Shown: in pieces, positions 1 through 47,299 of the stretch
Numbering within the stretch: the first letter of the stretch is position 1
Layout of the letters: each line of letters opens with the position of its first letter
Source of the DNA: Taibaiella sp. KBW10
GTDB taxonomy: Bacteria > Bacteroidota > Bacteroidia > Chitinophagales > Chitinophagaceae
Length of the DNA: 47,299 nucleotides
Assembly (NCBI RefSeq): GCF_003852495.1
Contig: NZ_QAJI01000004.1
Span: 164,804 to 212,102, forward strand
Direction of reading: 5' to 3'
Translations under genes and position numbers: made by a program
The notes under the pieces: model-generated
Told to the model about the DNA's origin: nothing
The model's database searches: none
The model's input: only the letters and a program-made list of their open reading frames with translations

Positions 1-33
1 GACAACCTTTTTGTTTATAGTAAAACGTATATT

Positions 34-1197
34 TTAATCTTCAATCCAGCTTAAAGCATACCCTTCATCTTCAATGCTCAGGGCTTCCTGAGTCATTTTC
101 AAAGGGTGGAAGGTATCAACCATCACAGCCAGTTCCAGGGTTTCTTTAGCACCAAGGCTCTTTTCTACAGTGCCCGGATGTGGGCCATGTGGAATACCTG
201 ATGGATGCAGGGTGATCATGCCTTTCGTTACATGCTTACGGCTCATAAAGTCACCGTCCACATAATACAAGACCTCATCACTATCAATATTACTGTGGTG
301 ATAGGGTGCCGGTACAGATAAAGGGTGATAGTCAAACAAGCGCGGTACAAAAGAACAGATTACAAAATTATGGGCATCAAAGTGCTGGTGTACCGGTGGC
401 GGTTGGTGTACACGCCCCGTTATTGGTTCAAAATCATGGATGCTGATGGCATACGGATATTCACAACCATCCCAGCCAACCACATCAAACGGATGATAGC
501 CATACCAGATCGGATACATTAAACCTTTCTTTTTCGTATTGATCAGGAATTCTCCTTTAATATCGTTTGTTTCCAGATCCTGTGGTTTACGGATATCTCT
601 TTCACAGAAAGGTGCATTTTCCAATAACTGTCCATAACGGCTCAGGTATCGTTTAGGGAAAGTAACCGGACTGAAGGAATCCACGATGAACAAGCGGTTC
701 TCCTCTGTTTTAAATTCAATCTGATAGATACAACCGCGGGGAATTACCAGGTAATCGCCATATCCAAAAGGAATCTGGCCGTATTGCGTTTTCAAAGTAC
801 CCTCACCTACGTGCACAAAGATCACCTCGTCCGCATCGGCATTTTTAAAGAATACATTCCCTTCCAAACCCTTTGTAGGGGCTGCCAGGGCAAGTTGTAC
901 ATCATTATTGAATAAGACAACCTTTCTGGATTTTAAATAATCGGCATTAGGCTGTACACTAAAACCCTGGAAACTACGGTGTTTTAAAATATTATCTGAA
1001 GCTGCTTTGGGCGAAACATCATAAGGTTCTTCCGTTTTGATGATCACCGTAGGCGGGTGTACATGATATAACAAAGAATAGTTTGAAGAAAATCCTTCGG
1101 TACTAAATAACTGTTCGGCATACAGTTTGCCGTTTTCCTGACGGTATTGTGTGTGTCTTTTGTTAGGGATCTTACCTAAGCTATAATAGTGTGCCAT
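34..1197 (-). CDS. hmgA: homogentisate 1,2-dioxygenase
   Basis: Non-heme iron ring-cleaving dioxygenase of tyrosine/phenylalanine breakdown; it opens homogentisate to maleylacetoacetate in the cytoplasm. The 387-residue protein is near the family's usual size in Bacteroidota. It has the double-cupin layout, with an inner motif HVGEGTLKTQYG at about residues 129-140. Iron-ligand candidates lie in the C-terminal cupin: His300/His301 with Glu308 in PYHHSNIDSDEV, and His337 in GIPHGPHPG. The start MAHYYSLGKIP is the typical N-terminus. It follows the thioesterase gene by 14 nt on the same strand, so the two probably share the promoter near 1645. The usual partners fumarylacetoacetase and HPD are not in view and may lie beyond the left edge. 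Only the exact glutamate ligand is uncertain. Confidence 0.95.
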   Translation of the reverse strand: MAHYYSLGKIPNKRHTQYRQENGKLYAEQLFSTEGFSSNYSLLYHVHPPTVIIKTEEPYDVSPKAASDNILKHRSFQGFSVQPNADYLKSRKVVLFNNDVQLALAAPTKGLEGNVFFKNADADEVIFVHVGEGTLKTQYGQIPFGYGDYLVIPRGCIYQIEFKTEENRLFIVDSFSPVTFPKRYLSRYGQLLENAPFCERDIRKPQDLETNDIKGEFLINTKKKGLMYPIWYGYHPFDVVGWDGCEYPYAISIHDFEPITGRVHQPPPVHQHFDAHNFVICSFVPRLFDYHPLSVPAPYHHSNIDSDEVLYYVDGDFMSRKHVTKGMITLHPSGIPHGPHPGTVEKSLGAKETLELAVMVDTFHPLKMTQEALSIEDEGYALSWIED

Positions 1198-1211
1198 TGT
1201 CCTTAATTTTA

Positions 1212-1610
1212 TTATGCTAAAATACCATTTTTAAATTTCTCTTTTACCTTTTCTTCCAAAGATCTTGGATTGCCGTCTTCATCTATTCTAACGAAAGTGG
1301 CCGTGGTCGTACAGGCCAGGGTTTCTTCCGCGTTATACACGCTATATTTCCGGGCTTCGATCACTACCGTCACAGAAGTATTACCCACATGTGATACCAT
1401 TCCGTACAGACGAATATGGTTGCCTGCTTTTAAAGGCTTTTTAAACAGCAATTCTCCCACACGGAGGGTTACCATATTGGGTGTCTGGCAGTACTCAGTA
1501 GAAAAAGAGCCGGCCGCCTCATCTATCCAGGCCATGAGGATACCCCCAAAAAGATTGCCGTGAATACCAATATCCTTGGTCATCACGATTTTTTTTGTAA
1601 TTAATTCCAT
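1212..1610 (-). CDS. acyl-CoA thioesterase, hotdog fold (YciA/BACH type)
   Basis: Predicted cytosolic hydrolase of acyl-CoA thioesters. The 132-residue protein is one hotdog domain. It carries the family signature HGNLFGGILMAWIDEAAG at about residues 18-35, in which the Asn and Asp are expected in the active site, and a typical strand TATFVRIDEDGNP near the C-terminus. It is the first gene of a two-gene minus-strand unit with hmgA, which suggests, but does not prove, a role in handling acyl-CoA from aromatic degradation. A perfect Bacteroidota -7 box lies about 30 nt upstream. Substrate chain length cannot be read from sequence. Confidence 0.88.
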   Translation of the reverse strand: MELITKKIVMTKDIGIHGNLFGGILMAWIDEAAGSFSTEYCQTPNMVTLRVGELLFKKPLKAGNHIRLYGMVSHVGNTSVTVVIEARKYSVYNAEETLACTTTATFVRIDEDGNPRSLEEKVKEKFKNGILA

Positions 1611-1641
1611 ACGTCTGATTGCGTCTTTTTTGAAAACGCTG

Positions 1642-1649
1642 CAAATATA
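1642..1649 (-). promoter_or_regulatory. -7 box for the thioesterase-hmgA unit
   Basis: Read on the minus strand the octamer is TATATTTG, a full match to TAnnTTTG, about 32 nt ahead of the thioesterase ATG. No clear -33 TTG is seen at the expected spacing. Confidence 0.5.
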
Positions 1650-1737
1650 TAACTATTTATGCCGCATCGAATTTTATAAAAATAATATGACGAAATCCGT
1701 CTTTTCGGTTGTAACTTCGAGCAATTTTTTAAGGGAA

Positions 1738-2814
1738 ATGATAGCAAATTACACAGACCAGGCAAGAAAAAATAAAATCGTGGCCTATTGGTTACTCATA
1801 GGCGTTTTTATGATCATTATCCAAACCCTTTTGGGCGGCATTACCCGTCTTTCGGGCTCTGGATTGTCCATTACGGAATGGAATCTGGTGACGGGTACCC
1901 TGCCTCCGCTCAATGATAAAGCCTGGCTGGAAGAGTTTGGTAAATACCAGCAGTCCCCGCAATTCAAATACCTGAACCAGGATTTTGGACTTTCTGATTT
2001 TAAATTCATTTTTTTCTGGGAATGGTTCCACCGTTTATGGGCCAGGATTCTGGGCTTTGTCTTTGCCATTCCATTTATCTATTTTCTGATCAAACGTTAT
2101 TTTACTAAAGATATGGTGTTGCCGATCTTTGGTATGTTTGCCCTTGGCGCTTTACAGGGAGCCATTGGCTGGATTATGGTCGCGAGTGGTTTGGTAGGTG
2201 ATGCTATTTATGTGCGTCCGACCAAACTGGCTTTACACTTTATATTTGCGATGATCCTGGCTTGTTATGTGCTGTGGTTTGCCCTGAAACTACTCGTTCC
2301 CAATACCCAAAAAGTAGTGAATCCTGTACTGAGAAAGTGGAGCGTTGTGATGCTCCTGCTGTTATTCATACAACTGACTTATGGCGCGCTAATGGCGGGT
2401 CATAAAGCGGCTACGGTAGCCGCCACCTGGCCTACGATCAATGGTATGTGGGTGCCCGATGGGATGAGTCATTCTGCCTCCGGCCACTATTTACTGGAAA
2501 ATAAGATTACCATTCATTTTATACACAGGGGCATGGCCTATTTATTGTTTGCCTTTATCCTGATCTATACCGTTAAAGCAGCAAAAGTAAAGCCCTCCAA
2601 AACATTTAATAAACATAAATGGATGCCCCTCATTCTGGGTACTGTTCAAGTACTTTTGGGTATTTTCACCGTGCTGAGCAGTACCGGTATTCAGCCCAAT
2701 AAATGGCGGATGTTTGAAACCATTGCCGAGTTGCATCAGCTCTTTGCGATGTTCCTGATGCTGAGCCTCGTGGTGCAAGTCTATCTTGTACAGGCGCGGT
2801 CTTCTGTACGCTAA
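1738..2814 (+). CDS. ctaA: heme A synthase, COX15/CtaA family
   Basis: Integral membrane enzyme that oxidises heme O to heme A for aa3-type cytochrome oxidase. About eight membrane segments are visible. Family motifs include GGITRLSGSGLSITEW after the first helix, the heme-ligand region WEWFHR, LALHFIFA, the Ala/Gly/Thr-rich loop HKAATVAATWPTINGMW, IHFIHRGMAYL, and AELHQLFAMFL near the end. The open frame runs back to 1576, but an ATG at 1738 gives the normal length of about 358 residues and begins MIANYTDQARKNK just before the first helix; the ATG at 1687 is the alternative. Other cytochrome oxidase genes are not in the window. Confidence 0.92.
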   Translation: MIANYTDQARKNKIVAYWLLIGVFMIIIQTLLGGITRLSGSGLSITEWNLVTGTLPPLNDKAWLEEFGKYQQSPQFKYLNQDFGLSDFKFIFFWEWFHRLWARILGFVFAIPFIYFLIKRYFTKDMVLPIFGMFALGALQGAIGWIMVASGLVGDAIYVRPTKLALHFIFAMILACYVLWFALKLLVPNTQKVVNPVLRKWSVVMLLLLFIQLTYGALMAGHKAATVAATWPTINGMWVPDGMSHSASGHYLLENKITIHFIHRGMAYLLFAFILIYTVKAAKVKPSKTFNKHKWMPLILGTVQVLLGIFTVLSSTGIQPNKWRMFETIAELHQLFAMFLMLSLVVQVYLVQARSSVR

Positions 2815-2823
2815 GAATATTCT

Positions 2824-3618
2824 TTATTTTTCGATAGTGCGCATAGCCCTTTTGATAATATTGAGGGTCTGCTTCGTATTGCTTTTTTGTGCCCAGGCTG
2901 CACATAAATCCCTTACAAACTGCGGCTGGGTTTTGCTGGCATCATTAAGCCAATTACCCACACTGTCCTGTACATATTTGGCAGGATCGGTATGTAAGGG
3001 TTCGAGTATACTGATGGCCTGTTCCGGATGTTCCTTTAATGCCTCGATATGTGCGCACCAAACGCCCCGGGGCCGGGTGGCTTCGCTGGCAAACCGGCGA
3101 ATGTTGTCGTCCGGACTCGCCGTCCATTGATGGAGTATCCCGATACTTTCGGTTAAATGCCTTGTAATATGCGGCCGTACGGCCATCCAGGCAATTTCCC
3201 GCACCCCAAAATGCTCATCTGCAGCAAAAATCTTTATCTGCGCTAATTTCTCGCCGGTTGATAAAGCCTCGTTCCGACCTATAGTATAGGTGGCCCAGCA
3301 CCTGGCCAAATCTGCAGGATGCACGGATAAGTAAGGAATCAGTTGGGTATCCTTGTGTGCCAATGCGAGGCCGGACAGACTGGTGCCAATGGTTTCATTG
3401 ACGGTCTTCTTTTCCAAATTGTTGATTTGAGCCAAAACAAACGGAAGGTATTCGCTGCGGTCAAACTGTTGCAGGACGTGGTTCAACAACACGGCCTGGT
3501 CTACCGCCAGTCATTCCACTAGATTGGCGGTGGCAATCTGCCCCTGATTCAATTGCACACGCAGTTCCTGGCTAATGTCTTTTCTGGATCTCGCTCCTTT
3601 TCGTTTTGGGTCTGGCAT
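2824..3618 (-). pseudogene. DNA alkylation repair-like HEAT protein, interrupted by an in-frame TGA
   Basis: The reading frame starts at the ATG at 3618 (MPDPKRKGARSRKDISQELR), meets TGA at 3511-3513 after 35 residues (..IATANLVE), then continues without frameshift as LAVDQAVLLNHVLQQF through about 228 more residues to a stop at 2824. Total length of about 264 codons fits AlkC/AlkD-like DNA alkylation repair proteins, which are helical HEAT-repeat glycosylases for N3/N7-alkylpurines. The C-terminal stretch with SEATRPRGVW, DPAKYVQDSVGNWLND and RDLCAAW is typical of the family. The stop probably replaces a tryptophan (TGG to TGA), since a WLA-type continuation is natural there. Other genes in the window end in TGA, so recoding is unlikely. 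Either a real nonsense mutation or a base error; restart at GTG 3490-3492 could give a shortened protein of 222 residues. Confidence 0.78.
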
Positions 3619-3709
3619 ATGTATACAGCTTGTGAAAATTACGGGCTAAGATAGCTGCTTATTTCTTATGCCCCTTAGTGATGATGCGCAAGGCCAGGAT
3701 ATTTATAAA

Positions 3710-3740
3710 AATGCCCTCTTGCTGTGTACAAGAGGGCATT
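3710..3740 (-). terminator. terminator for the small exported protein genes
   Basis: A perfect 12-bp stem (aatgccctcttg / caagagggcatt, 7-nt loop) sits 25 nt past the stop at 3765. On the minus strand it is followed by a run of five T. Confidence 0.8.
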
Positions 3741-3764
3741 GTAGCATACTACACTATAGGAACA

Positions 3765-3986
3765 TTATTTTTTATCCTTCTTTGGCGGATTGTTAGGTAC
3801 TATTTTGGTCGTGGCTGTTGTTGCCGCACGAGGCTTTACTTTATTGTTTTGGTTTTCCATAATATTAATGGCGCTCACATTGTTTGTGGCCATTGCTTTA
3901 TCAGACGTCAACAAATGTTTGGCAGAGATTCCGGCCATACCGGCAAACAGGCTGCATATGGTCAACAGGGTATATTTGTAAAACAT
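3765..3986 (-). CDS. small exported protein, function unknown
   Basis: No family recognised. From the ATG at 3986 the 73-residue product begins MFYKYTLLTICSLFAGMAGISA, a good Sec signal peptide. The remainder is a short hydrophilic tail rich in Asn, Thr, Lys and Pro, ending PNNPPKKDKK. The open frame extends upstream to 4064 but that adds a non-signal N-terminus, so the inner ATG is chosen. It lies 40 nt downstream of another small exported protein gene on the same strand, with one shared upstream -7 box and one downstream terminator, so the two look co-transcribed. Probably periplasmic or surface; no functional claim. Confidence 0.55.
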   Translation of the reverse strand: MFYKYTLLTICSLFAGMAGISAKHLLTSDKAMATNNVSAINIMENQNNKVKPRAATTATTKIVPNNPPKKDKK

Positions 3987-4026
3987 ATCTTTATGTTTAA
4001 TAATTTTCAAAAATAAGAAATAAAAG

Positions 4027-4326
4027 TTATTGTACTTCGAAATTTTGTAGCACATCGGAGCCAATCATAAACAAGTAGCTGCCACTGGATAATTTCCGGG
4101 TAGGGATATAAATGGTTTTGTCGCTGTCAATCGTTCCCTGAAGGATGACTCTGCCTTTTTTATCTGATATTTTATATACTTTGCCTATGGCAGCTGTATT
4201 AGGCGTGATGCCGATATGGGTATTGGCCGTTCTGTCATATACCAGTCTGCTTTTAGCCGCGGCGCTGAATCCTACAGAAAGAACTAAAGTAAATATTGCG
4301 ATGGTTTTGATGAATTGGTTTTTCAT
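4027..4326 (-). CDS. small exported protein with Por-sorting-domain-like fold
   Basis: The 99-residue product has a signal peptide (MKNQFIKTIAIFTLVLSVGFSAAA) followed by about 75 residues. The strand pattern, with KKGRVILQGTI, IYIPTRKLSSGSYLFMIG and a final LQNFEVQ, resembles a T9SS type A C-terminal sorting domain or the DUF3244-like small beta proteins of Bacteroidota. No passenger domain is present, so it would be a free-standing beta-sandwich. It is first in a two-gene unit with the 73-residue exported protein. Function unknown; the sorting-domain likeness is inference from pattern, not from a search. Confidence 0.65.
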   Translation of the reverse strand: MKNQFIKTIAIFTLVLSVGFSAAAKSRLVYDRTANTHIGITPNTAAIGKVYKISDKKGRVILQGTIDSDKTIYIPTRKLSSGSYLFMIGSDVLQNFEVQ

Positions 4327-4366
4327 AATATTGATTATTTATTTTTGTGAGTGATTGTTTCTGATG

Positions 4367-4374
4367 CAAACATA
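4367..4374 (-). promoter_or_regulatory. -7 box for the small exported protein pair
   Basis: Minus-strand octamer TATGTTTG matches TAnnTTTG fully, about 40 nt before the ATG at 4326. Confidence 0.5.
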
Positions 4375-4530
4375 GCACGGGACAAATCCCCTGCCGCATA
4401 CAATTAGACTAAGCACCGGAAATACTCGACGAAAAAAGTGCGGATATTTCGTCGAAGAAAATCGGGTGTTGGTCGAAAAGGATAATGTAGGGTAATATTT
4501 AAATGCATTTTCGCATAGAAATCAATTGAT

Positions 4531-5634
4531 ATGGCATTCGTACCAATCCGTTTAAGGCAGGCTCTGAAGCAGGAAATGAACACGCAAAGGAAAACACTGT
4601 TTTCCAATAACCTTTACTGGCTGCATATTGTAGCCGTATTGATCAACCTGGTGCAGCTTAGTTTAGCCTTTATAGATGCTCATAAAACCATTACCAACAA
4701 TAACATCGCCTTATTGTTATTTTCTTTGTTCTGTACCCTGGGACTGATTTATACTTTTTTGCTATTGGTCATCCCCATGGCGAGGGCAATGCGCAATGCA
4801 TGGATCCCCTGGCTGGGTCTTGCTTTCACTTTTGTTGTCTGGGCTTTGCTGCTGACTTTAGGCTATGGTATCCTGCTTATGCTTGCCGGCAAGCCTTTTG
4901 TTTTTTCAAAGGCTTATTCCAGTTCCCTTCTTAGTATCTTTCATGCTTCCTGGCTGTTCTTTTCCTTTTACTATTTCTTTGACCTGTATTATCAGCAAGG
5001 GCAGTTTAAGCGTTATCAAAAGCAGCTGGAAGAAAAGTTACAGGCAGAAAATAAATTTCTGAAATCGCAGATCAATCCGCATTTTTTATTCAATACGCTC
5101 AATAATATTTATTCGAAAACCCTTGTACATTCAGAAGAATCGACACAGATTATACAACAACTGCGGAAGCTTATCTCTTATATGCTGTATGATTGTGAGC
5201 AGGATTATGTGCCCCTGCAGGGTGAGATTGAATTCATAGAAAGTTATATTGCCCTGGAGCGCATCAGGAATAAATCGGCACAACTTGATATTAAAACGAG
5301 CATAAGCGGCAGCATCGGAACACAGAAAATAGCGCCGCTGCTGATCGTCAATTTTGTGGAAAATGCCTTTAAACATGGGGTGAAATCCGGTATTGGTGCG
5401 GCTTTTATCCATATAGAATTCATCATTGAAGGCAATGATTTTAAGATGAACATGACCAATAGTGTGCCGGAAAAAGTGGATCGCACCTTTGGGATTAAAG
5501 AAGAAGGTGGTATTGGTATTGCGAATGTCAAGAAACGCCTCGCTCTTTTATATCCTAAGATGCACCGCTTAACCTTTACAAACACCGACAATAGCTATAG
5601 TACAGCGCTTTGGTTACAATTATATTCTTTTTAA
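4531..5634 (+). CDS. LytS-family sensor histidine kinase
   Basis: Membrane histidine kinase of the His_kinase/HATPase_c (PF06580) type. About four transmembrane helices fill residues 29-150 with no large extracellular domain, followed by a coiled coil (QLEEKLQAENKFLKSQ). The phosphoacceptor motif INPHFLFNTLNNIYS puts the His at residue 184. The ATP lid region has LLIVNFVENAFKHG (N box) and GGIGIANVKKRL (G box). It is first of three genes: the next starts 1 nt after its stop and a LytTR regulator follows, so all three are likely one transcript. ATG 4576 is an alternative start. The stimulus is unknown; the family usually reports envelope or membrane state. Confidence 0.92.
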   Translation: MAFVPIRLRQALKQEMNTQRKTLFSNNLYWLHIVAVLINLVQLSLAFIDAHKTITNNNIALLLFSLFCTLGLIYTFLLLVIPMARAMRNAWIPWLGLAFTFVVWALLLTLGYGILLMLAGKPFVFSKAYSSSLLSIFHASWLFFSFYYFFDLYYQQGQFKRYQKQLEEKLQAENKFLKSQINPHFLFNTLNNIYSKTLVHSEESTQIIQQLRKLISYMLYDCEQDYVPLQGEIEFIESYIALERIRNKSAQLDIKTSISGSIGTQKIAPLLIVNFVENAFKHGVKSGIGAAFIHIEFIIEGNDFKMNMTNSVPEKVDRTFGIKEEGGIGIANVKKRLALLYPKMHRLTFTNTDNSYSTALWLQLYSF

Positions 5635-5635
5635 G

Positions 5636-6703
5636 ATGAATGAACTTATCCTAAACAGCCACGTTAATGCAAAACTAAAAAACTTCTACCTGCGCAATGG
5701 CCGCTGGGCATTGCACCTGCTCTATTGGACCTATGTCCTTTTCAGCGGACAGAAAATGGTAAAGGAATCTATGTTTTCCCTGGAAGGTTTTTTGTTCAAT
5801 TTCCTGTTTGATAACTGGATAATTATCATTTTTTATTATCTCTATTGCCTGGTTTGGATTCCTGCATATTTTAAAAAGGAGCGCTATCTAAAATTCTGGA
5901 TATCCATATTGGCCGCCTTTATTATTATGCCGGTCGCCGATATGCTTTTTCAAGTCAAATTCCAGCCCTATATCCCACAACGCTATCAGGATTACGATTT
6001 TTCTGGAGCTTTATTTCCGGGTGTTGCGCTCAAATTTTACTATATCTACTTTGCCAATTTTGTGAGCTTCTCTGTTTTTTTATTCCTGATGGAGACGGCA
6101 GAGGGCCTATCAAATTATAAAGAGGAGAAAACTGCGGCTGAGGACGTGTTGATACACCAGAAAGAATTGATGAAAACCCGTATCAACCCTGAATTTGTAT
6201 TGAATGCCCTAGACGGATTAGCGGATCTTTCCGATCAGAAAAATGAGAAGGCAGCACAATCCGTAATACAGTTTTCCGATATCCTGCGCTATCGTTTGTA
6301 CAAAAGCAAAGAGGCCGCTATACCACTGAGCGAGGAGGTGCAGCAACTAAAGAATATTTTCGACCTCCAGAATAACCTGTTTACCCAATGCTGTGTACTC
6401 GAAGTGGAAGGCGATTTGAGTGATAAGCAGATCCAGACCTTATCTTTGGTCAACATGATAGAGCCTATTTTTAATACTTATGAAGCCGATACCGAATGGA
6501 ATCTGATCATGTACCTTTTGGTTGAGGAGCAGCAGCTACACATTGCCCTGGAATGGAATACTCCTTATGAAGATAAGGCAAGGGTATTGACAGAGATCAA
6601 ACAAAATTTATTACACTTCTATGACGAGCATGCGCAGCTGGAAGTGGAATTTATGGCATACAATTACAGTATCCGTATTGCCGTGCCTTTATTACCGGTA
6701 TAG
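5636..6703 (+). CDS. LytS-like pseudokinase (phosphoacceptor His replaced by Glu)
   Basis: The 355-residue protein has the same plan as the preceding kinase: about four membrane helices over residues 25-155, then a cytoplasmic region aligned with the LytS kinase core. Where the kinase has INPHFLFN, this protein reads INPEFVLNALDGL, with Glu at residue 186 in place of His. The N-box region is degraded to LSLVNMIEPIFNTYEA and no glycine-rich ATP-lid motif is visible. It therefore looks unable to autophosphorylate. It begins 1 nt after the kinase stop and precedes the response regulator by 64 nt. A likely job is as a heterodimer partner or modulator of the neighbouring kinase, which is inference. 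Confidence 0.82.
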   Translation: MNELILNSHVNAKLKNFYLRNGRWALHLLYWTYVLFSGQKMVKESMFSLEGFLFNFLFDNWIIIIFYYLYCLVWIPAYFKKERYLKFWISILAAFIIMPVADMLFQVKFQPYIPQRYQDYDFSGALFPGVALKFYYIYFANFVSFSVFLFLMETAEGLSNYKEEKTAAEDVLIHQKELMKTRINPEFVLNALDGLADLSDQKNEKAAQSVIQFSDILRYRLYKSKEAAIPLSEEVQQLKNIFDLQNNLFTQCCVLEVEGDLSDKQIQTLSLVNMIEPIFNTYEADTEWNLIMYLLVEEQQLHIALEWNTPYEDKARVLTEIKQNLLHFYDEHAQLEVEFMAYNYSIRIAVPLLPV

Positions 6704-6767
6704 GGCATCGGCCGGGTTTGTCATCTTGCCGATTAACCGTTATTTTTGGATACTTTATATAAGAGAT

Positions 6768-7514
6768 ATGAATTGTTTAATTATCGATGATGAGCCTTTA
6801 GCGATAGATGTGATTGTAGCACATTGCAAGCGTATACCCGAACTCAATGTGGTAGAGACCTGCAATAATGCGATGGAGGCATTCCAAGCCCTGCATAAGC
6901 ATGAGATTCAGCTGATTTTTCTGGATATTAATATGCCGGTAATTAGCGGGCTTAGTTTTCTAAAATCGCTGAAAGAGCCGCCGGCAGTGATCCTGACGAC
7001 TGCCTATACCGAATATGCTATCGAAGGGTACGAGCTGGATGTAGTCGATTATTTATTAAAACCGATTCCCTTTGAGCGCTTTGCCATGGCCATCCAAAAG
7101 GTGCAGCAACGCTTGTCGCGACCCCAAAATATTTCAGGAATCAATATACCTGCAGTTGCGACGCCTGCGATCCATCCCGGCACTTACAACAGCAATACCT
7201 CCACTAAAGATTTTATTTTTATAAAATCCAACGGGAAGTTGGTGAAACTAAATTTCTCCGATATTCGATATATAGAAGGCATGAAAGATTACCTGAAAAT
7301 TTTCACTTCCGATAAAACACATGTCATCCATCAAACCATGAAAGCCATGGAAGAGCAGTTGCCCGAACACTTATTTATGCGGGTGCATAAATCCTATATT
7401 GTGGCTTTAGATGCGATTCAGCAGATTGATGGTAATTGTATTGAGACCGCAAGCGGTGGTGTACCACTCAGTAATACCTACCGCGATGTGTTGTTGAAAA
7501 CAATTGAAAAGTAA
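6768..7514 (+). CDS. LytTR-family response regulator
   Basis: The 248-residue protein has a receiver domain at residues 1-120 with the acidic pocket at IIDDEP, phosphoacceptor Asp53 in IFLDINMPV and Lys in YLLKPI. A LytTR DNA-binding domain occupies about residues 145-248 (FIFIKSNGKLVKL, IEGMKDYLKIF, FMRVHKSYIVAL). The open frame extends back into the preceding gene to 6621, but the ATG at 6768 begins the receiver fold exactly (MNCLIIDDEPLAI), so it is taken as the start. It is the natural output partner of the upstream LytS kinase and its His-less paralogue. Target genes are not identifiable here. Confidence 0.93.
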   Translation: MNCLIIDDEPLAIDVIVAHCKRIPELNVVETCNNAMEAFQALHKHEIQLIFLDINMPVISGLSFLKSLKEPPAVILTTAYTEYAIEGYELDVVDYLLKPIPFERFAMAIQKVQQRLSRPQNISGINIPAVATPAIHPGTYNSNTSTKDFIFIKSNGKLVKLNFSDIRYIEGMKDYLKIFTSDKTHVIHQTMKAMEEQLPEHLFMRVHKSYIVALDAIQQIDGNCIETASGGVPLSNTYRDVLLKTIEK

Positions 7515-7556
7515 GCGCTTTTACTCTTTTCCTTACCTATCTTATTCCTTTTGAAA

Positions 7557-8708
7557 ATGATCCCCTTATTTCCCAAACACACCGGAGCCGATACGACTAT
7601 TTTTAGCGTGATGAGTGCATTGGCACAACAGTATAATGCTATTAATTTGTCTCAGGGCTTTCCGGATTATCCTATAGAAGAAGATTTAGGTAACTTGTTA
7701 TATGAAGCTAGCCGTAAAGGGTTTAACCAGTATGCACCTATGGCGGGTTTACCCATCTTGCAAGAAGCGATTGCTACGCATACCGCCCGAAGTACGGGGA
7801 TTACTTTCGGTAGCCCTAATATTACCATAACGCCGGGTGCCAGCTATGGTATTTATACCGCATTAGCGACCATTTTACAAGCGGGAGAAGAAGTAATTAT
7901 CCTGGAGCCGGCTTATGATAGCTATATCCCCGCTATTGAAATGAATGGAGGGATACCGGTGCCGGTTGCTTTAAACAGTCCCACTTTTACCATAAACTGG
8001 GCCTTGCTGGAAGAAAGCATCACGCTTAAAACCAAAGCAATTATTGTCAACACGCCGCATAATCCTACGGGCATGGTATGGCAGCAGTCAGACTGGGATC
8101 GATTAACGAAGCTTATTGCTGAAAGGAATATTTATGTGCTTTCAGATGAAGTATACGAGCAGGTTATTTTTGACGGTCTGCCGCATTGTAGTGTTTTGTC
8201 ACAGCCCGCTTTACAAGATAGGTGTTTTGCAATCTATTCCTTTGGTAAGGCTTTTCATAACACCGGCTGGAAAGTGGGTTATGTAGTCGCTAATGAGGCC
8301 TTGACAAAAGCTTTCCGGCGCGTTCATCAGTTCCTTGCGTTTTCAGTCAATACTCCGGCACAATATGCAATTGCGACTTATATGCAGCAGTTTCCCTTAA
8401 ATAATAGTGGGATATTGTTAGCCCAAAAAAGGAATTTATTCAATGAATTGATGGGCGATTTGCCTTTTACTTTGCCACAGGTGGCTAAGGGGAGTTATTT
8501 CCAGGTGGCGGATTACAGCGCGATCAGCCCCTTGCCGGATACTGAATTTGCAGCTTGGCTAACGAAGGAGGTTGGCGTGGCAACGATTCCGATCAGTGCT
8601 TTTTATAAAAATGGCTCTGATGCGAAGCTCATCCGCTTTTGTTTTGCTAAAAAAGAGGAAACCTTAAGAGCAGCAATCGAAAGGATGAAAGCGCATTTAA
8701 TAGGATAG
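7557..8708 (+). CDS. PLP-dependent aminotransferase, methionine aminotransferase-like
   Basis: Fold-type I class I/II aminotransferase of 383 residues, closest in feel to the YbdL/kynurenine aminotransferase group acting on methionine and aromatic amino acids. Motifs are NLSQGFPDYP near the N-terminus, GASYGIYTALATIL, NTPHNPTGMVW, SDEVYEQ, and the PLP-lysine site SFGKAFHNTGWKVGY. The start at 7557 (MIPLFPKHTG) is an ATG; the TTG two codons upstream is less likely. It stands 42 nt after the LytTR regulator but has no obvious link to it. Substrate is inferred only from family resemblance. Confidence 0.88.
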   Translation: MIPLFPKHTGADTTIFSVMSALAQQYNAINLSQGFPDYPIEEDLGNLLYEASRKGFNQYAPMAGLPILQEAIATHTARSTGITFGSPNITITPGASYGIYTALATILQAGEEVIILEPAYDSYIPAIEMNGGIPVPVALNSPTFTINWALLEESITLKTKAIIVNTPHNPTGMVWQQSDWDRLTKLIAERNIYVLSDEVYEQVIFDGLPHCSVLSQPALQDRCFAIYSFGKAFHNTGWKVGYVVANEALTKAFRRVHQFLAFSVNTPAQYAIATYMQQFPLNNSGILLAQKRNLFNELMGDLPFTLPQVAKGSYFQVADYSAISPLPDTEFAAWLTKEVGVATIPISAFYKNGSDAKLIRFCFAKKEETLRAAIERMKAHLIG

Positions 8709-9153
8709 GGGTATTTTATGGTGTCAAATAAAATAAATTGAGTATCTGCTTTGAGGAAACAAGGATTTAATTATTCTTTTGGGTTCTATTTATAGTGATT
8801 GCTACCTTTTGCCTTGATGCAAAAGGTACCGCCAAAAAATCAAGGCTGTATAAATCCCTGGCTAAAAATCAAGGTGTTGGTCGGTCGCAAACCAAGCTCG
8901 CTGCGCTCAGACAGTGGTTTACGACTTATCGACAGAGCCAATGATTTTGTTAATGCAGGATTTATAAGGCCTATCCTAAGCGATCTGTTCTGTACGAATA
9001 GCTTATTTTTTTTCATTACAGCGCAAGCGGAATAAGCAAGTATAAAGAAAAAAAGAAGAGATTCCTCCTGTCGTCGGAAAGACAAAACGCAATACGTAAA
9101 TAATATAACTGTATTTTTTTGGTCTGCTTACTAGAATAAGCAATAGATATTTG
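8709..9153. repeat. gene-free gap with a repeat-like element (about 8800-9085)
   Basis: Open frames here on both strands overlap and look non-biological. The stretch opens with a perfect 10-bp inverted repeat (taccttttgc, 8803-8812; gcaaaaggta, 8819-8828; 6-nt loop). It continues with two copies of aaaaatcaagg about 29 nt apart (8835 and 8864), then a GC-richer segment around 8880-8940. The hairpin-led, frame-open organisation resembles dispersed extragenic repeats of Bacteroidota, but only one copy is in the window, so copy number cannot be judged. The last 70 nt are AT-rich. Confidence 0.35.
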
Positions 9154-9435
9154 CTATTTGATTTTGAGATCTAAGATCACTATTTCACCAAAATAGTCAT
9201 TAATGTTTTTGATCAGGCTGTCTTTAGCAAAGCGCAGCTCCTGTTTCAGTGGGGCCACAGTCGTGCCAATCGTTAGGACTTTATTATACAAATACAGTTC
9301 ACCGGTATATTTAGCAATGGTTTTGCCCACGATCTTTTCCCATTCGCTTTTAATGCGAATTTCCATCATCCTTTGTTTCCATCCGTTACTTTCCAAAACA
9401 TGCTTTACTGCATCACCAATCGAGGTCGCTCCCAT
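9154..9435 (-). CDS. DciA-like protein, DUF721
   Basis: A 93-residue protein of the DUF721/DciA family. In other bacteria DciA helps load or activate the replicative helicase DnaB. The family pattern is visible: SIGDAVKHVLESNGWKQRM, then WEKIVGKTIAKYT, then the beta strand VLTIGTTVAPLKQELRFAKDSLIKNIN. The length is normal for the short Bacteroidota form, which is only the KH-like domain. It stands alone on the minus strand, divergent from the ZIP transporter, with a perfect -7 box 37 nt upstream. The helicase-loading role is carried over from the family and not shown by context. Confidence 0.85.
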   Translation of the reverse strand: MGATSIGDAVKHVLESNGWKQRMMEIRIKSEWEKIVGKTIAKYTGELYLYNKVLTIGTTVAPLKQELRFAKDSLIKNINDYFGEIVILDLKIK

Positions 9436-9471
9436 GAGGCTGTATTAAAATTGTATAGGGTCTATTTGTGT

Positions 9472-9479
9472 CAAAGCTA
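9472..9479 (-). promoter_or_regulatory. -7 box for the DciA-like gene
   Basis: Minus-strand TAGCTTTG, full match to TAnnTTTG, about 37 nt before the ATG at 9435. Confidence 0.5.
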
Positions 9480-9521
9480 CTATTTTTTAAAAAATTAGCA
9501 TTATAATTCTTAATAAGACTG

Positions 9522-9529
9522 TATTTTTG
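9522..9529 (+). promoter_or_regulatory. -7 box for the ZIP transporter gene
   Basis: TATTTTTG ends 10 nt before the ATG at 9540, so the transcript leader would be only a few nucleotides long. No -33 TTG is evident. Confidence 0.45.
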
Positions 9530-9539
9530 CCGCCTCTAT

Positions 9540-10292
9540 ATGGAACTTTTTTACAACATTTTACTATTCCTGATTACCATCGTAGGTGGCAGTATTCCTT
9601 TGTGGTACAGCTCCTGGTCAGAAAAGCAAATGAAGTATTTGCTCGCCTTTTCCGGCGCATATTTGCTCAGTATTACCATGTTACATCTTATACCGGAATC
9701 GGTAGAGCATGTAGGCTTTACAGCCGGTATGTATATGTTGTTGGGTTTTTTCTTACAACAGATTCTACAAAAATTTACGCATGGGGTAGAGCATGGGCAT
9801 AGCCACGTAGGCGAACAACATCATCATTTTCCCATTGTAAGCCTGTTCATCGGTATGGCCTTACATGCCTTCGCCGAGGGCATCCCCTTGGGCGCTACCT
9901 ACCATGATAATAATACAGTACCATCTTTATACCTGGCCATTGCCCTTCATAAATTACCTGAGGCAATGCTAATCGTTTCCCTTTTGGTACATAACCGTAA
10001 AACAAAGGCACAATCGATCTTCTGGCTAGCCTTGTTTGCCCTGCTGACGCCTGTTTCCAGTATGCTCACGCATTATATAGGTGCCAATATGGAACAATTT
10101 GCCACAGCATTACCCTATGTAATAGCGGTAGTAACCGGTTCTTTCCTGCATATCGGAACCACCATCTTTTTTGAAAGCGGCACCGGTTCTCATGATATGT
10201 CCTGGCGCAAATGGGTAATCATTAGCGTGGGTATAGGCCTCGCCCTGTTATCCATCATGAACCAGTCGCATGAACACGTTCATGTACACTAA
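9540..10292 (+). CDS. ZIP family divalent metal transporter
   Basis: Inner-membrane importer of zinc or a related divalent metal. The 250-residue protein has about eight hydrophobic helices. A His-rich cytosolic loop (HGVEHGHSHVGEQHHHF) lies between helices 3 and 4. The metal-binding helices carry HAFAEGIPLG (helix 4) and HKLPEA (helix 5), which are diagnostic. The C-terminus is again His-rich (HEHVHVH). The start is the ATG right behind a -7 box, suggesting a near-leaderless transcript. It is divergent from the DciA-like gene. Exact metal unknown; no Zur-type operator was recognised. Confidence 0.92.
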   Translation: MELFYNILLFLITIVGGSIPLWYSSWSEKQMKYLLAFSGAYLLSITMLHLIPESVEHVGFTAGMYMLLGFFLQQILQKFTHGVEHGHSHVGEQHHHFPIVSLFIGMALHAFAEGIPLGATYHDNNTVPSLYLAIALHKLPEAMLIVSLLVHNRKTKAQSIFWLALFALLTPVSSMLTHYIGANMEQFATALPYVIAVVTGSFLHIGTTIFFESGTGSHDMSWRKWVIISVGIGLALLSIMNQSHEHVHVH

Positions 10293-10358
10293 TACCCGGT
10301 TTACCGAGCATTTTATTTTATTCACCGAAAGCCTTTAGGCGGGCGTTATGTGCGTTGG

Positions 10359-10366
10359 TACATTTG
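10359..10366 (+). promoter_or_regulatory. -7 box for the LiaF-like/LytS/LytTR unit
   Basis: TACATTTG, a full match to TAnnTTTG, about 25 nt before the ATG at 10391. A weak TTTA at 10333 sits near the -33 position. Confidence 0.5.
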
Positions 10367-10390
10367 TTCTATAATTTAAATGTCATCATT

Positions 10391-10765
10391 ATGGAACAGA
10401 TACCCCAACAATTCATTAAGCCGGTTCCCAACAGCGTTCAGGTAGCGCAACAGCAAAAACAGTTTGCCAGAGGTGTTATTTTGGTCATACTGGGTATTGC
10501 GATACTCTTACACAATATGCCGGCCACTACTTATCTAATGCCCGATTGGTTATACGGACCGCATTCGCTGCTGATGCTCTTAGGTCTTTATAACGGCATA
10601 AGGCATAATTTTCAGAACACCGCCTGGTTGGTTTTGTTATTACTTGGTGTATATTTAATGTTTGAAAAATTTACGTTTATCAGTCACCGTGAGTTACGCT
10701 ATATTGGATTGCCCTTTGCGATTATCCTTGTAGGTGTATATACGATACTTAAAAGAAGAAGATAA
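10391..10765 (+). CDS. LiaI/LiaF-type membrane protein (DUF5668-like)
   Basis: A 124-residue inner-membrane protein starting at MEQIPQQF; the frame is open upstream to 10355 but the inner ATG follows the -7 box. After a polar tail come four hydrophobic segments, as in the transmembrane domain of LiaF-like proteins: GVILVILGIAILL, LLMLLGLYNGI, WLVLLLLGVYLMF and LPFAIILVGVYTIL, ending in KRRR. The next gene, a longer LiaF-like protein with the same membrane domain, starts 1 nt after its stop. This one appears to be the membrane domain alone. Role probably in envelope-stress sensing with the LytS/LytTR pair downstream, by inference. Confidence 0.75.
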   Translation: MEQIPQQFIKPVPNSVQVAQQQKQFARGVILVILGIAILLHNMPATTYLMPDWLYGPHSLLMLLGLYNGIRHNFQNTAWLVLLLLGVYLMFEKFTFISHRELRYIGLPFAIILVGVYTILKRRR

Positions 10766-10766
10766 G

Positions 10767-11519
10767 ATGGAAAATCAATATAATTATGAGGACGAGTATA
10801 AACAGCCACAGCCTCAGCCGCCCTATAATAATCAGAAAAATAATAACAACATTACCCTTGGCATCATTATTGTCCTGTTCGGAATCTTTCTGTTTCTCCG
10901 GAATACCAATATCATACAAGGTTCTTTCTTTAGATTGATCACCTCCTTTCCTGTATTTATGATCGCCGGTGGTGTTGCGCTTGGCTATAAGAATAACTTC
11001 AAACTGGGCGGCTGGATCGCGCTGACGATAGCAGGTCTTTTTCTATTCCTTCAGAAGATTAATATCAATATAGGACAATTTATCCTGCCCACCATTTTAG
11101 TAGGTATCGGCGCGCAACTGGTGTTGAAAAACAGGAATAAAACAGCAGTGGAAGAGCAGAAAAGAACCTATGGGGGCAATAGCGATGACTATGTCAATGT
11201 GGATTCTATCTTTGCCGGAGCCGATCGGTTTGTACAGACACCCAATTTCAGAGGGGGTTCCGTATCTGCCATCTTCGGAGGGGTGAAACTAGACTGTAAG
11301 CAGGCCAATCTTGAAGAGGATGTCATCTTGAACCTAACCGTTTTCTGCGGTGGTGTAGAGCTTATTGTACCGGCCAACTGGATCGTAGTGAACGATGCCA
11401 CCACCATACTCGGCGGTATCGAAGATAAGCGTCGCCTGATTAACATGACTGGTTACGAAAAAAGACTCATCCTTAAAGGAGTAGTGTTATGTGGTGGTAT
11501 CGATATTAAAAGCTACTAA
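10767..11519 (+). CDS. LiaF-like membrane protein with C-terminal beta domain
   Basis: A 250-residue protein with a Gln/Pro/Asn-rich cytosolic N-terminus, then four hydrophobic segments (ITLGIIIVLFGIFLFLR through the IGQFILPTILVGIGAQLVL region). A soluble C-terminal domain follows at about residues 145-250 with repeated glycine turns (SIFAGADRF, SAIFGGVKLD, TVFCGGVELIVP, TILGGIEDKRR, VVLCGGIDIKSY). This matches the LiaF C-terminal/DUF2154 toast-rack-like repeat seen in cell-wall-antibiotic-response proteins. In Firmicutes LiaF holds the LiaS kinase inactive. Here a LytS kinase starts 12 nt downstream, so an analogous brake on a different kinase class is plausible but unproven. Confidence 0.85.
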   Translation: MENQYNYEDEYKQPQPQPPYNNQKNNNNITLGIIIVLFGIFLFLRNTNIIQGSFFRLITSFPVFMIAGGVALGYKNNFKLGGWIALTIAGLFLFLQKININIGQFILPTILVGIGAQLVLKNRNKTAVEEQKRTYGGNSDDYVNVDSIFAGADRFVQTPNFRGGSVSAIFGGVKLDCKQANLEEDVILNLTVFCGGVELIVPANWIVVNDATTILGGIEDKRRLINMTGYEKRLILKGVVLCGGIDIKSY

Positions 11520-11531
11520 GCCCGACATTTT

Positions 11532-12608
11532 ATGAAACAAAATATCTCCGCACTGGCTATTAATATTTGTATTGCCACCTTTATGACGGCCTTGAGTATC
11601 GCCGAAGTCTATTGGTTGAAGTATAATATGCATTTTACTTTAGCCGCGGCGATCAGTGTGATTGGTATTGCCAATGGAAGCCTGTTTGTTTTTTATTATG
11701 TATCGACCCAAACGAAGGTGTTTTGGTTTACCGAGCGCAGTATGCCTGCAGTATTGTCTCAGGGCTTTGTCTATGCGGTAGTCTGTTTGTTTGTGGTTAA
11801 GTGGACTTTAGACTCTTTATTCCCTTTTGTAGAGCTGATGCCTTTATGGGGCAATACTTTTTATGTCTTTGGTATAAAATCCTGGATCTTACTATCCTTC
11901 TTTGGTATGGTGTTTTATCTGGGTAATATTATTGAACTGCAAAATCAGAAAATCAATATAGAAACCAATGTACAGCAGCTTAAAAACGATGCCGAACTGT
12001 TTAAACTAAGACAGCAACTACATCCCCATTTTCTGTTCAACAGCCTTAATTCTATCAATGCCCTGATTGGCATCAATCCAAAACTGGCAAGAGAGATGCT
12101 GATGAAACTGTCTACTTTTTTGCGGCAAACGCTGAAAAAAGAAGATGATGAACTGGTGTATCTCTCTAATGAACTCGAGGAACTGGATTTATACCTGGAT
12201 ATCGAAAAAGTGCGTTTCGGCGATCGATTACTCATCGAAAAGTCCGTTCCGGAGCGGATCTCCGATATCAAGATTCCGCCATTCCTTTTACAGCCCCTGG
12301 TCGAAAATGCGATTAAATTTGGTTTATATGGCACTTTGGGCGATGTGACCATTGTGATCAATTTTACCGAAATGGAACATTTCTTTAAATTTGAAATAAG
12401 TAATCCTTTCGATATTGAAAGCATTGCCCCTAAAGGCACCGGCTTCGGCTTGAAATCCATTTCGAGAAGATTGTACCTCTTATATGCCCGCAATGATCTG
12501 CTTAAGACCGATCGCACTGAAGGAGCACAGGCAGAGGATAATGACTATTATACCGCAAGATTATTTATACCTAAAGAAACGATTTATCATCAAAACGAAA
12601 TTACCTAA
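11532..12608 (+). CDS. LytS-family sensor histidine kinase (second system)
   Basis: Membrane histidine kinase of 358 residues. Four hydrophobic helices span residues 8-132, followed by a helical linker and the kinase core. The phosphoacceptor motif LHPHFLFNSLNSINALI has His166; FLLQPLVENAIKFGLYG is the N box and GTGFGLKSISRRL the G box, so it looks catalytically complete. It lies between the LiaF-like gene (12 nt upstream) and a LytTR regulator (15 nt downstream), all on one strand and evidently one operon. The lack of a big external domain suggests that it senses membrane state or signals via the LiaF-like proteins. Confidence 0.93.
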   Translation: MKQNISALAINICIATFMTALSIAEVYWLKYNMHFTLAAAISVIGIANGSLFVFYYVSTQTKVFWFTERSMPAVLSQGFVYAVVCLFVVKWTLDSLFPFVELMPLWGNTFYVFGIKSWILLSFFGMVFYLGNIIELQNQKINIETNVQQLKNDAELFKLRQQLHPHFLFNSLNSINALIGINPKLAREMLMKLSTFLRQTLKKEDDELVYLSNELEELDLYLDIEKVRFGDRLLIEKSVPERISDIKIPPFLLQPLVENAIKFGLYGTLGDVTIVINFTEMEHFFKFEISNPFDIESIAPKGTGFGLKSISRRLYLLYARNDLLKTDRTEGAQAEDNDYYTARLFIPKETIYHQNEIT

Positions 12609-12623
12609 AAACAAACAGACCAT

Positions 12624-13358
12624 ATGTTGAAATGTTTACTCATAGACGATGAGCCGCTGGCGCGGAGTATACTCAAAGAAATGTTGCAGGAGATAGAAGG
12701 TATTGAAGTGGTAGGAGAGTGCAGCAATGGATTTGAAGGCGTTAAAAGCATTCAGGCCTTACAGCCCGATATCGTCTTTTTGGATGTACAGATGCCCAAG
12801 ATCAATGGCTTCGAAATGCTGGAATTGCTGGACGAAAAGCCTAATGTGATCTTTATCACAGCATTTGATGAATATGCCGTACAGGCATTTGAAGTCAATG
12901 CAATTGATTATTTATTAAAACCGATTGAACAATCGCGCTTAGTAAAAGCCATCACTAAGCTTAAAAACAATAGCCATCCCGTTAAGGCCGGCGATCCGGA
13001 AACGGAAAAAAGCATTTTCCTGCCCGAGCAGATGCAGCGTATTGTGGTGAAAGATAATGGAGAGATAAAGATTATACCACTGCCACAAATTCTGTATTTA
13101 GAAGCGGCCGATGATTATGTAAAAGTACAAACCCAGGATAAATATTACCTGAAATACCAGACCATGACCAAATTTGAGCAGCAACTACCCCCGGCGCAAT
13201 TTGTGCGGGTGCATCGTTCCTATTTTGTTAATGTAAGTTATATCAATAAAATCGAACTACTGGAAAAAGAACAATATTGTATTTTGCTCAAAGACGGACA
13301 AAAGATACCCGTAAGCAAAAGTGGTTATGCCAAGTTGAAATCTTTCTTGGGCATTTAA
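12624..13358 (+). CDS. LytTR-family response regulator (second system)
   Basis: A 244-residue regulator: receiver domain at residues 1-120 with LLIDDEPLA, phosphoacceptor Asp54 in VFLDVQMPK and Lys in YLLKPIEQ; LytTR domain at about 140-244 with RIVVKDNGEIKII, LEAADDYVKVQT and FVRVHRSYFVNV. It is the cognate output partner of the LytS kinase 15 nt upstream. Its 3' end contains the -33 element of the promoter for the TonB-dependent receptor gene, so that receptor can be transcribed apart from the operon. Whether the regulator acts on that promoter is unknown. Confidence 0.94.
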   Translation: MLKCLLIDDEPLARSILKEMLQEIEGIEVVGECSNGFEGVKSIQALQPDIVFLDVQMPKINGFEMLELLDEKPNVIFITAFDEYAVQAFEVNAIDYLLKPIEQSRLVKAITKLKNNSHPVKAGDPETEKSIFLPEQMQRIVVKDNGEIKIIPLPQILYLEAADDYVKVQTQDKYYLKYQTMTKFEQQLPPAQFVRVHRSYFVNVSYINKIELLEKEQYCILLKDGQKIPVSKSGYAKLKSFLGI

Positions 13359-13377
13359 GCCACAACCGCTACTTTTG
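13347..13377 (+). promoter_or_regulatory. promoter for the TonB-dependent receptor gene
   Basis: TTG at 13347-13349, then 20 nt, then TACTTTTG at 13370-13377. Both boxes match the Bacteroidota sigma-ABfr consensus and spacing. The ATG lies 20 nt further on. The upstream box is inside the end of the LytTR gene. Confidence 0.7.
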
Positions 13378-13397
13378 TCTGAATTTCATACGATATT

Positions 13398-15749
13398 ATG
13401 AGAAAACCGATCATATTTCTACTTGTTTTACTATTTCCTATATCCTTACTGGCACAAAAGAAAGTCTCTATCAGCGGCTATATTAAAGACGCCGGCAACG
13501 GAGAAACCTTAATCGGTGCAGCGGTTTTTGCCAATGAAACCAAAGAAGGGACGGCTGCCAATACTTATGGATTCTACTCCCTAAGCCTTAAACCCGGCGT
13601 GTATACCGTACGGTTTAGCAATATGGGTTTTAAAGAACAAACCCTAAACCTTAACTTATTAAGCGATACTGCGATTAATATTGATTTGCAGAACGCCAGC
13701 ACCAAAGACCTGGAAGAAGTGCTTGTAACGGCAGAACGTGCCGATAAAAATGTGAGTGGTACCCAAATGGGCACCATCGGCCTCAGCACTGAACAGATCA
13801 AAAAACTGCCGGTTGTTTTCGGGGAGTCAGATATATTGAAAGCCATACAACTCTTACCGGGCGTACAGTCGGCCGGAGAAGGGCAATCAGGGTTTTATGT
13901 AAGAGGTGGCGGTCCGGATCAGAACCTGGTTTTGCTGGATGAAGCAGTGGTCTATAATACCGGTCACTTATTCGGTTTCTTTTCCATCTTCAACTCCGAT
14001 GCCATTAAGAATGTAAACCTCATCAAGGGTGGGGCACCGGCCAATTATGGAGGCCGCCTGTCTTCTGTACTGGATGTGAATATGAAAGACGGAAACATGA
14101 AGAAGTTTGGCGGAGAAGGGGGCATTGGCCTGATTGCTTCCCGGCTTACTTTAGAAGGACCTATTGTTAAAAATAAAGGCTCCTTTATGGTTTCCGGCCG
14201 TCGTACCTATATCGATGTGATCTCTAAACCCTTTCTGAAAGGCAATGCCAAAGGAAGCGGGTATTATTTTTATGACGCTAATCTGAAAGCCAATTATATT
14301 TTAGGCAAAAAAGACCGTTTGTACCTGAGTGGTTATTTTGGAAAAGATGTGTTTAATTTTAATAGTGGAAGCGGTGATTTTAATGTAAAAGTACCTTGGG
14401 GAAATGCAACCTCAACCCTGCGCTGGAACCACCAGTTCAACGATAAATTGTTTATGAACGTTTCGGCGATCTACAACACCTATAATTTCCAGTTTACCGG
14501 AGGACAAAAAGACCTGTACATTACCCTTAAATCGGGCATTAGAGACTGGAACGGTAAAGTTGATTTTGATTATTACGCACCTTTCGGGCATCATTTTAAA
14601 TATGGTGTCAACTATACCTATCATAAATTTACGCCAAGCCAGTTGTCCGGAACATCGGCAGACTCTATGCTGATGCCGGAAAACCCCTTTATCAAATATG
14701 CACATGAGTCGGCGCTATACCTGACTGATGAATTTGATTTAGGCCCTTCGGTAAAGATCAATGCCGGTATCCGTTATTCCATGTTTAACCAGACCGGACC
14801 GTATACCAGCTATACGTTTGACGGCAATGGCAATAAAATGGACAGCACTGTATATGGCAGCGGTTCTTTAGTGAAGACATATGGCGGCTGGGAGCCGAGA
14901 CTGGGCGCACGTATTTCTTTAAGTGAGTCTTCTTCTATCAAGACCTCTATTTCGAGAAGTATGCAGTATGTACACCTGGTATCTAATAACGGAAGTACCT
15001 TACCTACTGATGTCTGGATGCCGAGTTCTCTGATTGTACAACCCCAAAAAGCATGGCAGTATTCCCTGGGCTATTTTCAGAACTTCCTGAACAATGCTTT
15101 GGAGACCTCTGTAGAAGTGTATTACAAAGACCTTAAAAACCAGATAGAGTACAGAGAAGGCTATACGCCTAATAATATCCGGGATCCGGAATCGGATTTA
15201 GTATTCGGAGAAGGTCAGGCATACGGCGCAGAATTCTTTATCAATAAAACAAAAGGCAAATTTACGGGTTGGATCGGCTACACCTTATCCTGGACCAACA
15301 GAAGGTTTGCACAGCTGAACAATGGCGATCCTTTTCCTGCTAAATATGACAGAAGACATGATCTGTCTATTGTAGCGAATTACGAGATCAATAAAAAATT
15401 GAACGTTTCAGCGGTCTTTGTGTACGCTACCGGCAATGCGATTACCTTACCTACCGGCTATTATTTTATCGATGGTAAACTGATACAAGACTACAGTAAG
15501 ATCAACCAATACCGTATTTTTCCGTATCACCGCTTAGATTTATCGCTCAATTATACCCCCAGAGCCAATTCTAAGAAAAGGGTGAAAGGAACCTGGGCGT
15601 TTTCAATCTATAATGTGTACAGTAGACAAAATCCTTATTTGCTTTATGTAAGTACCGAAGGTACCTTGCAGCAAGGTACCAGTGTGAAGGTAAAGCAAGT
15701 GTCTATTTTCCCGATTATTCCGAGTATTACTTATAACTTTAAATTTTAA
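13398..15749 (+). CDS. TonB-dependent receptor with N-terminal carboxypeptidase-regulatory-like domain
   Basis: Outer-membrane receptor of 783 residues. A signal peptide (MRKPIIFLLVLLFPISLLAQ) is followed by a CarboxypepD_reg-like beta domain at about residues 22-105 (ISGYIKDAGNGETLIGAAVF). The plug domain holds GVQSAGEGQSGFYVRGGGPD and LLDEAVVYNTGHLFGFFS at about 150-200. The rest is a beta barrel ending in a C-terminal aromatic strand (PSITYNFKF). The plug belongs to the common Bacteroidota family annotated only as a TonB-dependent receptor. It has no SusD partner, so it is not a classic polysaccharide locus. It has its own promoter and a strong terminator. Ligand unknown; control by the upstream LytTR regulator is possible. 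Confidence 0.92.
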   Translation: MRKPIIFLLVLLFPISLLAQKKVSISGYIKDAGNGETLIGAAVFANETKEGTAANTYGFYSLSLKPGVYTVRFSNMGFKEQTLNLNLLSDTAINIDLQNASTKDLEEVLVTAERADKNVSGTQMGTIGLSTEQIKKLPVVFGESDILKAIQLLPGVQSAGEGQSGFYVRGGGPDQNLVLLDEAVVYNTGHLFGFFSIFNSDAIKNVNLIKGGAPANYGGRLSSVLDVNMKDGNMKKFGGEGGIGLIASRLTLEGPIVKNKGSFMVSGRRTYIDVISKPFLKGNAKGSGYYFYDANLKANYILGKKDRLYLSGYFGKDVFNFNSGSGDFNVKVPWGNATSTLRWNHQFNDKLFMNVSAIYNTYNFQFTGGQKDLYITLKSGIRDWNGKVDFDYYAPFGHHFKYGVNYTYHKFTPSQLSGTSADSMLMPENPFIKYAHESALYLTDEFDLGPSVKINAGIRYSMFNQTGPYTSYTFDGNGNKMDSTVYGSGSLVKTYGGWEPRLGARISLSESSSIKTSISRSMQYVHLVSNNGSTLPTDVWMPSSLIVQPQKAWQYSLGYFQNFLNNALETSVEVYYKDLKNQIEYREGYTPNNIRDPESDLVFGEGQAYGAEFFINKTKGKFTGWIGYTLSWTNRRFAQLNNGDPFPAKYDRRHDLSIVANYEINKKLNVSAVFVYATGNAITLPTGYYFIDGKLIQDYSKINQYRIFPYHRLDLSLNYTPRANSKKRVKGTWAFSIYNVYSRQNPYLLYVSTEGTLQQGTSVKVKQVSIFPIIPSITYNFKF

Positions 15750-15788
15750 ACGAAAGATGCACACCAATATGGGTGCATCTTTCGTTTA
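15747..15788 (+). terminator. terminator after the TonB-dependent receptor
   Basis: Perfect 16-bp inverted repeat (15747-15762 with 15773-15788, 10-nt loop), starting inside the TAA stop codon. It lacks a long T-run, though the 3' arm ends ttcgttta. Confidence 0.75.
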
Positions 15789-15821
15789 AGCTAGGAACAA
15801 ACGGAATCGATTAATTATCCC

Positions 15822-15829
15822 TATTTTTG
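15822..15829 (+). promoter_or_regulatory. -7 box for the orphan histidine kinase
   Basis: TATTTTTG ends 4 nt before the ATG at 15834. If used, the mRNA would be leaderless or nearly so. Confidence 0.45.
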
Positions 15830-15833
15830 AAAC

Positions 15834-16973
15834 ATGATAAAACAATTGCTGAGCTGGCGCACTTTTGCGATCCTCTTTGGCTTGGCCATAGTGGCTATTT
15901 CTTTTTACTATATCAGTAGTATTACAAAAGAAATGGAGATTGCCGAAAAGGAAAAAGTGAAAACAACTGTTGAAGGGATCAAATACCTCAGCAGCTTGGA
16001 AAATAATGCGGATGCTAATTTTGCCACCTATGTTGTAACGCAAAATACGACCATTCCTATGATTATCGTAGGGAAAAATGGTACTATAGAGTTCAGAAAT
16101 ATAGATTCCTCGAAAATACAAAAAGACAGCACGTTTCTATCTCATAAAGTAGCAGAGCTTAAGGCCTTAAAACAATATATTGTAGCAGATTTCGGTTATG
16201 GAAAATCGACAATCTATTATGGCAACTCTCCCATGTTGGAGAAGCTGAAGTTGTATCCGCTGATGCAGATGGCCATTATTGTAGTGTTTATTTCTATTAT
16301 CATTATTGCCATCTTTAATGCGCAGAAAAGCCTGCAAAACCAGGTTTGGGTGGGGATGTCGAAAGAGACCGCACACCAGATGGGGACACCTTTATCGTCC
16401 ATAGTCGGCTGGATGGAATTGCTGAAAGATCATGAAGAGAACCGGGAATCGATAGTCGAAATGGAAAAAGACGTGATGCGCCTGCAATTGGTGGCCGATC
16501 GTTTTTCTAAAATAGGGTCTACACCCATACTGGAAGAAGAGAACGTAGTACCGCGGCTACAGAATATGGTCGACTATATGCAGCTCAGGGCACCTAAAAA
16601 AGTAAGCATTACTTTTGATAGCAATGGCGCAACAGAAGCGATCTACCTGCTGAGTGGCCCATTGTTTGACTGGGTGGTCGAGAACCTGATCAGAAATGCC
16701 TTAGATGCCATGGAGGGTGCCGGTACCATTCGCATCAACCTTACCAATACCACCCGCCAGATTGTGATTGATATTTGTGATTCTGGAAAAGGGATTCCCA
16801 AAACCTCCTTTAAGAAAGTGTTCCGCCCCGGTTACTCGACCAAACAAAGGGGATGGGGCTTGGGTTTATCACTGGCCAAACGTATTATCAGCGTCTACCA
16901 TAACGGACAGATTTTTGTGAAAAATTCAGAATTAGGCAAAGGAACTACGTTTAGAATAATATTGACCCGTTAA
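15834..16973 (+). CDS. orphan sensor histidine kinase
   Basis: A 379-residue membrane kinase. TM1 covers about residues 10-28, an extracytoplasmic sensor region of about 115 residues follows, and TM2 lies at about 143-161. The HisKA domain has phosphoacceptor His181 in SKETAHQMGTPLSSIVGW. The ATPase domain has the N box ENLIRNALDAM, G1 DSGKGIP and G2 GWGLGLSLAKRI. The HQMGTPLSS H-box is of the HAMP-less Bacteroidota type. No response regulator is adjacent; the next gene is a sugar kinase with its own -7 box, so the partner must be elsewhere. The ATG at 15834 is directly behind a -7 box. Confidence 0.9.
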   Translation: MIKQLLSWRTFAILFGLAIVAISFYYISSITKEMEIAEKEKVKTTVEGIKYLSSLENNADANFATYVVTQNTTIPMIIVGKNGTIEFRNIDSSKIQKDSTFLSHKVAELKALKQYIVADFGYGKSTIYYGNSPMLEKLKLYPLMQMAIIVVFISIIIIAIFNAQKSLQNQVWVGMSKETAHQMGTPLSSIVGWMELLKDHEENRESIVEMEKDVMRLQLVADRFSKIGSTPILEEENVVPRLQNMVDYMQLRAPKKVSITFDSNGATEAIYLLSGPLFDWVVENLIRNALDAMEGAGTIRINLTNTTRQIVIDICDSGKGIPKTSFKKVFRPGYSTKQRGWGLGLSLAKRIISVYHNGQIFVKNSELGKGTTFRIILTR

Positions 16974-17006
16974 TCTAAAATTAAAGGTCATTAATCGGGA
17001 ATAACC

Positions 17007-17014
17007 TAACTTTG
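17007..17014 (+). promoter_or_regulatory. -7 box for the rfaE1-pyk operon
   Basis: TAACTTTG, full consensus match, 18 nt before the ATG at 17033; no clear -33 TTG. Confidence 0.5.
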
Positions 17015-17032
17015 CACTACCGTTAAATAATT

Positions 17033-18046
17033 ATGAGTCACATTAATAAAGAAGAGCAACAGATCGATATAGAAGATATTTTTGAGCGTTTTGAAGGCCT
17101 GAAGATTGTCGTAGTCGGTGATGTAATGCTTGATAAATATTTCTGGGGAGCTGTGGAACGCATATCTCCTGAAGCCCCTGTGCCCGTTGTGAAAGTAAAC
17201 CATAAGGAAGCACGCCTGGGGGGTGCCGCCAATGTAGCCCTCAATTGTAAACATTTAGGCGCGCATGTAACGATTGCCAGCGTCATTGGCAGCGATGCCG
17301 ATGGTAAGGTTCTGAAAAAGATGCTGACAGAAGCGGGTATCGGTACCGAATTGCTCTTGAAAAGTGAACATCGTCCTACAACCACTAAATCCAGGATCAT
17401 CAGCCGTAACCAGCAAATGATCCGTTTAGACGAAGAAGTAACGGAAGAACTGAATATAAAAGAAGAACACCATTTCATCGATACTACCTTGCGTTTTTTG
17501 CAAATTGAAAAACCGCACCTCGTTATCTTTGAAGATTATAATAAAGGTGTTTTAAAAGAAAACGTCATCCAGAAGATCATTATGCATTGTAAGAATATAG
17601 GGATCACGACTGCTGTAGATCCTAAATTCAACAATTTCTTAAGTTATAAGGATGTAGACATTTTCAAGCCCAATCTTAAAGAAGTCAAAGAAGGTTTGGG
17701 GATTACTATCGAAGTACTGAATGAAAAGTCATTATTCGAAATCCACCAGCAGTTACAGGAAGCCATCCATCATAAAGTGACCTTGCTGACCTTGTCCGAA
17801 CATGGTATGTATTATCATGATGAACATCAGGGCGCGATGATCCCGACCATGGTGCGTAGCGTGGCTGATGTGTCGGGGGCGGGCGATACCGTTATTGCCG
17901 TAGCAGCAATGGTCTACGAGCTTACCAGAGATGTATCGGTAATGGCGCGCTGGAGTAACCTGGCCGGTGGCCTGGTCTGCGAAGAAGCCGGGGTGATACC
18001 GATTTCCAGGGAAGTATTCCTGAAAGAATTACAACAACAATTTTAA
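17033..18046 (+). CDS. rfaE1: D-glycero-beta-D-manno-heptose-7-phosphate kinase, PfkB family
   Basis: PfkB-type kinase of 337 residues that would phosphorylate heptose 7-phosphate at C1 on the way to ADP-heptose for lipopolysaccharide. Family features are GDVMLDKYFWGAVERISPEAPVPV near the N-terminus, RLGGAANVALN, DPKFNN, and the catalytic anion-hole motif DVSGAGDTVIA. The opening GDVMLD(K/R)Y..G..ERISPEAPVPV is specific to RfaE/HldE kinase domains. The cytidylyltransferase half of bifunctional HldE is absent, so this is the stand-alone kinase; the adenylyltransferase partner is not in the window. First gene of a plus-strand unit with another PfkB kinase and pyruvate kinase. Confidence 0.88.
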   Translation: MSHINKEEQQIDIEDIFERFEGLKIVVVGDVMLDKYFWGAVERISPEAPVPVVKVNHKEARLGGAANVALNCKHLGAHVTIASVIGSDADGKVLKKMLTEAGIGTELLLKSEHRPTTTKSRIISRNQQMIRLDEEVTEELNIKEEHHFIDTTLRFLQIEKPHLVIFEDYNKGVLKENVIQKIIMHCKNIGITTAVDPKFNNFLSYKDVDIFKPNLKEVKEGLGITIEVLNEKSLFEIHQQLQEAIHHKVTLLTLSEHGMYYHDEHQGAMIPTMVRSVADVSGAGDTVIAVAAMVYELTRDVSVMARWSNLAGGLVCEEAGVIPISREVFLKELQQQF

Positions 18047-18083
18047 TCTGTAAATCATAAATAATTAAAAATTAACATACAAA

Positions 18084-19022
18084 ATGTCACTAGTTATCGT
18101 TGGTACCATGGCGTTCGACGCCTTAGAAACACCATTTGGGAAAGTAGATAAAATCATTGGAGGATCTGCGACCTATGCTGCCTGGGCAGCGTCTAATTTC
18201 TATCATAACATCAAACAGGTTTCTATCGTTGGTGGGGATTTTCCGCAGGAAGAAATCGATATGCTGGCCACACGTGGCGTGACTTTTGAAGGTGTAGAAG
18301 TAAAAAAAGAAGAGAAAAGTTTCTTTTGGAGCGGTCGCTATCATGAAGATATGAATACCAGAGATACTTTGGTGACCGATTTAAATGTATTAGCATCTTT
18401 TAATCCCATCTTACCGGAATCTTACCAGGATTGTGAATACCTGATGTTGGGCAACCTCGTTCCTGCAGTACAGCAAAGCGTGATCCGTCAGTTTACCAAA
18501 CGGCCAAAATTGATTGTGATGGACACCATGAATTTCTGGATGGAAGTTGCGATGGATGATCTTAAAGAAACCATAAAACTGGTAGACCTGATCGTTTTGA
18601 ATGACGCGGAGGCCAGACAACTGACCGGGCAATATTCTTTGGTAAAAGCAGCGCAGCAGATCCGCGAAATGGGGCCTAAATATATCGTGATCAAGAAAGG
18701 AGAGCATGGTGCTTTATTATTCTATAACGACCAGGTATTCTCCGCTCCGGCATTGCCTTTAGAAGAAGTATTTGATCCTACAGGTGCCGGCGATACCTTT
18801 GCCGGTGGCTTTATCGGGCATATTGCCAAAGAAGATGATTTTAGTTTTGAGACCATGAAAACCGCGGTTATTATGGGTTCTGCTATGGCCTCATTCTGTG
18901 TAGAGAAGTTCGGTCCGGAGCGTATGAAAGAAATCACAGAGAGCGATATTAAACAGCGTTTAGAGCGTTTTGGTGAGCTGACCAACTTTAACCAGGTTAT
19001 ATATACAAAAGAAAATGCTTAG
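18084..19022 (+). CDS. PfkB family sugar/nucleoside kinase
   Basis: A 312-residue ribokinase-fold kinase. It has the N-terminal IIGGSATYAAWAAS motif (substrate side) and the ATP/anion-hole motif DPTGAGDTFAGGFIG with the catalytic Asp. It differs clearly from its rfaE1 neighbour and is nearer adenosine kinase/2-keto-3-deoxygluconate kinase-like PfkB proteins. Substrate unknown. It starts 37 nt after rfaE1, and its stop overlaps the pyruvate kinase start by 8 nt (19015-19022), which implies translational coupling and a metabolic link to lower glycolysis. No terminator is seen between the three genes. Confidence 0.85.
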   Translation: MSLVIVGTMAFDALETPFGKVDKIIGGSATYAAWAASNFYHNIKQVSIVGGDFPQEEIDMLATRGVTFEGVEVKKEEKSFFWSGRYHEDMNTRDTLVTDLNVLASFNPILPESYQDCEYLMLGNLVPAVQQSVIRQFTKRPKLIVMDTMNFWMEVAMDDLKETIKLVDLIVLNDAEARQLTGQYSLVKAAQQIREMGPKYIVIKKGEHGALLFYNDQVFSAPALPLEEVFDPTGAGDTFAGGFIGHIAKEDDFSFETMKTAVIMGSAMASFCVEKFGPERMKEITESDIKQRLERFGELTNFNQVIYTKENA

Positions 19023-20439
19023 AAAAACAAAAATAGTTGCGACCGTAGGTCCGGCTAGTGATACGTATGACAAATTATTAGGATTAGTAGAAGCCGGGGT
19101 AAATGTATTTCGCTTAAACTTCTCTCATGGTGCCTACGAAAAGCATAAAGAAGTAATCGACAATATTAGAAAAATCAATAACGATTTTCCCTTCAATGTA
19201 GCGATCCTTGCCGATTTGCAAGGCCCGAAACTGCGTATCGGGGAAATGGAAAATGATGGCGTCTTCTTCGATGAAGGAGATATCATCACCTTTACCAATG
19301 AAAAATGCATCGGGAATAAAGAGCAGGTATATATGTCTTATACCGACTTCTCGAAAGATGTAAAGGTAGGCGAGACGGTACTTTTGGACGATGGTAAAAT
19401 CGAAACAAAAGTATTGGAAATCTTACCAAATGGTAAGGTAAAAGCCAGTGTAATTAATGCCGGAGTACTTTCTTCCAAGAAAGGCGTAAACCTGCCGGAT
19501 ACGGCAGTGTCGATACCTTCTCTAACCGAAAAAGACCTGAGAGATCTTGACTTTATCATTGAACAAGGGATCGACTGGGTAGGACTTTCCTTTGTACGGA
19601 AACCGGAAGATATTAAAAACCTCAGAGCCCTGATCGCGGCGAAGAACAGTAATGCCAAGATCATTGCCAAGATTGAAAAACCGGAAGCCCTGGAGCATCT
19701 CAGAGACATCATTATTGCCTCTGATGCGGTCATGGTTGCCCGTGGAGACCTGGGTGTAGAATTGCCTTTAGAGCGCATTCCGAATATACAAAAAGACATC
19801 GTGCGTAAATGTATACACCGTGCCAAACCGGTTATCATTGCCACGCAAATGATGGAAAGTATGATGGATCGTACGCGGCCTAACCGTAGTGAGATCACCG
19901 ATGTAGCCAATGCCGTACTGGAAGGTGCGGATGCGGTAATGTTGAGTGGCGAAACCGCTATGGGGCAACACCCTGCTTTGGTGGTCAAAACCATGTCTAA
20001 CATTATTGTGGAAACAGAGAAGCAGGAAACCGTTTATAATAGAAACCTGACACCTCAAAAGCATTCTCCGAGCTTCCTGAGTGATGCTTTGTGTTATAAT
20101 GCCTGTAAGATTGCAGAAGATATTAATGCGAATGCGCTGATCGGGATGACACAGAGCGGTTATACCGGGTTTATGCTGTCCAGTTTCCGGCCACATGCTC
20201 CTCTATTTGTCTTTACCAAAACACAATCTTTGGTAAACCAATTGAGCCTGAGCTGGGGCGTAAATGCCTTTTTCTATAATAATGAAGAAGGATTGGATGA
20301 CATTATTTTTGAGCAAATCGACTTCCTGAGAGAAAAAGGGCTGTTGCAGGAGAATGATGTAGTGGTGAATACGGGTAGTACACCGGTTTCGTCCCATCTG
20401 CCAACCAATATGCTTAAGATTACAAAAGTGACCTGGTAA
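19015..20439 (+). CDS. pyk: pyruvate kinase
   Basis: Last ATP-forming step of glycolysis: phosphoenolpyruvate plus ADP to pyruvate plus ATP. The 474-residue protein has the full architecture. Start TKIVATVGPASD and FRLNFSHGAYE hold the K+/PEP residues; the catalytic lysine and metal sites are in IIAKIEKPEALEHL and MVARGDLGVELP; the signature TQMMESMMDRTRPNRSEITDVANAV and GADAVMLSGETAMG are complete; the C-terminal effector domain follows from about residue 345. The ATG overlaps the previous gene by 8 nt. A strong terminator lies 24 nt past the stop, closing the operon. Confidence 0.97.
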   Translation: MLRKTKIVATVGPASDTYDKLLGLVEAGVNVFRLNFSHGAYEKHKEVIDNIRKINNDFPFNVAILADLQGPKLRIGEMENDGVFFDEGDIITFTNEKCIGNKEQVYMSYTDFSKDVKVGETVLLDDGKIETKVLEILPNGKVKASVINAGVLSSKKGVNLPDTAVSIPSLTEKDLRDLDFIIEQGIDWVGLSFVRKPEDIKNLRALIAAKNSNAKIIAKIEKPEALEHLRDIIIASDAVMVARGDLGVELPLERIPNIQKDIVRKCIHRAKPVIIATQMMESMMDRTRPNRSEITDVANAVLEGADAVMLSGETAMGQHPALVVKTMSNIIVETEKQETVYNRNLTPQKHSPSFLSDALCYNACKIAEDINANALIGMTQSGYTGFMLSSFRPHAPLFVFTKTQSLVNQLSLSWGVNAFFYNNEEGLDDIIFEQIDFLREKGLLQENDVVVNTGSTPVSSHLPTNMLKITKVTW

Positions 20440-20462
20440 GTTAGCAGAATATTTATAAATAA

Positions 20463-20497
20463 AAAGCGGCTGTTTCTTGTATAGAAACAGCCGCTTT
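20463..20497 (+). terminator. terminator after pyk
   Basis: Perfect 15-bp stem (aaagcggctgtttct / agaaacagccgcttt) with a 5-nt loop, 24 nt past the pyk stop. Confidence 0.85.
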
Positions 20498-20602
20498 CAT
20501 AATAGGTAACTTTACGTGTTTGTTATGGACTTGTTTAAATAGGTTGTGCATTAAACCTGAGCAAGCAAAGGCCATCAAAGAGGCAGACAAAAAATATATA
20601 TT

Positions 20603-21091
20603 ATGAAAACGGGATTATGGATATTAAGTGCAGTAGCTATATTATGTTTCGCCTCTGTAACCAGTGCGGATGCACAAGGAAGAGGAAAAGGACGGGGGCA
20701 TCAGGAAAAAGCCTATTATAAACAGGATAAAAGAGTGTATAAACAAACACGAAAAACGGTAGTTGTCAGGGATGCCTACAGAAGAGGTGGTGGCCCTCCT
20801 GCTTGGGCTCCGGCTCATGGATACCGCATGAAGCAACATCTGTATTTCCCGGATTATTATGCTTATTATGATCCCCGTAGAAATGGCTATGTATATTGGA
20901 ACAATAGTGCCTGGATTTTTAGCCCAGTAGTACCGCCTTATATGTCGGGCGTAGACCTCAATCGTGCCCGGGTGCAAGTAATCGGTGATCTTCCCCTCAA
21001 CAAACGACCTGAGGCCAACTGGCGCCGTTATTACCGTGCCTATCCGCCCAGTGGCCGGGTACAGGTCAATATTAACCTGCCCATTAGATAG
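20603..21091 (+). CDS. small secreted basic protein, function unknown
   Basis: A 162-residue product with signal peptide MKTGLWILSAVAILCFASVTSADA and a strongly basic, Gly/Arg/Tyr-rich mature part: GRGKGRGHQEKAYYKQDKR, then RRGGGPPAWAPAHGYR and a Tyr/Asp/Pro-rich segment (FPDYYAYYDPRRNGYVYW). It ends VQVNINLPIR. The GPPAWAPAHGYR pattern occurs in exported proteins annotated as hypothetical in Bacteroidota. It stands alone, with a 110-nt leader after the pyk terminator containing a weak TAACTTTA at 20507. Probably periplasmic or surface-associated; no function claimed. Confidence 0.75.
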   Translation: MKTGLWILSAVAILCFASVTSADAQGRGKGRGHQEKAYYKQDKRVYKQTRKTVVVRDAYRRGGGPPAWAPAHGYRMKQHLYFPDYYAYYDPRRNGYVYWNNSAWIFSPVVPPYMSGVDLNRARVQVIGDLPLNKRPEANWRRYYRAYPPSGRVQVNINLPIR

Positions 21092-21104
21092 TGTTTTCTT
21101 TATA

Positions 21105-21140
21105 AAATGGGTGCCTGTTCCACGGAACAGGCACCCATTT
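21105..21140. terminator. bidirectional terminator between convergent genes
   Basis: Inverted repeat 21105-21121 with 21124-21140 (aaatgggtgcctgttcc and its complement, tiny loop), T-rich on the plus-strand exit (gcattttattt) and A/T-rich on the other. It serves the plus gene ending 21091 and the minus gene ending 21154. Confidence 0.85.
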
Positions 21141-21153
21141 GCATTTTATTTGA

Positions 21154-22308
21154 TTAAGAACGGGCAGTAAGTGCGATTACCTTTTCTGCAATGTATGCGA
21201 CCATTTCGGTGCTCATTTCGGTATGAATCGGTAGGGATAAAACAGATTGCGCCAATTGTTCTGTATGCGGCAGTACCCAACGCGGATCGGTAAAAGCACT
21301 CATGGCTTTTTGTAAATGACAGGGAATGGGGTAGTATACCATGCTCGGAATACCGGCCTCGAGTAGCGCCGCTTTCAATTTTGTCCGGTCTATGGAGGCA
21401 TGCAGCTGCAGGGTATATTGGTGAAACACATGTTTGTTATGCGCTGTTATAAAAGGTGTTTTTATTTTCTCATTACCCGCAAAAGCCTGATTGTATTGGG
21501 TAGCCACGGCAATGCGGGCAGCGCAGTACTGGTCAAGATAAGGTAGTTTTACATTTAAGATAGCAGCCTGTATGGTATCTAAACGGCTATTGCAGCCTAT
21601 GATTTCGTGATGATATTTCTCTTTTTGCCCGTGATTGGCGATCATTTTGATGCGTTCGTAAAGCGCTTCGTCTTTTGTACATATTGCGCCGCCATCACCA
21701 TAGCAGCCCAGGTTTTTTGAAGGAAAAAAAGAGGTACAGGATATGGTGCCCATGCTACCTGTCTTCCACGTGCTGCCATCCGAAAAAGTATAAGTTCCGC
21801 CCAATGCCTGTGCGTTATCTTCTATCACCGCAATCCCGTGTTGGTCTGCAAGGTCTAGAATGGCTTCCATATCGGCCGACTGCCCGAATAAATGTACCGG
21901 GATAATGGCTTTTGTTTTTGGCGTAATAGCTTGGGCTATTTGTGATACATCAATGTTAAAAGTATGAGGATCTACATCAACAAAAACAGGTTTTAAACCC
22001 AGTAAAGCAATTACCTCTGCAGTTGCGAAATAGGTAAAAGATGGCGTAATCACCTCATCGCCTGCTTGCAGCCCCAAGGCCATAAGGGCAATCTGTAAAG
22101 CATCTGTACCATTAGCACAAGGAATTACATAAGATACACCCGTATAATTGGCTAATGCACTTGAAAATGCCGTTACTTCTTTTCCCTTGATAAATCCCGT
22201 ATGGTCGAGCACTTGCTGGATGGCAGTATCGATCGGTTCTTTTAAATGCAGGTATTGACTTTTCAGGTCAACCATTTGAATGGCTTGTGCCGGCTTGTTA
22301 TGTGTCAT
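21154..22308 (-). CDS. DegT/DnrJ/EryC1/StrS family sugar aminotransferase
   Basis: PLP enzyme of 384 residues that transfers an amino group to a nucleotide-activated keto sugar, usually for O-antigen, capsule or glycan synthesis. Motifs are MVDLKSQYLHLK at the N-terminus, CANGTDALQIALMALGL, VHLFGQSADM, EDNAQALGG, the PLP lysine in FFPSKNLGCYGDGGA, and NSRLDTIQAAIL. It resembles WbpE-like enzymes acting on UDP-3-keto sugars, but substrate class is not certain. It is a single gene without neighbouring glycosyltransferases. A -7 box lies about 50 nt upstream. Confidence 0.9.
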   Translation of the reverse strand: MTHNKPAQAIQMVDLKSQYLHLKEPIDTAIQQVLDHTGFIKGKEVTAFSSALANYTGVSYVIPCANGTDALQIALMALGLQAGDEVITPSFTYFATAEVIALLGLKPVFVDVDPHTFNIDVSQIAQAITPKTKAIIPVHLFGQSADMEAILDLADQHGIAVIEDNAQALGGTYTFSDGSTWKTGSMGTISCTSFFPSKNLGCYGDGGAICTKDEALYERIKMIANHGQKEKYHHEIIGCNSRLDTIQAAILNVKLPYLDQYCAARIAVATQYNQAFAGNEKIKTPFITAHNKHVFHQYTLQLHASIDRTKLKAALLEAGIPSMVYYPIPCHLQKAMSAFTDPRWVLPHTEQLAQSVLSLPIHTEMSTEMVAYIAEKVIALTARS

Positions 22309-22357
22309 GTATCGGATGCTTTATACGCTCACTACTTGCTTGGTGGGAGTGAATCTA

Positions 22358-22365
22358 CAAAAGTA
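22358..22365 (-). promoter_or_regulatory. -7 box for the DegT-family gene
   Basis: Minus-strand TACTTTTG, full match, 50 nt before the ATG at 22308 and downstream of the preceding gene's terminator. Confidence 0.5.
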
Positions 22366-22424
22366 AACTTCATTTTTGAGATTATTATTGTGTTTCTGTC
22401 GCCTGACAAGATGATTTTGTATAC

Positions 22425-22457
22425 CAATGGCTGTTGTATATCATACAACAGCCATTG
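22425..22457 (-). terminator. terminator after the propeller protein gene
   Basis: Perfect 15-bp stem (caatggctgttgtat / atacaacagccattg, 3-nt loop), 25 nt past the stop at 22483. Confidence 0.8.
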
Positions 22458-22482
22458 AATCACTTACTAGAATCGGAAATGT

Positions 22483-24246
22483 TTATTTTCCGGAAATCAC
22501 TACTTTCTGTACTTTACTAAATGGCAGGCCATTTCTACTAAGCTGTAAGAAATAAATACCTTCCGGCAGGGAAGCTACAGGAATCGTTATGCTTGAACCT
22601 GATACCTTTTGCACCAATTGCTTTTTACCCAGCATATCCGTTAAGCTTAGGGTATAGATACCATTACTATACTGATCCAGGTTGATGGTCAGCTGCTCTT
22701 TTGCAGGATTAGGATATACGTTTAAGGTAGCAAGTTGTCTATCCTTTATACTATTTGTGGTACAGTTCACTTTTAACCTTTGGGTCTGTGTGCTGGTGTT
22801 GCCTGCAGCATCCGTATATGTCCAGTTCACTACATAATCGCCGCCTTGTGTATAGGTCAGGGAATTTGTCGTTGCCGTAACTACGCCACTACAGTTATCA
22901 AGTGCTGTTGGCGGTACCAGGGTATAAGGACAATTGCCTTCCAATGCGATTAAAGTATCTACAGCTGCTACCGGAGCGATGGTATCTGCGATGGTCACCA
23001 ATTGTGTTTGATGTATCGTATCTGTACCCTGTACATAAGTCCATTGTATGGTGTAGCTACCTTGCGTATTATAGATTAACGGGCTAGTGGTGGTACCTGT
23101 TACCGGAAGGGTGTTATAACTGGCGGTTGGCGCAGTCAATGTAGTGTCGCAAGCTGCATAAACATGAACTAAAGGAAGTGTATCCCAGGTGGGTATTGTG
23201 GTAGTATGCAAGATCAGTTCATTGGCGATACGCCCTTCTACGGCACCGGAGTCGATACGCAGATAGGTCGTGCCATCTATTACTTCATAAGTAGAGGGTG
23301 CCGCAAAGTTTCCGGCACTGGCTAGTGCAAAGTCTCCGGACACTGGATCTACACCAAAAGATTTACCATAGAAAATGCTGAAAGAACTGCCGGCTAAAGT
23401 GGTTGTATATACCGATGTGGTGGGAATCACAGGGTTGGTAATGCTGTAAGCATGTACATTCGTCCCGGAAATAAAATAAAGCTTGTCTGCTCCGTATCGC
23501 AGCAATTTTGCATTACTGATACCGGTCAGGGTAATCGGTGTATTAAGCAAGTCATTATTGGAAGGCTCCATTTTTACAATCGAAGAGACATTGGAAACTT
23601 TTCCTAAGAGCCAGAAGCAGTTGCGAACCGGATCATATTGCATACCGGCAATGGTGCCGATACCCGGCAAAATTGTTGCGGTAACACTATTGGTCAGGGT
23701 GTCTACTTTCACGATTTTGCTGCCTATAGCAATATACATAAACCCGTTGGCAGGCACCATATAACTCGCATAAGACGATAAGGCCACCGCCGGATCAGTA
23801 ACGGGGTTCACGCTATTATTGCTCAGGTCAATCATAGAAACGGGCCCGGATGCTGCGCTCACATAAGCTTTCATATTACTGGCCTTGCCCATACACTGAA
23901 TGCCGGCGCCAAAGGTTGCATTAGTAAATGTTTTGATCGTGTCAAATCCCGGAAAGTTGGTAATGGCCATTTTAATCGGTGCCGTACCTTTGCCGCACAA
24001 TATGGCTCTGTTGCCCAGTATTTCAAAATCCTGCAGTACGTCTATACCGGCAGAACCATTGGCCGACTGGTATAAAGCCACCGATCCTACAGCCGGTGCC
24101 GTACCCGTTTTAGTTACTTTATAAACATCTCCGTTTGGCGTACCGAAATTGCCTTCGGCAACAACATATAAGCTGAAGTTTTTTGTTTGTGCCTGGGCAC
24201 TATACATACCGTATACAGCGGCTACCAGAAAAAATAATTTTTTCAT
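22483..24246 (-). CDS. BtuG-like beta-propeller surface protein with T9SS type A sorting domain
   Basis: A 587-residue exported protein. Residues 1-20 are a signal peptide (MKKLFFLVAAVYGMYSAQAQ). Residues about 25-350 show YVTN/DUF5074-like propeller repeats: SLYVVAEGNFGTPNGDVYKV, FMYIAIGSKIVKVDTLT, NCFWLLGKVSN, LYFISGTNVHAYSI. Two HYR-like modules follow at about 365-420 and 420-495 (TDTIAPVA, LDNCSGVVTAT, WTYTDAAGNTSTQ). The end, residues 505-587, is a Por sorting domain (LNVYPNPAKEQ, LPEGIYFLQL). A cobalamin riboswitch lies in its leader. BtuG of Bacteroides is a propeller lipoprotein that binds B12 at the surface, so a B12-capture role is the best inference. The inner ATG at 24246 begins the signal peptide; the longer frame to 24276 is rejected. 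No BtuB-type receptor is adjacent. Confidence 0.85.
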   Translation of the reverse strand: MKKLFFLVAAVYGMYSAQAQTKNFSLYVVAEGNFGTPNGDVYKVTKTGTAPAVGSVALYQSANGSAGIDVLQDFEILGNRAILCGKGTAPIKMAITNFPGFDTIKTFTNATFGAGIQCMGKASNMKAYVSAASGPVSMIDLSNNSVNPVTDPAVALSSYASYMVPANGFMYIAIGSKIVKVDTLTNSVTATILPGIGTIAGMQYDPVRNCFWLLGKVSNVSSIVKMEPSNNDLLNTPITLTGISNAKLLRYGADKLYFISGTNVHAYSITNPVIPTTSVYTTTLAGSSFSIFYGKSFGVDPVSGDFALASAGNFAAPSTYEVIDGTTYLRIDSGAVEGRIANELILHTTTIPTWDTLPLVHVYAACDTTLTAPTASYNTLPVTGTTTSPLIYNTQGSYTIQWTYVQGTDTIHQTQLVTIADTIAPVAAVDTLIALEGNCPYTLVPPTALDNCSGVVTATTNSLTYTQGGDYVVNWTYTDAAGNTSTQTQRLKVNCTTNSIKDRQLATLNVYPNPAKEQLTINLDQYSNGIYTLSLTDMLGKKQLVQKVSGSSITIPVASLPEGIYFLQLSRNGLPFSKVQKVVISGK

Positions 24247-24365
24247 TATATCACTTTGTTTTTTAATGACGACCAATAAATACGGAGCGATACAGTAATG
24301 TATGAGGAAGTAATACAGAACTATATTATCGTTTTTTCTCCGAAAACTTAATATAAATATGCTTA

Positions 24366-24522
24366 AAGGCAGGTCTCCTGGCTTGATCCGGATGCATCAC
24401 CTTCCCATCTTACAGACAGTGGTATACCGATGCATCTTTGAATTGGATCTTACAGTTGCGGGAACAGCCCCCGATTATCACGGGGTTCCCTTTTAATTCT
24501 TGTAGTAAAGAAACCTTTTTGC
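24366..24522 (-). promoter_or_regulatory. cobalamin (AdoCbl-class) riboswitch
   Basis: Read on the minus strand the conserved core is clear, in order: AAAGG (about 24512), AAAAGGGAA, GTG with ATC and a GGGG arm, GCTGTTCCCGCAACTGTAAG, CCACTG, GGGAAGG, and the closing B12 box AAGCCAGGAGACCTGCC (24368-24384). It sits about 120 nt upstream of the propeller gene's ATG, inside an AT-rich leader. In Bacteroidota such elements repress B12 uptake genes when cobalamin is plentiful. Outer ends are approximate. The expression platform is not obvious; there is no strong terminator between 24366 and 24246, so translational control is more likely. Confidence 0.95.
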
Positions 24523-24526
24523 GCCG

Positions 24527-24534
24527 CGAAGATA
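24527..24534 (-). promoter_or_regulatory. probable -7 box for the riboswitch transcript
   Basis: Minus-strand TATCTTCG (7 of 8 to TAnnTTTG) directly before the riboswitch 5' end, which would place the transcript start near 24522. Confidence 0.4.
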
Positions 24535-24570
24535 TGAAAAAGAATTTGCTGTCGGACATTATAAATAAGG

Positions 24571-24601
24571 AAGGGCTTACTGCAATGCAATAAGCCCTTC
24601 G
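24571..24601 (-). terminator. terminator after the dehydrogenase-like gene
   Basis: 10-bp perfect stem (gaagggctta / taagcccttc, 11-nt loop), 22 nt past the stop at 24624, T-rich on the minus-strand exit. Confidence 0.75.
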
Positions 24602-24623
24602 TATACAATGATATTTTTTTTAG

Positions 24624-25820
24624 TTAATAAGCGTAATCGCTTAAGTATTCAAAGTGGCTGCCCAAAATACCCTTGCTGCAAATGGTGGCCCTGTCAAGGA
24701 TCGTACTTTCTGCGGCTAATAGTTCAGGAATAATGTGTTTGATGATGTGACTGCCAAACATATTGGAAGCATCTCTCGGTAATTCATTCGGAAGATTGTC
24801 TACCGCCATAATGTCAATGATTTGAGCGTCATTGATAAAAGGGGCTGTTTTTGTACCCTTTGTTTTATCATAACCATATACCGGATCAGCAATGGTAGAG
24901 GCACCGAGGTTAACCGGTACAGAACCGTCGATATCACAGGTTACATCGCTGATTACGTTAAGCTTGAATGCAGGATCATTCACCTCATCTTTTTCAAATA
25001 AACGCTGAATTTTGGCATCCCAGTAAATCCCGTTGATCAGGATGTCGGAACTGATATAGGGTTGAAACAAACATTCATATTGTTCGGGATGGGCATGAAA
25101 CTCATCTCTGTGAAATTCTTTGGTATTTTTGTTTCTATATAAAGTTTCGTTTTTGAGATTAGTGTACACCGGATGCGGATATTCCTTTTCCAGGAAATCG
25201 TTGTGTGCAACGCTGTCAATATCCATCATTTCCATAATATGCAGAATACCGTGGGCCACGCGGCCATCTCCGGTTACAACGATCTTTATTGGAGGTAATT
25301 GGATATCCCTGTATTGCTTGACCATTTCGGCCATATCCTTGCATTCATAAGCCGGTTTTAAAGTAAACAGCTCATTTTTTTTGCCATAGGTAAGCAAGGC
25401 ATTATGCGCACCGACCACTCCTGCAAAAAAGCCAAATCCGATGATCCGTTGACCATTATCATAAGTCAGGGCCTCATAGTCGATCATGGTGATTTTCTTT
25501 TCAATCAGCGCATGCATTAATTTTTGGTTGTAGGCTTGTTTCTTCTTAGTATGAGAAAAGAAAAAATAGGTTTTGCCGGGAATCAATTCTGCAACAGGTA
25601 CTTCTTTGATGCCGAGCAGCACATCACAATCACTTAAATCTTCCTGAAGGTTTACTCCTGCATCGATATATTCCTGGTCGGCATAAGATCGGTTAGGAGA
25701 TGGTTGTACCACAATAGAGAGCTGAGGGTACGTTTTTACAATATCAATACATTGTTCCGGGGTCAAAGCTACTCTGGTATCTGTTGGTATTTTTCCTTCT
25801 TTAATGAGTCCGATTTTCAT
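24624..25820 (-). CDS. saccharopine/alanine dehydrogenase-like NAD-dependent oxidoreductase
   Basis: A 398-residue enzyme of the AlaDh/PNT and lysine-forming saccharopine dehydrogenase superfamily. The N-terminal domain begins MKIGLIKEGKIPTDTRVALTP, the standard opening with the substrate Arg/Lys. The region DVLLGIKEVP and TYFFFSHTKKKQAYN follows. The nucleotide-binding region is at about residues 190-220 (IKIVVTGDGRVAHG, slightly unlike the usual GxGxxG). The C-terminal part has ISDVTCDIDGSVPVN. Acidic/basic residues fit a saccharopine-type substrate, but the step catalysed, lysine synthesis or breakdown, cannot be told from this region. Monocistronic, with a perfect -7 box upstream and a terminator downstream. 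Confidence 0.8.
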   Translation of the reverse strand: MKIGLIKEGKIPTDTRVALTPEQCIDIVKTYPQLSIVVQPSPNRSYADQEYIDAGVNLQEDLSDCDVLLGIKEVPVAELIPGKTYFFFSHTKKKQAYNQKLMHALIEKKITMIDYEALTYDNGQRIIGFGFFAGVVGAHNALLTYGKKNELFTLKPAYECKDMAEMVKQYRDIQLPPIKIVVTGDGRVAHGILHIMEMMDIDSVAHNDFLEKEYPHPVYTNLKNETLYRNKNTKEFHRDEFHAHPEQYECLFQPYISSDILINGIYWDAKIQRLFEKDEVNDPAFKLNVISDVTCDIDGSVPVNLGASTIADPVYGYDKTKGTKTAPFINDAQIIDIMAVDNLPNELPRDASNMFGSHIIKHIIPELLAAESTILDRATICSKGILGSHFEYLSDYAY

Positions 25821-25847
25821 GTTTATCTGCTATGTTTTCTATTTCGG

Positions 25848-25855
25848 CAAAGGTA
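25848..25855 (-). promoter_or_regulatory. -7 box for the dehydrogenase-like gene
   Basis: Minus-strand TACCTTTG, full match, 28 nt before the ATG at 25820. Confidence 0.5.
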
Positions 25856-25906
25856 ATTGAATTGTTTTAATTTCCGGTTCGGGTCATTTATAATTAACAC
25901 ATAAAA

Positions 25907-25936
25907 AAAGGTCCATAGCAGAAGCTACGAACCTTT
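25907..25936 (-). terminator. terminator after the 900-residue surface protein
   Basis: Imperfect hairpin, AAAGGT(T)CGTAGC against GCTATG(G)ACCTTT on the minus strand, then a T-run of seven; 23 nt past the stop at 25959. Confidence 0.75.
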
Positions 25937-25958
25937 GGGATAAATAAACAACAAAAAA

Positions 25959-28661
25959 CTATCTTACTAAAGTTATGGTTCCTGTTTTCTTGAACGGTTT
26001 ACCTTCGGTGGTTACCGCATCTATGATGTATACATATGAACCCATTGCTTGTGGTTTACCATTAAAGCTTCCGTCCCATCCTTTATTAATATCGGTGGTT
26101 TCGAATACTTTCTCGCCCCATCTGTTGAAGATCTGGAAGGAGTTTAATTTGGCGATACCTCTTAAGCTTGCTTTGAAACTACTGTTGTTTGGCGTAAAGG
26201 CATTCGGCATATCAATCACCGTTTGTTTTACCAGCACATCTACAGAATCGCTAACGCTACAACCGTTTTCTGTTCTTGCGGTTACGAAATAACGCGTGTT
26301 TACTTCCGGATTCACTTTTGGATTGCTTGCTGTTGCACTGCTTAAGCCGGCATCAGGGAACCATTGGAAATATACACAGTTACCGCCAGGCTCCATGAAG
26401 TATACTTCTCCGGGATATACATTAATTGAATCCGGTAAGGTTATGACTGCATCAGGGTGTACTGTAATCGTTACTAATTGTGTATCCGTACAACCTTTAT
26501 CACTTGTTCCGATCAATTGATATTGTGTCGTTGTGGTTGGCGTTGCAATAGGATTCGCAATATTCGGATTACTTAAGTTCAGGCTTGGAGACCAATGATA
26601 ACTCTGTGCACCATCTGCTTTGAGCTGCACCGGACTTCGCGGACAAATACCCGTATCGGTCTGGTACATCTTGAGGAAGTCTCCGGGGTTCACAACGACC
26701 TGGACCGTATCGGAAATAAAGCAACCGAGCGGTGGTTTCACCGAAAGTACATAAGTTTCAGTCTGTTGTGCCGTATATAGATAATTGGCTTCATTACTGA
26801 TTGGTTGTATACCCGGGAATCGTCTCCATTCATATATATAATTGCTGGCATAAGGTAATACCATCGGCTCTAAACGTACGCTATCATATTGACACACAAT
26901 CCGGTCTAAGCCAAGACTCACGGAGTCTACAATAGGACGTTTGAATAAGTGTAAAATTCTCAAACTGTCACAACCGTTCATCGCAGGGAAAGTATCTACA
27001 TAAGTACCTGTTTCGGTATAACCGAACATATCTTGCCAAGGACAAATAGAGTCATATATTTCAACGAAAGGCATTTGTTTTACAAATACACAAACGGTGG
27101 TATCGTAGAAACAGCCAAAATCGTTTTTAACCGTAAACGTATAACATTTTGTACCGAAAGTATCTATTCTTGCAGTCATGTTACCGCCATTTCTCGCAAT
27201 GATCGTAGGATCATTGTTCCAGAAAGAATCTACCGCATAGTTTTTGAAAGAATCCAGATTAGATTGGAAATTCGGTGCGAACTCTAATCCCCAGAAGAAG
27301 ATGAACCCATTATCAGAAGCAAGGTTATCTGTGATCTGTAAGCTCCAGCTACCATTAAGCGGACAACCGATTAAGCTGCTGAAATTCTGGAATGGTTTAT
27401 AGGCGCCTTGTGGTAGAGAGCTACCCGGTGTTAATCCCGGAGAAGGTACCAGGAATCCGGCTACTCCATTTTGTTGTAACATCGTACCCCAAGCAGCTGA
27501 TTGTCTGAACTCATACGTCCATCCAATACCCGGAATATTATCGCCGGGGCCCGGATCGTTAGGACCACCAAGGAAGGTTCCACCACCATTAGGATATTCT
27601 TTTAAAACAGAAGATTGACCATTAGGGCAGATGATTTTCATTTCCAGGTCACCCAAATAGCTGTGTTCCATATTTACATACACGCGCGCCAGATCACTGG
27701 CCTGTGTGATCACATCGGCAGGGCCAAAGCAGTCTGCAGTGATTGAAGTCATATAAGAAACGCCGCTACCATCTGGTAAGAACGTTGTATCGGCAATTGG
27801 TGGTGCACAAATTTCTCTTACTTTCTTAAAGTCAAATATACCGAAAAAGTTTACCGTATCGTTTTGACATATCGTATCGCGCTCAGGTCCGGTACCGGTA
27901 AAATTCGCAACTTGGGAAACAAAAACTTTTAAGGCTTTTACTTTGGTACAAATGGCATGGGTATCGGTAACTCTTAAAACGACATTATAGATACCGGTAG
28001 CACCATAAGCATGATTTACCGTTTTGGTATTATATATGGTACCATCGCCCATTTCCCACTTATAGATTGTGTTTGTCGTATCGCTGTTCAGTACGTAGCT
28101 TGGAACTCCATTGAAGAAAATGCTTTGATTGATACAGGATTTCACTACACGGTTAGTCCCGCTCTGAACGTGGGCAGGCGATGTTGTGAACGCAATCGTG
28201 TCAATACTACAAGGAATAAGACAAGTAATTGTAGCTGCAAAACCAGTAGAGGTATTTACCGCGTCACTAACCATTTTAAAGGTTAAAGAACCCGTAGCAT
28301 TATTTGCGGTAATGGTTGGAGGTAATGTAGTACCGGTGTAGGCACCCAATAAAGGGGCTGCAGTAGAGTTACCATTATATACATACAGAAAATCTGCATT
28401 GTTCTCTAAAGAAAATGCAGAAAAGGTTGTACTGATTTGTGTACCGGGTGTTGCCGGAGTGAAAACGGTTGTCCCGTTTACATTGTTGGAATAGTTACCC
28501 GTAGCACCGCCATCGTCATAGAAATTGACAATACAATTGGATACATTGTTCGTTCCTGTGAGTGGCATCGTTATCGTCGTCTGTGCCATAGCAACATGCG
28601 ACAACATGCCTGCAAAAATTACCGATAAAACGGCAAATAAGTGTTTATAAATATTATTCAT
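25959..28661 (-). CDS. large secreted CUB/PKD/P-domain protein with T9SS type B (CHU_C) sorting domain
   Basis: A 900-residue exported protein with signal peptide (to about residue 27, ending AMAQ). A CUB-like domain at about 30-148 has NFYDDGGATGNYSNN and ADFLYVYNGNST. A PKD-type domain lies at about 155-250 (KWEMGDGT, VNHAYGATGIYNVVLRV). A P-domain-like segment at about 310-465 resembles proprotein-convertase regulatory domains (DLARVYVNMEHSYLGDLEMKI, CPLNGSWSLQITDN). Several Ig-like/PKD modules follow, and the CHU_C domain at about 815-900 has MPNAFTPNN, FNRWGEKVFET, GWDGSFNGKPQ and GSYVYIIDA. No catalytic domain is visible, so an adhesin or matrix role is likelier than enzymatic. Its small partner gene lies 16 nt upstream in the same unit. 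Confidence 0.9.
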   Translation of the reverse strand: MNNIYKHLFAVLSVIFAGMLSHVAMAQTTITMPLTGTNNVSNCIVNFYDDGGATGNYSNNVNGTTVFTPATPGTQISTTFSAFSLENNADFLYVYNGNSTAAPLLGAYTGTTLPPTITANNATGSLTFKMVSDAVNTSTGFAATITCLIPCSIDTIAFTTSPAHVQSGTNRVVKSCINQSIFFNGVPSYVLNSDTTNTIYKWEMGDGTIYNTKTVNHAYGATGIYNVVLRVTDTHAICTKVKALKVFVSQVANFTGTGPERDTICQNDTVNFFGIFDFKKVREICAPPIADTTFLPDGSGVSYMTSITADCFGPADVITQASDLARVYVNMEHSYLGDLEMKIICPNGQSSVLKEYPNGGGTFLGGPNDPGPGDNIPGIGWTYEFRQSAAWGTMLQQNGVAGFLVPSPGLTPGSSLPQGAYKPFQNFSSLIGCPLNGSWSLQITDNLASDNGFIFFWGLEFAPNFQSNLDSFKNYAVDSFWNNDPTIIARNGGNMTARIDTFGTKCYTFTVKNDFGCFYDTTVCVFVKQMPFVEIYDSICPWQDMFGYTETGTYVDTFPAMNGCDSLRILHLFKRPIVDSVSLGLDRIVCQYDSVRLEPMVLPYASNYIYEWRRFPGIQPISNEANYLYTAQQTETYVLSVKPPLGCFISDTVQVVVNPGDFLKMYQTDTGICPRSPVQLKADGAQSYHWSPSLNLSNPNIANPIATPTTTTQYQLIGTSDKGCTDTQLVTITVHPDAVITLPDSINVYPGEVYFMEPGGNCVYFQWFPDAGLSSATASNPKVNPEVNTRYFVTARTENGCSVSDSVDVLVKQTVIDMPNAFTPNNSSFKASLRGIAKLNSFQIFNRWGEKVFETTDINKGWDGSFNGKPQAMGSYVYIIDAVTTEGKPFKKTGTITLVR

Positions 28662-28677
28662 AATAGACGGGGGCTTA

Positions 28678-29097
28678 TTAATTAATAAAATTTCTCATTC
28701 CTCTGATCAGTAAAACCTTATTGGTCCCATTAATCCAAAAGCCTACATCACCATAATTGAAAAATGGCAGATCATACTTTAAAGGATTGAAAGTATTTGG
28801 GTTATAAACGGTTTCAGCGCTCAGACCGGGAACATACTTATTAAATAACGGCTGATTATTCAGGGCCGGAAATTTATCCATCGCGGTAGCAGCATCTAGA
28901 TCCATAATCTGGATACGCTCATTGAGCAATTGATTGAGCAGGGCAAGCCTTTGCGGATCTTGTGCTAGAATGCTATTCAGGCTACTGCCATAAACAGCCG
29001 CAATTTTTGGATTGATGGTGCTATTAGAACTTTGCGCTTGTGCCTGGCCGAATAAACCAAGACCGGCAAACAGGAATAGTAGAATCTTCTTTCTCAT
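28678..29097 (-). CDS. small exported protein, operon partner of the 900-residue surface protein
   Basis: A 139-residue product beginning MRKKILLFLFAGLGLFGQAQA, a signal peptide; an ATG at 29124 is in frame but adds a poorer N-terminus. The mature part contains SSLNSILAQDPQRLALLNQLLNERIQ and a C-terminal segment NPLKYDLPFFNYGDVGFWI. No known family is recognised. It ends 16 nt before the T9SS type B protein, and a shared terminator follows that gene, so they form a two-gene operon. It could assist export, anchoring or folding of the big protein. A TACCTTTA near 29143-29150 may be the promoter -7 box. Confidence 0.65.
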   Translation of the reverse strand: MRKKILLFLFAGLGLFGQAQAQSSNSTINPKIAAVYGSSLNSILAQDPQRLALLNQLLNERIQIMDLDAATAMDKFPALNNQPLFNKYVPGLSAETVYNPNTFNPLKYDLPFFNYGDVGFWINGTNKVLLIRGMRNFIN

Positions 29098-29214
29098 TAA
29101 TATAATCTTAAAAGGGTGACCCATAATAAACTATAGACGTGTTAAAGGTAAAAAAAGTTGGTCGATTTCTTAAATTTTTATTCTTTTCTTTGTAAAAACA
29201 ATCAGCTCAAACAA

Positions 29215-30438
29215 ATGCTTACCCTCCTCTCAAATATAAAATCACTCTTACAGATCAGAACCATCGAAGAGACCCGCGTTTTGGGACTGGATATGAAATT
29301 CCTGCCCCAAATCGAAAATGCCTATCTTATCCTTGAAGACGGTAAGATTCATTCCTATGGCTCGATGTCGGAGTTACCCATGTTACAAATCAATGAAACG
29401 ATTGATGCCAGCGGTCGCATGGTGCTGCCTACCTGGATCGACGCTCATACCCATTTGGTTTTTGCCGCTTCCCGCGAACAGGAATTTGTAGACCGGATCA
29501 ATGGCTTGTCCTATGCGGAAATAGCCGCCAAAGGAGGAGGCATTTTGAATTCTGCAGCGAAACTGGCCACGGCTACAGAAGAAGAATTATATGTACAGGC
29601 TGCCAGACGGCTCGATCAATTAATTCTGTTGGGTACCGGAGCTATCGAAATAAAAAGTGGTTATGGCCTTTCGGTGGAAAGTGAATTGAAAATGTTGCGC
29701 GTGATTCAAAAGCTTAAAGAAGACTACCCACATATCCCGATAAAATCCAGTTTTTTGGCGGCGCATGCTTTTCCGTTAATATATAGGGAAAACCACCAGG
29801 CTTATATTGACATCATCATCAATGAAATGTTGCCTTTGGTGGCGGCTGAGGAATTGGCCGATTATATGGATGTATTCTGTGAAGAAGGTTTTTTCTCTGT
29901 GGCCGAGACAGAACAGCTTCTGGAAGCCGGATGGAAATATGGATTAAAACCCAAAATTCATGCCAATCAATTACACCGCTCCGGAGGCGTACAAGTGGGG
30001 GTTAAACACAAAGCTGTAAGTGTTGATCATTTGGAAAGTATGGGTGAAGAGGAAATTGCCAGTTTACGGGGTAGCAATACCATTCCGACTTTGTTGCCGG
30101 GCGCCGCTTTTTTCCTGGGTATGCATTACCAACCTGCACGCTTGCTGATCGAAGCCAACCTTCCGGTATGCCTGGCTTCCGATTACAACCCGGGTACCTG
30201 TCCGTCGGGCAATATGAATACCTTACTGACGATTGCCTGTACCCAATTAAAAATGACCCCTGAAGAGGCGATTAATGCGCAAACCATCAATGCCGCCGCT
30301 GCCATGGAGCTTGAATCTGTGATGGGCAGTATTACGGTAGGTAAAAAAGCGAGTTTGATTCTGACAAAACCAATCCCTTCTGTAGCCTATTTGCCTTATG
30401 CCTTTGGTGAAAATTTAATAGAAAGAGTGATTATCTAA
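29215..30438 (+). CDS. hutI: imidazolonepropionase
   Basis: Amidohydrolase of histidine catabolism; it hydrolyses 4-imidazolone-5-propionate to N-formimino-L-glutamate. The start MLTLLSNIKSLLQI (ATG at 29215) gives 407 residues, the normal length; the longer open frame is unsupported. Motifs are the metal-binding DAHTHLVFAASREQEF, GGGILNSA, IEIKSGYGLSVESELKMLRV, KIHANQLHRSGG, SVDHLESM, LLPGAAFFLG and SDYNPGTCPSGNM with the catalytic Asp. Other hut genes (hutH, hutU, hutG) are absent from the window. It is followed 12 nt downstream by an aldo/keto reductase, probably co-transcribed. Confidence 0.95.
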   Translation: MLTLLSNIKSLLQIRTIEETRVLGLDMKFLPQIENAYLILEDGKIHSYGSMSELPMLQINETIDASGRMVLPTWIDAHTHLVFAASREQEFVDRINGLSYAEIAAKGGGILNSAAKLATATEEELYVQAARRLDQLILLGTGAIEIKSGYGLSVESELKMLRVIQKLKEDYPHIPIKSSFLAAHAFPLIYRENHQAYIDIIINEMLPLVAAEELADYMDVFCEEGFFSVAETEQLLEAGWKYGLKPKIHANQLHRSGGVQVGVKHKAVSVDHLESMGEEEIASLRGSNTIPTLLPGAAFFLGMHYQPARLLIEANLPVCLASDYNPGTCPSGNMNTLLTIACTQLKMTPEEAINAQTINAAAAMELESVMGSITVGKKASLILTKPIPSVAYLPYAFGENLIERVII

Positions 30439-30450
30439 TCCCATCTTATT

Positions 30451-31260
30451 ATGGAAGTGACATTACACAATGGCGTGAAAATGCCCATGCTGGGTTTGGG
30501 CGTATGGAAGACGAGTGAGGGGCAAGAGGTGGAAGATGCCGTTGCCTTTGCTTTGGAACAGGGTTATCGTCATATTGATACCGCTTCCTTCTATAAAAAT
30601 GAAACCGGCGTTGGTCACGCGATACGCAACAGTAGTGTAGCCAGTGAGGAAATATTTGTAACCACTAAAGTGTGGAACGAAGACCAGGGGTATGCAGCAA
30701 CGTTCAAGGCTTACGAATCCAGTTTGTCTTTGCTAGGCTTGGATTATGTGGATTTATATTTAGTACATTGGCCGGTAAAAGGCTTATTTAAAGAGACCTG
30801 GCGTGCCTTGGAAGATCTGTATCAAGCGGGTAGGGTAAAGGCCATTGGCGTGAGCAACTTTTTGCAACATCATCTGGAAGCGCTATTGCCGGATGCACGC
30901 ATCGTGCCCATGGTCAACCAACTCGAACATCATCCTTACCTAGTCCAGGCTTCTTTACAGGGATTTTGCAAGGCACATCAAATTCAGTTTGAAGCCTGGA
31001 GCCCTTTAATGCAGGGGCGCATATTTGAGATAGAACGATTAAAACAACTTTCTGAAAAATATAGGAAGACCATCGCACAGATTGTGTTGCGCTGGAATAT
31101 ACAAAATGGCATTGTAACCATTCCTAAAAGCGTTAGCCCTCGGCGGATACTGGAAAACAGTCAGATTTTTGATTTTGACTTGAGCCCGGAGGATATGCAG
31201 GCGATCAATCAATTGGACAGACAGGAACGCATTGGTCCCGATCCGGATGTCTTTTGTTGA
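30451..31260 (+). CDS. aldo/keto reductase
   Basis: NADPH-dependent carbonyl reductase of 269 residues with a TIM-barrel fold, in the prostaglandin-F-synthase/diketogulonate-reductase-like group. Tetrad residues are seen in RHIDTASFYKNE (Asp and Tyr), FVTTKVWNED (Lys) and LYLVHWPVKG (His). IGVSNF and the C-terminal cofactor motif IPKSVSPRRILEN are present. It begins 12 nt after hutI. The link to histidine breakdown may be only co-transcription. It converges with the rfbD-like gene, and a weak gtaaaa/ttttac hairpin lies between them. Substrate unknown. Confidence 0.9.
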   Translation: MEVTLHNGVKMPMLGLGVWKTSEGQEVEDAVAFALEQGYRHIDTASFYKNETGVGHAIRNSSVASEEIFVTTKVWNEDQGYAATFKAYESSLSLLGLDYVDLYLVHWPVKGLFKETWRALEDLYQAGRVKAIGVSNFLQHHLEALLPDARIVPMVNQLEHHPYLVQASLQGFCKAHQIQFEAWSPLMQGRIFEIERLKQLSEKYRKTIAQIVLRWNIQNGIVTIPKSVSPRRILENSQIFDFDLSPEDMQAINQLDRQERIGPDPDVFC

Positions 31261-31279
31261 AAAAGGGAAAAGTAAAAGC

Positions 31280-32152
31280 TTATTTTACCTTTGAGGCTAC
31301 ATAACTATCTACAGTACCAAATAAGAAATCGGGATAGGCAGTGGCAAATTTTGCCTTAACAAATCCACCCAGCAAAGGCCTCGCTGCAGGCTGATTAAGA
31401 CTTTTCGTGTCGGTTGGAATCAGCTCATAAGCCGCATTGGGATAATAACTCAGCACGCGAAGCGCCAGTTCTACACGATTCATATAGTCGCTACCACCAA
31501 TATGATAAATGCCTGATTGGCCATCTGTCAATAAAACCAACATCGCTCTGGCGATATCCCAGGCATTGGTCGGAGAAGCAAACTGGTCATAAGGCAATTT
31601 TAAAGTCAGCTTCTGGCCTTCTTCACATTGTTGTATGATACGCGCAATAAAATTTTTACCCCTGATCTCATCACCATATACATTAGTAATTCTGAGGACT
31701 AAGGTATCGGGTAGTTCTGCTAATGCTTTTGTTTCCGCTTCCAGTTTATGTTGCCCGTAAACACTCAGGGCATTTACCGGAGCCGATTCAGTATAAGGGC
31801 CGCTGTTGCCGTCAAATACATAGTCGGTAGAAATATAAACCAGTTTTGCCTTACATGCTTTGGCCAGCTCAATCAGGTTCAAGGTACTCTGTACTGTTTT
31901 TTGATAACTCTCTGCTACATTCGTTTCACAATAATCTACATGGGTCAGGGCACCGCAGTGCACAATCACGTCGGGTTGAAATGCTGCTACATCAAAATTG
32001 TCAGGATTGCTTGGTTCCAGCGTATTATAATATACTGTATCCGGGGTTGCAAAAGAAAGGTGCGTACCAATCACTTCATGCCCCTGCTCGGTAAAATGTT
32101 TTAAACAATTACCGCCCAATAATCCTGATGCTCCCGATATAAATATTTTCAT
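31280..32152 (-). CDS. dTDP-4-dehydrorhamnose reductase-like SDR
   Basis: Extended short-chain dehydrogenase of 290 residues in the RmlD/RfbD substrate-binding family, which reduces dTDP-4-keto-L-rhamnose. The NAD(P) site is GASGLLGGN near the N-terminus. VYISTDYVFDGNSGPY and the catalytic SVYGQHKLEAE (Tyr-x-x-x-Lys) follow. Specific RmlD-like features include the STDYVFDG motif and the later IYHIGGSDYMNR. Other rml genes are absent, so a more general SDR reductase is possible; the RmlD name is kept as a likeness. It sits 65 nt downstream of the arginine decarboxylase gene on the same strand. Confidence 0.78.
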   Translation of the reverse strand: MKIFISGASGLLGGNCLKHFTEQGHEVIGTHLSFATPDTVYYNTLEPSNPDNFDVAAFQPDVIVHCGALTHVDYCETNVAESYQKTVQSTLNLIELAKACKAKLVYISTDYVFDGNSGPYTESAPVNALSVYGQHKLEAETKALAELPDTLVLRITNVYGDEIRGKNFIARIIQQCEEGQKLTLKLPYDQFASPTNAWDIARAMLVLLTDGQSGIYHIGGSDYMNRVELALRVLSYYPNAAYELIPTDTKSLNQPAARPLLGGFVKAKFATAYPDFLFGTVDSYVASKVK

Positions 32153-32217
32153 GTATAGAAACGAAAAAGTAAAAATTTAAAATGGTATTGTGCCCGTTTC
32201 TTAGTTAAAAGAAAGAG

Positions 32218-33636
32218 CTATTTCACATAACCCAATATCTTCAACATACTCAACGGCGTTTGCTCCTTAGCATACAACCAGTCTTCCATTTTTCCGTTCT
32301 TATCGATATTCACGATTACGTGTTTTGGAGATGGGATCATGCAGTGTTTAATACCGCCATAACCCGATAACTGATCCTGGTAAGCACCTGTATGGAAGAA
32401 ACCGATATACAAAGGCTCTTTATCCACCGAATCTTTCTCATCCAATTTGGGTAAAAATACGGCATTGATATGCTCTTCAGAAGTATAGAAGTCATGTCCG
32501 TCGCAGGTCAGGCCACCAAGGTGCACTTCCTGGTATTCATTTTCCCATTGGTTGATCGGCAACATAAGGAATTTCTCTCCGATACCCCAGGTGTCTGGAA
32601 GGGTAGTGATAAAGGAACTGTCGATCATATACCAGATCTCGCGATCATTCTGCATTTTCTCGCCCAGTACACTATAGACTATAGCACCGGCTTCCCCAAC
32701 GGTAAAAGAACCAAATTCCGTAAATATGTTGGGCATATCTACCTTGTTCTTTTTACAGACATTTTTGATGGTGGAAACAATCTCATTGGCCATATATTGG
32801 TAATCATAATCAAAGCCTAAGTTGTGCTTGATCGGGAAACCGCCGCCGATATTGATGCTGTCCAGTTCCGGACAGATCTTTTTCAACTGGCAATACAGAT
32901 TGATCACTTTACTTAAAGAACTCCAGTAATAGATGTCATCCTTAATCCCCTTATTCATAAAGAAGTGCAGCATTTTCAGCTGAAACTTATTGTTGCCTTT
33001 AATCTTATCTACATAAAATTCAAGTACATCTTCCTTACGAATACCCAAACGGGAAGTGTAGAAATCGAAGGTCGGTTCTTCCTCCGCTGCAATACGGATA
33101 CCCAGGTTTACCGGCTCTTTGGCACGGACAAACTTTTGGTAATCGTCGATCTCTTCTTTATTATCCAGCACCGGAATCACATTATTCCATCCTTCATTCA
33201 CCAGCTTGGAAATACTTCTGGTGTACTGTTTGGTTTTATATCCATTACAGATAATAAAACGGTCTTTATTGATTTTCTTCTTTGCATACAATTGCCGGAT
33301 GATATCAATATCATAGGCAAAGGAAGTTTCCAGATGAATATCATGTTTCAGCGCTTCTTCTACAATAAAAGAGAAGTGAGAACTTTTAGTGCAATAACAA
33401 TAATTATAACTGCCGGGATATTTATGCTTCTTAATCGCATTGGCAAAAAGTTGTTTTGCCCTGTTGATCTGCATGCCTATTTTAGGAAGGAAAGTAAGCT
33501 TAAACGGCGTACCATACTTATCGATAAGCTTCTTAATGTCTACACCATTAAATTGTAAATAATTTTCGTGAACATCAAAATCTTCCTGAGGAAAATGAAA
33601 CGTTTGATCTACAAGACCACGATAAGTATTATTCAT
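32218..33636 (-). CDS. speA: arginine decarboxylase, PLP fold-type III
   Basis: Predicted biosynthetic arginine decarboxylase feeding agmatine and polyamine synthesis. The 472-residue protein has the alanine-racemase-type barrel with the likely PLP lysine K84 in YCYCTKSSHFS, NIGGGFPIKH as the glycine-rich phosphate region, and MDSSFITTLPDTWG and HLGGLTCDGHDFY, with the catalytic cysteine, in the C-terminal beta domain. It is shorter than the enterobacterial SpeA (about 650 residues), as is usual for the Bacteroidota form. A perfect -7 box lies about 55 nt upstream. Specificity for arginine over ornithine or diaminopimelate is inferred from subfamily likeness. Confidence 0.85.
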   Translation of the reverse strand: MNNTYRGLVDQTFHFPQEDFDVHENYLQFNGVDIKKLIDKYGTPFKLTFLPKIGMQINRAKQLFANAIKKHKYPGSYNYCYCTKSSHFSFIVEEALKHDIHLETSFAYDIDIIRQLYAKKKINKDRFIICNGYKTKQYTRSISKLVNEGWNNVIPVLDNKEEIDDYQKFVRAKEPVNLGIRIAAEEEPTFDFYTSRLGIRKEDVLEFYVDKIKGNNKFQLKMLHFFMNKGIKDDIYYWSSLSKVINLYCQLKKICPELDSINIGGGFPIKHNLGFDYDYQYMANEIVSTIKNVCKKNKVDMPNIFTEFGSFTVGEAGAIVYSVLGEKMQNDREIWYMIDSSFITTLPDTWGIGEKFLMLPINQWENEYQEVHLGGLTCDGHDFYTSEEHINAVFLPKLDEKDSVDKEPLYIGFFHTGAYQDQLSGYGGIKHCMIPSPKHVIVNIDKNGKMEDWLYAKEQTPLSMLKILGYVK

Positions 33637-33687
33637 CTATATAAAAAACGAAAAATGGGGTTATAATAAATAGGATTAATTAAGGTG

Positions 33688-33695
33688 CAAACGTA
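33688..33695 (-). promoter_or_regulatory. -7 box for the arginine decarboxylase gene
   Basis: Minus-strand TACGTTTG, full match, about 52 nt before the ATG at 33636. Confidence 0.5.
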
Positions 33696-33755
33696 CAAAT
33701 AAATCATTAAATATTACGAAGTCCGTGTATTATTTAATATTTAATACTTCCCCCA

Positions 33756-33787
33756 TTTGGAAATTGTCCCTGAATCCATCACTTTTG
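33756..33787 (+). promoter_or_regulatory. promoter for truB
   Basis: TTTG at 33756-33759, 20 nt, then CACTTTTG at 33780-33787 (7 of 8 to TAnnTTTG). The ATG begins only 5 nt later, so the transcript would be essentially leaderless. Confidence 0.5.
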
Positions 33788-33791
33788 CAGC

Positions 33792-34535
33792 ATGAATCAG
33801 AATCTTACCGAAGAGGAAATAAAAGCAGGAGCTGTTGTGCTGATCGATAAAGCCTATCGTTGGACTTCCTTCGATGCCATCAGCAAGTTTCGAAGGGCTA
33901 CCCATGCTAAAATCGGGCATTGCGGCACTTTAGACCCTTTGGCCACCGGCTTACTGATCTGCTGTACCGGTAAGATGACCAAACAAATCGAACAATTTCA
34001 GAAACAAGATAAGGAATACACGGGCATCATTCATTTGGGGGCCATCACACCTACTTATGATTTAGAATCAACACCGGAAAACATGGTCTCCGTAAGTGCG
34101 CTTACCGAAGCCCAAATCCTGGAAGCGGTAAAACCCTTTACCGGAACCATACAACAGGTACCCCCGGCACATTCGGCCATTAGAAAAGACGGGAAAAGGC
34201 TTTATGAACTGGCTCGGGCCGGCCAGGAGGTGGTGATCGAACCGCGTACCGTAACGATCCGTGAATTTGAAATTACCAAGATTGAGCTACCAGAAGTGCA
34301 TTTCCGTGTTTTATGCAGTACCGGTACTTATATCCGTTCTCTGGCTCATGATTTCGGCAAAACCCTGGGAGTAGGTGGTTATTTACAGGCTTTGCGCCGT
34401 ACGAAGATTGGGGATTGCTCGGTAGATGAAGCCCGTAATATAGACGAGTGGCTGGAATACCTGCAGCCCATGACCTTTGTTAAAACACCTAAGCAAAGAC
34501 CGGTAAACCGGAAGAAAAAGAATTTTGAAGAATAA
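33792..34535 (+). CDS. truB: tRNA pseudouridine(55) synthase
   Basis: Cytosolic tRNA-modifying enzyme that makes pseudouridine 55 in the T-loop. The 247-residue protein has the catalytic block KIGHCGTLDPLATGLLICCTGK with the essential Asp, the motif KEYTGIIHLGAITPTYDLEST, and the conserved VPPAHSAIRKDGKRLYELAR and CSTGTYIRSLAHDFG. It ends with a basic tail (RPVNRKKKNFEE) and lacks the extra PUA domain of some TruB proteins, as usual in Bacteroidota. A promoter abuts the ATG. The downstream membrane protein gene begins 7 nt after its stop. Confidence 0.96.
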   Translation: MNQNLTEEEIKAGAVVLIDKAYRWTSFDAISKFRRATHAKIGHCGTLDPLATGLLICCTGKMTKQIEQFQKQDKEYTGIIHLGAITPTYDLESTPENMVSVSALTEAQILEAVKPFTGTIQQVPPAHSAIRKDGKRLYELARAGQEVVIEPRTVTIREFEITKIELPEVHFRVLCSTGTYIRSLAHDFGKTLGVGGYLQALRRTKIGDCSVDEARNIDEWLEYLQPMTFVKTPKQRPVNRKKKNFEE

Positions 34536-34542
34536 TATATTT

Positions 34543-35010
34543 ATGCAAATAATTGAATTAAAAGACAGACCGGACATTACCGGTAATGATAAAGGGAGCA
34601 AGGCTTATCTGCAATTAGCCGCCTTGTTAAGTGAAATAAGAAAAAGAGAATTGCCCGATGCAGTAGCCGGTTTGATCAATAATGATGTGGTTGCGCTGAA
34701 TGCAATCCCTGACGGGGGGAATGAATTATTAAAAGCCATCAGACAGAGGCAAGGTAATATGATCAAAAACCTTGAAAAGCACGTTAAAGTCGTGACCAAG
34801 AACTATTATCGTAATATATGGCTGCCGGTAGGAATGACAGCCTTTGGTCTGCCCATAGGCGTTACGATCGGAGTGTCGCTGGGCAAAATGGGACTGCTTG
34901 GGGTTGGTCTACCTATTGGGATGTTCATAGGTATTCTTGTCGGTGTCTCTTTAGATAAAAAAGCTTTAAAAGAAGGCAGACAGATGGATATAGATATTAA
35001 ATACTATTAA
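34543..35010 (+). CDS. membrane protein, function unknown
   Basis: A 155-residue product starting MQIIELKDRPDITG (ATG at 34543). The frame is open slightly upstream from TTG 34525 but that would overlap truB. The N-terminal half is a soluble helical region (AYLQLAALLSEIRKRELPDAV). Two Gly-rich hydrophobic segments follow at about residues 90-110 and 115-135 (WLPVGMTAFGLPIGVTIGVS; LGVGLPIGMFIGILVGVSL), with a charged tail ending DIDIKYY. No family recognised. Co-transcribed with truB by position, closed by the terminator near 35060. Confidence 0.65.
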   Translation: MQIIELKDRPDITGNDKGSKAYLQLAALLSEIRKRELPDAVAGLINNDVVALNAIPDGGNELLKAIRQRQGNMIKNLEKHVKVVTKNYYRNIWLPVGMTAFGLPIGVTIGVSLGKMGLLGVGLPIGMFIGILVGVSLDKKALKEGRQMDIDIKYY

Positions 35011-35040
35011 TCCCATCATTAAGTATATCGTTCATTATAT

Positions 35041-35079
35041 TTCACGAAGAGCCGCCTATCAGGTGGCTTTTTTGTGAAA
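35041..35079 (+). terminator. terminator after the truB unit
   Basis: Stem agccgcc/ggtggct (one G-T pair) with a T-run of six, nested in an outer ttcac/gtgaa pair; 40 nt past the stop at 35010. Confidence 0.8.
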
Positions 35080-35211
35080 TGTGATGAGAGAATAGGCATT
35101 TTTTATTTTATGCGATGTCATTATTATGGTGATCCAAATGTTGCCTTTGGCTCTTTTTATGTAATATTGAGCACGAAACAGATTTATGTGTTTACGGTAA
35201 AAAAACATAAA

Positions 35212-36135
35212 ATGAACCCTGCAAGAATTATCATCATTAGCCTGATTGCTTTGCTATGCGGATGCGCTCCTGCCCAAAATAACAGTAGTGACATTGTGCA
35301 TCATGATGCCAAACCTAATGATGTATTAAGAAAGAAAATTGAAGGAATCATATCAAACAAAAAAGCAGATATCGGGATATCCATTATTAATCCTGGAGAG
35401 CATGACTCAATACAGGTAAATGGAGATAGGTTTTATCCTATGTTGAGTACTGTGAAATTTCCCATTGCCTTAACCATTTTGCATAAAGTAGCAGCGGGAG
35501 AGTTGTCGATGACTCAAAAAATATTCATTAAAAAAGCGGTGCTCTTAAAAGATACCTGGAGCCCCTTTAGGGAAAAATTTCCGGGAGGAAATATTTCGAT
35601 AAGCCTGGAAGAAGCGATGCAATGGATGATTTGTTACAGTGATAATAACATGACTGATATGCTGCTTCGTTTAATCGGGGGGCCGGATTCCGTGCAACAT
35701 TTCATCAACAGCAAACAACTTATCGTAAAGAATAATGAAGAAGAGATGCACAAAGACTGGGCATCCCAATTTGTGAATGAAGTAACTCCTAATGAAGCCA
35801 CGCGTTTACTGATGATGTTTGATAAAGGAGCAATTCTGAATAAAGAAAATACGCAATGGCTATATAATACCATGGTAAAGAATACAACAGGCGTAAAACG
35901 GCTTAAAGGAAAGCTTCCTGAAAATGTAAAAGTAGCCCATCGAACGGGCACATCCTTTACAAATGCTGCCGGGATGACCGGTGCCATCAATGATATCGGC
36001 ATCATAGAATTGCCCGACGGTAAGAAAATTTATATTGCGGTATTTATTCATGATACTTATGAAAAATTTGATGATGGAGAAGCTATAATCGCGGCTATTG
36101 CAAAGGAAGTTTATGAATATAATATTAAAAAATAG
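35212..36135 (+). CDS. class A beta-lactamase-like serine hydrolase, lipoprotein
   Basis: Active-site serine hydrolase of the class A beta-lactamase fold. The likely start at 35212 gives 307 residues with a lipoprotein signal (LIALLCGC, Cys18). Catalytic motifs are Ser79-Thr-Val-Lys82 (STVK), Ser143-Asp-Asn (SDN), an omega-loop segment NEEEMHKDW with the likely general-base Glu at about 178, and R244-T-G-T in place of the usual KTG. An Arg at this spot is also found in CARB/PSE enzymes. The insert-rich loops and EEEMHKDW resemble the subclass A2 (CfxA/PER/VEB) lineage of Bacteroidota. No neighbouring resistance or mobile gene is present, so it looks chromosomal. Activity on drugs is not shown by sequence. 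Confidence 0.85.
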   Translation: MNPARIIIISLIALLCGCAPAQNNSSDIVHHDAKPNDVLRKKIEGIISNKKADIGISIINPGEHDSIQVNGDRFYPMLSTVKFPIALTILHKVAAGELSMTQKIFIKKAVLLKDTWSPFREKFPGGNISISLEEAMQWMICYSDNNMTDMLLRLIGGPDSVQHFINSKQLIVKNNEEEMHKDWASQFVNEVTPNEATRLLMMFDKGAILNKENTQWLYNTMVKNTTGVKRLKGKLPENVKVAHRTGTSFTNAAGMTGAINDIGIIELPDGKKIYIAVFIHDTYEKFDDGEAIIAAIAKEVYEYNIKK

Positions 36136-36255
36136 AATGGCGTTTATACGTAAAGGAAAACCTAATCTATAACTATCTTTACAGGCGTTTGAGTCCATTT
36201 AAACAATGGGCTTGCGGAACAAACGGGCCCATATAGCCTGGCAAATAAGTATAAA

Positions 36256-36771
36256 ATGAAAGAAACTATTATCAATTTTGACAATAAGAAACGCGGTAAA
36301 ACATTAATTTTTGGTATCGCACTGGTAGTGGCATCCTTATTATTTGTGTATTATTTGGTTGCCTTCGCCCCGAAAATAGAAATTTATTACTTATTACTCT
36401 TTTTATTGTGTGCCGGAATGGGGACGTATATGCTCATTGTAGGCATTAAAAATTATCGAGATAAAGATCGTTCAGGATTGATACTCAATGCGGAGGGCCT
36501 TGTCTTCAAAGGCACGCCCGTTGCCCGTAAAATCGGGTTGGTTAAATGGGCAGACATCACTTCCTTATCTACCGGCAAAGTCTTTGGCAGTTCTTTTGTT
36601 TTTCTAAAACTCAAAAACCCGGAGCAATACCTGCAACAAGTGGCTCCGCAAATTCAAAAAAGCATCCTTGCGCATGGCCTCGGGGTGACCGATAATGAAC
36701 TGGATATTGATTTTGCCGGATTGCAAAACCTGTTGGAACAATATTACAATGCATCCCAATCGGCGCAATAA
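36256..36771 (+). CDS. small membrane protein, STM3941-like
   Basis: A 171-residue protein with two adjacent hydrophobic helices at about residues 18-37 and 43-65. They are followed by a soluble domain of beta strands and helix (SGLILNAEGLVFKGTPVARKIGLVKWADITSLS, and SFVFLKLKNPEQYL). The helical hairpin plus PH-like C-terminal domain resembles STM3941-family proteins of unknown role. It lies alone between the beta-lactamase and a VOC protein. No function is proposed. Confidence 0.65.
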   Translation: MKETIINFDNKKRGKTLIFGIALVVASLLFVYYLVAFAPKIEIYYLLLFLLCAGMGTYMLIVGIKNYRDKDRSGLILNAEGLVFKGTPVARKIGLVKWADITSLSTGKVFGSSFVFLKLKNPEQYLQQVAPQIQKSILAHGLGVTDNELDIDFAGLQNLLEQYYNASQSAQ

Positions 36772-36847
36772 CCGGGGCCTAATAGCAGAAGTACTAAGAG
36801 AAATAGAAGTATTAATTTAGTTTTGATTACCTTAAATTACAATAGAG

Positions 36848-37207
36848 ATGCTTATTGATGTCCATCCAAAACTACCTATGCGTGATAGAGTGAGAACGCT
36901 CGATTTTTATGTAACCCAATTAGGCTTCGAGGCATTGGGAAGTGAAGACTTTGAAGCGTATCTGATGTTACGGAAAGACAGCATAGAAATTCACTTCTTT
37001 GAATTTAAGGCCTTGGATCCCAAAGAAAATTATGGGCAGGTTTATATCCGTACAGACGATATAGATCATTTGTACCAATCACTATTAGACAAAAAGATAC
37101 CCATACATCCTAACGCGCCGTTACAGATCAAACCCTGGGGACAAAAGGAGTTTTCTTTACTGGATCCCGATAATAACCTGCTGACTTTCGGACAGGGTGT
37201 CCTATAA
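36848..37207 (+). CDS. VOC family protein, bleomycin-resistance-like
   Basis: A 119-residue single-unit vicinal-oxygen-chelate protein. It follows the bleomycin-resistance/glyoxalase pattern: PKLPMRDRVRTLDFYVTQLGFEAL, EIHFFEF, the strand QVYIRTDDIDHLY, and the closing WGQKEFSLLDPDNNLLTFGQ. It would act as a dimer that sequesters or converts a small molecule. The resistance label comes from family likeness; ligand unknown. It starts with the ATG at 36848 and appears monocistronic. Confidence 0.85.
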   Translation: MLIDVHPKLPMRDRVRTLDFYVTQLGFEALGSEDFEAYLMLRKDSIEIHFFEFKALDPKENYGQVYIRTDDIDHLYQSLLDKKIPIHPNAPLQIKPWGQKEFSLLDPDNNLLTFGQGVL

Positions 37208-37239
37208 ATAGTCCGGAAACCATTTAGTAGTACTTATGA

Positions 37240-37791
37240 TTATTCTATTACAATAGGTTCCGCAAAATATAAGGGCTGCTGTTGCTCATTATTAAATAAA
37301 GGCGCATTGTCCACCATTTGCTCCACTTTACTCAAGTATGCCTTCACTTCTGGTGTATACTCGTTGGGGTATAGTTGCAAGTCGTCCTTCTTAGGGAAGA
37401 AAAAGAGCTCGAAATAAACGATTTTTCCCGTTTCATTAAGCACACAATTACTCAGGTGAATCCTGAGATCATTATTGTTGAATTTAGGCACCTTCATCTT
37501 TTCTTTAGCAATATTTTTCTTCAGGTACTTTTCAATAGACTTCCGGGTTTTAGTGGCCACATCATTGCCTACTTTTACCCCATTGAGCGATAAAAGATGC
37601 CCCCTGTTGAGTACTTTTACTATAGTATCCTTTCCGGTATATTGGCTTACACTGGTTACCTTGTCATTCACCATTTCCCATTCCAGTTTATTGCCTTTAT
37701 AGGTTGTCGTTCTGGTACTGTTTTTTTGAGCCCATACGGAAGCGGTACTGATCATCATCAGTGTGCAAAGTAGTGTTCCTTTTATATTCAT
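37240..37791 (-). CDS. exported protein, function unknown
   Basis: A 183-residue product with signal peptide MNIKGTLLCTLMMISTASVWA. The mature protein has KLEWEMVNDKVTSVSQYTGKDTIVKV, a basic helix (TRKSIEKYLKKNIAKEKMKV) and the pattern LRIHLSNCVLNETGKIVYFELFFFPKKD. The domain before residue 150 recalls TonB-C-like or carboxy-terminal energy-transducer folds only loosely. It stands by itself, convergent with the VOC gene. No function claimed. Confidence 0.7.
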   Translation of the reverse strand: MNIKGTLLCTLMMISTASVWAQKNSTRTTTYKGNKLEWEMVNDKVTSVSQYTGKDTIVKVLNRGHLLSLNGVKVGNDVATKTRKSIEKYLKKNIAKEKMKVPKFNNNDLRIHLSNCVLNETGKIVYFELFFFPKKDDLQLYPNEYTPEVKAYLSKVEQMVDNAPLFNNEQQQPLYFAEPIVIE

Positions 37792-37958
37792 GTGTGTATT
37801 GTTTTTCCTGGTACAAGATAAGCCCCCTGGTTTTAAAATGCAAGTCCGGCGGCTTGAAAACTATTTGTTATTTTCTTGTAGATATGATGCAATTTGTGAT
37901 TATTAAAATAAAATTACCTGATCGTAAAACAGCCTATAAGAGCGGCCTGTAAAGCATA

Positions 37959-37986
37959 CAGCATATAATCCTAAGACTATATGCTG
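37959..37986 (-). terminator. possible terminator after the metallophosphoesterase gene
   Basis: 9-bp stem cagcatata/tatatgctg with a 10-nt loop, 65 nt beyond the stop at 38051. No strong T-run. Confidence 0.45.
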
Positions 37987-38050
37987 TGCTTTCAAATCCT
38001 CAATAATATGTGCCCGTTCTAATGTGTATATGTCCGAAGGTGATTTCGTA

Positions 38051-41000
38051 TTATGGCGTAATCACCAGCTTTGCTGTGTATAATTTACGGGAATGGATTT
38101 TCAGGATATACGTTCCTGCAGGCAGGTCCTGATGCAATAAAGAAAATTTATTATTGTTGATATTCTTAGACTGGTAGATCATCTGGCCATTGATATCCAT
38201 GATGTCAATCTGGTCGATCGGGTAGGGCGATTCAATAACACTTCTGTTACCACTTTTCGTCGGATTAGGGTACACGCTCACGGTGTTTTGTCCCTGCTCA
38301 TTCTGGTGTATTTTCACCACATTAGAAAAGCTTTCCTTACCGTCGGCAGTCGTCATTTTGAGTCGGTAATAATTTTCTCCTTTTGCCGGCTCCTCATTAA
38401 GAAAACTATATGCTCCTTTAAGGCTGGTATTTACCCTGGTATTGTAAATGTCGGCATAGTCCTTACCATTAATACCTTGTTGTAGTGTATAGCGCTCCAG
38501 CGGATCTTCGCCGGCCACTTTCCACTGCAATAAATGTGACATTCCTTCTACTTTGCCCGAAAAATCCAGCAGGTGTAGGGGTAAAGGGCTGCCCAGCATT
38601 TCGAAAGATACGCGGTTAGATACTTCATTGTAAGAATCGTTAGTGAACAATACGATAAAATAATTACCGGCCTGTTGTGGCATGGACGAGTCTGGTATGC
38701 CTCTGCTGCCAGATGGTTGCCCGTTGATATAGGTATAGCTGATCAGCGGATTCACATTCGGATCGTCCCCATCATGATAAATACCCAACCAGTCTTTAGG
38801 ATTGCCCGGTCCGTCCAGCCAGGTCGCAGAGATGTATTCGCCCAGGTTATAGGTCGTTTGGTTTGTGGTGAGTGTGGTAATGGTGTCTCCAACCGAAAAA
38901 TAAGTGCGCGCACCTGCTTCAAAATACTGATCTCTTAAAAAATAAGTAGCAAAATAATAGCCTTTAGGCAGGTTTGATACATTATAGACCCCATTTGCAG
39001 CAGTAATATAAGTCCATTTCACAGAAGCCGGGCCACCGGGTGTCATCCCGATTTTGTATACACCAATCCAATCATTCGTTAATGCCGGGGCATTGCTATA
39101 GGTAATGGGTACGGGCTGTCCGACACTGTAATGGGGAGAAGAGGTACTTAAAGAAGGTGAAGGTCCATAATAAAAGGGCACCCTTGCTGCAATCTCAGTA
39201 TAACCACCATCTCCGAAATAGGCCACATAATATTCATTTGGCTGTGTCAGCGTAAAGTTCAGGGTTCCGTTGGCTCCATTCGTATTCTGCCAGGTTTGAG
39301 AAGGGGTCGAAGCGCCGGGAGTCTGTCCCTTTTTATAGAGGCCAATCCAGGCCGCCGGATTAGGGCTCCCATTACTAAAGGTGACATGGATTGTACTGCC
39401 TGGAGTATAATGATTGGTATCCAAGCTCACTACGGGATTAACCACAATACTATTGTATACCTTGAAGGAATCTGTTACAGACCAGGAAGACCAGCTTTGG
39501 TTACGGTCCCGATGGCGCAATCTTACATAGTGCCAGCCATTCGGTATGGTACCGGCAGCCAAGGTGTACTCATTGATATTAATACCGAGGTTTTGATCGG
39601 CAGAAGTGTCGGGTGTACTTCCCGGTACTGCTCCGAACAGGTCTTCATAGTGACGGTAACTGCTTTTTTCCGGTACAGTGAAATTGCGATCCAAGGCTAC
39701 CTGAAACTCCGTAGAGTTCAATCGTTCACCTGCAGCAGACTGAAAGTTTGAGCCGCTAAGGGTAAGCGGTAACTGCAGAGAATCGGCAAAAGTATTGGTT
39801 ATAGATGGGCGTACCGGCGGCGGGGCATTTTTATAGCGGTGAAAAGAATCGATCACCATATTTTCCCGTTTCCCGTATATGCTCCCGATGGAAAAAGTGG
39901 TTACATCAATCTTATCATTGATCATATCTAAATCTACCAATTGATAAGCCCATTGTGAGATGGTTTTTTGTACATCATCAAAATTTTGCTCTGTAGCCAT
40001 ACCCCAATACTGATCCCAGGCGGTACCTCCGGATATAATATTATATGCCGGTACATCCTTCATTTGTCCCCTTGCATAAAGGTGATGATGCGCGCCGACA
40101 TGCATAAAGAACTTAGGCGATTGCATGGCATAAGGTACTACCGTATTACGGATCCAGGGAGAAATGTCGCCCACATACTGCTCTGCCTGATAAGGGCGGT
40201 GTGCAATCGTGATGATCCACTTTACCGTAGGGTCAGCATTGGCCGTATCGATTACTTTTTTGATCCAGTTAAATTGGTTGCCGCCGGTATTCTCTGTATT
40301 CATATAAGCGATTACGAGGTTGCCCGATTGGAACGCATAATAGTCTTCCGTACCGGAGTATATCCCTTTATAATGCATACTGTCCAGCACAAAGTGATTA
40401 TAATAAGCCTGCATTTGCAGCGTACCATAGGTTTCATGGTTACCCACTGCAGTTTGTATAGGCAGGTAAGGAGAAAGGTAGCGGGATTTCTTCAGGTGTA
40501 CATTTTCGTAATGATCCAAAGTACCCACATCTACCTGATCGCCCAGGTTAAGAATAAAAGAAACCGAATCATTATAATTAGGTCCGTATAACTCCGTCAT
40601 CTTTCTTTTTGCCGCCACCATGAGTGAATCATAACGGGGTTGTGCTTTGATCTGGTTATCTCCGAGGATTAGAAAGCGCATCCGGCCACTGGCATTCGGT
40701 GCCGCTCCGACTACAGGAAGGGTACGGAAAGAACAGATGATACTGGAGTCATTATTGCTCACCACACGGTAATAGTACTTGGTTGCAGGTTGCAGCGCCT
40801 GCAACTTTACCGTATGGTAAAAATAGTTATTACTGTAACCCACATCGGTCATCACCTGTGTGCTGCCCGATAAGGTTTGATCCAAATTGTTAGGCGTAAG
40901 GCCGTAACGAACTATAGGACTCACCGCAGCACTTGTTTTCCAGTTGACAACGATAGAGCGTGGCGTAATGGCCTGAAGATAGGGGTCGATGGTCTGTGCC

Positions 41001-41074
41001 CGAAGCAATGCCGGCAAGATCAAGAAGACGGCTGCTATCAATCCTTTAAGTAAACTTTTGTTCATAAATTTCAT
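38051..41074 (-). CDS. secreted purple-acid-phosphatase-like metallophosphoesterase with three Ig-like repeats and T9SS sorting domain
   Basis: A 1007-residue surface enzyme candidate. Signal peptide runs to about residue 26; an N-terminal fibronectin-III-like domain at about 27-120 is typical of purple acid phosphatases. The phosphoesterase core has the metal motifs FLILGDNQ (139), LNLGDQVD (178), AVGNHETY (211), IAHRPY (292) and GAHHHLYARG (327). A further beta region spans 430-540. Three tandem repeats of about 90 residues follow (549-636, 642-730, 735-826), each with a W(I/L)G(L/V/I)Y core. The C-terminus holds a linker and a Por sorting domain (SVYPNPTKSGNR, LPAGTYILKIHS). ATG 41065 is an alternative start. 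Substrate is likely a phosphate ester, not defined. Confidence 0.88.
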   Translation of the reverse strand: MKFMNKSLLKGLIAAVFLILPALLRAQTIDPYLQAITPRSIVVNWKTSAAVSPIVRYGLTPNNLDQTLSGSTQVMTDVGYSNNYFYHTVKLQALQPATKYYYRVVSNNDSSIICSFRTLPVVGAAPNASGRMRFLILGDNQIKAQPRYDSLMVAAKRKMTELYGPNYNDSVSFILNLGDQVDVGTLDHYENVHLKKSRYLSPYLPIQTAVGNHETYGTLQMQAYYNHFVLDSMHYKGIYSGTEDYYAFQSGNLVIAYMNTENTGGNQFNWIKKVIDTANADPTVKWIITIAHRPYQAEQYVGDISPWIRNTVVPYAMQSPKFFMHVGAHHHLYARGQMKDVPAYNIISGGTAWDQYWGMATEQNFDDVQKTISQWAYQLVDLDMINDKIDVTTFSIGSIYGKRENMVIDSFHRYKNAPPPVRPSITNTFADSLQLPLTLSGSNFQSAAGERLNSTEFQVALDRNFTVPEKSSYRHYEDLFGAVPGSTPDTSADQNLGININEYTLAAGTIPNGWHYVRLRHRDRNQSWSSWSVTDSFKVYNSIVVNPVVSLDTNHYTPGSTIHVTFSNGSPNPAAWIGLYKKGQTPGASTPSQTWQNTNGANGTLNFTLTQPNEYYVAYFGDGGYTEIAARVPFYYGPSPSLSTSSPHYSVGQPVPITYSNAPALTNDWIGVYKIGMTPGGPASVKWTYITAANGVYNVSNLPKGYYFATYFLRDQYFEAGARTYFSVGDTITTLTTNQTTYNLGEYISATWLDGPGNPKDWLGIYHDGDDPNVNPLISYTYINGQPSGSRGIPDSSMPQQAGNYFIVLFTNDSYNEVSNRVSFEMLGSPLPLHLLDFSGKVEGMSHLLQWKVAGEDPLERYTLQQGINGKDYADIYNTRVNTSLKGAYSFLNEEPAKGENYYRLKMTTADGKESFSNVVKIHQNEQGQNTVSVYPNPTKSGNRSVIESPYPIDQIDIMDINGQMIYQSKNINNNKFSLLHQDLPAGTYILKIHSRKLYTAKLVITP
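38597..39430 (-). repeat. three tandem ~90-residue repeats in the phosphoesterase gene
   Basis: Residues 549-636, 642-730 and 735-826 align as separate modules. Each has a Tyr-containing start (HYTPGSTI, HYSVGQPV, TYNLGEYI), a W-(I/L)-G-x-Y core (AAWIGLYKKG, NDWIGVYKIG, KDWLGIYHDG) and a Tyr-rich strand near the end (YYVAYF, YYFATYF, NYFIVLF). They are diverged, so the DNA is not an exact repeat. Confidence 0.75.
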
Positions 41075-41426
41075 TTTCCAATTGGCTGCGAAAGTACCGG
41101 CCTTATATTGCCTCCCTGTTACGCATTTATTACCCCTCTGTTACCTTCCAGAACAAACAGGTTAAACAAGGGATGTGGGTGTATTAGGGGATAATGCTTA
41201 ATGATTTGAGCAGATCACATAGAAGCCATTTTCAACAAAATGAACCCGTTGTTCTGTACCAGAATAGCAGCGGTAATGAGTGCCGAATCCGGTGATCTAA
41301 GCATGATTTATAAAAAAACACGTGTACAGAAAAGTGCAATTCAAGGGAAATAGGCATAAGCCTAAGGGTCTTCCCGATTTTATATAGAATATATTATCTT
41401 TAGCGGCTCCCTTAAGTAATATTATC
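41075..41426. other. gene-free gap, 352 nt
   Basis: No ORF of convincing quality, hairpin or repeat stands out. A 37-codon plus frame (41240-41353) is not supported. Minus-strand TACTTTCG near 41090 could be a weak -7 box for the phosphoesterase gene, and TATCTTTA at 41395-41402 one for the plus gene at 41427. Confidence 0.5.
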
Positions 41427-42167
41427 ATGGAATTTGATTTTTATACTAGATACCTCAGCCTTGGTGAAGAAGACTTGTTCTATATCCTGAACAATCCTGA
41501 AAAGCATCAACCTAAGGCCGTAGAAAGTGCCCGTCAGGTATTGCAGGAACGAGGGATAGGAGAAGATGATTTTAAAGCCTATAAGAAAAAGACTACAGCG
41601 GCATTTGTTGATGAACGCGCGCAAGATTATGGGGAATATGATATTTTTAATAGCATAGAGGGTTCAGACCTGATAAACCCCAAAATGGATAAGTATCATA
41701 AGCGGATAATGGCATTATCAGTATTCCAGGGCATTTTCGCTTATTTCGGTATCATTATGGCGATCCGAAATATGATCATATTTGACTATTGCACGGTTGA
41801 GTCCCTTTTTGGGATAATGTACAGATTTGCCTTTTTTCCTTTACTTATCTATTTTCTTTACAAAAAAAAGCCCTGGGGATGGATATTATTTGTTTTCAAT
41901 TTAATATTACCCATACCTTCTTATCTTCGATCAATATATGGTACTTTGTCCAGGGGTATGTACGATGATTGGAATATTGGATTTTTAGTGGGACAACTCG
42001 TAACGTATATCCTACTGTTCCTTTTACTCCGATTTATGTGTTTCAGATATGTACACCAATATTATGGTATATCCGTGGCGCGTCGCAAACAGGTACTGAA
42101 GTATAGTGTGCTCATTCTGCTGGCGATAGAATTTCTTTCTTATCTGTTCCGACAATTATATCCTTAA
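41427..42167 (+). CDS. multi-pass membrane protein, function unknown
   Basis: A 246-residue protein. Residues 1-85 are soluble and acidic-helical (YTRYLSLGEEDLFYILNNPEKHQPKAVESARQ), a short regulatory-looking helical hairpin. At least four hydrophobic helices follow from about residue 90 to 240, including FGIMYRFAFFPLLIYFLYKKKPWGWILFVF and LVTYILLFLLLRFMCF. The N-terminal DLFYIL..P..Y..AA..A..L-like spacing recalls small repeats in Bacteroidota proteins but I do not recognise a named family. Monocistronic by position. Confidence 0.65.
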   Translation: MEFDFYTRYLSLGEEDLFYILNNPEKHQPKAVESARQVLQERGIGEDDFKAYKKKTTAAFVDERAQDYGEYDIFNSIEGSDLINPKMDKYHKRIMALSVFQGIFAYFGIIMAIRNMIIFDYCTVESLFGIMYRFAFFPLLIYFLYKKKPWGWILFVFNLILPIPSYLRSIYGTLSRGMYDDWNIGFLVGQLVTYILLFLLLRFMCFRYVHQYYGISVARRKQVLKYSVLILLAIEFLSYLFRQLYP

Positions 42168-42182
42168 AAACATCTTTTGGCG

Positions 42183-42190
42183 TACATTTG
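42183..42190 (+). promoter_or_regulatory. -7 box for the asparaginase-like gene
   Basis: TACATTTG, full match to TAnnTTTG, 17 nt before the ATG at 42208. Confidence 0.5.
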
Positions 42191-42207
42191 CATCAAATTT
42201 TCAATAA

Positions 42208-42696
42208 ATGTCCATCAGAATATTAGTAACAGGCGGTACTTTTGATAAAGAGTACGATATGATCAATGGTAAACTGGATTTTGAGGAAACACATGTGCCC
42301 GAAATGTTGCAATTAGGCCGTTGTACCATAGAAACCGAAGTGCGCACCCTGATGATGGTGGACAGCCTGGAAATGACGGACACCGACAGAGAAGTGATAC
42401 TGCATAATTGTAAAAAAGCATCAGAAGAACGCATTCTGATCACACATGGTACCGATACCATGGCCGAAACGGCCGAGTATCTTGCAAAGGAAAATCTTGC
42501 GAAGACGATTGTGATCACAGGTGCTATGATTCCCTATAAATTCGGAAGTTCCGATGGCTTCTTTAACCTGGGTGCGGCCCTGGCCTTTCTGCAAACCTTG
42601 CCACATGGTGTATATGTTGCTATGAACGGTCGTTATTATGCCTGGGATAATGTACGTAAAAATAAAAAAACGGGCTTCTTTGAAACCCTGAAATAA
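42208..42696 (+). CDS. asparaginase-like protein, N-terminal catalytic domain only
   Basis: A 162-residue protein with the hallmarks of the asparaginase N-terminal domain: LVTGGTFDKEYD near the start with the nucleophile Thr, and ILITHGTDTMAETAEYLA with the catalytic Thr/Asp. GAMIPYKFGSSDGFFNLGAAL matches the strand after the flexible loop. True type I/II asparaginases have about 330 residues with a second domain, which is missing here without a frameshift: the frame ends naturally at 42696, and the next gene starts 2 nt later. It belongs to the known short asparaginase-domain group with uncertain substrate. A -7 box lies upstream. Confidence 0.85.
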   Translation: MSIRILVTGGTFDKEYDMINGKLDFEETHVPEMLQLGRCTIETEVRTLMMVDSLEMTDTDREVILHNCKKASEERILITHGTDTMAETAEYLAKENLAKTIVITGAMIPYKFGSSDGFFNLGAALAFLQTLPHGVYVAMNGRYYAWDNVRKNKKTGFFETLK

Positions 42697-42698
42697 TC

Positions 42699-43166
42699 GT
42701 GGATACAAGTTTTATAAAATCGGCTAAAGAACATCAGGTACAATACCGTAACTTCTTGAAAAAGGCCAATAAGAATAAGGTGTTAGACATCTTACCTGAT
42801 CTGCATGAAGAGGCCTTTACGCATGTAGACTGTCTCACTTGTGCTAATTGCTGTAAAAATTATTCTCCGCGATTTAAGATGCCCGATATCAAACGTATTG
42901 CCCGGCATCTTCGCATGAAAGAAGTGGCATTTATCGATACTTATCTTAAGTTGGATACCGAGGGTGATTATGTAGTAAAATCCAGTCCCTGCCCGTTTTT
43001 GGGATCAGATAATTATTGCAGCATCTACGAGGAAAGACCCAGAGATTGTGCCCGTTTTCCCTATACCGATGAGGATGTATTGCTCAAACAACCCGATCTT
43101 ACCCTTAAGAATACCACTGTTTGTCCGGCCATGTATTATGTGATGGAGCGGCTCATTAAGTTGTAA
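42699..43166 (+). CDS. YkgJ family cysteine-cluster protein
   Basis: A 155-residue protein with the zinc- or iron-chelating Cys cluster: CLTCANCCKNYSPRF, then SPCPFLGSDNYCSIYEERPRDCARFP, and a later NTTVCPAMYY. The start is GTG at 42699, 2 nt after the asparaginase-like stop, with no nearby ATG alternative, so the genes are coupled. In other bacteria YkgJ-family proteins are poorly characterised Cys-cluster metalloproteins. Function of the pair is unknown. Confidence 0.88.
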   Translation: MDTSFIKSAKEHQVQYRNFLKKANKNKVLDILPDLHEEAFTHVDCLTCANCCKNYSPRFKMPDIKRIARHLRMKEVAFIDTYLKLDTEGDYVVKSSPCPFLGSDNYCSIYEERPRDCARFPYTDEDVLLKQPDLTLKNTTVCPAMYYVMERLIKL

Positions 43167-43281
43167 GGACTACCGTCTGATAACGGTAATCTATCGTTAA
43201 ACTTATGGACAACATGTTTTCTGTCCACGTATTGACCTAATATTGCCGGCAAAAGAGATTACTTTGAAATTCTTTAAGAAA

Positions 43282-44382
43282 ATGATGTTCGTTTTATTGA
43301 CAATCGTTGTATTGCTTGCCGCTACGGTATGGCTTTATATGCGCCAGGACAAATTTGGTGCCGTACCTACCGGAGCGCGTTTAGAACGTATGAAGCAATC
43401 GCCTCATTATAAAGATGGTGTTTTTCAGAATATACACCATACCCCCTCCCTGACAGAAGGGTATTCTATGCTGGGCGTGCTGTGGGATTTTATCGTTACC
43501 AAATATCCGCACACCATACCGGTAGACCGTATCCCTTCGCTAAAAACAGATTTAGGACACCTGAATCCTGAAGAAGACGTGCTCGTTTGGTTTGGTCATT
43601 CGTCCTATTTTATACAATTAGAAGGCAAAAAAATATTGGTAGACCCTGTATTAAGCGGAAATGCTTCTCCAATCGGCGGTACCAATAAATCTTTTCTGGG
43701 TACCGATACTTATACCGTAGCCGATCTTCCTGCTATTGATTACCTCATTATTTCGCATGATCATTACGATCATCTGGATTATGAAACCGTTAAAGCTTTA
43801 GAGGCCAAAACGGCACACGTGATCTGCGGTCTCGGGGTAGGTGCACACTTTGAAAAATGGGGCTATCCGGCCGATAAGATTATCGAAAAAGATTGGAACG
43901 AAGAAGTTGATTTGGGCAAGGGAATGGTGATCCATACCACACCGGCGCGGCATTTCTCGGGCAGAGCCTTTAAACGAAATGGTACCTTGTGGATGTCTAT
44001 GGTGCTCCAGACACCAAACAAAAAAATATTCGTTGGTGGAGATAGTGGCTATGACACACATTTTGCCGAAATCGGCGCAAAATATGGTCCCTTTGACCTG
44101 GCCATTTTAGAAAATGGTCAGTACAATGATCGTTGGCACTATATCCACTGCTTACCTGACGAAGTGATTAAAGCGGCGCAGGATCTGAAAGCCAAAAAAT
44201 TATTCCCGGTGCATTCCTCTAAATTCAAATTGGCCAATCATCCTTGGGATGAACCTTTGATTAAAATAAAAGAGAATGCGGCTAAAAATAACCTTCCCCT
44301 CATTACCCCGATGATTGGTGAAAAAGTAGACCTTAACAATGATCAGCAGCAATTTAAAGACTGGTGGCTGGGTTTGCATTAA
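43282..44382 (+). CDS. membrane-anchored MBL-fold hydrolase, NAPE-PLD/UlaG-like
   Basis: Metallo-beta-lactamase-fold hydrolase of about 366 residues with an N-terminal hydrophobic anchor (MMFVLLTIVVLLAATVWLYM). The active-site motif is LIISHDHYDHLDYETV (HxHxDH), with WFGHSSYFIQLEGKKILVDPVLSG ahead of it and PARHFSGR, FVGGDSGYDTHF and HSSKFKLANHPWDEP after it, the usual N-acyl-phosphatidylethanolamine phospholipase D-like set. It probably acts on lipids at the membrane, which is family inference. The open frame begins at TTG 43243; TTG 43264 or ATG 43282 could start it, and ATG is chosen. Confidence 0.85.
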   Translation: MMFVLLTIVVLLAATVWLYMRQDKFGAVPTGARLERMKQSPHYKDGVFQNIHHTPSLTEGYSMLGVLWDFIVTKYPHTIPVDRIPSLKTDLGHLNPEEDVLVWFGHSSYFIQLEGKKILVDPVLSGNASPIGGTNKSFLGTDTYTVADLPAIDYLIISHDHYDHLDYETVKALEAKTAHVICGLGVGAHFEKWGYPADKIIEKDWNEEVDLGKGMVIHTTPARHFSGRAFKRNGTLWMSMVLQTPNKKIFVGGDSGYDTHFAEIGAKYGPFDLAILENGQYNDRWHYIHCLPDEVIKAAQDLKAKKLFPVHSSKFKLANHPWDEPLIKIKENAAKNNLPLITPMIGEKVDLNNDQQQFKDWWLGLH

Positions 44383-44900
44383 TAGCGCTCGAGATATAAA
44401 GTATATAATATATAATAATACAATATGACAGCCCGGGCAATCCGGGATTGGGACACTATGTTTAGGTGTATGCCAGATGTCAGCCTTGACTGGTCGCGGG
44501 TAAGTAGCAAGCGGCTTGGAATCTTTATGCGAGGGCACCCCGCCATTTTATACATTCAAAAATAATAGTACCATTTATCGGCGAAACACCCATCGAAAAG
44601 TTTGCCTACACACCTTGTGTAGATAATCAATGATGGTATAACAGATAAAAAAGCCGAAACCAGAATATACAAAACGGTTCTATGGATTACGGACAGAATA
44701 CCCAGTACTTTTATTTAATTCTTTATCGAAAATGCATTAAATGGGATGTATAATAAGCGTGTAGCGAATGATATAAAAAGATGTTGATGGGGTTACATCA
44801 GCTTCAAGATGAAACAAAAATAATCATAGGTAGCATCAAAAAATAATATGCTAAAATGCAATAGAATGCTTATTTTTAAATCATTAAATGTTACACAATT
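44383..44900. other. gene-poor gap, 518 nt
   Basis: AT-rich at both ends with a GC-richer island at about 44430-44550. A short 46-codon plus frame (44425-44565) starts in the island but no family is recognised. A cccgg/ccggg mini-palindrome lies near 44432-44446. No tRNA, riboswitch or clear promoter is seen before the gene at 44901. Confidence 0.5.
44425..44565 (+). CDS. possible 46-residue ORF, unsupported
   Basis: An ATG-started frame encoding MTARAIRDWDTMFRCMPDVS and then SLDWSRVSSKRLGIFMRGHP, ending QK-stop. The codons come from a GC-richer island in an AT-rich gap. It has no signal peptide or membrane segment and no recognisable family. It could be a remnant, a small protein or chance. 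Confidence 0.15.
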   Translation: MTARAIRDWDTMFRCMPDVSLDWSRVSSKRLGIFMRGHPAILYIQK

Positions 44901-45758
44901 ATGAATTCACCTATTGTTATTTCAGAAATATTTAAAGTCCCCGCGGCGCAGATTTGGCAAGCGTTAACCGATAAAAAGGCGATGGAAACCTGGTATTTCG
45001 ATATTCCTGATTTTGTCTTGGAAGAAGGGGCCGTATTTAATTTTTATGAAGGAGCGCAGAAGATGTTCCATCACCAATGTACGATACAGGAAATTGAAAC
45101 CCATAAAAGACTCAAGCATACCTGGACGCATCCGAGCCACTCTAAGGGTGTTTCCGTTGTTTCCTGGACTTTGGAAGACCGGGATGGAGAAACAAAAGTT
45201 ACTTTGGTGCATGATGGGATTGAAAATTTTGAAGATGCGGGTGCAGATTTTTCTAAAGAGAATTTTGAATATGGCTGGGATGGCATCATCCGTATAAACC
45301 TGCGTAATTACCTGTATCATATTGAAAGGCTGCCGTTTACAATTGAGATTAATGCCCCGAAAGAAAAAGTATGGGAAGCCCTTTGGGATAAGGATAAATA
45401 TACGATCTGGACCAATCCTTTTTGCGAAGGCTCTTATTATGAAGGGGAAATCGAACCCGATGGCGATATACGCTTTCTGGCACCCGATGGTTCCGGTATG
45501 TACAGCAGTATTATGTATTTGAAGGAGCAGGAGCAAATTGTTTTTAGCCATATTGGTGCCGTAAAAGACGGAGAAGACCTTCCGGTAGACGAAGAAACGC
45601 AAAAATGGACGGGTAGTTTAGAAATGTACACGCTAACTGAAAAAGACGGTGTAACCACCTTAATCGCTGAGGTAGATATTGATGAAAAGCATAAAGCATT
45701 TATGATGAAACAATTTCCATTAGCCTTACAGGCTTTAAAGACCCTGGCAGAATCCTGA
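44901..45758 (+). CDS. double SRPBCC (AHSA1-like) protein
   Basis: A 285-residue protein made of two START/SRPBCC domains. The first, about residues 1-145, has VPAAQIWQALTDKKAMETWYFD and VSVVSWTLEDRDGETKVTLVHDGIENF. The second, about 146-285, repeats the pattern (INAPKEKVWEALWDKDKYTIWTNPF and TEKDGVTTLIAEVD). Both keep the W-x-A-L-x-D/K-K..x-x-W helix and the hydrophobic ligand cavity fold. AHSA1-like proteins of this kind bind small hydrophobic ligands or act as ligand-activated helpers; no reaction is implied. It is followed by two VOC genes at 26 and 20 nt. Confidence 0.85.
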   Translation: MNSPIVISEIFKVPAAQIWQALTDKKAMETWYFDIPDFVLEEGAVFNFYEGAQKMFHHQCTIQEIETHKRLKHTWTHPSHSKGVSVVSWTLEDRDGETKVTLVHDGIENFEDAGADFSKENFEYGWDGIIRINLRNYLYHIERLPFTIEINAPKEKVWEALWDKDKYTIWTNPFCEGSYYEGEIEPDGDIRFLAPDGSGMYSSIMYLKEQEQIVFSHIGAVKDGEDLPVDEETQKWTGSLEMYTLTEKDGVTTLIAEVDIDEKHKAFMMKQFPLALQALKTLAES

Positions 45759-45783
45759 TCAATAATATAACCACAAACAGATA

Positions 45784-46152
45784 ATGGACGTGAAACGGCT
45801 GAGCCCGATGCTCTGGACCGATCGACTGGAAGAAACCATCGCCTTTTATGTAACGGTGCTCGGATTTACCTGTGCCGAATATAATGATACATGGGGCTGG
45901 GCCGCGCTACACTGCGGTGCAGCAGAACTGATGCTGGCACGGCCCAATGAGCATATGCCTTTTAAGACGCCGCAATTTACAGGGTCCTTCTATTTTCAGA
46001 TCGACGCGGTAGATGACTGGTATGAAAAAATTAAAGAGCAGGTATCCATCGTCTATACTCCCGAAACCTTTGAATGGGGTATGCGGGAATTTGCCATCCG
46101 GGATAATAACGGATATATGTTGCAATTCGGAACCTCAATAGAAAACACTTAA
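45784..46152 (+). CDS. VOC family protein (1)
   Basis: A 122-residue glyoxalase/bleomycin-resistance-like protein. Pattern: LSPMLWTDRLEETIAFYVTVLGF, then AALHCGAAELMLARP, then GSFYFQIDAVDDWYEKIK and the C-terminal strand MREFAIRDNNGYMLQFG. One VOC module that would work as a dimer. It sits 26 nt after the double SRPBCC gene and 20 nt before the PhnB-like gene, so the three likely share one transcript. Ligand unknown. Confidence 0.85.
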   Translation: MDVKRLSPMLWTDRLEETIAFYVTVLGFTCAEYNDTWGWAALHCGAAELMLARPNEHMPFKTPQFTGSFYFQIDAVDDWYEKIKEQVSIVYTPETFEWGMREFAIRDNNGYMLQFGTSIENT

Positions 46153-46171
46153 TTCCTTAAATAAAATAACA

Positions 46172-46603
46172 ATGGCAAAAGTAAGCACCTATCTTAATTT
46201 TCCCCGACATACGGAGGAGGCTTTTAATTTTTATAAATCCGTTTTTGGTGGCGAGTTTGGCGGCATGGGCGTAATGCGCCTGGGGCATATGCCACCACAG
46301 GAAGGCGCACCGGAACTGTCGGAAGAAGATAAAAACTTAATCATGCACATTGAATTGCCGATTTTAGGCGGACATAGTTTAATGGGAACCGATGCACCGG
46401 AATCTTTGGGCTTCACCGTAAATGTTGGTAATAATGTACACCTCAATTTGGAACCGGACTCTAGAGAAGAGGCCGATCGCTTGTTCCAGGGGCTTTCAGA
46501 AGGTGGTAAAGTAACCATGCCGCTGCAGAACATGTTTTGGGGGGCTTATTACGGAAGCTGTACCGATAAATACGGAATACAATGGATGTTTAATTGTAAA
46601 TAA
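46172..46603 (+). CDS. VOC family protein (2), PhnB-like
   Basis: A 143-residue single VOC protein of the PhnB/3-demethylubiquinone-methyltransferase-like type (DUF1398-like spacing: YLNFPRHTEEAFNFYKSVFGGEF, LIMHIELPILGGHSLMGTDAPE, LNLEPDSREEADRLFQGLSEGGKV, FWGAYYGSCTDKYGIQWMFN). Despite the name, PhnB homologues are not methyltransferases. It is the last gene of the unit, closed by a strong terminator at 46627-46659. Function unknown. Confidence 0.85.
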   Translation: MAKVSTYLNFPRHTEEAFNFYKSVFGGEFGGMGVMRLGHMPPQEGAPELSEEDKNLIMHIELPILGGHSLMGTDAPESLGFTVNVGNNVHLNLEPDSREEADRLFQGLSEGGKVTMPLQNMFWGAYYGSCTDKYGIQWMFNCK

Positions 46604-46626
46604 TACATATCATAAAACGTAAAGAG

Positions 46627-46659
46627 GGGCGGGTACTGTTGTCAGTAACCGCCCTTTTT
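46627..46659 (+). terminator. terminator after the PhnB-like gene
   Basis: 12-bp stem gggcgggtactg / cagtaaccgccc with one G-A mismatch and loop ttgt, followed by a T-run of five; 24 nt past the stop. Confidence 0.85.
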
Positions 46660-46772
46660 ATTTGTTAGCAATTGTATAAATTCCGAAATGTATAAGTATT
46701 TATTCCCGATTTTGCAATTGCCTTAAGCTTGTTTTGTCGAATTTTACATAAAAATTACAAAACGATAAAACA

Positions 46773-47108
46773 ATGGAAAATAATAAGAACTTTGTAGCAA
46801 TTAATTACATCGACTGTGACGATCATTATAAAGACCGTTTCGAGACTTTGTTTGCGAGCAGAGCACACGCGATCGACAGAATGCAAGGGTTTGTAGACAT
46901 GCAAGTATTAAAACCACAAGACGATAGTGGCAGATATCTGATCGTGAGCTTTTGGGAAAATGAAGATGCCTTTAAAGACTGGACCAAATCGCCGGAATTT
47001 ATTGAAGGACATAAAAGAGGTTTCGAAGATATCGCCATCGCGAAAAAAGAAGGTAAAACACCTCCGATGAAATCTGATTTTAAAACGTATAAAGTAATCA
47101 GCAGATAA
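46773..47108 (+). CDS. antibiotic-biosynthesis-monooxygenase-fold protein, IsdG/HmoA-like heme-degrading candidate
   Basis: A 111-residue ABM-fold protein. The IsdG-type catalytic triad appears intact by position: Asn11 (AINYIDC), Trp70 (FKDWTKSPEF) and His80 (IEGHKRG), with the Trp-His spacing of 10 seen in IsdG. This suggests oxygen-dependent heme breakdown releasing iron, but only the spacing supports it. It belongs to the Bacteroidota HmoA-like group by feel (FWENEDAFKDW). Its stop overlaps the ATG of a 50-residue membrane protein, so the two should be coupled. Confidence 0.82.
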   Translation: MENNKNFVAINYIDCDDHYKDRFETLFASRAHAIDRMQGFVDMQVLKPQDDSGRYLIVSFWENEDAFKDWTKSPEFIEGHKRGFEDIAIAKKEGKTPPMKSDFKTYKVISR

Positions 47109-47260
47109 TGGACACAAAAGTAAACGAAGAAACCGCCAAAAGTGGAAAAAAGAAATGGCTTAAGCGATTAGGGGTCTTCGGCTTTTTGTTTTTTCTGATT
47201 AAGGGCTTAGCCTGGATCGCTGTTGCAGTTGCCGCCTGGTATGGCGTTAAGCTGTTTTAG
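47108..47260 (+). CDS. 50-residue membrane protein overlapping the monooxygenase gene
   Basis: Too short for routine gene callers. The product MDTKVNEETAKSGKKKWLKR then continues with one long hydrophobic helix (GVFGFLFFLIKGLAWIAVAV) and ends WYGVKLF. Its ATG overlaps the previous stop as TAATG, a strong sign of translational coupling. No family is recognised. It could anchor or recruit the monooxygenase, but this is guesswork. Confidence 0.7.
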   Translation: MDTKVNEETAKSGKKKWLKRLGVFGFLFFLIKGLAWIAVAVAAWYGVKLF

Positions 47261-47299
47261 CCTTTCCCGGATAGTACTACGATACAAAAAAGCGATGGA

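Follow-up and report, generated by a model that had tools for sequence, protein, structure and literature searches.

Gut Bacteroides are known to capture vitamin B12 with surface proteins; these are lipoproteins, and one of them, BtuG, acts as a lid on the receptor BtuB. A gene in a 47,299-nucleotide stretch of the Taibaiella sp. KBW10 genome, the whole of which we call the window, raises the question of whether such capture can be arranged differently. An earlier reading of the bare letters (the original prediction) had seen there a cobalamin riboswitch leading into an exported beta-propeller with HYR modules and a Por sorting domain, and had proposed that this protein does the job of BtuG while being carried by the type IX secretion system (T9SS), with no BtuB beside it. 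Is the protein a relative of BtuG at all, is its tie to the riboswitch and the sorting domain more than chance, and what would it do for a cell that encodes no receptor next to it?

Architecture of the locus

The aptamer (Table 1) scores well above the Rfam gathering score of 31.5 bits and is the sole Rfam match above cut-off within the whole window, which confirms the clear riboswitch of the original prediction. From its 3' end to the ATG of the 587-aa gene there are 104 bases; a mechanical list of open reading frames starts the gene at a TTG instead, at 24276. In the region of TATCTTCG, the columns TA..TT.GC are invariant across seven aligned leaders. The consensus of the Bacteroidetes -7 promoter element is TAnnTTTG, which we take TATCTTCG to resemble, judging by eye. 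Between aptamer and gene, GTTTTCGGAGAAAAAAC is the same in 7/7 leaders except for how its flanks align, and elements akin to it, of the form CTTTCGG...AAAG, were seen by eye in many other riboswitch leaders; it is a possible expression-platform hairpin. Folded in isolation, the leader gave no significant signal (z -0.81), and the GTTTTCGGAGAAAAAAC hairpin alone did not feature in its lowest-energy structure. The gene is apparently a single-gene unit. The aminotransferase downstream was considered as a second member and rejected: although it follows in the two nearest relatives (L040 and L041), it is absent from the loci of other genera.

Table 1. Features of the riboswitch-led locus in the window, with the partner gene found elsewhere in the genome
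Feature	Position	Strand	Basis
T9SS-exported BtuG-related protein gene (predicted), 587 aa	22483..24246	-	ATG start
BtuG-related propeller-type domain, residues about 22-365	23152..24183	-	profile homology to BtuG
AEGNFGTPNGD, residues 30-40	24127..24159	-	counterpart of BtuG2 loop Asn54-Thr64 by alignment
HYR-like region, residues about 366-495	22762..23151	-	PF23237 HYR_4C match at 444-489
T9SS type A C-terminal sorting domain, about residues 510-584	22498..22719	-	PF18962, TIGR04183
Cobalamin riboswitch aptamer (RF00174)	24351..24533	-	cmscan 106.8 bits, E 7e-26, model 1-189
TATCTTCG at aptamer 5' end	24527..24534	-	Bacteroidetes -7 promoter-like, by eye
GTTTTCGGAGAAAAAAC, conserved, in the aptamer-gene interval	24331..24347	-	candidate expression-platform hairpin
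Lone DUF4465 protein with T9SS type A tail and its own cobalamin riboswitch	L038:8922-9896, G000:C7:467921-468895	-	

The protein begins with a signal peptide that, read by eye from the sequence, has no lipobox cysteine at its end. The HYR modules of the original prediction hold in part: a HYR-like region follows the first domain, but its HYR_4C (PF23237) match of 25.4 bits lies just below the Pfam cut-off of 27. Among the relatives described below, HYR_4C matched at E<=0.01 in 7/7 members in one Pfam scan and in 7/9 other members in a second, five of those nine (L052, L055, L057, L060 and L062) passing the cut-off; none was found in L053 and L056 at E<=0.01, or in L061 at E<=0.001. Cysteines 366, 439, 452 and 495 are invariant in seven aligned family members. 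At the C-terminus, Por_Secre_tail (PF18962) scores 48.4 bits against a cut-off of 27 and TIGR04183 46.6 bits against 23, which bears out the Por sorting domain, and the genome encodes the T9SS sortase PorU (1167 bits, cut-off 420). With sorting domain and sortase both present, the window protein is predicted to be a T9SS type A substrate.

Relation to BtuG

A single-sequence search of the PDB with the whole window protein returned no BtuG, only sorting-domain chains and one chance match, and profiles were therefore needed. When a profile of the family was run against all PDB sequences, the first nine of its 19 matches were BtuG-type, the best with a modest E of 0.0034. They comprise 8BMX and 8BMY (BtuG2 with ligand, 8BMX being BtuG2-CNCbl), 3DSM (apo-BtuG2), 8OKV (BtuG3) and 8P97 (BtuB3G3), as named in the available part of PMC10404256, and four entries that carry generic names (8bn0, 8bai, 8baz, 8puj). 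For comparison by hhalign, 14 BtuG-type lipoproteins were combined in one profile, the window genome supplying one and riboswitch-led runs the other 13. Aligned with the family, this profile gave 99.7% over 300 columns, as a single comparison whose E-value is not a database value, against a maximum of 37% for 168 unrelated proteins of 300-520 aa compared one by one. Taken singly, the lipoproteins gave 98.2% for the window genome's own, at least 96% for 6/14 and less than 30% for 5/14.

A profile from 12 lipoproteins matched the window protein at E 7.6e-17 against 526 open frames, a background rich in B12 loci rather than a random proteome. All 33 of its matches were DUF5074/BtuG-type or similar B12-locus proteins, or members of the T9SS family, of which it picked up nine of 18 and missed nine; the reverse search, with the T9SS family profile, likewise matched only those two groups. 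DUF5074, the Pfam family of BtuG, scores 22.9 bits in the window protein, below the cut-off of 27.2, and the label BtuG-related is used here for that reason, without placing the protein in DUF5074 or calling it a BtuG. DUF5074 matches at E<=0.01 in 6/17 scanned members, and only the distant member L061 is known to pass the cut-off, with 66 bits; L061 carries this domain, a Por tail and a riboswitch in one gene, and by its sequence it bridges the T9SS family and the BtuG-type group. A maximum-likelihood tree of 35 rows separates the 17 T9SS members, L061 among them, from the rest by a branch with support 100/99; L142 was included without a group and sits on a very long branch, and L126 and L149, which had been aligned, were left out.

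At the profile level, the window domain is a diverged homologue of BtuG, and the relation asserted in the original prediction stands, BtuG coming first in the PDB profile search and hhalign standing clear of its controls. A beta-propeller of seven blades is predicted from homology to BtuG alone.

BtuG2 grips its ligand with two loops, of which Asn54-Thr64 is one, and Trp194, Trp272 and Tyr316 narrow its cyano pocket (PMC10404256, available part). Counted along the alignment, positions 32 and 194 of 8bmx_D are Cys and Trp, in agreement with the paper's BtuG2 numbering, and residues 54-64 of this chain (NEGNFQYSNAT) align gap-free with AEGNFGTPNGD, five being identical and Asn54 being Ala here. 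Ten of the 11 positions are invariant in seven members, EGN is present in all 17 aligned, and few stretches of the T9SS family are as well conserved as this region. Trp194 sits in a BtuG2 insertion and has no counterpart in the T9SS family profile; since it is absent also from 14/17 aligned BtuG-type lipoproteins, it is a weak criterion for BtuG.

Distribution and conserved pairing

The genome of the window (3.6 Mb in 12 contigs) is 99.84% complete, and G031 and G125 belong to the same genus. A full-length homologue was found in seven of 147 sampled genomes of the taxonomic family, the window's own included, the other six being 51-69% identical. A scan of one genome per named species (84,980 species) found 17 relatives, which apparently include the six from the family sample; it used the peptide patterns AEGN[FY]GTP and G[IF]DVLQDF, and is hence biased to close relatives and blind to RNA. 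The hosts are Edaphocola, Taibaiella, two Flavobacterium species, Brumimicrobium and other Bacteroidetes, Crocinitomicaceae and Flavobacteriales. Among 395 sampled genomes of the phylum the domain profile matched (E<=1e-8) in five, two of them from the window's genus; the other three matches, by eye, resemble BtuG-type lipoproteins and follow the ends of TonB-receptor genes. The lipoprotein profile matches all three as well, although Pfam gives nothing at E<=0.001 for one, L185. Across these samples the T9SS BtuG-related family seems to be uncommon and scattered.

RF00174 precedes the gene in all 18 members examined (6/6, 11/11 and the window), yet the window genome has just three such elements in total, so the pairing of riboswitch and gene is more than chance. 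Por_Secre_tail was found in 17/17 Pfam-scanned members (seven at E<=0.01, L061, and 9/9 above cut-off); a home-made sorting-tail profile, which is circular because it was seeded with the family's own tails, matched 17/18, the Pfam counts being independent of it. The recurrence of riboswitch, propeller-type domain and sorting domain in relatives, which the original prediction had proposed as a check, is thus observed. One member, L059 (Crocinitomicaceae), is a broken gene, counted for the riboswitch and kept out of the tree, the profile seeds and the Pfam scan: at L059:6001-7023 its propeller gene is split into two frames, with a riboswitch of 113.4 bits.

Receptors and other B12 genes

The absence of a BtuB neighbour, the last element of the original prediction, was upheld both in the window and in its relatives. 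A home-made TonB-receptor profile, with eight seeds (the genome's own BtuB-type receptor and seven riboswitch-linked ones), found no BtuB among the 33 open frames of at least 150 aa in the window, and it had no match in the 18 loci among 170 open frames of at least 150 aa within about 6 kb on each side, the flank of L061 being shortened by a contig end. A TonB receptor does lie in the window at 13398-15749, 7 kb away from the gene; the idea that it is BtuB was not supported, its sole solved-structure match at E<=0.001 being an 85-aa chain of a SusC homologue. Also in the window, at 25959-28661 on the reverse strand, is a 900-aa surface-type protein whose C-terminus resembles, by eye, a type B (CHU_C-like) T9SS signal.

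Elsewhere the genome encodes a BtuB-type receptor (L180:7917-9710) with four PDB matches (8p97_A, 8p98_A, 8bmx_C, 8blw_A; best E 3.1e-47), two of which are named BtuB, and a separate BtuG-type lipoprotein whose best PDB match is 8bmx_D (E 1.7e-41). The two are unlinked and distant from all three riboswitches. The idea that the window gene replaces BtuG or BtuB was rejected, as the genome keeps relatives of both; the window protein adds to BtuG rather than standing in for it. The second genomic RF00174 (94.2 bits) leads a lone gene whose 324-aa product has a DUF4465 domain (145.6 bits) and a sorting domain (Table 1), and the available part of PMC13398666 reports B12 binding by DUF4465 in eight distant members. 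The third scores just 32.1 bits, was not reported in the gathering scan, and precedes apparent class I ribonucleotide reductase genes, an assignment read from the sequence. The original prediction had thus caught the riboswitch-led T9SS relative of BtuG; its riboswitch-led, T9SS-tailed DUF4465 partner, elsewhere in the genome, lay outside its view.

The genome encodes the B12 enzymes MetH and methylmalonyl-CoA mutase and has neither CbiC, the sole synthesis marker looked for, nor a FecCD-type permease (the family of BtuC), and the organism therefore probably imports B12 and moves it across the inner membrane by an unusual route. A candidate for the inner-membrane transporter is a DUF6580 protein (G000:C10:240185-240709), because DUF6580 occurs in riboswitch-led runs of relatives: in L128 by Pfam, and in L143 and L164 by likeness. 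In these three loci (L143:449-1039 in reverse-complement coordinates, L128 and L164), DUF6580-type membrane proteins come directly after cobalamin riboswitches or TonB receptors, and in L143 the gene is followed by apparent cobalamin salvage genes; the three proteins are themselves candidate inner-membrane transporters of B12 or cobinamide.

Riboswitch-led runs in other genomes

In 39 genomes, the window's included, RF00174 was found at 64 places, two of them below cut-off. The 61 gene runs that were read come from 58 regions (59 places) and from the genome's three elements; no gene was seen in L171, the count leaves out the second place in L158, and L040 and L041 make up two further places. 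Home-made profiles, applied with a simple run rule, place a TonB receptor in 27/61 runs and a T9SS-tailed protein in 19/61. The five genomes of the window's genus together with G001 have 19 places. The 18 of these that were read divide equally between the T9SS propeller, a T9SS-tailed DUF4465 protein and ribonucleotide reductase, six leading to each, and none leads to a receptor. In L121, L141 and L163 a TonB receptor accompanies the T9SS-tailed DUF4465 protein in its run. B12 binders with a T9SS tail therefore occur beyond the window's clade, whose distinctive mark is the uncoupling from the receptor.

Two further kinds of protein were met in these runs. One, of about 330-355 aa, follows T9SS-tailed genes (L141:1507-2505, and similar in L156, L154 and L121); for L141:1507-2505, the only Pfam match is a weak sorting tail, and NCBIfam gives a tail and one sub-cut-off lipoprotein model. 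The other (L126:2324-3874 and L149:425-2272) is T9SS-tailed and riboswitch-led with a 'GGxFGxPG' start, adjoins a TonB receptor in L126, and has no match to the BtuG-type lipoprotein profile in either locus; it is possibly a second, more distant group.

Proposed function

We propose, with a probability of about 0.78, that the window protein is a corrinoid-capture protein induced by B12 starvation that feeds an unlinked BtuB. In Bacteroides, B12 causes such cobalamin riboswitches to repress their genes (PMC6143338, available part); when cobalamin is scarce, repression of the window gene would be lifted and the protein exported by Sec and then by the T9SS, for which tail and PorU are both seen. 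PorU would cut off the type A tail, and the protein would then be released or fixed to the cell surface, its BtuG-related domain binding corrinoids, partly via the AEGNFG loop if homology is a guide, and its HYR-like part serving as a stalk. The unlinked BtuB-type receptor would then take over the vitamin, perhaps helped by the separate BtuG-type lipoprotein, while the riboswitch-led T9SS DUF4465 protein probably works in parallel. In favour are the conserved pairing of riboswitch and sorting domain, the homology to BtuG, and the presence of MetH and the mutase without CbiC. Against it stand the DUF5074 score below cut-off, the nine of 18 members missed by the lipoprotein profile, the five of 14 single hhalign comparisons under 30% and the single-sequence PDB search without BtuG, together with the lack of Trp194, of a lipoprotein anchor and of a BtuB neighbour, and a genome that has its own BtuG-type lipoprotein. 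The original claim that the protein does the same job as BtuG is borne out in part only: the genome keeps its own BtuG-type lipoprotein and BtuB-type receptor, which makes the protein an addition, and the DUF5074 cut-off is missed.

The alternative that survives best concerns where the protein works. It might be a released scavenger, a 'corrinophore', that is cleaved, shed, binds B12 off the cell and returns it to BtuB with no part as a surface lid; hemophores do the like for heme. The want of a lipoprotein anchor (by eye), the 18 loci without a BtuB-type receptor in their flanks and the type A sorting domain all fit such a scavenger, and the lid role can be taken by the lipoprotein elsewhere in the genome. 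However, T9SS type A substrates are often retained at the cell surface and the HYR-like part suits a stalk, so that we hold full release to be a tentative and somewhat doubtful option, the sequence favouring neither release nor anchoring.

A second alternative concerns the ligand: the domain may prefer a corrinoid other than cobalamin, either cobinamide or one with a changed lower ligand, leaving cobalamin to the DUF4465 protein. Two unrelated riboswitch-led T9SS proteins in one genome, and a region around BtuG2 Trp194 that differs, speak for it, but BtuG2 binds many corrinoids via ring side chains (PMC10404256, available part), so that no change of specificity is needed, and we think this division of labour unlikely. 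Very unlikely is a propeller descended from BtuG that has lost B12 binding for adhesion or another surface role while retaining an old riboswitch, for which the distance from BtuG, the HYR-like adhesion-type modules and the separate BtuG-type lipoprotein could be cited, but which would leave the ligand-loop region among the family's most conserved stretches and a riboswitch in 18/18 members, unexpected in a protein with no tie to B12.

As a speculation well short of an even chance, the window gene would belong to a clade of Bacteroidota with B12 uptake 'inside out', in which receptor and lid have no riboswitch and the regulated output is two unrelated B12 binders, a BtuG-type propeller and a DUF4465 jelly-roll, both free-standing, T9SS-exported scavengers that are shed or long in reach, much like hemophores.

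Comparison with known systems

In a partial search of the literature we met no description of B12 or BtuG-type proteins with a T9SS or a sorting domain: the terms T9SS, type IX and sorting domain are absent from the main text of PMC12751083, PMC6143338, PMC8941943 and PMC13398666, and the available part of PMC9723704 places a riboswitch upstream of a TonB receptor only. The closest known system is Bacteroides BtuG (BtuG2: 8BMX, 3DSM; DUF5074), with which the window protein shares a domain homologous over its length, the N-terminal loop and cobalamin-riboswitch control. BtuG, however, is made as a lipoprotein from a gene beside that of BtuB, on which it forms a lid (PMC10404256, available part), whereas the window protein has neither a lipobox cysteine (by eye) nor a BtuB neighbour, and has a HYR-like module and a T9SS tail. 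The DUF4465 proteins BtuJ1, BtuJ2 and D5EK51 have a jelly-roll fold and are exported and riboswitch-controlled in B. theta (PMC13398666, available part); the window gene is likewise riboswitch-led and predicted to be exported, and the T9SS-tailed DUF4465 gene of its genome has the same lone-gene layout, but the window domain is of propeller type as judged by homology. The riboswitch-led operons of other Chitinophagales (L130, L137) that join a TonB receptor to a BtuG-type lipoprotein have the same riboswitch and a related domain, differing in that this domain is a lipoprotein adjoining the receptor.

All the parts of the system are already known; their combination and its regulatory logic appear to be new. 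A relative of BtuG has here been shifted to the T9SS and freed from BtuB, and this protein and the T9SS-tailed DUF4465 protein are between them the riboswitch-led uptake output of the genome. Genes labelled only by a sorting domain or a DUF thereby acquire testable roles. If the binding is real, vitamin scavenging is added to the roles of the T9SS, and Bacteroidota outside the gut genera have an unrecognised way of competing for B12.
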